From Clostridiaceae bacterium (GTDB lineage Bacteria; Bacillota; Clostridia; Saccharofermentanales; DTU023): DNA of 43,236 bases. This document shows, piece after piece, positions 1-43,236 of the stretch. The stretch is from NCBI GenBank assembly GCA_012841145.1, contig DUVH01000034.1:1-43236 (forward strand). Reading direction: 5' to 3'. Both the position numbers and the translations under genes were made by a program. Under the pieces are notes generated by a model that did not search any database, was not told where the DNA came from, and saw only the letters and a list, made by a program, of their open reading frames with translations. The stretch's first letter is position 1. The number at the start of each line of letters is the position of its first letter.

Positions 1-7
1 CATTTTA

Positions 8-700
8 CTATGCGCGACTCTGACGTCTGGCCTCTGTCTGTTGTCGGCGCTTTTCAATCTCCTGCTCGACGATCATGTCTTTGACTTTCATCAGGCGCGT
101 CAAGTTGCCGCGCTCGTTCTCTTCCATTTTCATCGTGATGGAATGGATGGTCTCTTCGAGGTTCGGAATCATGACGTATTCGAGGGAGTTGACGCGGCGC
201 CTTGTACGCTCGATCTCGGCGGCGAGCAGGCTTGATTTATGCTCGTAAGTCGCGAGTTGCATGAGGAGCGGGAGCGCTTCGGCCAGTGTGTCAATCGGCT
301 GATCCAACTCACCCGATGCCGCCGTCATGCCGTACGGGAGAGTGCGGTTTGATATATCGGCGATTTCCTCCGGTGCGTGAAAGACGGGCGTGCGGACGCT
401 CATCGTGTTCTCGCGACTCACGGAGACCGTGAGTTCGCCTGAACCTTCGGTCATGAGCGCGGCGTTGACAGTCTCGTCTCCGATCACGGCGCGGGCGAGC
501 AGCATTTCCTTGTGAGAACGCTCGACGAGAGCTTCCGCCTTGAGGCGCATCTCATCGACTTCAAGAACGAGCGCCAAAAACTGACGCATCAGCTCGTCGC
601 GTTTGTCCTTCAAGAGTTTATGGCCGCGCCTCGCAATGCGAAGCTGCCCGCGCAAGCGCAGCAACTCCATCCTATTCGGATTGACGCGCATCACAGCCAT
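8..700 (-). CDS. ntpD: V-type ATPase subunit D (central rotor shaft)
   Basis: Subunit D forms the long coiled-coil rotor shaft inside the A3B3 hexamer and passes torque between ATP hydrolysis and the membrane ring. The 230-residue product has the family's start (VNPNRMELLRLRGQL at residues 6-20) and long charged helices at both ends (about 10-70 and 155-225) that pair as the antiparallel shaft, with a variable middle. Its length is usual for the family. The ATG shares one base with the TAA stop of ntpB (TAATG), so translation is probably coupled. It is the last V-ATPase gene visible; the operon could continue past the left edge (E. hirae has further genes after D). Confidence 0.95.
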   Translation of the reverse strand: MAVMRVNPNRMELLRLRGQLRIARRGHKLLKDKRDELMRQFLALVLEVDEMRLKAEALVERSHKEMLLARAVIGDETVNAALMTEGSGELTVSVSRENTMSVRTPVFHAPEEIADISNRTLPYGMTAASGELDQPIDTLAEALPLLMQLATYEHKSSLLAAEIERTRRRVNSLEYVMIPNLEETIHSITMKMEENERGNLTRLMKVKDMIVEQEIEKRRQQTEARRQSRA

Positions 701-2130
701 TAGTCATCAGCCTCCGCTTCTTTCTCAATTACTTCCTCTGCTACTACCTCTGTTTCCTCTTCTGCTATGTAGAACTCGTCGATGTACTCCTGACGCACAC
801 GTTTCAATTCATTCGCAGGCAGCATCGAGAGAAGCTCCCACCCGATGTTGAGCGTCTCCTCAATCGAACGATCCGTATCGAAACCTTGCGAGACGTACTG
901 ATCTTCAAACGCGACGGAAAACTTCGAGTATTCGCGATCGATCTCGCTCAATGCTTCTTCACCGAGAATAATCTGGAGGTCGCGCGCATCTTTTCCGCGC
1001 GAGTACGCGGCGAAGAGCTGGTTCATCGTATCGGCGTGATCTTTTCGCGTCTTGCCGACGCCGATTCCCTTGTCCTTTAGGCGCGACAGCGAGGGAAGCA
1101 CGTCGATCGGCGGCTGAATGCCGCGGCGATACAGATCGCGTGACAAGATAACCTGTCCTTCCGTGATGTATCCCGTCAAGTCGGGAATAGGATGCGTCTT
1201 GTCGTCGTCCGGCATCGTCAGGATCGGCACGAATGTAATCGACCCTCTCTTGTTCTTAATACGTCCCGCGCGCTCATAGATACTCGCGAGGTCTGTATAG
1301 AGGTATCCCGGATAACCGCGCCGTCCGGGAACTTCTTTACGGGCTGCCGATACTTCGCGCAACGCCTCCGCGTAGTAAGTAATATCAGTCATCAGGACGA
1401 GCACGTGCATGTCGAGATCGAATGCCAGATACTCGGCTGCCGTCAGCGCCATACGCGGTGTTGAGATACGCTCAATCGCCGGGTCGTCCGCCAAGTTGAT
1501 AAACATGACGGCACGATCAATCGCGCCCGTCCTTCTAAAATCGCTGATAAAGAAGTCGGCTTCTTCGAACGTAATGCCAATGGCAGCGAAGACGACGGCG
1601 AATTGCTCTTCGCTGTCGAGAACTTCGGCTTGGCGTGCGATCTGAGCCGCCAGCTGCGCGTGCGGCAGCCCGGCTCCCGAAAAGATCGGCAACTTCTGCC
1701 CGCGGACGAGCGTATTCAAACCATCGATCGCCGAGACGCCTGTCTGAATAAATTCGTTCGGATAGTCGCGCGCGGCGGGGTTGATAGGAAGTCCGTTTAC
1801 GTCACGCATCGCATCGGGGATGATCTCAAGTCCGCCGTCGTTCGGTCTGCCCATGCCGTCGAAGACGCGCCCGAGCATGTCGCGCGAAACGGCAAGCTCA
1901 AGTCCTCGTCCCAAGAAACGGACGGTGCTCTTCTCGATATTCAAACCGATCGAACTCTCAAACAGCTGCACAAGCGCGTCGGATCCTTCAACCTCCAAGA
2001 CCTTGCAGTTACGGATCTGCCCGTCAGCCAATTCGATTTCACCCAGCTCGTCGTATTTGACGTTCTCGACGCCCCTGACGAGCATCAGAGGACCGGTGAC
2101 TTCTTCGATTGTTCTGTATTCTCTAGCCAT
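700..2130 (-). CDS. ntpB: V-type ATPase subunit B (regulatory nucleotide-binding subunit)
   Basis: Subunit B alternates with A in the soluble V1 hexamer. The 476-residue product aligns well with NtpB-type sequences. It lacks a true P-loop (SGAGLPHAQ at 151-159 stands in its place), as expected for the non-catalytic subunit. SLSR at 347-350 places an arginine at position 350, the same number as the E. hirae arginine finger. The C-terminus ends in an unusually acidic Glu-rich tail (about residues 456-476). The ATG follows a GGAG Shine-Dalgarno, and the gene starts 14 bases after ntpA stops. Identity is secure. Confidence 0.97.
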
Positions 2131-2144
2131 ATCTGTCTCCGTTC

Positions 2145-3917
2145 TTAATCGGACAACTCTCTCATTTCGCTCAGCAACTGTTCGTTACGGAGCGCGTACC
2201 AGCGATCCACTTCCTGTTCCGGAACGTACTTAAAGCGAGCGATCTCATCGCGGATCGGCAACACCATCATGCGGTCAAAGTCGACGCCGCGTTCAAGCGC
2301 CTTCTGCGCCTCATAGTAAAAGTGCATCACGAGAGACAACATTTTGAACTGTTTGTTCATTGACGTGTACGTGTCGATTTCATCAAAAGAGTTCTGGTGT
2401 AAAAAGTCTTCACGCAACGAGCGCGCCGATTCAAGTTTGAGACGATCGGTGTCCGAAAGGGCATCCTGCCCGATCAGGCGGACGATTTCTTCAAGCTCCG
2501 ATTCCTCTTGGAGCAAAGTCATCGCGTCGACGCGTAACTTGCTGAATTCGGGATCGATATTGTCATCGAGCCAAGCGTCAACTTTATTCTGGTAGAGCGA
2601 GTAGCTCGTCAGCCAGTTGATCGCAGGGAAGTGACGTCGATACGCTAAGTCTGAATCGAGGCTCCAGAACACCTGGACAATGCGCAAAGTCGATTGTGCG
2701 ACGGGATCCGAGAGGTCACCGCCGGGCGGCGAGACGGCACCGATCGCCGTCAGAACGCCGACACGCTCTTCGTCATCACTGCTCAGACAGCGGACAATAC
2801 CGGCTCTCTCATAGAAAGAGGCGAGCCTCGAACCTAGGTAAGCGGGGTAACCTTCCTCACCCGGCATCTCCTCCAGACGACCGGACATCTCGCGAAGCGC
2901 CTCCGCCCATCTTGATGTCGAATCAGCCATCAAGGAGACGGAATACCCCATGTCGCGGAAATACTCGGCGATGGTAATCCCCGTATAAATCGACGCCTCA
3001 CGGGCCGCAACGGGCATATCCGATGTATTGGCGATAAGGATCGTGCGCTTCATCAGCGAATAACCCGTCTTAGGGTCGGGCAATTCGGGGAACTCCATCA
3101 ACACGTCCGTCATTTCGTTGCCACGCTCTCCGCAACCGATATACACAACAACGTCAGCCTCCGCCCATTTGGCGAGCTGGTGCTGAATGACGGTCTTTCC
3201 GCTCCCGAACGGACCCGGCACGGCGGCCGTTCCGCCCTTGGCGACGGGGAAGAACGTATCGATGGGACGCTGACCCGTGAAAAGCGGAGCCGACGGAGAC
3301 ATCTTCTCTACATAAGGGCGTCCGATACGCACGGGCCATCGCTGGATTAACGTGATCTCTTCGCGGGCGCCGCGGTCGGTCTCAAGTACGGCAACGACGT
3401 CGGTCACTTTGAAAAGTCCCGATTGAATCTCAACGATCGTGCCGGCTTTTCCTGGCGGAACCATAATGCGATGCTCGAGAATCTCCGTCTCCTGAATGAC
3501 ACCGATGATATCGCCACCCGTTACGCGGTCACCCAGTTTACATTTCGCCGTAAACTCCCATTCCTTATCGCGATCGAGCGCATGTGCAAATGCTCCACGC
3601 GTGATATGGTCGCCTTCCATCTCCGCAAGCGTCTCGAGCGGCCTTTGAATACCGTCGAAAATACCGCCGATCAAGCCCGGCCCGAGCTCTACGGAGAGCG
3701 GCGCTCCTCTCGAAACGACAATCTCGCCGGGGCCTAAACCCGCCGTCTCTTCGTAAACCTGGATGGAGGCTTCATCTCCGTGCATCTCGATGATCTCGCC
3801 GATAAGACGGCTCTCCGACACTTCGACCACGTCGAACATATCGGCATCACGCATGCCTTTCGCGATAACGAGCGGACCGGAAACCTTAACGACTTCACCC
3901 TGACTAAGTTTATTCAT
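2145..3917 (-). CDS. ntpA: V-type ATPase catalytic subunit A
   Basis: This is the catalytic ATP-binding subunit of the V1 sector. The 590-residue protein has the Walker A motif GPFGSGKT at 235-242 and the long non-homologous insertion before it (about 110-190) that separates V/A-type A subunits from F-type beta subunits. The ATG is preceded by GGAG at good spacing. A 102-base gap separates it from ntpG upstream, the largest gap in the V1 part of the operon, and I see no strong hairpin or promoter in it. Length and motifs are normal. Confidence 0.97.
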
Positions 3918-4019
3918 GGATGACTCCTCTTAACAATTACTCACTCTTCCTATGCTCAATCGAACTCAATGCCTGTCGACATCTGAAGCTCGTGTTATTT
4001 CTATCAAGCGACGAGCAGC

Positions 4020-4376
4020 CTACACGTCGCGCTCCTGTCGATCACGTTGCGCCCTCTCGCGCTGCCCGATCAAATCGATACCGGTCGCTTTTCGTATCGC
4101 GGTTCTCAATTCATGGCGGCCGAGGAACGGTTTCAGTCCCGCAGACGGAATCACGATCACCGCCGGGAGATAGCGAAGCCGCCAATCGGCAAGGCGATCC
4201 CCCATAACGCTTGCTAACGCCTCCGTCACGAAAATGACGGCGAATCCTTCTTCCGCCCACGCATTCAGAACGGCGTCCGCCTCATCAGCAGTCGATACTT
4301 CCGCAATCGACAAACCGAGCGCGCGAAACCCCGCGATACTTTCCCAGTCACCGATGACACCGACTCTTTGTTCCAT
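4020..4376 (-). CDS. ntpG: V-type ATPase subunit F (NtpG in E. hirae naming)
   Basis: This is the small central-stalk subunit that binds subunit D. The 118-residue product begins RVGVIGD, the typical first strand of this Rossmann-like fold, and includes FAVIFVTEALA, the conserved second part. Position between C and A matches ntpG in the E. hirae order F-I-K-E-C-G-A-B-D; other nomenclatures call it subunit F. The C-terminal tail is Arg/Gln-rich and hydrophilic. The Shine-Dalgarno (AGGT) is weak, so expression may depend partly on the upstream gene. Confidence 0.9.
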   Translation of the reverse strand: MEQRVGVIGDWESIAGFRALGLSIAEVSTADEADAVLNAWAEEGFAVIFVTEALASVMGDRLADWRLRYLPAVIVIPSAGLKPFLGRHELRTAIRKATGIDLIGQRERAQRDRQERDV

Positions 4377-4400
4377 GCGACCTATTCACCATTCCTTTTA

Positions 4401-5447
4401 TCAGCTGAAGTCTCGCCTTAAAGCGATCAAATCTTCTTCATTCAATTCATTGACGAGAGCCGAAAGAACCATCTTCACATTGCGGATTTCCAGTTCACGC
4501 GCCATGATAAATGACAGCACGCGTTCGGGTCCCGAAAGTTGTTTCGCGCCCGTTGAAAGATGCCCGTAAAGCAAGATGTCCCGCTCGCGCGAAAATTTAG
4601 AAGCACCGCCCTGCTCGCCGTACGAAACGACGAAAGGAGTCATGGTGCGATATGGCGTCTCTTTCAGCAGATCGACAATATCGCCATCCTCCCCATCGTA
4701 AAGCGCTCGCCATCGTTCTTCGGAGATCAATCCCCCCGGAAGAAGACTGGCATTATAAAGCGTCTCATTCACTCGGCGCAGCCGACTCCTGACGAGTATT
4801 TCAAGATTGATAAGATCGCGTATCATCGTCAGGTACTGCTCAAACCAGTCGCTGCCGAGTTCCGACGCGATGACACGGAGCATCTCATGTAGGCGACGCT
4901 CGACCGCCAAATCAATCGAAACGGCGTCATAGTGTTCGGCATAGGCCAGACGGGCTTTCTCAGCCATTGACGTGACCCATTCGGGAAGCCTCACATCTTT
5001 TTCACGGGCGACGATCGCGCGCCAGAGAATCTCGGGATCAAGGAGCGAGGGGATTTTTATGAGCCTCGCAAGAGACTCATAATCTCCCGCCTCTTCACCG
5101 CGCAAACTCTCTCTTAACATGACGCGCATGTTGTGCGCATCTGCAGGCAATAAGAGAGCGACGCGATACCCGTCCTCCGGTGCAATTTCATCAAGCAATT
5201 CATAAACTGCGATGTGCGTCGCGCGTAATGTTTCCGCTACCGTATCTTTTTGCAGATAATGATGCTCCAAGAGCAACCCTCGGATTTCATCAGGCGACGA
5301 AACGCCGTAAAGGCGATCAAGCCCGGCACGTCCGAACAAATCTTTCTCGAGCACCCAAATTCTACCCGACGCGTGCTCCCACGAACCGAATCGTTGCGTG
5401 TCAATGACGGGCGTTACGACTTCACGAAATTGCGACTTTCTGCCCAT
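4401..5447 (-). CDS. ntpC: V-type ATPase subunit C (V1-Vo coupling subunit)
   Basis: Subunit C (d-like) is the funnel-shaped adaptor connecting the rotor shaft to the K ring. The 348-residue, largely helical and acidic product carries the family's internal repeats, including NLEILVRSRLRR and, near the end, REIRNVKMVLSAL-like sequence (RELEIRNVKMVLSALVNEL). Length is typical (about 330-350). The ATG has a GGAGAG Shine-Dalgarno. It lies between E and G, as expected, with short gaps on both sides. Confidence 0.92.
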   Translation of the reverse strand: MGRKSQFREVVTPVIDTQRFGSWEHASGRIWVLEKDLFGRAGLDRLYGVSSPDEIRGLLLEHHYLQKDTVAETLRATHIAVYELLDEIAPEDGYRVALLLPADAHNMRVMLRESLRGEEAGDYESLARLIKIPSLLDPEILWRAIVAREKDVRLPEWVTSMAEKARLAYAEHYDAVSIDLAVERRLHEMLRVIASELGSDWFEQYLTMIRDLINLEILVRSRLRRVNETLYNASLLPGGLISEERWRALYDGEDGDIVDLLKETPYRTMTPFVVSYGEQGGASKFSRERDILLYGHLSTGAKQLSGPERVLSFIMARELEIRNVKMVLSALVNELNEEDLIALRRDFS

Positions 5448-5504
5448 TCAAACTCTCCGATACCTTACGCAATCCTGCCGGCGATTTTCTCACCTCTCGA
5501 CCGC

Positions 5505-6113
5505 CTACCTGTCCGATGACTCCGAAGCGCCGTTTTGCACCAACTTATCGAAGGCAAGTCGAGCCAGCTCAGGTCGGTGGTCACGCACTGCGAGATCGTA
5601 CGTCAGATTGTCCTGCACACGACCGTGTGCGACAGTCAGTCCGCCCGAAAAGTCGCCCTCTTCACCGGCAAGCGAAAACTTTCCTTCGGGAAGCGCCTTC
5701 AGAAGAGCATCGCCGATTGCAGCTTTTTCATTGGCGGAGAGCGTGATAACGCCCTCTTCAATGTTCAAAGTGCGGATCCAGCCGGCATATCGCTCAACGC
5801 GCACCTCTGTCGGCTGTTGCAATAACTTGGAGAGAGCGCGCTCGATCACGTTGTCGACAATTTCCTGTTTACCGGCGAGATCTCGCTTACGACGTTCGGC
5901 GTCTGCGATACTTTCACCTCGTTTCACAAGCAAATCTGCGTCGTGATCGGCTCGTTCCTTCGCCTCCGCTAGGATCTTTCGACGTTGTTCTTCGCATTCG
6001 AGCGTTTCCTTCTCGACAAACTGACGCAACTCCTCCTCGATGGCTTGAACGGTGCGATCGGCTTCCGCCAGGATGTGGTTTTTGATTCTGTCGATACCTT
6101 CCACCTCTAGCAC
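5505..6113 (-). CDS. ntpE: V-type ATPase subunit E (peripheral stalk)
   Basis: Subunit E forms the peripheral stalk with the G-like subunit and holds V1 still against the rotor. The 202-residue product has an N-terminal charged coiled coil (about 10-95, many Glu/Arg/Ala) and a globular C-terminal part containing DFSGGLTVAHGRVQDNLTYD, the conserved family segment. The start is not certain: the first in-frame start is GTG at 6113, and a second GTG lies three codons later. Neither has a strong ribosome site, so translation may be coupled to ntpK. Confidence 0.9.
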   Translation of the reverse strand: MLEVEGIDRIKNHILAEADRTVQAIEEELRQFVEKETLECEEQRRKILAEAKERADHDADLLVKRGESIADAERRKRDLAGKQEIVDNVIERALSKLLQQPTEVRVERYAGWIRTLNIEEGVITLSANEKAAIGDALLKALPEGKFSLAGEEGDFSGGLTVAHGRVQDNLTYDLAVRDHRPELARLAFDKLVQNGASESSDR

Positions 6114-6141
6114 CCCGTTTCAAAAGAGTTGAACATCAGGA

Positions 6142-6618
6142 TCAGACAGCGATGCTGAGTGCGCCGAGGACGGTCGCGAGCAACGCCAAAATCGCGTACG
6201 TCTCGACCATGACGGCGAGGACGATCGCATTACCGCCCGCCTGCGGCTGCTTCGTCAACAGCGCCATACCGCTTTCCGCGACCTTCCCTTGGTGGAAAGC
6301 CGACAGCAAACCGATCACGGCGACGGGAAGAGCCGCAAGGAGAAACAAAATTCCCTGCTGTACGGTGATGTTCGTGTTACCCGCCATCATTCCCGACTGA
6401 TTCATGATCATAAACCAGCCGAGAAGGCCGTAGATACCCTGTGTGCCGGGAAGCGCCTGCAGAATAAGCAGTCTACCGAACAGAGAAGGATCCTCAGCCA
6501 GAATACCGGTCGCCGCCTGACCCAACTTACCCACCACCTTCGCGGATCCGTATCCGGGAAGGATGACGGCAACCGCCGCCGCAAAATAAACTAGAAGTGG
6601 TCCAATGATACTTGACAT
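6142..6618 (-). CDS. ntpK: V-type ATPase subunit K, predicted Na+-binding rotor ring
   Basis: This proteolipid forms the rotating membrane ring that carries the coupling ion. The 158-residue protein has four membrane helices in two hairpins, the fused length typical of V-type c subunits. Only the second hairpin keeps the carboxylate, E139 in VMVETYAIL. By alignment to E. hirae NtpK, every Na+ ligand is present: L56, T59 and Q60 in LPGTQ (L61, T64, Q65 in E. hirae), Q110 and E139. This predicts Na+ rather than H+ coupling. A very strong GGAGGA Shine-Dalgarno precedes the ATG, in line with the need for many copies per complex. Confidence 0.96.
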   Translation of the reverse strand: MSSIIGPLLVYFAAAVAVILPGYGSAKVVGKLGQAATGILAEDPSLFGRLLILQALPGTQGIYGLLGWFMIMNQSGMMAGNTNITVQQGILFLLAALPVAVIGLLSAFHQGKVAESGMALLTKQPQAGGNAIVLAVMVETYAILALLATVLGALSIAV

Positions 6619-6635
6619 TGTTTTCCTCCATGTAC

Positions 6636-6679
6636 GTCAACCGTTGCGTTGACAAAAATAGTCTCCCTGCTTGTGCAGG
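6636..6679 (-). other. Intergenic hairpins between ntpI and ntpK
   Basis: The 97-base ntpI-ntpK spacer contains two small inverted repeats. One is GTCAAC/GTTGAC with a six-base loop (6636-6653). The other is CCTGC/GCAGG with a four-base loop (6666-6679). Neither is followed by a T-run that would make a terminator. Next to the strong ribosome site of ntpK, they could be mRNA stabilisers or processing sites that raise ntpK expression. This role is inferred, not shown. Confidence 0.35.
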
Positions 6680-6715
6680 ATTTTCTAAGAAGCTCGCTTA
6701 CGCCGGCTTCTCCTC

Positions 6716-8725
6716 TTACGGACGAATCGCTTCCTTGGCAGATTGAGCGCAAGACAGCGTTCCGTTCGCTTTTTTATCTATCTTTACGTACTCCGTCTGA
6801 CGACGGAGCGGATTCCAAAAAGAGCCGCCGCCCTCAAAGAATTTCCCGAACATCTCCACGTATTGGAGACGACTCGTGTGGACAAAAGCGGACAGCGCCG
6901 AAAGCCCTAAATTCAACGTATGCCCGAGGACGCCGACCAGCGCGAAAGCTATGTACCCTACCACCGACGTACCGAACATCCCGCCGAGCATATTAACGAC
7001 GGCCGCGATAACGCTCGTCGCGAGCACGAGCGCCAAAATCCTTGAGTAAGACAACAAATCACCTAACCACGACGCAACATTGTATAGCTCTGCGAGTCCT
7101 TTCATGAGACGCTTGAACGGATTTTTGATGCCGTGTCCCGCAAATAAGAGCGCAAAGGCAACACCGGCGATCGCCAGCCACTTGCCGATCTCACCGAGCA
7201 ACAAGGCCGTTTGCGGGTCGCTCGTAATCGCACCCTTGCCGAGGATGAGACCGAGCCCGGGGATAATGAGATACCAAGGAACTGTCTCTCCGAGTCCGCC
7301 CATTAAGTTGCCTCTCAACCACTCGGTGCGAATTTTGAGCGCCATGCCGCAAAACAGATGAAGCGCCCCGAACACCATACTGTAGAGAAGGAGTTTGGTC
7401 GGCGAATCCATCGGATTAAACCAGAGCATCGGGAAGTCAACTTTCCCTTGAGAGACGACCGTGACGAGGTCGCCGAAAAAGCCGCCGAATACGAACCCCC
7501 ATACGATGGACGCGATACCGGAGATAAACAGCATGGAAGCTAATTTCCGCATTTCGCCTTCAACTTTCTTTTTGAAAAGCATGTAGGCGGTCGCGATGAC
7601 GAGCATAGAACCGTAGCCGACATCGCTCAACATCATGCCGAAAAAGATCATATAGGTCGGCGCCAGAACGGACATCGGGTCGGCTTCTTGGCTGCTAGGC
7701 GCGCCGTACATCTCCAAAATGATGTTGAACGCGCTGACGAACCGGTTATTCTTCAATTTGACAGGTGTCTCTTCTCCTTCTTCGGCAGGCTTGATTGAGC
7801 AGACAACATCGAATTGATCGGTTAATTCCCGGCTGATACGATCGGCATCGCTCTCAGGCACCCATCCGTTGAGAAAGAACGTGTAACTCATTTCGTGGAT
7901 TTTCTCATCAGCCGCCGCCTTATCGGAGCGTACAAGCAGAAAATCATGGTATGTCATCAGGAGCGGTAAACCTTCGGCGATCTCGCGCAATTCATCTTGA
8001 ACCTTGCGGAGCTCCTCCTCTTTCGCTGCCACCTTCCCCTCTAAATCTTTCATCGTTTCGGAAGCAGATCCCGTAAACGGCAAATCGGGAATCTCATGGA
8101 AGTCGGATGCAGCAAGTCTTGCACGCATACGAGGCAACTGCTCATTGATCGTGACAACGGCCACCTTTGCGGGGAATTTGACTTCCTCTTCCAATATGAA
8201 AACGGACGCCAAAGGCAAATCGCGCGCTACATCGCGTTCAAACGTATCAAACGCCGTTACATCACGAAACACGCCGAAAATGATCGTCGTCCTGTCCGTG
8301 TTCCTAACAGTCAAATCGATCGGAATGTCGACCCATGGCATGAGCTGTGCTCTCTGGTCATTGAGAACGGAAAGAGAGAGGTCGATCGCTTCCTCATCGC
8401 GAAGCAACTCCTCGTACCGGCTGAGCTGCTTTTGAGCTTTCAACTCATCCTCTTCCGAGAGATAAAAGGATTCTTCCGATACGGAAAGCTTCTTGCCGAC
8501 AAGATGCCTCGCCTCGGGAAAACGCAACGACATGCCTTCGATCGCACGCTTCAACCGAGCTCGCATATCGAGATTTGAAGCGTACGCCATCGTCCGTACA
8601 GACTCACCGTCCGATACGTCCTCGATGATTTCGACGCCGCCCATCTTCATGAGCGCATCTAAAACATCCGCGCGATCCTCGTGCAAGCCGACGATCGTCA
8701 ATTTGCTCATTTTAACGATGCTCAA
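6716..8725 (-). CDS. ntpI: V-type ATPase subunit I (membrane stator, a-like)
   Basis: Subunit I provides the two ion half-channels facing the K ring and anchors the peripheral stalk. The 669-residue product has a cytoplasmic N-terminal half (about 1-340) with coiled coils and a C-terminal half with about eight membrane helices. Conserved arginines appear in LSYSRILAL and in HTSRLQYVEMFGKFFEGG. I chose the TTG at 8725 because family members typically begin M-x-V-x-K-M-x-K-L, which the resulting MSIVKMSKL matches. The alternative is the ATG at 8710, one base after the ntpF stop. From the TTG it overlaps ntpF by 14 bases. Confidence 0.95.
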   Translation of the reverse strand: MSIVKMSKLTIVGLHEDRADVLDALMKMGGVEIIEDVSDGESVRTMAYASNLDMRARLKRAIEGMSLRFPEARHLVGKKLSVSEESFYLSEEDELKAQKQLSRYEELLRDEEAIDLSLSVLNDQRAQLMPWVDIPIDLTVRNTDRTTIIFGVFRDVTAFDTFERDVARDLPLASVFILEEEVKFPAKVAVVTINEQLPRMRARLAASDFHEIPDLPFTGSASETMKDLEGKVAAKEEELRKVQDELREIAEGLPLLMTYHDFLLVRSDKAAADEKIHEMSYTFFLNGWVPESDADRISRELTDQFDVVCSIKPAEEGEETPVKLKNNRFVSAFNIILEMYGAPSSQEADPMSVLAPTYMIFFGMMLSDVGYGSMLVIATAYMLFKKKVEGEMRKLASMLFISGIASIVWGFVFGGFFGDLVTVVSQGKVDFPMLWFNPMDSPTKLLLYSMVFGALHLFCGMALKIRTEWLRGNLMGGLGETVPWYLIIPGLGLILGKGAITSDPQTALLLGEIGKWLAIAGVAFALLFAGHGIKNPFKRLMKGLAELYNVASWLGDLLSYSRILALVLATSVIAAVVNMLGGMFGTSVVGYIAFALVGVLGHTLNLGLSALSAFVHTSRLQYVEMFGKFFEGGGSFWNPLRRQTEYVKIDKKANGTLSCAQSAKEAIRP

Positions 8726-9032
8726 GGAGAGAAACGATCCTTTCTGCTATGTCATCGGCCGCACCGCTTAACTCGTCTTCTGACAACGATTCAAGCGGCC
8801 GCACCGTGACGGATGATTGATCCGATACAAGCTCCGTATACCGACGTTCAGCCTCATCGAGCGCTTTCTGTCTAATGGACGCGGCCTCACCGTACGCACT
8901 GTCAATCAATGCACTTGTCTCTTGACGCACACGCTGTCGCTCCAACTGGGCGTCCTCACGTGCTTTTTCAATGCGACTAGCCGCTTCCGCTTCTGTCTGC
9001 ATAATCTCTTCTAGAAAATCGCGATCGGGCAC
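8712..9032 (-). CDS. ntpF: V-type ATPase peripheral stalk subunit G-like (NtpF)
   Basis: This is the first gene of the V-ATPase operon. The 106-residue product is a charged coiled coil from about residue 5 to 65 (LEEIMQTEAEAASRIEKARE) followed by a short acidic tail (ESLSEDELSGAADDIAERI). It fits the G-like stalk partner of subunit E, encoded first in ntpF-I-K-E-C-G-A-B-D operons. The sequence is too simple for identification by motif alone, so the call rests on position, length and coiled-coil character. The start is GTG with a strong GGGGAGG site nine bases upstream. Confidence 0.85.
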   Translation of the reverse strand: MPDRDFLEEIMQTEAEAASRIEKAREDAQLERQRVRQETSALIDSAYGEAASIRQKALDEAERRYTELVSDQSSVTVRPLESLSEDELSGAADDIAERIVSLLEHR

Positions 9033-9140
9033 TCGGCTATCCTCCCCAATGAAACACGGGAAAAGTGTTTCAAGATCTTATCTTTCGATACAACTCGCGA
9101 TAAAACTCGCACTTAATTTTAGAAACAATAGAACATATAG

Positions 9141-9149
9141 ATTCTACCA
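9141..9149 (-). promoter_or_regulatory. Predicted promoter of the V-ATPase operon (extended -10)
   Basis: On the minus strand the sequence reads TGGTAGAAT, an extended -10 (TGn plus a hexamer one base off TATAAT). No good -35 lies 17-18 bases upstream, which extended -10 promoters can tolerate. A start near 9134 would give a leader of about 100 bases before ntpF. A perfect TTGACA on the same strand (9222-9227) has no matching -10. The rest of the 9033-9267 gap is AT-rich and shows no other feature. Confidence 0.55.
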
Positions 9150-9267
9150 TAGACAGCACTGAAACGAAAGAGGATTCTTGCAGAAATATGGTGAATAAGG
9201 CAATAAAAGCTCATAAATTACTGTCAAAATCAAATATTCATAAAAACTACCTATTACGTTACGCGTT

Positions 9268-10512
9268 TCATCCAATAGAGTTTTTGTTCTTCCAGATCGC
9301 ACGCGCATAATCCGTCATGATTGACGTAAATCCTTCCGATTCAGGATAAAGCCGCCAAACAATTCCCCCCAAGGAGACATCTGCAAACTTACCGATCGAC
9401 GTGTAGAGAGCGGGCGTCTCCCCTAACGTAAAATGCAGCTCGCTATGATCATTATCATCAGTGAATCGCAAGCCATCCTGAACGAGCGTGCAAATGCCGT
9501 AGCGCATCATCTTTTCCGGCTTTGTATCGTTTTCCACGATATTCTCATGAAATTCAATTCTACATCGATCAGAAATAATGTCGCCGTCTTCAAGGGCCTG
9601 AGCCAGGCGGCGGCGCTGCCATTCGACAAACTGAAGCGGATGGTCAAAAAACGGGCGCGAACCGTGGGCCGCGGTCAGAAAGCCTGTCAAATCAAGACAG
9701 AATGACTGCCCGCAATGACGACAGGTAAGCGTTCGATTACCGCTCTCCATTGAAAGCGGTCGGTCGCAGGCGGGGCACCAGTGGCAGATGCGCGCCAAAC
9801 CCTGTGCCGGTTTCATCGAGATAAAACGAACGGGGCGCCTGCGCCTCATTTGCCATTCGTAATCTTCCGTCGTAATCGCTTTAGCCATTCGATCTTGAAT
9901 CTCGTCGAGAGACAATTCATTTATCTCTTCTCGAGTGAACAGGAGACGTGTCTCCAACTCCACATGTCCGGGACGGAACATCTTCGCCCAACGCGGCCAC
10001 CCGAGATAGCCGCCGCGCGTAAAGACGGAGACGACGGGAACGCGCAGATGCCTGATCAGCTTAGCCGTGCTCGAACCGAACGGCGTCAGGTCACCGGCGA
10101 TTGAACGCTGTGTCTCCGGGTATAAAGCGACGGACAAGCCCGACTTTATCGACGCTATAATCTCACGCGTCGTCGAGTAACTGACACGAAACGGTTTGAT
10201 CGGGATCATCGCAAGAGGTGCGAGGAGCTTCTTCAAGAGCTTTCCGCTTGTCACCTCTATGCCGGCGACAAAACGGATTGAAAGCTGATTGAGAGCGAGC
10301 AGGCAGAAAATGGGATCGAGATACGAAACGTGGTTTCCTACAACAAAATACGGCCCGTCCTCTTTTGTGATCCGCGGATCGCGTATATAGCGCACGCGAT
10401 ACAAAAGTTTCGTTAAGATCCAAGCGATGGCCAAGTACAACCGGTAGATAAAGCGTTTAGGTGCCCTTACTTTAGACTGCTTTGAAGCATCTGATGATTT
10501 TTCCGTTCGCAT
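9268..10512 (-). CDS. PlsC-like lysophospholipid acyltransferase with zinc ribbon and extra C-terminal domain
   Basis: The 414-residue protein has an N-terminal acyltransferase domain (about 45-220). Its catalytic HX4D box is HVSYLD (61-66), and YPETQ (131-135) stands for the usual EGTR box. An N-terminal hydrophobic stretch (about 21-40) could anchor it to the membrane, where the family acylates lysophosphatidate or related lipids. After this domain comes a four-cysteine zinc ribbon, CPAC (246-249) and CRHC (264-267), then about 140 residues of unrecognised sequence. Common PlsC proteins are about 200-260 residues, so the added part is unusual. The ATG has AAGGGAG at good spacing. Substrate is unknown; it could be a remodelling enzyme rather than the main PlsC. 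Confidence 0.8.
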   Translation of the reverse strand: MRTEKSSDASKQSKVRAPKRFIYRLYLAIAWILTKLLYRVRYIRDPRITKEDGPYFVVGNHVSYLDPIFCLLALNQLSIRFVAGIEVTSGKLLKKLLAPLAMIPIKPFRVSYSTTREIIASIKSGLSVALYPETQRSIAGDLTPFGSSTAKLIRHLRVPVVSVFTRGGYLGWPRWAKMFRPGHVELETRLLFTREEINELSLDEIQDRMAKAITTEDYEWQMRRRRPVRFISMKPAQGLARICHWCPACDRPLSMESGNRTLTCRHCGQSFCLDLTGFLTAAHGSRPFFDHPLQFVEWQRRRLAQALEDGDIISDRCRIEFHENIVENDTKPEKMMRYGICTLVQDGLRFTDDNDHSELHFTLGETPALYTSIGKFADVSLGGIVWRLYPESEGFTSIMTDYARAIWKNKNSIG

Positions 10513-10634
10513 TATGGCGCTCCCTTCTCATTTGTGCCACATTATCTTAACATCTTAGCGTTAAAGTATTGTCAAGAGTGAGTATAAATGGCGCGATATT
10601 GACGAATAATGCGTGAACAGGAGAGCCAAGCTAT

Positions 10635-11603
10635 ATGGCAAGGTATTGTTTTTATTGCGGACGAGAACTGGGTGAAAACGAAAAGTGCCACTGCCGTGAG
10701 CGCTCATTCGCCTCGAACGCAAGCTACACGGATTCAACTTCGCAACAGTCAAGCGAATCGAACGAACACGCCGCTCCATCTCCCGACCGCTCACAAACAT
10801 CGCAAAAGACACAGAGCGCGTCGCATGCCTCCGGACAAGGAGAAAGCGCCCGCCGCCCGTCGTGGTCCGAACGGCGAGCCGAAAGTCGCGCTCAAAAAGA
10901 AGCGAGACGACAGGCAAAGGCTCGACAGTCACAATGGCAAAGCCGATCAGGTTACGGCGCACCGCCCAATCGTCAAAATACGGAACAGCAGAGACGCGCG
11001 GCGCGCATCAATATCTTCACCGGTTTTATTCGCTTTTTCGCGACACCGGCACTTCATATGACACAATGCCTGTCAACCGCATGGACTGTATCTCATACCG
11101 TTTGGCTCGCTGTCGCCGTTGTCCTTTCTGGCGCGCACTATTTCAGCCTTAATCGCTTTTTATCAGTAGTACAGGCACAAAACCCTTTGCTGAAGTTCCG
11201 TTTCAGTTACGTCGCGCTTTCATGGTTGACGGGCATCGTCGTTGCCGCCGTCGTCATTCTCCTTTTCTCGTTGACGATGTGGCTGATTGCGCGTTTCCTT
11301 TATAAGCAGTACGCACTCCCTTTCATGCACACATTGGCGGTCGGCAAAGTAGCGTGGCAGTACCTGACGCTTTTCTTCGTACTTTCACTTCCCACAGTCT
11401 TTTCGGGCGCTTCTCTCTTCGGCGTTGTGCTTGCCCTTATGGGTCTTGTTTTCAGCGCCATGATTCATGCGCGACAAGTGGCATCGTTGACACATCTCGA
11501 TGACAACCGCAAATGGCAGTTCATCTACCTGTCGATCGTTATGTTTGCAGGAGTTTCCTCAACAATCGCATCCTTATCCAGATTTATACCTCTGATGCGA
11601 TAA
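10635..11603 (+). CDS. Zinc-ribbon multi-pass membrane protein of unknown function
   Basis: I do not recognise a named family. The 322-residue product starts with a short zinc-ribbon knuckle (CFYCGRELGENEKCHC, residues 5-20). A low-complexity, Ser/Gln/Arg-rich linker (about 21-125) follows, then a C-terminal half with about five hydrophobic helices (for example VAVVLSGAH and VVAAVVILLFSLTMWLIARF). It therefore looks like a membrane protein with a long cytosolic metal-binding arm. An AGGAG site sits 11 bases before the ATG. A terminator at 11637 and a promoter at 11722 separate it from the ABC genes, so it is probably its own unit. It diverges from the acyltransferase gene. Confidence 0.75.
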   Translation: MARYCFYCGRELGENEKCHCRERSFASNASYTDSTSQQSSESNEHAAPSPDRSQTSQKTQSASHASGQGESARRPSWSERRAESRAQKEARRQAKARQSQWQSRSGYGAPPNRQNTEQQRRAARINIFTGFIRFFATPALHMTQCLSTAWTVSHTVWLAVAVVLSGAHYFSLNRFLSVVQAQNPLLKFRFSYVALSWLTGIVVAAVVILLFSLTMWLIARFLYKQYALPFMHTLAVGKVAWQYLTLFFVLSLPTVFSGASLFGVVLALMGLVFSAMIHARQVASLTHLDDNRKWQFIYLSIVMFAGVSSTIASLSRFIPLMR

Positions 11604-11636
11604 ACGTTAACCGTACTAAATAAAAACGTTCCGAGG

Positions 11637-11675
11637 CGTCTGCCGATCAAGCACAGTCTGGCAGACGTTTCTTTC
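11637..11675 (+). terminator. Rho-independent terminator after the zinc-ribbon membrane protein gene
   Basis: An eight-base-pair stem, CGTCTGCC (11637-11644) with GGCAGACG (11660-11667), encloses a 15-base loop and is followed by TTTCTTTC. It lies 33 bases after the stop codon at 11603 and before the next promoter. Confidence 0.7.
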
Positions 11676-11721
11676 AGTACCGGTATTGACACTGTCCGCT
11701 TGCATTCATCCACCTGACTGA

Positions 11722-11751
11722 TTGACCTCTTGCGCAAAATATTGGTATAAA
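11722..11751 (+). promoter_or_regulatory. Predicted promoter of the first ABC exporter operon
   Basis: TTGACC (11722-11727), an 18-base spacer and TATAAA (11746-11751) form a near-consensus sigma-A promoter, and TGG directly before TATAAA makes it an extended -10 as well. Transcription should start near 11758. That excludes the upstream in-frame TTG at 11722 and ATG at 11755 as normal starts for the ABC gene and leaves the ATG at 11797. Confidence 0.75.
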
Positions 11752-11796
11752 GTGATGGCACAGTCGAAAAGGGTAAGGAGACAATCGTCCGATATT

Positions 11797-13737
11797 ATGC
11801 TTAAAAATCTGAAACGACAATTTCAGTGGCTCATAGACAAGTATTCAAAAGAATATCTGATCGCTACCGTAATGATTATTCTTTCATACGGTATTGCCGT
11901 CGCGCCGCCGTGGTTCGCGGGATTTATCGCCGACCGAATCATCGCCGATGAACTGACGATTACGTCTCTCCTCATCTACGTCGCGATGCTCTTTGCGCTG
12001 ACTGCGCTTTACTATGTGACCGGCTATTTGTGGTCTTACTACCTTGTTAAAGCGTTCGATGTCTCCGAATTGGTCGCGCGCCAAAAGACATTCTCGAAGA
12101 TACTCAACCAAAACGCGCCGTTCTTTCTGGCACAATCGACGGGAAGTCTGATGGGCAAGTCGACAAACGATGTCAGTTCGATCGGTGAGATGGCGTCGTT
12201 CGGTATCATGCTCTTTTTCGACGCGACGCTCTATCAAATTTCGATCATCGCTATTATGGCGATCAGCGGCTCATGGCAGCTGACATTGCTCACGGTGCTC
12301 CCATATCCGCTCCTGATCCTATTCTCAAAACTGATCGGCAAACACCTCTACCGAGAATATGATCTGGCTCAGCAGGCGTTCGACGAGATGAATGACCGTG
12401 TGCTCGAAAACGTTCAAGGCGTTCGCGTCGTGCGCGCCTTCGTCTTGGAGGAACAGGAAATGGAGACGTTCGAAACGCACGCCGATCAACTCTACAAACA
12501 AAACCTCAAAGTCGCGAGACTTGACGCCCTCTTTATGCCCGCGTCGCGCTTTGTGCAGGGAATCTCATTCGTCATCGCGATGATCGTCGGCGCCGAGCTG
12601 GTCAAAACGGGCGCCATCACGATCGGTCAACTGATGACGCACGTCTTCTACCTCGGTATGCTCTCGTGGCCGATGATTGCGATGGGTGAATTTATCAATA
12701 CATCGCAGTCGGGATCAGCCTCCATGGAGCGCATCGAAGAGATCTGGAACTGGCGGGAGGAGATCTCCGATCCCCCGAACGCCATCACCTGTGAAAGAAT
12801 CGGTGACATCACGTTTGACCGCTTCTCCTTTGCGTGGCCGGGACAACAGGAACCGATCCTCAAAGATTTATCGTTCACCGTTAAGCAGGGAATGATGCTC
12901 GGTGTCGTCGGCCGTGTCGGTTCAGGGAAAACAGCTCTTCTCAAACAGATTCTGCGCTTTTACCCGCAAGAGGCCGACCTCCCGTCCTCCGTCCAAGATC
13001 TCGATCTGCCGGCACCTCCAGAGAGACTGCGCCTGAACAATCTCCCGATCCGACTTTACGATAGGCGAAGCGTACGGCGGCGTATCGGGTACGTCCCGCA
13101 GGAGAGCACGCTGTTCTCATTGACTGTCTTGGAAAACATACTTCTCGGAGCCGACATCAGTCGCGAAGGCTGGCCTCTCAGCGAAGAGGAATTGGCTTTG
13201 GAAGAGGCTTTCTGGAAGAAAAAGTACGGTGAAATCGTCAAGATTGTAGAAGGTCGGAAAACAAAAAAGGCGGCCCCCCTTCCCGTCCCGCAGGAGACTC
13301 TCGAGCAGGCGATCGCGATTGCCGATTTTGCTAAGGACATCGAATTCCTGCCTGATGGACTCGACACATTGACGGGCGAACAGGGGATCGCGCTGTCCGG
13401 CGGACAAAAGCAGCGTGTCTCCATCGCGCGTGCGCTGCTCGCAGATCCTGAAGTACTCATACTCGACGACTGCCTCTCGGCAGTCGACGCCATCACGGAG
13501 AAAAACGTCCTCGCCGCACTGGGCCGCGAACGCGCGGGTAAGACAACGCTCGTTAGTTCGCACAGGCTGTCGGCGATCCGCGACGCCGACCTGATCATCG
13601 TCCTTGAGGACGGCCGCATCGCGGCGCGCGGAACACATGACGAATTGATGGCGGAAGGCGGCTGGTACCGCGAGCAGTATGAAAAACAGCAACTAGAAGA
13701 AGAGTCGATCACAAAAAGAAGGGAGGCGCGCAGATGA
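11797..13737 (+). CDS. ABC exporter half-transporter, degenerate-ATPase subunit of a heterodimer
   Basis: The 646-residue half-transporter has six membrane helices (about 1-320) fused to an ATPase domain. Visible motifs are Walker A GRVGSGKT (about residue 370), Q-loop YVPQES, signature LSGGQKQR (about 532) and Walker B LILDDCLSAVD (about 553). The second acidic residue after Walker B is Asp instead of catalytic Glu, as in the degenerate half of heterodimeric exporters. The Q-loop-to-signature distance is about 100 residues, some 40 longer than usual, because of a charged insert around WKKKYGEIVKIVEGRKTKK. The start was set by the promoter and AAGGAG at 11775-11780, although its 16-base spacing is long. 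It overlaps the next gene by four bases (ATGA). Substrate is unknown, possibly drugs, lipids or peptides. Confidence 0.9.
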   Translation: MLKNLKRQFQWLIDKYSKEYLIATVMIILSYGIAVAPPWFAGFIADRIIADELTITSLLIYVAMLFALTALYYVTGYLWSYYLVKAFDVSELVARQKTFSKILNQNAPFFLAQSTGSLMGKSTNDVSSIGEMASFGIMLFFDATLYQISIIAIMAISGSWQLTLLTVLPYPLLILFSKLIGKHLYREYDLAQQAFDEMNDRVLENVQGVRVVRAFVLEEQEMETFETHADQLYKQNLKVARLDALFMPASRFVQGISFVIAMIVGAELVKTGAITIGQLMTHVFYLGMLSWPMIAMGEFINTSQSGSASMERIEEIWNWREEISDPPNAITCERIGDITFDRFSFAWPGQQEPILKDLSFTVKQGMMLGVVGRVGSGKTALLKQILRFYPQEADLPSSVQDLDLPAPPERLRLNNLPIRLYDRRSVRRRIGYVPQESTLFSLTVLENILLGADISREGWPLSEEELALEEAFWKKKYGEIVKIVEGRKTKKAAPLPVPQETLEQAIAIADFAKDIEFLPDGLDTLTGEQGIALSGGQKQRVSIARALLADPEVLILDDCLSAVDAITEKNVLAALGRERAGKTTLVSSHRLSAIRDADLIIVLEDGRIAARGTHDELMAEGGWYREQYEKQQLEEESITKRREARR

Positions 13738-15512
13738 TGAATAAGAATCATTCGGAAAACAGTTCAAAATCAAGGGCGAGTTTTCTGCGTTTGTTCAAGT
13801 ACGCTAAATATGCGATCCGCCCTCTCCTGATCGGACTCGTATTGACGATCTCGACGGTCGGACTTGATCTCGCGGGCCCTTATCTGATCTCGCGTATTCT
13901 TGACGGCGAGATCGTTGTCGGCGTAGGTGCGCGCGATTACAAGACATTTGTCTTGATTATCGTCCTCTACGCTCTTTCCGTACTCCTGTCGCTCGCAACG
14001 CGCTATACGGGAAGTATCGCCAATCAGATCGCCTCTAACCGCATCTCCGTCGTGATGCAGCGTCAGGTGATGCGTCACGTGCAAAACATGCCTGTCTCCT
14101 ATTTCGATACACTGGCGGCAGGAACGGTCGTTTCCAGAATTACGAACGATACGAAAGCCGTTCGGATATTCTTCAATACTGTTCTCTCTCAGCTCCTGAT
14201 GGCGGGCGTCTTTGCTCTCGGCATCCTGTTCGGCCTTCTATCGCTCGACTGGCGCCTGTTCCTCATCGCGTCGCTGTCATTCCCCATTCTCTTCTTCATG
14301 TTCCGTGATTTTCAAAGAAAATCGCTTCGCTACAGTCAAAATATCAGACGGGGAATCAGCCGGCTCAACGCCAGCATGAATGAAAATATCCAAGGAATCG
14401 AAATCATCCAGTCATTCAATCGCGAACGCTCCATGTACGAAGCTTACAGTGACATCAACGACGAGGTCTTCCGAAACGGTCTCGGAATGACGCGCCTCCA
14501 CTCCTATAGCGGCCATAACGCTACGGAATCGCTCAACTACCTGATGCTCTGTTTCGCGCTCCTCTACTTCGGCCTTGGAAACATCCTTGGAATCAGCTTC
14601 GTGCCGATCGGTCATCTGTATCTCTTTATCGACTACATGATTCGCTTTTTCTCGCAGATGAATCGCGCCATGCAGCATCTGGGTAACTTGGAGCGGGCGC
14701 GAGGCGCGGCCGATCATATCTTTGAACTGCTCGACCGCGAAGCGCTTACCGACACGGGCGAAAGCGTCGAACAGGTTGACGGTGATGTATCGTTTGAGCA
14801 TGTGACATTCGCCTATAAGAAAGATGAGATCGTCCTGCGCGACGTCAGCTTCGACATTCCCCAAGGCGTCACGACGGCTTTCGTCGGGCAGACAGGTGCA
14901 GGCAAATCGACTGTCATGAACCTTCTGTTCTCGTTCTATCAACCCGATGAAGGACGAATTTTAATCGACGGCAAAGATTTGACGACACTAAATAAAAAAT
15001 CGGTCCGAAGCCATATGGCGATCGTGACACAGGAACCTTTCCTGTTCACGGGAACGATCGAGTCGAATATTACGCTTAATCGCCCGTGGATCAGCTCCGA
15101 AGATGCCCGACAAGCACTTATCGAGGTCGGTGGCGGAGCATTCCTCGCGCGCCTTAACAAAGGCGTACAAACACCGGTAAGGGAGCGAGGCAATGAATTT
15201 TCCGCAGGTGAACGACAACTCATATCGTTCGCACGTGCACTCGCGCAAAACCCGACCATTCTCATCCTCGACGAGGCGACGTCCCACATCGATACGGAGA
15301 CGGAAGCGATCATACAGCGCGGCATTGAACGACTGTCGAAAGGCAGGACGACCTTGATCATCGCCCACCGACTTTCGACCATTCGGCATGCGAGCAGAAT
15401 CTACGTTCTCGACCAGGGCGAGATCGTCGAGGAGGGTTCACATGCCGAATTACTGGAAAAAAACGGTATTTTTGCGCACATGATTGAAACACAAACACGC
15501 CTTGCGCGATAA
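13734..15512 (+). CDS. ABC exporter half-transporter, catalytic subunit of the heterodimer
   Basis: The 592-residue partner of the preceding gene has a six-helix transmembrane domain (about 20-320) and an ATPase domain. Motifs are Walker A GQTGAGKST, Q-loop IVTQEP, an atypical signature FSAGERQ (instead of LSGGQ), Walker B LILDEATSHID with a proper catalytic Glu, and switch His in IIAHRLST. Degenerate signature here and degenerate Walker B in the partner combine into one active and one inactive ATP site, the TM287/288 and BmrCD arrangement. GGGAGG (13721-13726) lies before the ATG; a second ATG follows at once at 13737. The four-base ATGA overlap implies coupled synthesis. Confidence 0.92.
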   Translation: MMNKNHSENSSKSRASFLRLFKYAKYAIRPLLIGLVLTISTVGLDLAGPYLISRILDGEIVVGVGARDYKTFVLIIVLYALSVLLSLATRYTGSIANQIASNRISVVMQRQVMRHVQNMPVSYFDTLAAGTVVSRITNDTKAVRIFFNTVLSQLLMAGVFALGILFGLLSLDWRLFLIASLSFPILFFMFRDFQRKSLRYSQNIRRGISRLNASMNENIQGIEIIQSFNRERSMYEAYSDINDEVFRNGLGMTRLHSYSGHNATESLNYLMLCFALLYFGLGNILGISFVPIGHLYLFIDYMIRFFSQMNRAMQHLGNLERARGAADHIFELLDREALTDTGESVEQVDGDVSFEHVTFAYKKDEIVLRDVSFDIPQGVTTAFVGQTGAGKSTVMNLLFSFYQPDEGRILIDGKDLTTLNKKSVRSHMAIVTQEPFLFTGTIESNITLNRPWISSEDARQALIEVGGGAFLARLNKGVQTPVRERGNEFSAGERQLISFARALAQNPTILILDEATSHIDTETEAIIQRGIERLSKGRTTLIIAHRLSTIRHASRIYVLDQGEIVEEGSHAELLEKNGIFAHMIETQTRLAR

Positions 15513-15610
15513 TTCTTGAAAAGACGACCCGGTTTCCGGTTCTGTCAGATATGGTGAACGCATGGTGTGGGTGCAAGGGTGAAAGCGCGACCTAAAGAGT
15601 GAGAGACATC

Positions 15611-16105
15611 ATGGATAACAAGGACGACAAGTCAAGCGATGTAAAAGCGACAACAAAGCGCGACAAATGGATGCCTCTCATCGTGCTCGCGCTCTTTCTC
15701 CTTTTGGTTTCGGAGTTCTTCGGTACGTCTTGCTTTTTTTCATCAGTGTTCGGGATCCCCTGCGCGGGCTGTGGAAGCACGCGCGCTGTACGACTGCTGT
15801 TGCAAGGAAAAGTCGCCGATGCGTTGCGCATGCACCCGCTCATTTTCCTTACCCTATTTTTGCTCGTAGTGATTCCCGCATTTGCCGTCGCACGCTTTAT
15901 CGCAAAAAAAAGAGGCAAACCTTTTCGTTCACCCCTTTCACGGCGCGCAACCGAGATCATCTTTTTCTCACTTGCGGCGCTCTATTTAGTTGTCTACATC
16001 ATCAGGATGATTCTCCTCTTCCCGCACACGGAACCCATGCTCTATAACAAGAGTTCCGTTTGGGGAAAACTTATCTCCCTCATCCGAGGAGTCTTTTTTC
16101 GCTAG
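15611..16105 (+). CDS. DUF2752 family small membrane protein
   Basis: The 164-residue product has a Lys/Asp-rich N-terminus, a first membrane segment (MPLIVLALFLLLVSEFF), the DUF2752 signature CAGCGSTRA, a following MHPL motif, and two more hydrophobic segments. The function of the family is not known. I chose the ATG at 15611; a GTG at 15599 is in frame but has no ribosome site, while GTGAGAG gives weak support to the ATG. It follows the ABC pair on the same strand after about 100 bases, so it may be co-transcribed, but no functional link is evident. Confidence 0.8.
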   Translation: MDNKDDKSSDVKATTKRDKWMPLIVLALFLLLVSEFFGTSCFFSSVFGIPCAGCGSTRAVRLLLQGKVADALRMHPLIFLTLFLLVVIPAFAVARFIAKKRGKPFRSPLSRRATEIIFFSLAALYLVVYIIRMILLFPHTEPMLYNKSSVWGKLISLIRGVFFR

Positions 16106-16215
16106 CCGTCCTCCGGCGCCTGTCATTCAGGCACAACAGAAAAACCTCACGCGAAGAAAGTCGACCGGTTTAAGCGAGTGTACCTGCTCGTCTCCAAACT
16201 TCCAATCAAAAGTGA

Positions 16216-16842
16216 TTAAAAGCGACCTTCATAGAGAGCGTTCAGGCGCGATTGCACGTCATACATCATGACAAAGCCGCCGATTCCGAGCAGGATGCTC
16301 AGTAAAATCCACGTCAGGAATTTCTTCGACGTGATGATACCTCTCCTGCGATCAATTTCGACGAGCGCATCGTCAACCTGTGACCACAACAGGAAGGTGA
16401 AGATGAAGCACAGGAGTCCGAAGAACGTGTAATTCGGTTTTGTCGCCTCATACCCCAGAACATAGTTCATCTCTTTCGAGACAGAATAGAGCCAGATAAT
16501 TCCGTAGATACCGCAGGTGATAATGCTCAGGAAAATAACCATTCCGGGCGAACGGACTTCACCGCGAAAACCTGTCAACGGCGGTGCGGCCTGTTGGTAA
16601 CCATATGGCGGTTGCTGGTACTGCTGCTGGTACGGAGGCTGCTGTTGTTGGTACTGCTGCTGGTACGGGGGCTGCTGGTACTGCTGACCGGGAGGCGGAC
16701 TTTGCTGCTGATTAGCATAAGCGTAAGGCTGACCCTGCGCAGGTTGTCCTGAGGCCGGGGGTTCGGTGGGAATCCGAGCTCCACATGTCGTACAGAATAC
16801 GGCATTATCGGGAACAGGATGTCCGTTTGGACAAGTTTTCAT
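16216..16842 (-). CDS. Zinc-ribbon, Gln/Pro/Tyr-rich, DUF4234 membrane protein
   Basis: The 208-residue protein has three parts. Residues 1-24 form a zinc ribbon (CPNGH then CTTCG). Residues 27-90 are a Gln/Pro/Tyr-rich linker of YQQ and PPYQQ repeats. The C-terminal 110 residues are a DUF4234 domain with about three membrane helices (MVIFLSIITCGIYGIIWLYS is the signature segment). The ATG at 16842 is preceded by AAAGAGG nine bases upstream; a longer frame to 16932 lacks such a site and adds sequence unlike a zinc ribbon. Its function is unknown. The gene is convergent with the DUF2752 gene and divergent from the penicillin-binding protein gene. Confidence 0.82.
   Translation of the reverse strand: MKTCPNGHPVPDNAVFCTTCGARIPTEPPASGQPAQGQPYAYANQQQSPPPGQQYQQPPYQQQYQQQQPPYQQQYQQPPYGYQQAAPPLTGFRGEVRSPGMVIFLSIITCGIYGIIWLYSVSKEMNYVLGYEATKPNYTFFGLLCFIFTFLLWSQVDDALVEIDRRRGIITSKKFLTWILLSILLGIGGFVMMYDVQSRLNALYEGRF
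16617..16682 (-). repeat. 33-bp tandem repeat coding for the Tyr/Gln/Pro linker
   Basis: A GGTACTGCTGCTGGTACG core at 16617 and again at 16650 marks two copies of a 33-base unit. It encodes 11 residues of the linker and keeps the frame. Slippage within it would change linker length without breaking the protein. Confidence 0.6.
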
Positions 16843-16986
16843 ATCTAGATACCTCTTTTCATAGTTGGGTGCGAGACAGAAATGATCGTACTTTGCACCA
16901 CTTTTCAGCTTCCTCGTCTGATGAATCAACACTAAATGAAACAGTTAAGAAATTCAAGCGGAACACAGCACAATAAGGGATGTATT

Positions 16987-17016
16987 TTATCAAGAATTTA
17001 CAACGTATGGTAAAAT
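16987..17016 (+). promoter_or_regulatory. Predicted promoter of the penicillin-binding protein gene
   Basis: TTATCA (16987-16992), an 18-base spacer and TAAAAT (17011-17016) preceded by TGG make an extended -10 promoter. A start near 17023 leaves a leader of about 35 bases before the ATG at 17058. Confidence 0.6.
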
Positions 17017-17057
17017 ACCGTTGTCTGAGTACGGATTTCAATGGATAGCGAAGGCAG

Positions 17058-19535
17058 ATGAACGACCAAGAGCGAGGACAGGCGCGTAACACGAGAGAAG
17101 TGAACCGACAGCGGTTCACCGGACGTGCGCCGCGCGCGCACGAAAAAGAGACGTCCGAACTGTCGCGCCGGAACACAAAGGCGCCGGGGCGCACATCGTC
17201 ACGAAGAGCACCGCGTCGCGGCGAAGAAACGCGATTTGCTCGAAAACCCGCCTCCGATATTCGGAACGCGTCAATCCTCCCCGCCGCCGTTCGCCAAAGC
17301 CGCCGCTACAAGAAGAGTAAGCGCGAGCTGCGCAAGCGAACGGTAGGACGGCCAACGCGAAGCATGTCGGTCGTCTCCGTCCCCGCCGCATTATGGGCAG
17401 GCGTTCGTAAGGGGCTTATCCTCATTCTGGTTATTATTCTGACAGCGATTGCGTTCACAGGCGGATCGGGACTCGGCATGCTGTCGGGCTACGTATCGAC
17501 GGCTCAACCTCTCGAGATTGTCGATGTCCGCAAGACATACGATGCGACATATATATACGACAAATACGGACAGGAGGCCGCCGTCCTGACAGGTTCTCAG
17601 AACATCCTGCGCGAGTACGTACCCATTTCTGTCGTCAAGCCTACGTACCTCGACGACGCCTTTATCGCGATCGAGGATGAGCGATTCGAGACACATAGCG
17701 GTATTGACCCTAAACGCATCGCGAACGCGATCGGCAACATGTTCCTCACGTTCGGCGGCGACACGCACGGCGCGTCGACGATCACGCAACAAGTCGTCAA
17801 GATGATGTCGGGCGCCAACGAGCGATCCGCTCAACGGAAGATTCAGGAGTGGGAGCGGGCGATCGAACTTGAGAAGAAACTCTCTAAAGACGAAATTATG
17901 GAACTGTTCGTCAACATGGTTCCTATGGGAAATCGATATGTCGGTGTTCAGTCCGCCGCGAAAGCGTACTTCGGAAAAGACGTCTCGCAGCTCGATTTGG
18001 CTGAATGCGCCTTCCTCGCGGGCATCCCCAACCTGCCGTCGATTTACAACCCGGCAACGGAGTACGGACGGCGCAACGCGTTAAGGCGCATGCGCATTAC
18101 CTTGGGGAAGATGCTCGAGATCGGCAAAATCAGTGAAGCCGAATATCAGGAGGCTCTCAACCGCGAACTCGATTTCCGTGCGATCGACGAGACGTCCGGC
18201 TCGGGACAGATCAACTCTTATTTCGTCGACGCCGTGATCAACGAAGTCATTAATCAGCTGATCAAGCAACGCGGTTATTCGCACCGGCTCGCGCATACGG
18301 CCGTCTTCCAGCACGGTCTGACGATCGAAACGACGCTCGATCCTGAAATCCAGCGCATGGCGGAAGCGAGTTTCAAGAAAAAAGAGCTGTTCTCCGTCAA
18401 TTACGATAAGCTCCCCGACATGCCTCAAATGCCGGAAGCCGGTATTACTGTGATCTCGAACGATCCCGATTCTCTCGGACAGATCGTCGCAATGGTCGGA
18501 GGCTTCGGAGAGAAAAAGACAAACCTCGGCTTCAATCGCGCGACTCAAGCGTACAGACAACCGGGTTCGTCCATCAAACCGATCCTCGACTACGCCCCCG
18601 CCATGGATATGGGAATCATCACGGCGGCGACCGTTCTGATCGATGAACCGAAATATTTAGATCCTCAAAATCCCGACAGAAGATGGCCCAACAACTATAA
18701 CAACAGGTATCGCGGTCCCGTCACCGTACGGTATGCGCTTCGACAGTCACTGAACACGACGGCTGTCGAAGTCTATAGCCAGATGCTCACGCCGATGGTC
18801 GGACTGTCTTACCTGAAACGCATGGGGATCGACAGGATGAACGAACCTCAACCGGCGGGAGCGCTCGGCGGTTTTGCAAAAGGCATGACAACGGTCGAAA
18901 TGGCGGGCGCGTACACGGCTCTTGCATGTCGCGGTCTCTTTACGCAGCCTTACTTATTCACGCGCGTACTCGATGCTGAGGGCAACGTCCTTCTCGAGCA
19001 CAAGCCGCAATTCGACCAGGTGTTCTCGACGGAGACGGCCGACATCATGACAAATCTGCTCGTCGACACCTTGGAAAACGCCAGCTGGATCGGGCCGTAC
19101 GCAAAGCTCGGCGCGCAGAAAGCCGCCGGAAAAACAGGTACATCCGACGAACGCATCGATCGCTGGTTTTGCGGGTATACGCCCTACTATACCGCCGCTG
19201 TCTGGTATGGATTTGATAATGCTTACGGGAGACGTACGGAGATCAATGAAACGGATACGCGTTGTCCTATTCTGATCTGGAAAGACGTCATGCTCCAGAT
19301 TCACGAAAACTTGGAGCCAAAACAGTTTCCCATGTCGGAAAATGTCATCAGACGCACCGTCTGTTCGGCCACCGGGCAACTTGCCACGCGGTACTGTCCA
19401 ACAACTACCACTGAATATTTTGATTCTTTAAAAAATAATGCCGCCAGCATACCTTGTCCTATTCATAGGGAGCCTGCAGCAACTGAACCGGAACCTACCG
19501 ATCCCGGGCCTGACGTTGAACTCGGAGAAGATTGA
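17058..19535 (+). CDS. Class A penicillin-binding protein (PBP1a type), bifunctional glycosyltransferase/transpeptidase
   Basis: This enzyme polymerises lipid II and cross-links peptidoglycan at the outer face of the membrane. The 825-residue protein has an Arg/Lys-rich cytoplasmic tail (1-117), one membrane helix (about 118-137), a GT51 domain (EDERFETHSG at 206-215, GASTITQQ at 238-245) and a transpeptidase domain with SSIK (504-507, Ser504 the nucleophile), SLN (564-566) and KTGTS (692-696). A short Cys-containing, Pro/Glu-rich tail ends it. The tail before the membrane is long for the family and very basic. GAAGG lies three bases before the ATG, which is close. It is alone behind its promoter. 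Confidence 0.95.
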   Translation: MNDQERGQARNTREVNRQRFTGRAPRAHEKETSELSRRNTKAPGRTSSRRAPRRGEETRFARKPASDIRNASILPAAVRQSRRYKKSKRELRKRTVGRPTRSMSVVSVPAALWAGVRKGLILILVIILTAIAFTGGSGLGMLSGYVSTAQPLEIVDVRKTYDATYIYDKYGQEAAVLTGSQNILREYVPISVVKPTYLDDAFIAIEDERFETHSGIDPKRIANAIGNMFLTFGGDTHGASTITQQVVKMMSGANERSAQRKIQEWERAIELEKKLSKDEIMELFVNMVPMGNRYVGVQSAAKAYFGKDVSQLDLAECAFLAGIPNLPSIYNPATEYGRRNALRRMRITLGKMLEIGKISEAEYQEALNRELDFRAIDETSGSGQINSYFVDAVINEVINQLIKQRGYSHRLAHTAVFQHGLTIETTLDPEIQRMAEASFKKKELFSVNYDKLPDMPQMPEAGITVISNDPDSLGQIVAMVGGFGEKKTNLGFNRATQAYRQPGSSIKPILDYAPAMDMGIITAATVLIDEPKYLDPQNPDRRWPNNYNNRYRGPVTVRYALRQSLNTTAVEVYSQMLTPMVGLSYLKRMGIDRMNEPQPAGALGGFAKGMTTVEMAGAYTALACRGLFTQPYLFTRVLDAEGNVLLEHKPQFDQVFSTETADIMTNLLVDTLENASWIGPYAKLGAQKAAGKTGTSDERIDRWFCGYTPYYTAAVWYGFDNAYGRRTEINETDTRCPILIWKDVMLQIHENLEPKQFPMSENVIRRTVCSATGQLATRYCPTTTTEYFDSLKNNAASIPCPIHREPAATEPEPTDPGPDVELGED

Positions 19536-19640
19536 TCATCGTGCTTGAACAATTGACTTCACACGCCTTGAAAATTCTTTTGAGTACGCAATCCGCTTTA
19601 TGTTTTTCAAATCTATAACTATATAAAGAAAGGAAAGACT

Positions 19641-20945
19641 ATGTTATTTCATAATATCGCGATCATCGACGCCGAAGGAGAAACGCGGGAAAACATGAAC
19701 ATCCGCACGGACGGAGCGTTCATCGCCTCCGTCGAACCATGCGAGAATGATCTGTCGGACGCACGCAAACTCCATAAAGACGTATACGACGGAACGGGAA
19801 AACTGCTCATTCCCGGTTTTTTCAACAATCATACTCATGTTCCGATGACTTTGACGCGCGGATACGGCGAGAAATTACCGCTCGCTGACTGGCTGGTCAC
19901 GAGAATCTTCCCGTTCGAAGCGCTCCTCACGGAAGAGGATGTCTATTGGGGTTCCATGCTCGGGATCGCCGAGATGCTGCGCGGCGGGACGGTTTCGTTT
20001 ACCGATATGTATATGCGCATTCAGGGCGTCTTCCGCGCCGTCATGGAGACCGGCATCAAGGCAAACCTGTCCAACGGCCTCACGGGTGACGATACGACCG
20101 TCCTTAAAGAGACGGCTTGGTACAGAGAGACGGAACAAATGCGACGCGACGCGAAAACGTCGAACGGACGCGTCATCGCCGACGCCTCACTTCACGCTCA
20201 ATACACGAGCACAGTGTCCCTCGTTCGCGCCATCGCCGATTACGCTCGTGAGAACGAACTCCACATGCACGTCCACCTCTCCGAGTCGGAGGCAGAGCAT
20301 GAAAACTGCAAAGCGCTCCACGGAAAGACACCGACAAAGTTTTTCACGGATCTCGGACTTTTCGATGTGCCGACAACGGTAGCGCACGCCGTCTATATCG
20401 AGGGAGAAGATTACGATCTCCTGCTTGATAAGGGTGTTTCGCTCTGTCACGCGCCCTCCTCCAATCTGAAACTCGGCAGCGGGCTTGCCGACGTGAAGAG
20501 CTGGCGCGATCACGGTCTACGCGTGACGATCGGCACGGACGGCGCAGGAAGCAACAACAACCTCGATATGATCGAGGAGGTCACCTTGGCATCGTATCTT
20601 GCGAAAGGCTTACATCGCGACCCGCTCCTCTTCTCAACAGGTGAACTTCTTACCTTTGCGACGAGAAACGGTGCGTTGGCACAGGGGCGCGAAGACACGG
20701 GACTGCTTGAGCCGGGCTACCGCGCAGACCTCGTCGTCGTCGATATGAACGCGTTCCACTTCCAGCCCATGTACGATTACGGCACCAATCTCTTCACGAA
20801 CGCGAACGCATCCGACGTCGCGCTGACGATGGTCGATGGGCGCGTCCTTTACCGAAACGGTGAGTTTGCAACGATCGATATCGAGAAGGTCGTCTGGAAC
20901 GCCAAGCGCGTACGCGATGAAAAATTGGCACAGCTCAACGTATAA
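19641..20945 (+). CDS. mtaD: Amidohydrolase, 5-methylthioadenosine/S-adenosylhomocysteine deaminase type
   Basis: This cytosolic metal-dependent deaminase probably converts methylthioadenosine, S-adenosylhomocysteine or adenosine to the inosine forms. The 434-residue protein shows the family's metal and substrate motifs in order: HTHVPMTLTRG (64-74), HVHLSESEAE, AHAVY, HAPSSNLKLGSG, and GTDGAGSNNNLDM with the catalytic Asp. Length is typical. AGGAAAG at 19631-19637 precedes the ATG. I found no convincing promoter in the 105-base gap after the PBP gene, only AT-rich sequence. Related enzymes acting on other adenosines or guanine cannot be excluded by sequence alone. Confidence 0.88.
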   Translation: MLFHNIAIIDAEGETRENMNIRTDGAFIASVEPCENDLSDARKLHKDVYDGTGKLLIPGFFNNHTHVPMTLTRGYGEKLPLADWLVTRIFPFEALLTEEDVYWGSMLGIAEMLRGGTVSFTDMYMRIQGVFRAVMETGIKANLSNGLTGDDTTVLKETAWYRETEQMRRDAKTSNGRVIADASLHAQYTSTVSLVRAIADYARENELHMHVHLSESEAEHENCKALHGKTPTKFFTDLGLFDVPTTVAHAVYIEGEDYDLLLDKGVSLCHAPSSNLKLGSGLADVKSWRDHGLRVTIGTDGAGSNNNLDMIEEVTLASYLAKGLHRDPLLFSTGELLTFATRNGALAQGREDTGLLEPGYRADLVVVDMNAFHFQPMYDYGTNLFTNANASDVALTMVDGRVLYRNGEFATIDIEKVVWNAKRVRDEKLAQLNV

Positions 20946-20993
20946 CTTATCGGGCGAGTTTTTCTTGCCACAGTTAATTATCCGGAAAAAAGT

Positions 20994-21020
20994 GATAAGG
21001 ACTCCCGTGGAGTCCTTATC
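20994..21020. other. Perfect 12-bp inverted repeat with 3-base loop
   Basis: GATAAGGACTCC (20994-21005), loop CGT, and GGAGTCCTTATC (21009-21020) form a very stable hairpin 48 bases after the amidohydrolase stop. On the plus strand GAGGAG follows, not a T-run. On the minus strand ACTTTTTT follows, which looks like an intrinsic terminator for leftward transcription. It could protect the 3' end of the amidohydrolase mRNA, stop antisense reading, or act in the leader of the nuclease gene. Confidence 0.7.
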
Positions 21021-21030
21021 GAGGAGACGT

Positions 21031-21087
21031 ATGAAGAGGTGTTGTTGTAGCATATCGCTACAATCAGACTATAGTGTGAAGATGTAG
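21031..21087 (+). CDS. Possible 18-residue Cys-rich leader peptide
   Basis: An ATG at 21031 sits four bases after a good GAGGAG ribosome site (21021-21026) that begins right where the hairpin ends. It opens an 18-codon frame, MKRCCCSISLQSDYSVKM, closed by TAG at 21085. Three TGT codons in a row at positions 4-6 resemble the run of regulatory codons in attenuator leader peptides. It ends 12 bases before the nuclease ATG, which itself lacks a ribosome site. Translation is not proven, and short frames with a ribosome site also occur by chance. Confidence 0.3.
   Translation: MKRCCCSISLQSDYSVKM
21045..21063. promoter_or_regulatory. Operator-like inverted repeat before the nuclease gene
   Basis: TTGTAGC (21045-21051), five bases, then GCTACAA (21057-21063) form a perfect 7-bp dyad. 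A weak -10 TATAGT lies at 21070-21075, 19 bases from TTGTAG, so the dyad would cover the -35 region of a possible promoter. It could be a repressor site or an RNA hairpin inside the mini-ORF. Confidence 0.35.
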
Positions 21088-21099
21088 AATCACTGCATA

Positions 21100-21846
21100 A
21101 TGAATTTGAACAATTGTGACAATTGCGTGATAGCAAGGAAACATTTCGGCATATTTCATGTAAATTCTCTGCTTATCGCCGTTCTTCTATCGACGATTAT
21201 TTTCCTGTCGGCGAGCTGCACGCTTATTCCGAACAGACAGCAAACGGCTCCGACGTCAGACATTGGCTTGACAACTCCCGACATGTCTCGTGTCAACGAG
21301 GCGCCGCTCGTGTTATCACAGACGCAGCCGATCGACGACCGTGAAGCGGCAAAGTTCTGCATAAAACTTGACACTCCACTTGAAGTCTACGATGCCCTGA
21401 GACCGGGCGGTTCCGTCGATCTCGACACGCTCGAACACGTCGAGATTGAAAGAGTCATTGACGGAGATACGCTTGCTGTTTCACGAAACGGACAATCGGT
21501 AAGATTGCGGCTGATCGGAGTGGATGCTCCTGAATCCTATTCACATCACGACGAGAGCGCGAGGACACACGTCGGCGAATCAGTCTCGCGCATCGTTAAA
21601 CAATGGCTGGACGGGAGAGCCATCTACCTCCAATTTGACACAACAGAGACAGACAAATACGATCGTCTTCTCGCTTACGCATGGCTCGACGCCCACACAA
21701 TGATCAACGAGGTCCTCGTACGCGAGGGACTTGCGGAAGAGCGCCGATACGAACCGACGACGCGCTACAATGACTATTTCAAAATGCTTGAAGAGAAAGC
21801 CCGACAGGAAGGACGCGGGGTCTGGAGTCAATCATCGGAACGCTAG
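21100..21846 (+). CDS. Secreted thermonuclease (staphylococcal nuclease family), probable lipoprotein
   Basis: The 248-residue protein has a hydrophobic signal (about 22-39, LLIAVLLSTIIFLSAS) ending at Cys40, a plausible lipobox, then a linker and an SNase domain from about residue 112. The catalytic elements are all visible: GDT, RLRLIGVDAPE (equivalents of Arg35, Asp40 and Glu43) and YDRLLAYAWL (Arg87). It should be a Ca2+-dependent nuclease attached outside the membrane that degrades DNA or RNA, perhaps for nucleobase uptake. No Shine-Dalgarno precedes the ATG, so coupling to the mini-ORF or another start (GTG at 21127) is possible. Confidence 0.88.
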   Translation: MNLNNCDNCVIARKHFGIFHVNSLLIAVLLSTIIFLSASCTLIPNRQQTAPTSDIGLTTPDMSRVNEAPLVLSQTQPIDDREAAKFCIKLDTPLEVYDALRPGGSVDLDTLEHVEIERVIDGDTLAVSRNGQSVRLRLIGVDAPESYSHHDESARTHVGESVSRIVKQWLDGRAIYLQFDTTETDKYDRLLAYAWLDAHTMINEVLVREGLAEERRYEPTTRYNDYFKMLEEKARQEGRGVWSQSSER

Positions 21847-21918
21847 AAAAATGTGAGGTTCAAACTGTCGTGTCAATCTCGGCCTCGCGGGAGAGCCGTT
21901 AAGCACTGAGAATATGCG

Positions 21919-21952
21919 GAGCTAAGCGAGAGAATCGCTTAGCTCTCCTTTT
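21919..21952 (+). terminator. Terminator of the nuclease gene, overlapping the opposite gene
   Basis: An 11-bp stem, GAGCTAAGCGA (21919-21929) with TCGCTTAGCTC (21935-21945), has a five-base loop and is followed by TCCTTTT. Its right arm covers the last codons and stop of the minus-strand gene ending at 21939, so the two convergent genes share the sequence. Confidence 0.7.
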
Positions 21953-22346
21953 CGTCCATGTAGCGGCGCCAGCCGCCATATGATGTGATTTCCCGCATAC
22001 CTTTGACGGTCAACGGTTCGGCGAGAACACCAAAAACGAAGCGTCCGTCCTCGAGTTCAATTTTGCCGATGGCAAGGCCGGGCGGCTCGCCGGCGAGAAT
22101 CTGCGCTAACCCCGAGGCGGGTACACGCCATACTTCGACGGCGATTTTCGCCGCACCTGAATCCTCAGCGTCGACACGAATCATGCCGGGATACACATCA
22201 TTGACGCTCCACAGGCGATAGAACGGCGCCGTTTTTGCCTCACATTCAAACGAGGCGCCGTTATTGAGCATGTTATGTTCCAATTCCAGGCCGCGCATCA
22301 GCGTGCCGTTGACGGCAAGCAGGAAAGTCTCGTCGTGTTCGTGCAT
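21939..22346 (-). CDS. Allophanate-hydrolase C-terminal-domain-like (gamma-glutamylcyclotransferase fold) protein
   Basis: The 135-residue protein matches the stand-alone form of the C-terminal domain found in allophanate hydrolase (AtzF). NGTLMRGLEL (13-22), TAPFYRLWS, EPPGLAIGKIELEDG and EITSYGGWRRYM are the characteristic segments. These small proteins are related to the gamma-glutamylcyclotransferase fold; their activity is not established, and no amidase domain is nearby. A textbook AGGAGG lies eight bases before the ATG. It is 62 bases downstream of the nitroreductase gene and is probably co-transcribed with it. Confidence 0.8.
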   Translation of the reverse strand: MHEHDETFLLAVNGTLMRGLELEHNMLNNGASFECEAKTAPFYRLWSVNDVYPGMIRVDAEDSGAAKIAVEVWRVPASGLAQILAGEPPGLAIGKIELEDGRFVFGVLAEPLTVKGMREITSYGGWRRYMDEKES

Positions 22347-22408
22347 GGATCATTCCTCCTAATACGTATCGTGTAATGTGTCGTATCGTTTCAGCTTATG
22401 ACGGCGCC

Positions 22409-22945
22409 TTACAGGACTTTAACGACGCGGCCCGCCTCGCGAGGTGCCGCCACGGGATAATCGCCCGACGGATAACCGAGCGCCAGATTGCCGATGCCGA
22501 AGAACTCGTCCGCATCAAGTCCCCATTTTTTGAGAAGCGCTTTGCCCTCGTCGAGTTCAAAGACTTCTTTCGCGCGGTGGATCCAACAGGAGGCGACGCC
22601 CAATGCATGCGCGGCGTTCATCAAATTGCCCAACACCAAACTTCCGTTGTAGACCGCGGCACCGCTGCTTTTCTTGGCGATGACAACGATGATGGTCGGC
22701 GCTCCGTAGTAAGGGTCGCCGGACGATTGCCCTCTCTGTTCTTCGACGATCTTCGCGTTGAGCTTCTTCAATGTCGCCACGGTCTCAGGATCTTGGACGG
22801 CGATAAGAACTGTATCTTGCCTTGTTGAGCATGCGTAAAGTCCTGCCTCGATAATCTTATCAAGTGTCTCCTCGGGAACGAGTTCATCTGTGTAACCGCG
22901 GACACTGCGGCGTTCTTTTAAAACTTTAAGTGTGCTGTTTGTCAT
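22409..22945 (-). CDS. Nitroreductase family FMN-dependent oxidoreductase
   Basis: The 178-residue protein is a short nitroreductase. ERRSVRGYTDE (11-21) is the conserved phosphate/FMN-binding start, followed by a middle segment with GAPTIIVV and a C-terminal part with GIGNLALGYPSGDYP. It should use NAD(P)H to reduce nitro or quinone compounds as a dimer. The ATG at 22945 was chosen over longer frames because AAAGGA precedes it at good spacing and the family begins here. A TATAAA near 22999 on this strand could belong to its promoter, but the -35 is poor. Confidence 0.88.
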   Translation of the reverse strand: MTNSTLKVLKERRSVRGYTDELVPEETLDKIIEAGLYACSTRQDTVLIAVQDPETVATLKKLNAKIVEEQRGQSSGDPYYGAPTIIVVIAKKSSGAAVYNGSLVLGNLMNAAHALGVASCWIHRAKEVFELDEGKALLKKWGLDADEFFGIGNLALGYPSGDYPVAAPREAGRVVKVL

Positions 22946-23033
22946 GTCTACAATCCTTTCTATTATTAACGTTATTGATCTCACATTCAGTTTATATGAA
23001 ATTCCGGTGAGCGATAAGTGGCAACCTTCACAA

Positions 23034-23071
23034 GAAAAAGGAAGGCCGCCTCGCATGAGAGACGACCTTCC
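23034..23071 (-). terminator. Strong terminator of the uracil permease gene
   Basis: On the minus strand a 13-bp stem (two G-T pairs) between 23059-23071 and 23040-23052, with a six-base loop, is followed at once by TTTTTC. The plus-strand side is also followed by T-rich sequence (GTTCTTTTG), so it may work both ways. It separates the permease from the nitroreductase unit. Confidence 0.85.
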
Positions 23072-23143
23072 CGTTCTTTTGTTGTCTTTTTCGATATCAC
23101 GGATACGGCTCGACAATTTGCCGTGACCCGTGACGGTCAGAGA

Positions 23144-24487
23144 CTAGTCCTCTTTTGCTTCATCTTCCTTGAAATCGTAGTCTTTACCGGGAAGGATAGC
23201 GTTCAGAAGAATACCGAGGATCGCGGCGACGGCCAGACCGGATAGGCTGATCTTGGCATCTCCAATGGTAAAGTTGATCCCGCCGGCTGAACCCATGCTG
23301 ATGCCGAGACCAGATACGAGAATGATCGTGACGATCATAAGGTTACGCGCTTTCGTCAAGTCAACCTGATTCTCAATGAGGTTGCGGACGCCGATGGCGG
23401 AAATCATACCGTAAAGGATACAGGATACGCCACCGATGGCAGGTCCGGGGATCGAGCGGATGAAGCTTCCGACGTGCGGGAAGAGACTCGCGACGATTGC
23501 GATGCATGCTGCGATACGCATGACACCCGGTGCGAAGATTCTCGTCAGTGCGAGAACACCGGTGTTCTCGCTGTACGTGGTGTTCGCGGGTCCGCCGAAG
23601 ACAGCAGCCATACTCGTGGCGAGACCGTCACCGATCAGCGTGCGATGGAGACCGGGATCCGCCATGAAATTGCGACCGACCGTTGCGGAGACGGCGGAAA
23701 CGTCGCCGACGTGTTCCATCATCGTCGCCAGTGCAATAGGAGCGATGGTAATGATGGCACTCACGTCAAACTTCATGATGTTTTCCTTGTAAATCGGAAT
23801 CGCGACAATGCCTTCCGTCGCCTTCAGCGCACTGAAATCGACCATGCCGACTATTACAGCAACGATATAGGCGGCGATCACGCCAATCAGGATCGGAATG
23901 ACGCGTAGCATACCTTTGCCCCAGATGTTTATGACGATGATCGCAATAATGGCGGTAAGCGCCACCAGCCAGTTATATGCCACGGGGACACCCTCGATAG
24001 GCCTCTGAATATCGTTCAGCGCGACCGGAGCGAGAATCAGACCGATGCCGATGATGATCGGACCGGTGACGACGGGCGGGAACCAGCGCATGACGCGTTT
24101 CACGCCGACCACTTTGATGATGAGCGCAAGCACACAGTAAATCAAACCTGCGACAAAGATACCGCCTGACGCATACGGCAGCTTGGTTGCATCAAAGCTG
24201 TCTGAGAACGGGCTGCCGGCGACGATGTTGTAACCGACAATAAACGCAAACGATGAACCAAGGAAGACAGGCACTTTGAAGCCTGTAATCACGTGGAACA
24301 GCAATGTACCGAGTCCGGCCATAAGAAGCGTCGTGTTGACATCAAGACCGGTGAGCAGCGGCACGAGAACGGTCGCTCCGAACATCGCGACGGCTTGCTG
24401 CAGTCCGAAAATAAACTGCTGAACCGGATTGATGCCTTTGAGCGAATAGATCGGATCAATACCCAATCTTACTTTTTCTTCAGTCAT
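23144..24487 (-). CDS. uraA: Uracil permease (NCS2 family, UraA-like)
   Basis: The 447-residue polytopic membrane protein imports uracil, probably by proton symport. QQAVAMFGATVLVPLLTG near the N-terminus, MMEHVGDVSA and NTTYSENTGVLALTR correspond to UraA regions that hold the substrate, including the two key glutamates (MEH and YSEN). About 14 membrane segments can be traced. The Y-x-E-N-x-G form favours uracil over xanthine or urate carriers. AGGAG lies before the ATG. It has its own extended -10 promoter, a leader of about 130 bases and a strong terminator, so it is monocistronic. Confidence 0.93.
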   Translation of the reverse strand: MTEEKVRLGIDPIYSLKGINPVQQFIFGLQQAVAMFGATVLVPLLTGLDVNTTLLMAGLGTLLFHVITGFKVPVFLGSSFAFIVGYNIVAGSPFSDSFDATKLPYASGGIFVAGLIYCVLALIIKVVGVKRVMRWFPPVVTGPIIIGIGLILAPVALNDIQRPIEGVPVAYNWLVALTAIIAIIVINIWGKGMLRVIPILIGVIAAYIVAVIVGMVDFSALKATEGIVAIPIYKENIMKFDVSAIITIAPIALATMMEHVGDVSAVSATVGRNFMADPGLHRTLIGDGLATSMAAVFGGPANTTYSENTGVLALTRIFAPGVMRIAACIAIVASLFPHVGSFIRSIPGPAIGGVSCILYGMISAIGVRNLIENQVDLTKARNLMIVTIILVSGLGISMGSAGGINFTIGDAKISLSGLAVAAILGILLNAILPGKDYDFKEDEAKED

Positions 24488-24626
24488 TGTCCATCTCCTC
24501 TCTCATTATAAGTTGTTTCCTCTAGAATGAGATTTTCTCGGCTCCACGTCGCATTCACGCATCGCGCAGGGAGAACGAACAAAAAAACCATCCAAAGCAG
24601 AAACACTTACAGATAGATTTGTGTGT

Positions 24627-24635
24627 ATTCTACCA
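24627..24635 (-). promoter_or_regulatory. Predicted uracil permease promoter (extended -10)
   Basis: The minus strand reads TGGTAGAAT here, identical to the element before the V-ATPase operon. No clear -35 is seen. Transcription would start near 24620 and give a leader of about 130 bases with a T7 run (around 24580-24587). I compared the leader with PyrR-site and purine-riboswitch patterns and saw no match. Confidence 0.55.
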
Positions 24636-24903
24636 CAATCATCGGGAGGGTGCACTGTAATTGTTTACAAGTTCACACCATATTCCGGCCTCGTTCCTGA
24701 CGATAACCTACACTCTAACCTTACTAATTATTCGCAATTTCACGTCATAATACTGCATAGCGAGACGATATCTCGTGCAGCTGTACGGGTAAAAGCAGTG
24801 TACGTTCTCCGATTCGGAAACGCAATGCCAAGGCTCGGCGAATATGATAAACTGAAACACAGTCACCGGAGAGAATGATCCGGTCAGTCGATTCGGGCAG
24901 TTA
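24636..24903. other. Non-coding stretch between uracil permease promoter and SRP RNA
   Basis: AT-rich sequence with no gene I can support. TATGAT (24843-24848) on the plus strand is a possible -10 for the SRP RNA. CCGG (24867-24870) and CCGG (24880-24883) could form a small hairpin. A short dyad at about 24760-24777 (GCGAGA/TCTCGT) is weak. No tRNA was found. Confidence 0.4.
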
Positions 24904-25051
24904 GCCGTCTCTGAGACGCAACCGAACGCGGGGCCCGTGCGTTGCGGACCTGTGAACCCCGCCAGATCCGGAAGGAAGCAGCGGTAAGCGGTCATCCGCA
25001 AGCGCCGCGGGGAAACCTGATTCGGTTGCGTCTCAGGAACGGCTCTTTTTT
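24904..25051 (+). ncRNA. ffs: Signal recognition particle RNA, small (4.5S-like) type
   Basis: The universally conserved SRP domain IV is present: TGTGAACCCCGCCAG, then the GGAA tetraloop region TCCGGAAGGAAGCAGC. A long closing helix pairs GCCGT and TGAGACGCAACCGAA (about 24904-24927) with TTCGGTTGCGTCTCA and ACGGC (25021-25043), followed by T6 (25046-25051), which serves as terminator. The predicted molecule is about 147 bases: domain IV plus an extended stem, with no recognisable Alu domain, whereas Bacillus and many Clostridia have about 270 bases. It guides the ribosome-FtsY targeting cycle with Ffh. Location just before dnaX is the same as in Bacillus. Confidence 0.92.
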
Positions 25052-25083
25052 GCAGGACGGTAACACGAAAAGCGAGGTGTACG

Positions 25084-27015
25084 ATGGCGGAAACAGATCA
25101 ACTTGCGCTCTATAGGTTGTGGCGTCCGCAGACTTTTTCGGAAGTCGTCGCTCAGGAGCAAATTGTCTATCCTCTGCGCCAGAGCGTTATCAACGGGAAT
25201 TTCTCGCACGCCCTCCTCTTCTCCGGAACACGCGGCACGGGCAAGACATCCCTTGCAAAGATTTTTTCAAAAGCGATCAATTGCCTCAATCCCGATCGCG
25301 GCGATCCGTGTAACGAGTGCGAAATATGTAAAGCCGCCAATGACGGCTCGCTGATGGACATCAGCGAAATCGATGCCGCCTCACATAACAGCGTCGACCA
25401 TATGAGACGCTTGACGGACGAGATCGTCTTCACGCCGCTGAGAGCGCGGTTCAAAGTCTACATCATCGATGAGGTTCACATGCTGTCCGTCGGCGCCTTC
25501 AACGCGCTCCTCAAAACGCTTGAAGAACCGCCGTCGCACGCCGTCTTCGTCATGGCGACGACGGAACCTCACCGCATACCTGCGACGATCATTTCGCGTT
25601 GTCAGCACTTTAAATTCCGTCGAATACCGAACGATGAGATCATCGAGCGTATCCGACTCATCGCCAAGAGCATTGACCTTGACGTGGATGACGGCGCTTT
25701 TGAGATGATCGCGATGCTTTCCGGCGGGGCGCTGCGCGACGCCATCAGCTTGCTCGACCAGACGAGGCAGTTAAAGACGGCACCTGTCACGCGCGACGAT
25801 GTCCTGACCTTGGCGGGACTCGTACCCGATCGCTTCCTTTCCGAGACGGCGGAAGCAATCCTCTTTAAAAAACCGGAAATACTCCTCATCAACATTCAGG
25901 AGCTCGTCATGTCGGGACGCGACCTGACGAGATTCGTCACGGATCTCGGCGCGTACTTCCGAAATTTGCTCGTCGCGAGCGTTTCAAAAAGACCAGAACA
26001 ACTGATTCAGCTTCGCGGTGAAGATATCGAACGGATGAAAGTGATCGCGCGACAGACGGAAACGTCGGTCTTGACGGAATTGATAGCAGGCCTCTCACAG
26101 CTCCTCGTTTCAATGCGTCTATCACCCGATCTTCGTACGACGCTCGAAATCGGACTCATCGATCTTTTGACACGATTTGGTGTCGTAAGCGGTGTAGAGG
26201 AAGCGATTTCTCCCCGCATTCATCAAAAGAAAGATATACTTCCACCTGCCCGGGAAGTCGATAGCGTGAAAATAGAACCGGAATTGGAGCCGGAACCGCA
26301 ATCGGTGCCCGAGCCGGAGATTGAGACATCAACTGAGACTGATACGGGAACTGCAGAAGACAAAGCGCTCAGGGACACGGATGTGCTGAGTGTCAAAGAA
26401 CCTCCGCGGGAAGAGCTCCCGAGCATTCCGGCAAAAGATGCTGATACGATCGCAGATGAGGGGGCCGTTGAAAAAACTCTGCAGGAAGAGTCTCTGAGCA
26501 TTCCGGCAAAAGATGCCGATACGATCGCAGATGAGAATGATGTTAAAAAACCTCTGCAGGAAGAAGATTCGTCCCCCACCGAAGAAAATGATGACGTGAC
26601 AACTCAAGATGACTCGAGCGAGCAGCCGTCATCCGACACTATGATGACGGTGAAAGGCGAGATGCCCGTACTTGACGTCTGGCGGGCCGTCCTCGACGAC
26701 TTGCAGAGAGAGAGGCGTATGGACATTGCCCTCTGCGCACGCCCCGCACGCGTTCACATAGACGGCGACACGTTCGCCATTCATTTTGACGCTCATCTGA
26801 GAGGACAGCACAGCTGCCTCTCCCACGCTGACAATGCGCGCTTGGTTCAGCAGCTGCTCTCGCAGCATGCGGGCGAGAAGGTCGAGCTTCGCGTCGTCTT
26901 GGATGAGAATCACGATCGATTGGTGGGAGACTCAGCAGAGTGGGACTGGCTGAAGCAAGCGAGAGAAAAAGCGCTTATCGAAGAAATCCCGTCTCCGCGA
27001 GGAGATAACGAATAG
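25084..27015 (+). CDS. dnaX: DNA polymerase III subunit gamma/tau
   Basis: This is the clamp-loader ATPase of the replisome. The 643-residue protein has Walker A GTRGTGKT (48-55), a zinc module with Cys at 67, 76, 79 and 82, Walker B IIDEVHM (127-133) and the sensor region TEPHRIP. After the clamp-loader core (about 1-365) comes a Glu/Pro/Thr-rich linker (about 380-525) with a 25-residue tandem repeat, then a folded C-terminal domain. GAGGTG lies five bases before the ATG. It starts a dnaX-ybaB-recR group behind the SRP RNA. I see no standard E. coli-type frameshift site for a separate gamma form. Confidence 0.96.
   Translation: MAETDQLALYRLWRPQTFSEVVAQEQIVYPLRQSVINGNFSHALLFSGTRGTGKTSLAKIFSKAINCLNPDRGDPCNECEICKAANDGSLMDISEIDAASHNSVDHMRRLTDEIVFTPLRARFKVYIIDEVHMLSVGAFNALLKTLEEPPSHAVFVMATTEPHRIPATIISRCQHFKFRRIPNDEIIERIRLIAKSIDLDVDDGAFEMIAMLSGGALRDAISLLDQTRQLKTAPVTRDDVLTLAGLVPDRFLSETAEAILFKKPEILLINIQELVMSGRDLTRFVTDLGAYFRNLLVASVSKRPEQLIQLRGEDIERMKVIARQTETSVLTELIAGLSQLLVSMRLSPDLRTTLEIGLIDLLTRFGVVSGVEEAISPRIHQKKDILPPAREVDSVKIEPELEPEPQSVPEPEIETSTETDTGTAEDKALRDTDVLSVKEPPREELPSIPAKDADTIADEGAVEKTLQEESLSIPAKDADTIADENDVKKPLQEEDSSPTEENDDVTTQDDSSEQPSSDTMMTVKGEMPVLDVWRAVLDDLQRERRMDIALCARPARVHIDGDTFAIHFDAHLRGQHSCLSHADNARLVQQLLSQHAGEKVELRVVLDENHDRLVGDSAEWDWLKQAREKALIEEIPSPRGDNE
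26421..26570 (+). repeat. 75-bp tandem duplication inside dnaX
   Basis: Two adjacent 75-base copies (26421-26495 and 26496-26570) are nearly identical over their first 40 bases and diverged after that. Each encodes 25 residues beginning SIPAKDADTIADE. Being a multiple of three, the duplication lengthens the acidic linker without breaking the frame. Confidence 0.85.
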
Positions 27016-27031
27016 AAAGAGAGAAGTAGAT

Positions 27032-27391
27032 ATGGCAAGAGGAAGGCGCGGATTCCCGCGTGGAGGAATGCCCGGTGGCGGCAATCAGATGAATCAGCTG
27101 ATGAGACAGGCGCAGAAAATGCAGGAAGAGCTCGCCCTAGCCCAAGAGGAAGTCGCGGAAATGAAAGCCGAAGCGTCGGTTGGCGGCGGTGTCGTCCGCG
27201 TCGTTCTGGGCGCTGGACATCAGATTGAAGAACTTGTAATCGATCCTGCCGTCGTCGATCCCGACGATGTCGAGATGTTACAGGATCTCATTACGGCGGC
27301 CGTAAACGACGCCGCGGCAAAACTTGACGAAATGGCGGAGGCGAGAATGTCGCAAGTCACAGGCGGCGGACTCGGTTTCCCCGGTTTCTGA
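27032..27391 (+). CDS. ybaB: YbaB/EbfC family nucleoid-associated protein
   Basis: The 119-residue protein binds DNA as a dimer and is usually encoded between dnaX and recR, as here. A Gly/Arg-rich N-terminus (MARGRRGFPRGGMPGGGNQ) precedes the conserved helix MNQLMRQAQKMQEEL, and the central strand region GGGVVRVVLGAGHQIEELVIDP is typical. The C-terminus ends in a Gly-rich GGGLGFPGF. Length is slightly above the usual 100-110 because of the N-terminal tail. It is 16 bases after dnaX. Confidence 0.93.
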   Translation: MARGRRGFPRGGMPGGGNQMNQLMRQAQKMQEELALAQEEVAEMKAEASVGGGVVRVVLGAGHQIEELVIDPAVVDPDDVEMLQDLITAAVNDAAAKLDEMAEARMSQVTGGGLGFPGF

Positions 27392-27393
27392 CG

Positions 27394-27999
27394 ATGGCGT
27401 ATCGTTACTCACCTGCCATCGCGAAGCTGATTAACGCGTTCGCGAAACTTCCGGGGATCGGACAAAAATCGGCACAGCGCCTCGCTTTCCACATTCTCGA
27501 CGATAAGAAAGAGGACGCGCTCGCGCTCGCCGATGCGATTCGCGACGCCTGCAGCTCCGTTCGTCTCTGTTCCGTCTGCTGCAACCTGACTGAAGACGAC
27601 CCCTGTGACATCTGCCGTTCCGCCACGCGAGACAGGACACGTATCTGCATTGTCGAAAATCCGCGCGATGTCGCCGCGATGGAACGTGTCCACGACTACC
27701 GCGGCCTTTATCACGTTCTTCACGGCGTCATTTCTCCGATGCATGACATCGGTCCTGAAGACGTCAAATTGCGGGAGCTTTTCGTTCGCCTGCGGGAACA
27801 CGATGAAATCGAAGAGATCATACTCGCCACGAACCCGACGATCGAGGGAGAGGCGACAGCACTGTACATCGCACGCCTGTTGAAACCTTCCGGCATCCGG
27901 ACGACGCGCATCGCGCACGGAATCCCGATGGGCGCCGCACTTGAATATGCCGACGAAGTGACGCTCTCGCGCGCTTTTCAAAATCGTCAGGAAGTCTGA
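27394..27999 (+). CDS. recR: Recombination mediator RecR
   Basis: RecR works with RecO (and RecF) to load RecA at gaps. The 201-residue protein has an N-terminal helix-hairpin-helix (LPGIGQKSAQRLAFHIL, 19-35), a four-Cys zinc finger (Cys59, 62, 71, 74) and a Toprim domain beginning ICIVENPRD. It ends with the standard segment containing RIAHGIPMGAALEYADEVTL. Only two bases separate the ybaB stop from its ATG and no ribosome site is evident, so translational coupling is likely. It converges with mfd, with no clear terminator between them (28000-28088). Confidence 0.96.
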   Translation: MAYRYSPAIAKLINAFAKLPGIGQKSAQRLAFHILDDKKEDALALADAIRDACSSVRLCSVCCNLTEDDPCDICRSATRDRTRICIVENPRDVAAMERVHDYRGLYHVLHGVISPMHDIGPEDVKLRELFVRLREHDEIEEIILATNPTIEGEATALYIARLLKPSGIRTTRIAHGIPMGAALEYADEVTLSRAFQNRQEV

Positions 28000-28088
28000 T
28001 CGCCCGCACTTTCAGGTCGCTTGTAATCAAATTAATAACAACTTGGAGTGACAAACTTAAGAGCGGTCGCCTTATATCGAAATAGTCC

Positions 28089-31000
28089 TTATTTACGTGA
28101 CGGCGCTTTTTCCGCTGCAGAAAAAATGTCGCGCAAGATGGAAGGCGCCGCCGAGGTTTTGATAGCGACCCCGTGCGCGACGATCATCGTGCGGTATCCC
28201 GCCCTGAACGTCAACCGGTGTTCCTGCGTGCTGACGGCGAGCAGCCGCGAGATGAGTTCCATTGCACGCTCGTTTGCTTTCGTTGATTCATCCAGAATCA
28301 ATTCGACATCTTCTTCAGACCGATAAATGCGCGCAAACCCGGCGCGCTCACCGAAAGATCTGATATAGGAAATATCGAGCAGAGCGATCGTTTCATCAGG
28401 CGGATCGCCATAGCGGTCGGTCAGCTCGTCGAGGACATCGCGGTAATCGTCGATCGTGTCGATCGACGCGATACGACGGTAGATATCAAGGCGCTCATCG
28501 CTTTCGCTCACATAACCGGAAGAGAGAATCGCGTCTACAGGAAGATCGACAACTGTTTGAACGCGGCTGGGCGTCGGCTCAAGTCCTTTCGCCTCTCTCA
28601 CGCTCTCCTCCAGCATCCTCGTGTAGAGATCGTACCCGATCGACTCGAGGTGTCCGCTTTGCTCGGCACCGAGCAAGTTCCCGGCGCCGCGCACTTCCAA
28701 ATCGCGCAGCGCGATCTGGAAACCCGAACCCAGTTCCGTAAAATCACGAATCGCCGCAAGGCGTTTTTCGGCCGCTTCGCCGATCACGCGGTCGGGACGG
28801 TACGTGATCAAGGCGTATGCCTGCCGCTCCGAACGGCCTACGCGACCTCGTATCTGATAAAGCTGCGCGAGACCGAACCGATCGGCGTCTTCAACGATCA
28901 ATGTATTGACGCGAGGCATATCGACGCCCGATTCTATGATCGTCGTACAGACGAGCACATCGTATTCGCCATCTAAAAACGCCTCGATTACGGTTTCCAG
29001 TTGCCTCTCCGTCATTTTCCCGTGCGCGACAGCAAACCGGACGCCCGGCATCTTTTCCGCCAATTCCGCTGCGCGCTGATCGATTTTATACGTATTGTTA
29101 AAGAGATAAAATACTTGTCCGTGACGAGCGTGTTCGCGCAGGATCGCGTCGATGACAAGTTCTTCGTCGTATTCGATCACCGCCGTCCTGATAGGCAGGC
29201 GATCTTCAGGACCTTCTTCGAGAAGCGAGATATCGCGCATGCCGCCAAGTGATAAGTGGAGCGTCCGCGGAATCGGCGTCGCCGTTAACGTGAGCACCTC
29301 GACGGAGGGAGAGAGAGCTTTGATCATCTCTTTGTGATCGACCCCGAATCGCTGTTCTTCATCGATCACGAGCAATCCGAGCTCCTTAAAGGCGACATCT
29401 TTCGACAAGAGACGATGCGTACCGATCACGATATCGACTTGACCGCGCGCGAGGTCAGTGAGCGTCTTTGTCTGCTCTTCGCGGCTGATGAAGCGAGAGA
29501 GTTCCCGCACCTCAACGGGAAAGGAACCCAATCTCTCCTGCAAATTACGAACGTGCTGACGGACGAGAACCGTTGTAGGCGCCAAGAGCGCCGCCTGTTT
29601 CCCCTCCATCACGCACTTGAACATCGCGCGAAAACACACTTCCGTCTTGCCGAAACCGACATCTCCGCAGATGAGGCGATCCATGACCTTATCGCTCTCC
29701 ATATCACTTTTTATTTCAGCGATGACGCGAAGCTGGTCACTTGTCTCCTCGTAAGGAAAAGATTCTTCGAATTCCTTCTGCCATTGAGTGTCGGGGCCGT
29801 AGACGTGCCCTTTGATGGACTCCCTCTCGGCGTAGAGCGAGATGATGTCGGTGACGAGACGCCTGATCGATGACCGGGCGCGTTCTTTCCTGCGCCGCCA
29901 CCCGGCGCCTCCCATATGGGAAAGCTGCGGTTTCGTATCGCCGACCGGAATGTAAGGCGAGAGATACTCTACGCGATCAACGGGTAACCGCAACAAGCCG
30001 TCGCGATACTGAATCGTCAAATAGTCACGCGTCCCGTCGCTCGTCGTGATCGCTTCCGTCCCCTCGTAGCGCCCTATTCCATAATCTTCATGGACGACAA
30101 GTGAACCGGGTGAGAGATCCTGATAAAAAATTTCGCGTTGTGAGCGTTTTTTTCTGCGTGTCTTCCGCCTGCTGACGCCGTAGAGATTTTCAGTGCCGAC
30201 GACGAGCAAAGGCAATTCATCGATCACAAAGCCTCTGGGAAACAATCCCGGGAGAACGACGGCCGTCTCCACCCCGTGATCGAGCAAAAAGAGTGACAGG
30301 TTCTCGGCACGTTCGTCCGAGCCGGTAAACAAAAGAACCGTACCGCGATCTTTCAGTACGCGCGCGACATCTGCCGCAACCTTGTCAGGTCGACTTCGAT
30401 AGCGATTGACGGATCCTGCACGAAGCGATATGTTCGGGGCGCCCGGGAGACCGTTCCCGGAAGCGGGCATATCGACGAGGGCGATGAAGCGTCGCTCATT
30501 TTCGATCATGCGAAAGACATCGGGCGGCGCAACCTGACAGTCTTCCGAAAATGAAAAAGTATCGCCCTTTTCCATATAGTCTGATAATCTCTGCATAAAC
30601 CCCGCATGCGCGCTGTCTAGTCTTCGCGAAAAAGTTAGCGGCTCGTCGAGAAAAAACAGCGGCGACGCTTCTCGGACAAAATCTGTCACCGTGGAGATTT
30701 CGTCATCGATGAGAGGCAAGAGGCGGTCAAGCGACGGAAAATGAAGCTTTTCCCTGAGTCGCTCCGCGTCACGATAGCCGTTTGCCCGAAGCTTCTCCAT
30801 CACGTCGCGTCGGACTCCTTCCCGATGATATCGTTCCAAATTCTCCGCAATCGCGGTTTCAAGACGCTCCGCTGTAATCGTCCGTTCGTCTTCCGTCATA
30901 ACGATCTCGCGCGCCGGCGCGATATCCGCGTGCTGAATGACGCGCGTCGACCGCTGCGTGTCGGGATCGAAGACTTTCAGTTCGTCGATCTCGATATCAA

Positions 31001-31634
31001 AAAAGGAAACGCGGATCGCCTCAAATCGATCGCGCATAACATCGGGCGGCAAAACATCGACGATGTCGCCGCGGCGCGCATACTGACCCGGTCGCTCCAC
31101 TTGCGGCACGCGCTCATATCCGGCTGTGACAAGACGGCGCTCCAGAGTATCGGGACGCATCTCTTGTCCCGTCTTAAGACTTGTAACGAAACGACCATAA
31201 ATCTTCGGCGAGCGCACGCGTTGGAGCGCCGCATCGGCAGGGATGATAAGGACGCGAAAATCATGCTTCAGAAGACGTGTGAGGACCGCGGAACGTAATA
31301 ATTCGCGGTCGCGGTTGATCGCTCGCGCATCGTAGAGCGAGAGCTCCCGGCAGTGAAATGTCAAAATGCTTTCCTCAGGAATCAGCGCAGCCAGTTCTTC
31401 CCGCAGTGAGCGTGCACGCGCCTCATCCGGCACGAATACGCAAGCCTTGCGGCTCGTCTTCTCTTCCAAAGAAGCGATTAAGAACGATTTGGCGGAATCG
31501 ACCAGACCTGTAACGTTGAGAGGCGCGGCATCAGCAATATGGCGCAGAATAGTTCGACCGGCATCCGAGCAGAGGAGGAGATCGGACGCATCAGACCAAA
31601 CAGTCGTCACTTCTTCCCCGCGATAACTTAACAC
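28089..31634 (-). CDS. mfd: Transcription-repair coupling factor Mfd
   Basis: Mfd removes stalled RNA polymerase at DNA damage and recruits UvrA. The 1181-residue protein has the UvrB-like N-terminal modules (about 1-480), the RNA-polymerase-interacting domain (about 505-565, with [11 protein letters not shown]), then the translocase: Walker A GDVGFGKT (657-664), DEEQ (758-761), TATPIPRTL, and the TRG region with [17 protein letters not shown]-terminal regulatory domain follows. The start is GTG at 31634 and overlaps the end of pth by seven bases. Length is normal (about 1150-1180). Confidence 0.96.
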
Positions 31635-32311
31635 GGCTCTCTATCATCCTCCTCCGAGCCTTGACCGTCCGCGTCAACAGATGCTTGAGCCACTGCCCCT
31701 GCCGTCTTCGACTTTTCCTGCGACTCATCAACGTCGGGTGAGCTCTTCCTGTTGAAACGCTCCTGCGCGACCTGATGTTCACCACGGAGAATCAACTCCG
31801 TCGCGTCGGCGGCATCTTCCAAAGATCTCGCTACATCCTGTTCTTCACGGCGACCGATCTTATCGAGAACAAAGGCGACGATATCGCCCACGGGCCTCGG
31901 ACCGATGCCGATGCGCACCCTCCAAAAACGTTGATCCTTGAGATGGTTGATAATTGACTTCATGCCGTTATGAGAACCGGCGCTCCCCGACTCGCGTATT
32001 CTGATCCGACGTAGCGGAATGTCATAATCATCGTATAGGACGATGATTCGATCGGTCGGTATCTTATAGAAAGACACGGCACGTATAAGACTTTCGCCGG
32101 AAAGGTTCATGTAAGTGTTGGGTTGAAGAAGCAGTACGCGTTGCCCGGCAATCCTGCCCTCTCCCGTCACTCCGCCGAAACGACGACGTCGCAACGTGAT
32201 TCCATGGCGCTTCGCGATCAGATCGACAGCCATTCGGCCGACATTGTGCCACGTTCTATCGTAGCGCCGTCCGGGGTTTCCGAGCCCGACAATGAGCCAG
32301 CGGCCATCCAT
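31628..32311 (-). CDS. pth: Peptidyl-tRNA hydrolase
   Basis: Pth recycles tRNA from peptidyl-tRNA released from stalled ribosomes. The 227-residue protein shows WLIVGLGNPGRRYDRTWHNVG near the start (with the catalytic His of HNVG), QPNTYMNLSGES, the catalytic Asp region VLYDDYDIPL and GSAGSHNGMKSI. About 40 residues of acidic, hydrophilic tail extend past the usual 185-190-residue core. I chose the ATG at 32311 because it overlaps the walJ stop (TGATG), has GGAG eight bases upstream and gives the normal N-terminus; the frame can be read further to 32356. It overlaps mfd by seven bases. Confidence 0.95.
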   Translation of the reverse strand: MDGRWLIVGLGNPGRRYDRTWHNVGRMAVDLIAKRHGITLRRRRFGGVTGEGRIAGQRVLLLQPNTYMNLSGESLIRAVSFYKIPTDRIIVLYDDYDIPLRRIRIRESGSAGSHNGMKSIINHLKDQRFWRVRIGIGPRPVGDIVAFVLDKIGRREEQDVARSLEDAADATELILRGEHQVAQERFNRKSSPDVDESQEKSKTAGAVAQASVDADGQGSEEDDREPC

Positions 32312-33126
32312 CAGACGTTCTCCAAAATAATGTGACGACGAAAGGCGCGTGAACATTCATAACGAGGTGATGCGTTTATGACGTAATCACGTCCTGCTCT
32401 CGCGCCCTCGCGGAGCAGTCGTTCGCTAACTGTTTTTAACGCCAACCCCGGACGGTTGTTGTCCCGCGACAGATGGCTGAGGGCGAATGCTTCCGTGCCC
32501 GTATGTAATAGCTGCGCAGCGGCATCGCCGGCATCGAAATTGGAGAGATGACCGTGACTTCCGGCAATGCGATTTTTTAAAAATCGAGGATACGACCCGG
32601 ACTCCAGCATCTCGGGATCGAAGTTCGCCTCGAGATAGACGACGCGACAGCCCGCGAGCGAATCGCCAACCTCTGAAGAAAAATGTCCCAAGTCGGTCGC
32701 CACGCCGATGTCGCCTCCTATTGAACTAATACGGAAACCGACGGGATCCGAAGCGTCGTGCGGTATAGAGAAGGGCAACACGACCGTATCGCGGATCGTG
32801 AACGCTTTGCCGGGTTCGATGATGCGGACGAGCGCTTCATCAATATTTCCGAGTATTTTCCGTGCGTTCTCGAACGTACTCATTGTTGTATACAGGGGAA
32901 TTCCGTGACGTCTCATGACGACACCGATACCGGAACAATGGTCGATGTGTTCGTGCGTCAGGAGCAACGCGTCGACATCAGCCACGTCTTCACCGACTGA
33001 CCGGAGAGCGAGAGCGAACTGTTTCCCGTTTAAACCGCAGTCAACCGCGATCCGTGCCGACTCCGTACGGATATACGTTGAATTCCCGCTCGATCCTGAA
33101 CGCAATGACAGCGAAAAAACGCTCAT
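32311..33126 (-). CDS. walJ: Metallo-beta-lactamase-fold hydrolase WalJ/YycJ
   Basis: The 271-residue protein has the MBL signature LLTHEHIDHCSGI and the metal-binding GVATDLGH and GSHGHLSN segments. It begins SLRSGSSGNSTYI, typical of YycJ. In Bacillus and streptococci it belongs to the wal (yyc, vic) operon and is linked to cell-division and DNA-repair phenotypes, possibly as a nuclease. Its ATG overlaps the murA stop by four bases, and its stop overlaps the pth ATG. walH and walI, found in Bacillus between walK and walJ, are absent; murA occupies that place. Confidence 0.92.
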   Translation of the reverse strand: MSVFSLSLRSGSSGNSTYIRTESARIAVDCGLNGKQFALALRSVGEDVADVDALLLTHEHIDHCSGIGVVMRRHGIPLYTTMSTFENARKILGNIDEALVRIIEPGKAFTIRDTVVLPFSIPHDASDPVGFRISSIGGDIGVATDLGHFSSEVGDSLAGCRVVYLEANFDPEMLESGSYPRFLKNRIAGSHGHLSNFDAGDAAAQLLHTGTEAFALSHLSRDNNRPGLALKTVSERLLREGARAGRDYVINASPRYECSRAFRRHIILENV

Positions 33127-34397
33127 GCGTCTCCACTTTCAACGCGCGAAATAACGGCACCGAGACTTGTCAGTTTCTCGACAAAATGCTCGTAGCCGCG
33201 CTCAATTCTGTCAATATCGAAAACTTCCGTCGATCCATTGCCGGCAAGTCCGGCCATCACCATGGCGGCGCCGGCCCGCAAATCGCGTGCCGTAACGCAT
33301 GAACCCGTCAGTTTGGCTCCGCCCTGAACAACCGCGAGGCGGCCTGATGTGATGATGTTGGCGCCCATCATACGCAGCGCATCGACGTACTGGAAACGAT
33401 TTTCCCAGACATTCTCAATCATGCGCCCCGTACCCTCCGCGACACACAGGAGTACCGTCGCTTGAGGTTGAAGATCTGTCGGAAATCCGGGATACGGCAT
33501 CGTTTTATAGCTCGTAGCTCGAAGCGTATCGCCCTCGGCAAGATAAACGCGAATCGAATCCTCGCCTTCCTCAACCGTTACGCCCATTTCTTGCAACTTG
33601 GCCGACAAGGGCTCCATGTGCTTTGGAATGACGCCTTCGACCGTAATATCACCGCCCGTCAAAGGCGCCAAAATCATGTATGTCCCCGCTTCAATCTGAT
33701 CGGGAATGACGGTGTACTCTTTGTCGCCCGGAAGCATCGGCCGCCCGTTGATCCGGATAACATCGGTACCGGCTCCGCGGATATCGGCACCCATCGCGTT
33801 CAGAAAGTTGGCGACATCTACGATGTGCGGTTCGCGCGCGGCGTTGTCGATGACCGTTTTTCCTTTCGCCTTGACAGCCGCCAGCATGATATTAACGGTC
33901 GCGCCGACGCTGACCGTGTCCAAGAAAACACCGCCTCCCGTCAACTCGTCCGCCGAACACGTCACGATGCCTCGCCCGACATCGGTTGTCGCGCCGAGCG
34001 CTTGGAAACCCTTAAGATGAAGGTCGATCGGACGCACGCCGAAATCACACCCGCCGGGCATACGCAAAGCTACTTTTCCGAATCGTCCCAAAAGAGCTCC
34101 GAGCAAATAGTAAGACCCGCGCAATTCAGTCACACGCGAGTGTAATGCCTCGTGCGTGTTGATCGTACGTGCGTCGAGCCGCACCCTTCCGGGTGCGAGG
34201 TACTCGATCGTCGCGCCGATATCGCTGAAAATCTGAAGCAACACATCGATATCGCTGATAGCGGGAAGATTGTCAATGATACACGGTCCGTCGATGACCA
34301 TCGCCGCTGACAAAACGGCGAGCGACGCATTTTTCGATCCACCGATTTTTACATGTCCTTTAAGAGGATTGCCCCCCTCGATTAAATAACTACGCAA
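33123..34397 (-). CDS. murA: UDP-N-acetylglucosamine 1-carboxyvinyltransferase
   Basis: MurA carries out the first committed step of peptidoglycan precursor synthesis, adding enolpyruvate from PEP to UDP-GlcNAc in the cytosol. The 424-residue protein has Lys22-Asn23 (GGSKNAS), PGGCDFGVRP with Cys117 in place of E. coli Cys115 (the fosfomycin target), and YPGFPTDLQPQ. Cys at this site predicts fosfomycin sensitivity. The start is TTG with AAGAGG five bases upstream. A G/C-rich hairpin (about 34418-34444) without T-run lies in the 71-base gap after walK. Coupling to walJ is by a four-base overlap. Confidence 0.95.
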   Translation of the reverse strand: MRSYLIEGGNPLKGHVKIGGSKNASLAVLSAAMVIDGPCIIDNLPAISDIDVLLQIFSDIGATIEYLAPGRVRLDARTINTHEALHSRVTELRGSYYLLGALLGRFGKVALRMPGGCDFGVRPIDLHLKGFQALGATTDVGRGIVTCSADELTGGGVFLDTVSVGATVNIMLAAVKAKGKTVIDNAAREPHIVDVANFLNAMGADIRGAGTDVIRINGRPMLPGDKEYTVIPDQIEAGTYMILAPLTGGDITVEGVIPKHMEPLSAKLQEMGVTVEEGEDSIRVYLAEGDTLRATSYKTMPYPGFPTDLQPQATVLLCVAEGTGRMIENVWENRFQYVDALRMMGANIITSGRLAVVQGGAKLTGSCVTARDLRAGAAMVMAGLAGNGSTEVFDIDRIERGYEHFVEKLTSLGAVISRVESGDA

Positions 34398-34468
34398 ATG
34401 AACCTCTTTTCAAATCGCCTCGCGCCCCCTCCGCGAAAGGCGGTATGTTTTCTTCGCATCAATCGTCT

Positions 34469-35830
34469 TTACGATCCCGTACGATAATGGACTTTTCTAT
34501 CTATTATATCAAGGAGTCCCCGCAAATCGAATGCTCCCGTATCGTCCATAATGTCATCATCATCCGAAAGTTCCCCGAGCCATTTTCGAACAGTCTCGTG
34601 TGCGGCTGTAGCAACGGCATCGCGAGGTTTCTCTTTATTGGATACTTCGAAAAGCGAGTCGCGGAGAATGCGCCGCGCGCTCGGCAGGAATAAGGTGAAC
34701 TGGCTACCGACGCCGAGTTCGCTCTCCGCCTCGATACGTCCGCGCTGCATCCGCGCCAATTCCTGCGCTATGGAAAGTCCGAGCCCGGTTCCGCCGAAGG
34801 CACGCGAACCCGTCTTATCGACTCGATAAAAGCGCCTGAAAATATTGTCCAAGTCTGATTGTTTGATACCGACACCGTCATCGACAACCTTAATATAAAA
34901 ATCGTCCACGATGTTTCCAGCGTAGACGCGAATGCTTCCGCCCGCTTCCGTATAGTGAATCGCGTTGACCACCAGATTCGTCAAAATCCTTTCTACGGAC
35001 GATCGGTCGGCAAGAACTGTCGCATGGCGCGACATCACGGAGAAATCGAGGGAGATCGATTTGGCGGAAGCCTGATCCGCAAGCCTGTCACAAATTTGGC
35101 GTGCGCATTCCGCGAGATCGAAAAGCGTCATCTGGACGTGCAGGCGGCTGCTGTCAATCGTCGACAAGAGCAGGAGGTCCGCGATCAGGCGCTCCATACG
35201 GATCGAGTCGTCATAGATACGCGCGACATCGGATTTGATATCTGTCCTGTTCTTCTCGTCAATGCCCCAATCGAGCAACGTTTCCGAATACGACTTGATT
35301 GTCGTCAGAGGCGTTTTCAATTCATGCGATACATTGGCGACAAATGCCTTACGCTGCTCCTCCTGACGGCGGAAGTGCGTGACATCCTGTGCAGTTATGA
35401 TATGCCCGCCGAAACGTTCTCCGCCGACCCGGAGAGGATGTTGCTGACAGACAAGCCTCAACGTATTGCCGTCGATCTCGAGATCTCCCGAGACATCGTC
35501 GCTCTCTAGGTAGAATGCCGTTCGCATGCCGTTGTCCGCGCCGAATCGATCGAGGAAACCGGCAAGCGTGTCGGGGATCATGCCGAGAAAAGTCTCCGCA
35601 ACGGGATTTGACGCGATGAGGCGATTATCACTCCCATAAGCGATAATCCCGACATCAAGTGAGGAAAGAATCGCCTGCGATTCCGTTCGCTCATTGGCGA
35701 TTCGCCGCATGGTGCGCATCATATCCTGATCGGCGCGATGCCGGTCACGCTTACTTCTCCAAAGCATGACGGGAATTATGATGAGAGCCGTCAATACGAC
35801 AGATATAAATACAATCGCCGAATCAGACAA
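34469..35830 (-). CDS. walK: WalK-type sensor histidine kinase with single membrane helix
   Basis: This kinase partners WalR in control of cell-wall metabolism. The 453-residue protein has one membrane helix (about 5-24), a short linker, a PAS domain (about 50-150), a HisKA domain with the phosphorylated His169 in SHELKTP and an HATPase domain (NLVVNAIHYTEAGG, DDGVGIKQSDLDNIF, GGTGLGLSI). Unlike Bacillus WalK it lacks the second helix and large extracellular sensor, resembling streptococcal VicK. A charged C-terminal extension of about 60 residues (DDDDIMDDTG) is unusual. The start is TTG, overlapping walR by eight bases, with an in-frame stop just upstream. Confidence 0.92.
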   Translation of the reverse strand: MSDSAIVFISVVLTALIIIPVMLWRSKRDRHRADQDMMRTMRRIANERTESQAILSSLDVGIIAYGSDNRLIASNPVAETFLGMIPDTLAGFLDRFGADNGMRTAFYLESDDVSGDLEIDGNTLRLVCQQHPLRVGGERFGGHIITAQDVTHFRRQEEQRKAFVANVSHELKTPLTTIKSYSETLLDWGIDEKNRTDIKSDVARIYDDSIRMERLIADLLLLSTIDSSRLHVQMTLFDLAECARQICDRLADQASAKSISLDFSVMSRHATVLADRSSVERILTNLVVNAIHYTEAGGSIRVYAGNIVDDFYIKVVDDGVGIKQSDLDNIFRRFYRVDKTGSRAFGGTGLGLSIAQELARMQRGRIEAESELGVGSQFTLFLPSARRILRDSLFEVSNKEKPRDAVATAAHETVRKWLGELSDDDDIMDDTGAFDLRGLLDIIDRKVHYRTGS

Positions 35831-36548
35831 TGCCGTTCACGCCATTCTCGAAATCGCGGCGGAAATAATATCCGACTCCGCGTTTTGTCAGAAGATAACG
35901 GAATTCACCGGGATCGGGCTCAATCTTCTCGCGCGCACGTCGAACGGTGACATCGACCGTTCGCACGTCGCCGTAATACTCGTCGTAATCCCAAACATTC
36001 TCGAGCAGCTCCTCGCGCGTAAACACTTGACCGGCGTGAGCGGCAAGAAAACGGACGAGCTCATATTCACGAAGCGTCAGATCGATCGTCTCCCCGTTGA
36101 GCGTGACGTGGTAGGCGTCCTGATCGATGACAAGCCCGCCGATCTCAATGATCGGAGATTGAACGGCTCTCTCCTCCTGAATGCTGACACGGCGTAACTG
36201 AGCTTTTACTCTGGCAAGCACCTCACGAACGCTGAACGGCTTTGTGATGTAGTCGTCGGCGCCGAGTTCCAGTCCGAGCACTTTGTCAATCTCTTCACTT
36301 TTGGCCGTGATCATGATAATGGGGACTGTCGAGTCTCGGCGAACTCGCTTACAGACGTCAAAGCCGTCGATACCAGGCAGCATACAGTCCAGCAGGATGA
36401 GGTCGGGATCTTTAGAGGCGGCAAGTCGAATGGCTTCTTCACCGTCATACGCGGCGATCACCTTATATCCTTCCCGTTCAAGATTCGAGCGGAGAATATT
36501 CACAATATTCGGTTCATCGTCGACAACAAGAATGCGTGTGCTCATCAT
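35823..36548 (-). CDS. walR: WalR response regulator (OmpR/PhoB family)
   Basis: WalR is the DNA-binding regulator phosphorylated by WalK; in Bacillota it controls autolysins and is usually essential. The 241-residue protein has an N-terminal receiver (VVDDEPNIV with the acidic pair, Asp54 in LLDCMLPG, Lys in YITKPFS) and a C-terminal winged helix (LTLREYELVRFLAAHAGQVFTREELLENVWDY). GGAAGGAGAA lies before the ATG; a second ATG follows at 36545. It is 36 bases after nagB, so it may share that transcript. No promoter of its own was found. Confidence 0.95.
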   Translation of the reverse strand: MMSTRILVVDDEPNIVNILRSNLEREGYKVIAAYDGEEAIRLAASKDPDLILLDCMLPGIDGFDVCKRVRRDSTVPIIMITAKSEEIDKVLGLELGADDYITKPFSVREVLARVKAQLRRVSIQEERAVQSPIIEIGGLVIDQDAYHVTLNGETIDLTLREYELVRFLAAHAGQVFTREELLENVWDYDEYYGDVRTVDVTVRRAREKIEPDPGEFRYLLTKRGVGYYFRRDFENGVNGIV

Positions 36549-36584
36549 AATTCTCCTTCCGTTCTCCCCTCTAAAACTCAGATT

Positions 36585-37337
36585 CTAATCGTCAAGCTCG
36601 GATAGCTTGTTCGGGCAAAGAGTCATCGCGGCTTCATCGGCGATAACAGTCACATAGGGATGTAGCTGAATCAGCGAGCCGGGGACGCGAGGCGTCACCG
36701 GACCGAAGCAGCTATTAGCGACCGCCTCGGCTTTTCCTTCACCGCATGCGATTAAAATGAGATGTCTCGTACTCATAATGCCGCGCATTCCCAGTGAAAT
36801 CGCCGTTCGCGGCATATCATCGGGATTCTGGAAAAACCGCTGATTCGCATTGATCGTGCTCTCCGTCAAAATTGAGACGTGCGTATCGGGCGTAAAGCTG
36901 TCAGCAGGCTCATTAAAGGCGATATGTCCGTTAGGCCCGATGCCGATCAGCTGCAAGTCGGTGTGACCGTACCGGAACATCATCTCGTCGTACCGGCGAC
37001 ACTCGGCTTCAACATCTTTCGCCATGCCGTCGGGAACATGCGTATTGCGCCCATCAATGTTGATATGATCGAAAAATTGCTTGCGCATAAACGAACGATA
37101 GCTTTGCGGGTGATACTTCGACAGCCCTATATACTCATCAAGATTGATCGTATGAACTTGGGAAAAATCGAGGTTTTCTTCACGGAACATACGGGCGAGT
37201 TCTCTATACGTACCGAGAGGCGTCGAACCCGTGGGAAGCCCCAAAACGGCGTTCGGTTTTTTTCTGACGAGATCGGCAATAATATTGGCCGTCTTGATAC
37301 TCATCTCCTGTTCGTTGGCAACAACATGAATTTTCAT
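36585..37337 (-). CDS. nagB: Glucosamine-6-phosphate deaminase
   Basis: NagB converts glucosamine-6-phosphate to fructose-6-phosphate and ammonia, linking aminosugar use to wall precursor supply. The 250-residue protein has LGLPTGSTPLGTY (phosphate site), NLDEYIGL, and GIGPNGHIAFNEP with the catalytic His and Glu. I start at the ATG at 37337, preceded by GGAG with eight bases spacing; the longer frame to 37370 lacks support. It sits just upstream of walR, a wall regulator, which fits a shared wall-sugar role but may be chance. Its predicted promoter lies in the last codons of guaD. Confidence 0.94.
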   Translation of the reverse strand: MKIHVVANEQEMSIKTANIIADLVRKKPNAVLGLPTGSTPLGTYRELARMFREENLDFSQVHTINLDEYIGLSKYHPQSYRSFMRKQFFDHINIDGRNTHVPDGMAKDVEAECRRYDEMMFRYGHTDLQLIGIGPNGHIAFNEPADSFTPDTHVSILTESTINANQRFFQNPDDMPRTAISLGMRGIMSTRHLILIACGEGKAEAVANSCFGPVTPRVPGSLIQLHPYVTVIADEAAMTLCPNKLSELDD

Positions 37338-37379
37338 GTAGACAACTCCTTTACGCTTGAGTCTCCTCAAGGAATACAG

Positions 37380-38678
37380 CTATTTTACCATGACGTTCGG
37401 TTCGGGCAGGAACTCGCCTCCGCGGTACCTCGCCACGATGTCGCGGTCATCACCCACGAATATAAAACGCTGCAGCCTCTCCAAAACGTCAAGCGGACGA
37501 TAGCGCGACAGTCGGCCGTCATCAATTACGAGAGCATCAAAGGAATAGTCCGGAATCAACGCGCCTGTCTTGCCGAAAAATGAGCCGCCCGCAAACGTTC
37601 CCATCCAGAACGCCTCGGCAAAACTGATGATCCGCGACGACCGATCGGTGAGAGCCCAACGTAAGCGCGAGTGTTTCATCGCGGACGACATGTGGTACCC
37701 CATAAAGAGGCGGTTACCGCCGCCAATGTCGGAGCCGAGCCCGATCCTGATCCCTTTATCGATCATGTAAGTTGACGGCATAATTCCCGAAGCGATGTTC
37801 GCGTTGGACGCGGGGCAGTGCGCGACGAGAATATCGCGCTCTCGCATCATTTCGAGCTCCTCATCCGTATTGTATATGCAGTGCGCCATCACCGTACCGC
37901 GCTCCGGCAACAAATCGAAATCGTGATAGACAGACATATAATCTCTCGAATCGGGAAAGAGGCTTTTCACCCATTCAATTTCATCTAAGTTTTCATTGGC
38001 GTGCGACTGGACCGGCAATTTCCGCTTGACCGACAAATCGCCGAGCCAACGCATCAGCTCCGGCGTGCACGAAGGGGCAAAGCGCGGCGTCAAGATCGGT
38101 TTCACGCCGCTGCTTTCAAAAGGAGCCATCAAATCAAGGTACCGCAACGTCTCCCTAATTGACTCCTCCGTTGTCTCCTCGAGATCAATTCCGCCGTTTC
38201 TATCCATGTTGACCTTTCCGACGTATGCAGACAGCCCCGCCCCAACCAACTTCTCCGCCAAGAGGACAGTCGCATCCGTATTTATGCTGGAAAAGATCGA
38301 ACTGTGAAGCGTCCCGCACGACCAGAGATCATAAACGAGATCGGCAAAGACGCGCGCCGCATAATCGCGACCGGCGAATCGCGCCTCCTCAGGGAAAGTG
38401 TAATCGGTAAGCCAAGGGAGGAGTTCTTTATCGTATCCAAGACCGGTCGTTACATACTGCACGGCGTGAAGATGGACATCGGAAAAAGCCGGAATTATAA
38501 GTTTGCCTTTCCAATCAACCTCAATGACGTCATCACCAACCGATGGCTTTATTAACGTTATTTCTTCCAACACGCCGTCGCGGACGAGCGCATACGCGTT
38601 TTCATAAACGGTAAGTTCGCCCGGTTCCGGGCGCGCCGTAACAAAATCTCCGTGAAAGAGATAATTTTTCTTAGACAT
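37380..38678 (-). CDS. guaD: Guanine deaminase
   Basis: The enzyme converts guanine to xanthine and ammonia in purine salvage. The 432-residue amidohydrolase has the zinc motif DVHLHAVQ (67-74; His69, His71), LLPWLTDYTFPEE which is typical of guanine deaminases, SHANEN with the third ligand, TVMAHCIY, and LGSDIGGGNRLFM with the catalytic Asp. Length matches the family (about 430-440). The ATG has AAGGAT upstream. It diverges from the chromate transporter genes, with promoters close together. Its last codons ATG GTA AAA TAG contain the likely nagB -10. Confidence 0.93.
   Translation of the reverse strand: MSKKNYLFHGDFVTARPEPGELTVYENAYALVRDGVLEEITLIKPSVGDDVIEVDWKGKLIIPAFSDVHLHAVQYVTTGLGYDKELLPWLTDYTFPEEARFAGRDYAARVFADLVYDLWSCGTLHSSIFSSINTDATVLLAEKLVGAGLSAYVGKVNMDRNGGIDLEETTEESIRETLRYLDLMAPFESSGVKPILTPRFAPSCTPELMRWLGDLSVKRKLPVQSHANENLDEIEWVKSLFPDSRDYMSVYHDFDLLPERGTVMAHCIYNTDEELEMMRERDILVAHCPASNANIASGIMPSTYMIDKGIRIGLGSDIGGGNRLFMGYHMSSAMKHSRLRWALTDRSSRIISFAEAFWMGTFAGGSFFGKTGALIPDYSFDALVIDDGRLSRYRPLDVLERLQRFIFVGDDRDIVARYRGGEFLPEPNVMVK
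37382..37390 (-). promoter_or_regulatory. Candidate nagB promoter within the end of guaD
   Basis: The minus strand reads TGGTAAAAT, the same element as before the PBP gene, inside the Met-Val-Lys-stop codons of guaD. A start near 37375 would leave a leader of about 38 bases for nagB. No -35 is clear, so a chance match is possible. Confidence 0.35.
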
Positions 38679-38774
38679 CCTGCTATCCTTTCCTGCCGGC
38701 CTTCAATGCCGGTATAAGCAATTCAGCGAAAAAAACAATAATCGCATGAAGAAATTATTACTTCTCTACCAAGC

Positions 38775-38783
38775 AGTATAGCA
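38775..38783 (-). promoter_or_regulatory. Candidate guaD promoter (extended -10)
   Basis: The minus strand reads TGCTATACT, an extended -10 with five of six hexamer matches. Transcription would start near 38768 and give a leader of about 90 bases. The -35 region would overlap the -10 of the divergent chromate transporter promoter. Confidence 0.5.
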
Positions 38784-38802
38784 GGAATGAAGCGTGTTCG
38801 AG

Positions 38803-38811
38803 TGGTAATAT
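38803..38811 (+). promoter_or_regulatory. Candidate chromate transporter promoter, close to the start codon
   Basis: TGG followed by TAATAT (38806-38811) forms an extended -10 only six bases before the ATG at 38818. If used, the first base of the transcript would be at or next to the start codon. Confidence 0.45.
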
Positions 38812-38817
38812 ACTTGC

Positions 38818-39369
38818 ATGAGTTTATGGAAGTTTTTTCTCAAGATCTTTGCGATCAGCATGATGACCTTCGGCGGAGGTTATACGATCGTACCCTTAAT
38901 CAGAGAAGAATTTGTACACAAAGAAAAACTGATCGACGACGAGGATATGCTCAACCTCGTCGCACTTTCGCAGACGGCTCCGGGACCGATCGCCGTCAGC
39001 ACCGCTTTGCTCACGGGATATAAGCTGAAAGGGCGCCGAGGTGCAATCATCGGTATCATCGCGGCGACACTGCCGCCCCTGATCATCATTTCCATTCTCT
39101 ATTTTTTCTATACGTGGTTCGCTTCGAACGTCTGGGTGCGCGCGGCTTTGCGCGGGATGAGCGGCGCGATCTGCGCTGTCATGCTTATTGCCGTCTATGA
39201 TCTCGCAAAGGCGGCTCTAAAAAAACACAAGATCTTCTCGGCGATCATCATGGTCGCTGCCCTTTTATTGGCGCTGTTCACGTCGATTAATTTAGCGCTG
39301 ATCATCTTTGCATTGGCTCTCATCGGTGTTATCGCGTTTCACTTTGTGCCGGAGGAGAAGATGCCATGA
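38818..39369 (+). CDS. Chromate transporter, N-terminal-type half (CHR family)
   Basis: The 183-residue membrane protein is one half of a split CHR transporter. MMTFGGGYTIVPLIREE is the family's first motif, followed by ALSQTAPGPIAVSTALLTGY and about five or six membrane segments. CHR proteins export chromate or related anions, but many short-chain pairs in anaerobes have no proven substrate. No Shine-Dalgarno precedes the ATG and the predicted -10 is six bases away, so the mRNA may be leaderless. It overlaps the second half by four bases (ATGA), and both subunits are expected in one complex. Confidence 0.9.
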   Translation: MSLWKFFLKIFAISMMTFGGGYTIVPLIREEFVHKEKLIDDEDMLNLVALSQTAPGPIAVSTALLTGYKLKGRRGAIIGIIAATLPPLIIISILYFFYTWFASNVWVRAALRGMSGAICAVMLIAVYDLAKAALKKHKIFSAIIMVAALLLALFTSINLALIIFALALIGVIAFHFVPEEKMP

Positions 39370-39929
39370 CCATCCTGCGTCTTTTCATCGCGTTTCTGGA
39401 AGTAGGAGCCTTCGCATTCGGAGGAGGGTACGCCGCGCTTCCTCTCATTGAGCGCGTCATCGTCCATCGGTACGAATGGCTCACAATGACGGAGATGACG
39501 GACGTTGTTGCCATTTCTCAGGTAACGCTCGGGCCGATCGCGATTAACGCCGCCACGTTTGTGGGGATGCGTGTTGCGGGCCTTCCCGGCGCCGTCATAG
39601 CATCTTTCGCAACTGTTATCCCGCAAGCGGTTCTGCTGTTCATTATCGGAAGATTCTTTTTCCGAGAAAAAAGAACCGCCACGATTGACCATGCCTTTAA
39701 CGCGCTTCGTCCCGGTGTTGCGGGATTGATCGGCGCCGCCACCGTTTCAATTTTCATCGCGTCTATTTTCATCTCTAAATCGCCCCTCATCGTTGACCCC
39801 GTTGCGCTTATCGCCTTTGTCGTTGTCTTCATTCTCCGAGCAAAGCGCATCAATATCCTCCCGCTCGTTTTCCTCGGAGCCGGCATCGGTGTTCTCGGAC
39901 ATTTAGTGGAATATTTAGCGGGAACTTAA
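39366..39929 (+). CDS. Chromate transporter, second half (CHR family)
   Basis: The 187-residue partner has its own copy of the CHR motif (GAFAFGGGYAALPLIERVIV), the AISQVTLGPIAINAATF segment and similar membrane topology, consistent with gene duplication and inverted insertion known for short-chain CHR pairs. GGAGGA at 39353-39358 serves as ribosome site within the first gene. It ends 36 bases before the convergent ABC gene; no strong terminator is visible there. Confidence 0.9.
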   Translation: MTILRLFIAFLEVGAFAFGGGYAALPLIERVIVHRYEWLTMTEMTDVVAISQVTLGPIAINAATFVGMRVAGLPGAVIASFATVIPQAVLLFIIGRFFFREKRTATIDHAFNALRPGVAGLIGAATVSIFIASIFISKSPLIVDPVALIAFVVVFILRAKRINILPLVFLGAGIGVLGHLVEYLAGT

Positions 39930-39965
39930 ACGCTGTTCCCACGCACTTGAATCTGTTTCATCGTA

Positions 39966-41747
39966 TTAGCTGAACTGAGCCTGATAGAGGTCGGCGTACG
40001 CTTCTCCTCTCGCGAGAAGTTCATCGTGTGTACCCTGTTCAACAACTTGCCCGTCTCGGAGCAATACGATCTGATCGGCGTTTCTGACTGTCGACAACCT
40101 GTGCGCGATAACGAACGATGTGCGCCCCTGAACAAGCTTATTCATGGCGTCCTGTATCACGATCTCCGTCTGGCTGTCAACGTTGGAAGTCGCCTCGTCG
40201 AGAATCAGCATCGGCGTATCGAGCAACATGGCGCGGGCAATCGTCATCAGCTGTTTTTGACCCTGAGAAAGGTTGGAGGCGCTGTCACTGATCAAGCTGT
40301 CATACCCCCTCGGAAGCGATTCAATATACGATGCGATATGTGCGGCTTCCGCGGCTCTCCTCACCTCTTCCAACGTCGCTTCCGGTTTCCCGTAGGCGAT
40401 GTTGTCGCGGATTGTCCCTTGGAACAGCCACGTATCCTGAAGAACCATCGCGAAAGAACGGCGGAGGCTGTCCCTTGTGACATCGAGAAGGTTCTTTCCG
40501 TCAATGCGAATTTCACCTTCCTGCGGGTCGTAAAAACGCATGAGCAAGTTGATCAGCGTCGTCTTTCCAGCTCCTGTCGATCCTACAATCGCCAAAAGCT
40601 CGCCCGGTTTCGTCTTGATGCTGAGGTCCTTGATTACAGGCTGATCCTCTGTGTAAGCGAAAGATACGCGATCGAACTCAACGACACCGCGGACGTTTTC
40701 GAGAGGCAGGGCATGTTTCGCATCGGGCGGCTCGGGCGGTTGCTCGAGAAGCGTAAAGACGCGCTCGGCAGCCGACAGAGCAGATTGCATTTCCGCGATA
40801 ATGGCGGCAATTTCGTTGATCGGTCCGGAAAAACGACGCGAATATAGAATGAAAGACGTTAAAATTCCAATCGTAAAGCCACCCTTGAGAAAGAGCGATA
40901 CGCCGATCATCGCGACGAGAGCCAAAGACAAATTGCTGATCAACGTGACGGACGGTCCGTTCAGCGCCGCCTGATAGTCAGCGCGGTAGTGCGCATCAGA
41001 TGCTTCCTCGTTGATCCCGCAAAACTCCTCGGTAAAAAACGACTCTTTGCGGTACGCGCCGATCGTCTTCTGCCCGAATAAAATTTCCTCTACGTATCCG
41101 TTCATCTCGCCGAGTTTTCTGGAGCGCTTACGGAAAAGAGGACGCGTCTTCTTAATCCTATAAATCGTAAAAAGAACCGTGATCGGGATGAGCGCTAAAA
41201 ACGCCATGGAGAGAGCGACTGACATCCTGAACATCATGACGAGCGAGCCGACGACCGTGATCATGCTGGCGGCGATCACGATGATATCCTGAGAAATGGC
41301 GGTGCTGACGACGTCCAAGTCGTATGAGATGCGCGAGACGAGATCACCTGCCTGATGCGTATCGATGTAAGAGAGCGGCAAGTCGATGATTTGATCGAAC
41401 GTGTCCTGTCGCATGCGAGCGATAACACGCTTTGAAGTGCGCGCGATCAGACGAACCATCATATAGTTCAGAATAGCCGAACCTGCGTACGCAGCCAACA
41501 TGAGGAGCGACTTAGTCAAGACGGCATCGAACTGTACACCGCCGGCATCGATACCCATCGCGTCAACAGCTTCACCGCTGAGGCGAGGACCGGCAAGGGC
41601 GAGAATATTTGCGAGGAGCAGAAGTACGAGCCCTATCAAAAACGACGGCCACTCGGGCTTGACGTATTTAACCAGCCCGCGAAAGACCTTCCGATAGTCG
41701 CGAGTCTTATGCTCCTTTTGCTTTGAGGTTACAGTCGAATCCGTCAC
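39966..41747 (-). CDS. ABC exporter half-transporter, catalytic subunit of the second pair
   Basis: The 593-residue protein has a six-helix domain (about 25-330) and an ATPase domain with Walker A GSTGAGKTT, Q-loop VLQDTW, an atypical signature LSQGQKQ, Walker B LILDEATSNVD with catalytic Glu, and IIAHRLSTVR-like switch (VIAHRLSTVR). It is the catalytic half of a heterodimer with the gene upstream, comparable to the 11797-15512 pair. The start is GTG with AAGGA ten bases upstream. The 36-bp repeat array fills the space between it and its partner. Substrate is unknown; drug or lipid export is typical. Confidence 0.92.
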   Translation of the reverse strand: MTDSTVTSKQKEHKTRDYRKVFRGLVKYVKPEWPSFLIGLVLLLLANILALAGPRLSGEAVDAMGIDAGGVQFDAVLTKSLLMLAAYAGSAILNYMMVRLIARTSKRVIARMRQDTFDQIIDLPLSYIDTHQAGDLVSRISYDLDVVSTAISQDIIVIAASMITVVGSLVMMFRMSVALSMAFLALIPITVLFTIYRIKKTRPLFRKRSRKLGEMNGYVEEILFGQKTIGAYRKESFFTEEFCGINEEASDAHYRADYQAALNGPSVTLISNLSLALVAMIGVSLFLKGGFTIGILTSFILYSRRFSGPINEIAAIIAEMQSALSAAERVFTLLEQPPEPPDAKHALPLENVRGVVEFDRVSFAYTEDQPVIKDLSIKTKPGELLAIVGSTGAGKTTLINLLMRFYDPQEGEIRIDGKNLLDVTRDSLRRSFAMVLQDTWLFQGTIRDNIAYGKPEATLEEVRRAAEAAHIASYIESLPRGYDSLISDSASNLSQGQKQLMTIARAMLLDTPMLILDEATSNVDSQTEIVIQDAMNKLVQGRTSFVIAHRLSTVRNADQIVLLRDGQVVEQGTHDELLARGEAYADLYQAQFS

Positions 41748-41793
41748 TTTCGCTCTATCCTTACCCTTTTATTTCTCTTTTTCATATTCGTTG

Positions 41794-41990
41794 CGCAACT
41801 ATGGTATTCGTATGATCCGTATGCGCTACGCAGCTCAGATGTTCGCTGCTATCCGTATACGCTTCACAACTCAGGCAATCGCTACTATCCATATACGCTG
41901 CACAGCCCAGGTGTTCGCTACGATCCGTATACGCTGCACAACTCAGGTATTCGCAATTATCGTTATGCATTGCGCAACTCAGGCAATCGC
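41794..41990. repeat. 36-bp tandem repeat array (about 5.5 copies)
   Basis: Units begin at 41794, 41829, 41865, 41901, 41937 and 41973, each opening with a CGCAACTCAG- or CACAACTCAG-like sequence and ending near CCGTATACGCT. The first unit is 35 bases, the rest 36. There are no unique spacers, so it is a minisatellite and not a CRISPR. The last unit contains the stop codon of the adjoining ABC gene: 17 bases at that gene's end (AGCGATTGCCTGAGTTG on the minus strand) recur exactly in the third unit. Being a multiple of three, the array stays open as 12-residue periodic peptides on both strands. None has a ribosome site. Confidence 0.9.
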
Positions 41991-43236
41991 TTCGGCATCA
42001 TCATGCCATTCGCCCATCTGCATCTTTGCAATCTCACGGTATTTTTGGCTCTCCCGCATCACCGTATCATGGTCACCCATCGCACTGATCTTTCCGTTCT
42101 CCATGAAAATAATCTGATCGGCGTGACGGATGGAACTCACGCGTTGCGCGATGATAATCGACGTCGTCGCGCTGTAGTGATCTCTTAGAGCGCGGCGCAA
42201 CTTCGCGTCCGTGCGAAAATCGAGCGCGCTTGAGGCGTCGTCGAGGATCAGTATCTCCGGATCGCCCGCCAATGCGCGACTCAAGAGAAGGCGCTGTTTC
42301 TCACCGCCCGACAAATTAACGCCCTTAGAAGCGAGAGCAAAGTCAAGTCCGCCCTCTTTTTCAGCCAAGAATGTACTCGCCTGCGCATGTTCCGTTGCCT
42401 CTCCGATCAACTCATCCGAAAGTCCGCGCCCGAAATCAACATTCTTACGCACCGTGCCGCCGAACAGAAAATCGTTCTGAAACACGATGCCGAACAAGTT
42501 GCTCAAAGCTTCCGGCTTAATCGTCCGAATGTCGCGTCCGCGTATGAGTATCTCACCCTCCTGAACATCGTATTGGCGCAGAAGAAGGCGTATCAACGTG
42601 CTTTTGCCCGACCCAGTCGGTCCCATAATGCCTAGAGTCTCACCGGGATATAACACAAAAGAGATGTTCTCAAGATCATTTTTAACGCCCAGATAACTGA
42701 AGCTGACATTCTTAAATTCAATTTCCGGAACGGATGAATCCGATTCTCCCACCGATGAAGCATCTTCCGGGATTATCTGGTTCTCGTCGATCGGCATCGT
42801 AAGGACTTCTCGGATACGCTCAATCGACGCAACGGCGCGATTATAGATATTGAACATGCGGTTCAGGCCAAGAAGCGAGTTTGTAATCAGAATAAAGTAG
42901 GACAGAAAGGCCAAGATCGTTCCCGTTTGCAGCATCCCGACGTTGACGAGTTGAGCCCCGAGTAAGAGGACAGCTGTAAGCCCAGTGTACAGAATGATAT
43001 TGACGAGCGGAGACATCATCGCGATCTGATCGATCGCACGAACCTCGGCCGTTCGCACATCCTCATTCGAGACGCCGAACCGTTCCTTTTCATAATCCGT
43101 GCGATCGAGTGGAAATCTCGGCCGCCGAAGGCCACCTCCTCGCTCTAAAAAGTCCGGTCGCGCGGAGCAAGAAGGCCACCTTCCGCGGAGTCGGAAGTCC
43201 ACCCAGCGCGGTGCATGAAGGCCAGTGACAAAGAGA
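41979..43236 (-). CDS. ABC exporter half-transporter, degenerate subunit, N-terminus disrupted or off the window
   Basis: The reading frame is open to the right edge. From RTDYEKERFGV (near 43104) onward it is a normal exporter: last part of the membrane domain (MMSPLVNIILYTGLTAVLLL), Walker A GPTGSGKST, Q-loop IVFQND, signature LSGGEKQR, and Walker B LILDDASSALD with Asp replacing catalytic Glu, marking the degenerate half of a heterodimer with 39966-41747. Upstream of 43104 the expected membrane-domain sequence is replaced by Arg/Pro/Gly-rich residues encoded by 22-23-bp repeats. So the gene is either broken or carries an insertion; the rest of its N-terminal membrane domain may lie beyond the window. 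A GTG at 43202 is a formal but doubtful start. Confidence 0.8.
   Translation of the reverse strand, partial: LFVTGLHAPRWVDFRLRGRWPSCSARPDFLERGGGLRRPRFPLDRTDYEKERFGVSNEDVRTAEVRAIDQIAMMSPLVNIILYTGLTAVLLLGAQLVNVGMLQTGTILAFLSYFILITNSLLGLNRMFNIYNRAVASIERIREVLTMPIDENQIIPEDASSVGESDSSVPEIEFKNVSFSYLGVKNDLENISFVLYPGETLGIMGPTGSGKSTLIRLLLRQYDVQEGEILIRGRDIRTIKPEALSNLFGIVFQNDFLFGGTVRKNVDFGRGLSDELIGEATEHAQASTFLAEKEGGLDFALASKGVNLSGGEKQRLLLSRALAGDPEILILDDASSALDFRTDAKLRRALRDHYSATTSIIIAQRVSSIRHADQIIFMENGKISAMGDHDTVMRESQKYREIAKMQMGEWHDDAEAIA
43127..43236. repeat. 22-23-bp degenerate direct repeats at the window edge
   Basis: Units start at 43127, 43149, 43171, 43194 and 43217, opening with GAAGGCCACC, AAAGTCCGGT, GAAGGCCACC, GAAGTCCACC and GAAGGCCAGT, and sharing GCGCGG-like second halves. 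The block is richer in GC than its neighbours. It continues to the edge, so its full extent is unknown. Confidence 0.75.

Follow-up and report, generated by a model that had tools for sequence, protein, structure and literature searches.

Introduction

Insertion sequences of the IS21 family are the closest described systems to the locus reported here. In one source (PMC10122671), the ends of the IS21-family element IS5376 are described as carrying two or more direct repeats to which IstA binds; integration requires two complete repeats, IstB is essential, and insertions obtained in vitro are flanked by 5-bp direct repeats. According to a second source (PMC11208146), multiple IS21 repeats may keep the transposase inhibited until IstB binding. 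The present locus and its relatives resemble the IS21 family as described there (IS5376 and IS21, with IstA and IstB; PMC10122671, PMC11208146) in having TG...CA ends, several direct repeats of about 22 bp per end and, in the elements of relatives, istA followed by istB and short direct repeats around insertions. Unlike the usual IS21 arrangement of two or so units per end, however, 4-5 units with GC-rich spacers are observed here, and the hosts are uncultured Clostridia.

Two other systems invite comparison. The BrickBuilt MITE of Porphyromonas gingivalis (PMC4596501) is likewise transposon-derived, has a 23-nt unit and coincides with assembly gaps, but differs in its ends, which match the IS5 family, in its unit sequence and in being always intergenic. 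The TnsB/Mu-type ends of Tn7 and Mu also contain several transposase-recognised copies per end (PMC10122671), yet the genes next to the ends of the complete relatives are istA and istB and not those of Tn7 or Mu. In the present study, we analysed a repeat block in an exporter gene at the edge of the window, i.e. the whole stretch of 43,236 bp under analysis, which is contig C14 of a host assembly of 1.57 Mb in 41 contigs (91% complete).

Results

The truncated exporter gene

The exporter gene that runs into the block is accompanied by an intact exporter gene and a tandem array, as follows.

39966..41747, minus strand: intact neighbouring ABC exporter gene of 593 aa, probably encoding the partner subunit (from gene order)
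41785..41991, no strand: tandem array of a 36-bp unit in 5.8 copies, lying between the exporter genes (single place in the host genome)
41979..43109, minus strand: truncated ABC exporter gene, 376 codons plus stop (from orthologue comparison and Pfam)

The truncated gene lacks the N-terminal 205-206 codons present in its intact counterparts, and the Pfam matches comprise a complete ABC_tran domain and the C-terminal third only of ABC_membrane. Intact orthologues of 580 aa are present in genomes G004 and G009 (87% identical in both cases), together with one of 576 aa in G006 (71%). A search of the 91% complete host assembly for the missing N-terminal part yielded only paralogues with at most 28% identity.

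The order of both exporter genes is shared by G004 and G006, and the gap between them is 231 bp here versus 97 bp (G004) and 116 bp (G006). When the 36-bp array in this gap was sought as a dispersed repeat, one site only was found in the host genome, with just 21-base matches in two relatives. The earlier note had remarked that two different repeat blocks flank this gene; the second block is indeed present and differs in sequence, but it is a local array unrelated to the IS21 end. Further tandem arrays were observed in the window at 26395-26564 (75-bp unit) and 16611-16686 (33-bp unit).

Boundary and repeat units of the block

The homology of this minus-strand gene to the orthologues of G004 and G009 ends at the 43109/43110 boundary, with 103/120 matching bases up to 43109 and 27-28/120 past it. 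The stop of exporter sequence that had been placed near 43104 is therefore a true loss of homology, but its position is this boundary instead. The block at 43110-43236 has a GC content of 0.622, above the values of the window (0.534) and of the exporter gene (0.516); its first bases, at 43110, are TGGAAATC, a TG-type terminus, and it contains five degenerate units of the form RARKCCR (GAAGGCCA type) with spacings of 22, 22, 23 and 23 bp. A chain of five units was observed in 0/5000 dinucleotide shuffles, in which the maximum was three; outside the block, no chain in the window exceeds two units. These results agree with the previous description of at least five GC-rich, degenerate repeats at the edge. 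The features of the block are listed below.

43110..43236, plus strand: very probable IS21-family left (istA-side) end, cut by the contig edge (from unit offsets, identity to the complete element L070 and the copy in contig C9)
43110..43125, plus strand: outer terminal inverted repeat TGGAAATCTCGGCCGC, a TG...CA type end (partner in short and complete copies)
43127..43134, plus strand: unit 1 (GAAGGCCA), putative transposase-binding site (unit match at L070 offsets)
43149..43156, plus strand: unit 2 (AAAGTCCG; unit match at L070 offsets)
43171..43178, plus strand: unit 3 (GAAGGCCA; unit match at L070 offsets)
43194..43201, plus strand: unit 4 (GAAGTCCA; unit match at L070 offsets)
43217..43224, plus strand: unit 5 (GAAGGCCA; unit match at L070 offsets)

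Several other identities were considered for the block. A tandem minisatellite in the coding region was rejected, since a terminal inverted repeat leads into the units and the same ends occur at unrelated sites. An RNA element was also rejected, as Rfam gave no match in the block; compared with shuffles, the plus strand of the block folds no better (z 0.57) and its minus strand weakly (z -1.69). Integron attC-like sites, an idea prompted by an asymmetric hairpin, were discarded after istA and istB had been found beside similar ends.

Relatives of the block and complete elements

Sequences similar to the block were found by BLAST in 10/59 genomes at E 0.01 (two of them, in G045 and G002, are unlike element ends and appear due to chance), in 8/38 genomes of the family at E 0.001 and in 9/188 genomes of the order at E 0.0001, each of these sets including the genome of the window itself. 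The pattern TGGAAATCNCGNNCGC was present in 8/38 family genomes, with matches at L073, L074 and L079 that are unlike element ends and possibly due to chance, and the reversed-pattern control was present in 0/38.

In G030, a related Clostridiaceae MAG, a copy of the block (L070) lies directly upstream of an IS21 transposase ORF, which is followed by IstB. The transposase scored 211.9 bits with NF033546 (transpos_IS21; cut-off 160), and IstB scored 188.6 bits with PF01695 (IstB_IS21) and 201.4 bits with NF038214 (cut-off 200). This istA-istB element is 2,590 bp in length, is bounded by a perfect terminal inverted repeat of 16 bp and is flanked by CATTT on each side, and its istA frame appears to be disrupted. 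Two further complete elements, similar in their ends and repeat spacing, were examined, L068 (2,601 bp, GACAG on both flanks) and L067 on a G012 contig (2,611 bp, no clear target duplication), the latter with an istA frame of 544 codons free of stops; a target duplication, of 5 bp, was thus observed in two of the three. In two Bacillaceae IS21 copies used as yardsticks, two to three units per end were counted by eye, and the 4-5 units per end of the present elements are therefore on the high side.

The unit offsets in the block (18, 40, 62, 85 and 108) are those of the L070 left end, the closest complete left end, to which the block is identical at 87/127 positions (about 69%) without gaps, compared with 44/127 for the L070 right end and 56/127 for the best match elsewhere in the window. 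The block was also aligned with one IstB-side end and four further istA-side ends, two of the latter again at contig edges. The sequence GACAAA follows unit 5 in the window and also occurs in L070, where it precedes istA, and at a contig end of G061. The inverted repeats are of the TG...CA type, with TGGAAATC at the left end in the window and partner right ends in complete relatives and short copies. Taken together, the block at 43110-43236 very probably represents the left terminal array, on the istA side, of an IS21-family element within the ABC exporter gene, and its five units would, by analogy, bind IstA. The earlier note had considered a repeat element inserted into the membrane-domain coding region; an insertion at this place is upheld, but in the form of an IS21 terminal array and not of an element of its own kind.

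No match to istA (NF033546) was detected in the host assembly (91% complete), none of 188 genomes of the order yielded a complete element whose end is exactly TGGAAATCTCGG, and a search for the exact end in named species genomes and viral contigs found none. With istA, the right end and the duplication missing, the copy may be complete or an internal-deletion derivative, and the kind of end is unaffected.

A second copy in the host genome and the contig break

Positions 43110-43235 recur without a mismatch (126/126) and in unchanged orientation as the final 126 bases of contig C9, and the shared sequence opens with TGGAAATC in both contigs. Two genomic places run into one sequence, and therefore the assembler stopped there; the contig break is the result of a multi-copy element, whose identical copies collapse in short-read assembly. 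Similar ends at contig edges were also observed in G003, G028 and G061, indicating that breaks at such elements recur across genomes. In G061, one contig terminus is a left end with GGCCAATGACAAAAAG after the last unit, versus GGCCAGTGACAAAGAG in the window, and another contig opens on the corresponding right end, which runs into the codons for the IstB C-terminus (by eye). The earlier note had suggested a search of the genome for the 22-23-base unit; the host genome contains this identical end as well as short copies in contigs C13 and C38, and the idea that the contig edge lies at a dispersed repeat proved correct. Insertion and dispersed-repeat edge had been offered as alternatives; both hold simultaneously.

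Short hairpin derivatives

Fused ends occur as hairpins of 51-94 bp, with one or two units per side, in relatives and in the host genome. Eleven complete short copies were accepted, a count that leaves out ten loci repeating the window contig or fetched neighbours as well as weaker ends outside the selection (e.g. L012 and L023). Exact flanking duplications of 5-7 bp were present at 6/11 short copies compared with 0/110 mismatched flank pairs; three of the other copies have one mismatch in six, and two are without a duplication. The folds are strong: in five copies, for which six foldings were computed, z ranges from -2.2 to -6.1. As is expected of MITEs, the copies in C13 and C38 are devoid of a transposase gene, and their two ends lie no more than a few hundred bp apart. 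The block in the window does not belong to this short type.

Several details of these copies were also recorded. The copy in C13 (about 37407-37482; L003:1465-1540) is a 76-bp hairpin with AACTGGA on both flanks, located at the truncated N-terminal side of a gene that we take to be aminomethyltransferase-like, and the copy in C38 (C38:4826; L090:1501-1555) is a degenerate 55-bp hairpin with GCTTGG on both flanks. The hairpin arms of L003, L008, L020, L021 and L022 carry regularly placed mismatches, left GCGCTCGCAAAAGG versus right TCGGCCGCCGAAGG, by which the left end can be told from the right end in every one of them. The duplications at short copies are 5-7 bp, mostly 6, versus 5 bp at two complete elements, both samples being small.

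Discussion

The explanation proposed here, an IS21-family insertion cut by the contig edge, was weighed against three others. It is unlikely, but the most serious of the three, that the block belongs to a long non-autonomous MITE with a full five-unit end mobilised by an IstA from elsewhere. Small derivatives sharing these ends are common (eleven complete, two of them in the host genome) and the host assembly is without istA, as would be expected under this explanation. However, the short copies are only 51-94 bp with one or two units per side, whereas the block has five units and the GACAAA stretch, and complete elements in multiple collapsed copies are exactly what a short-read bin would lose. 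An assembly artefact, with a false join between the exporter contig and a repeat and an undamaged gene in the cell, is very improbable. The block does lie at a contig end and is common to another contig end, but the terminal inverted repeat begins exactly at the junction in both contigs, which fits insertion and not a random misjoin, and the contigs of G003, G028 and G061 also end at such elements.

Least credible of all is a free-standing repeat element encoding an Arg-rich protein insertion. The reading frame is open up to the contig edge, as the earlier note observed, but the same is seen in 1875/5000 shuffles, and the open frame therefore carries no weight as evidence for a protein insertion. 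Moreover, the frame through the repeat varies among copies adjoining other genes, and the repeats are accounted for by IS21 ends. The exporter with an added Arg-rich segment, for which the open frame had been the sole basis, is accordingly not upheld.

On the preferred explanation, the exporter gene was probably broken by insertion, and the following mechanism is proposed. IstA tetramers would bind the repeated units of the block, and IstB, an AAA+ protein, would pick and deform the target DNA. The element would then be pasted into the exporter gene with a short target duplication, the left copy of which is predicted as follows.

43105..43109, no strand: left target-site duplication, predicted (TCGAG for a length of 5 bp; by analogy with the 5-bp duplications at complete relatives)

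The stretch from the window edge to the missing N-terminal codons of the exporter would hold about 2.6 kb of istA-istB sequence and a right end; istA is expected past the contig edge, reading in the plus direction, and the right end on the far side is expected to be of the GCGAGCG-GATTTCCA type.

Thus, what appeared as a puzzling repeat block in an exporter gene becomes a named mobile element, and the stop of the contig is explained. The feature of the window is real and is ordinary mobile-element biology. As a caution, GC-rich blocks of 22-23-bp units at the contig ends of such MAGs can be IS21 ends and not new families.

For the wider group, we consider it somewhat more probable than otherwise that a clade of uncultured Clostridia harbours an IS21 branch with 4-5-unit ends and fused-end hairpin derivatives of 51-94 bp with 5-7-bp duplications. 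A limited literature search found no report of IS21-derived MITEs, which is a weak negative. The 4-5-unit ends and the miniature hairpins derived from them extend the descriptions of IS21 modestly. If the hypothesis is true, these derivatives would constitute an IS21-derived MITE family with long hairpins and a conserved left/right asymmetry, which could seed the genome with transcribed hairpins.
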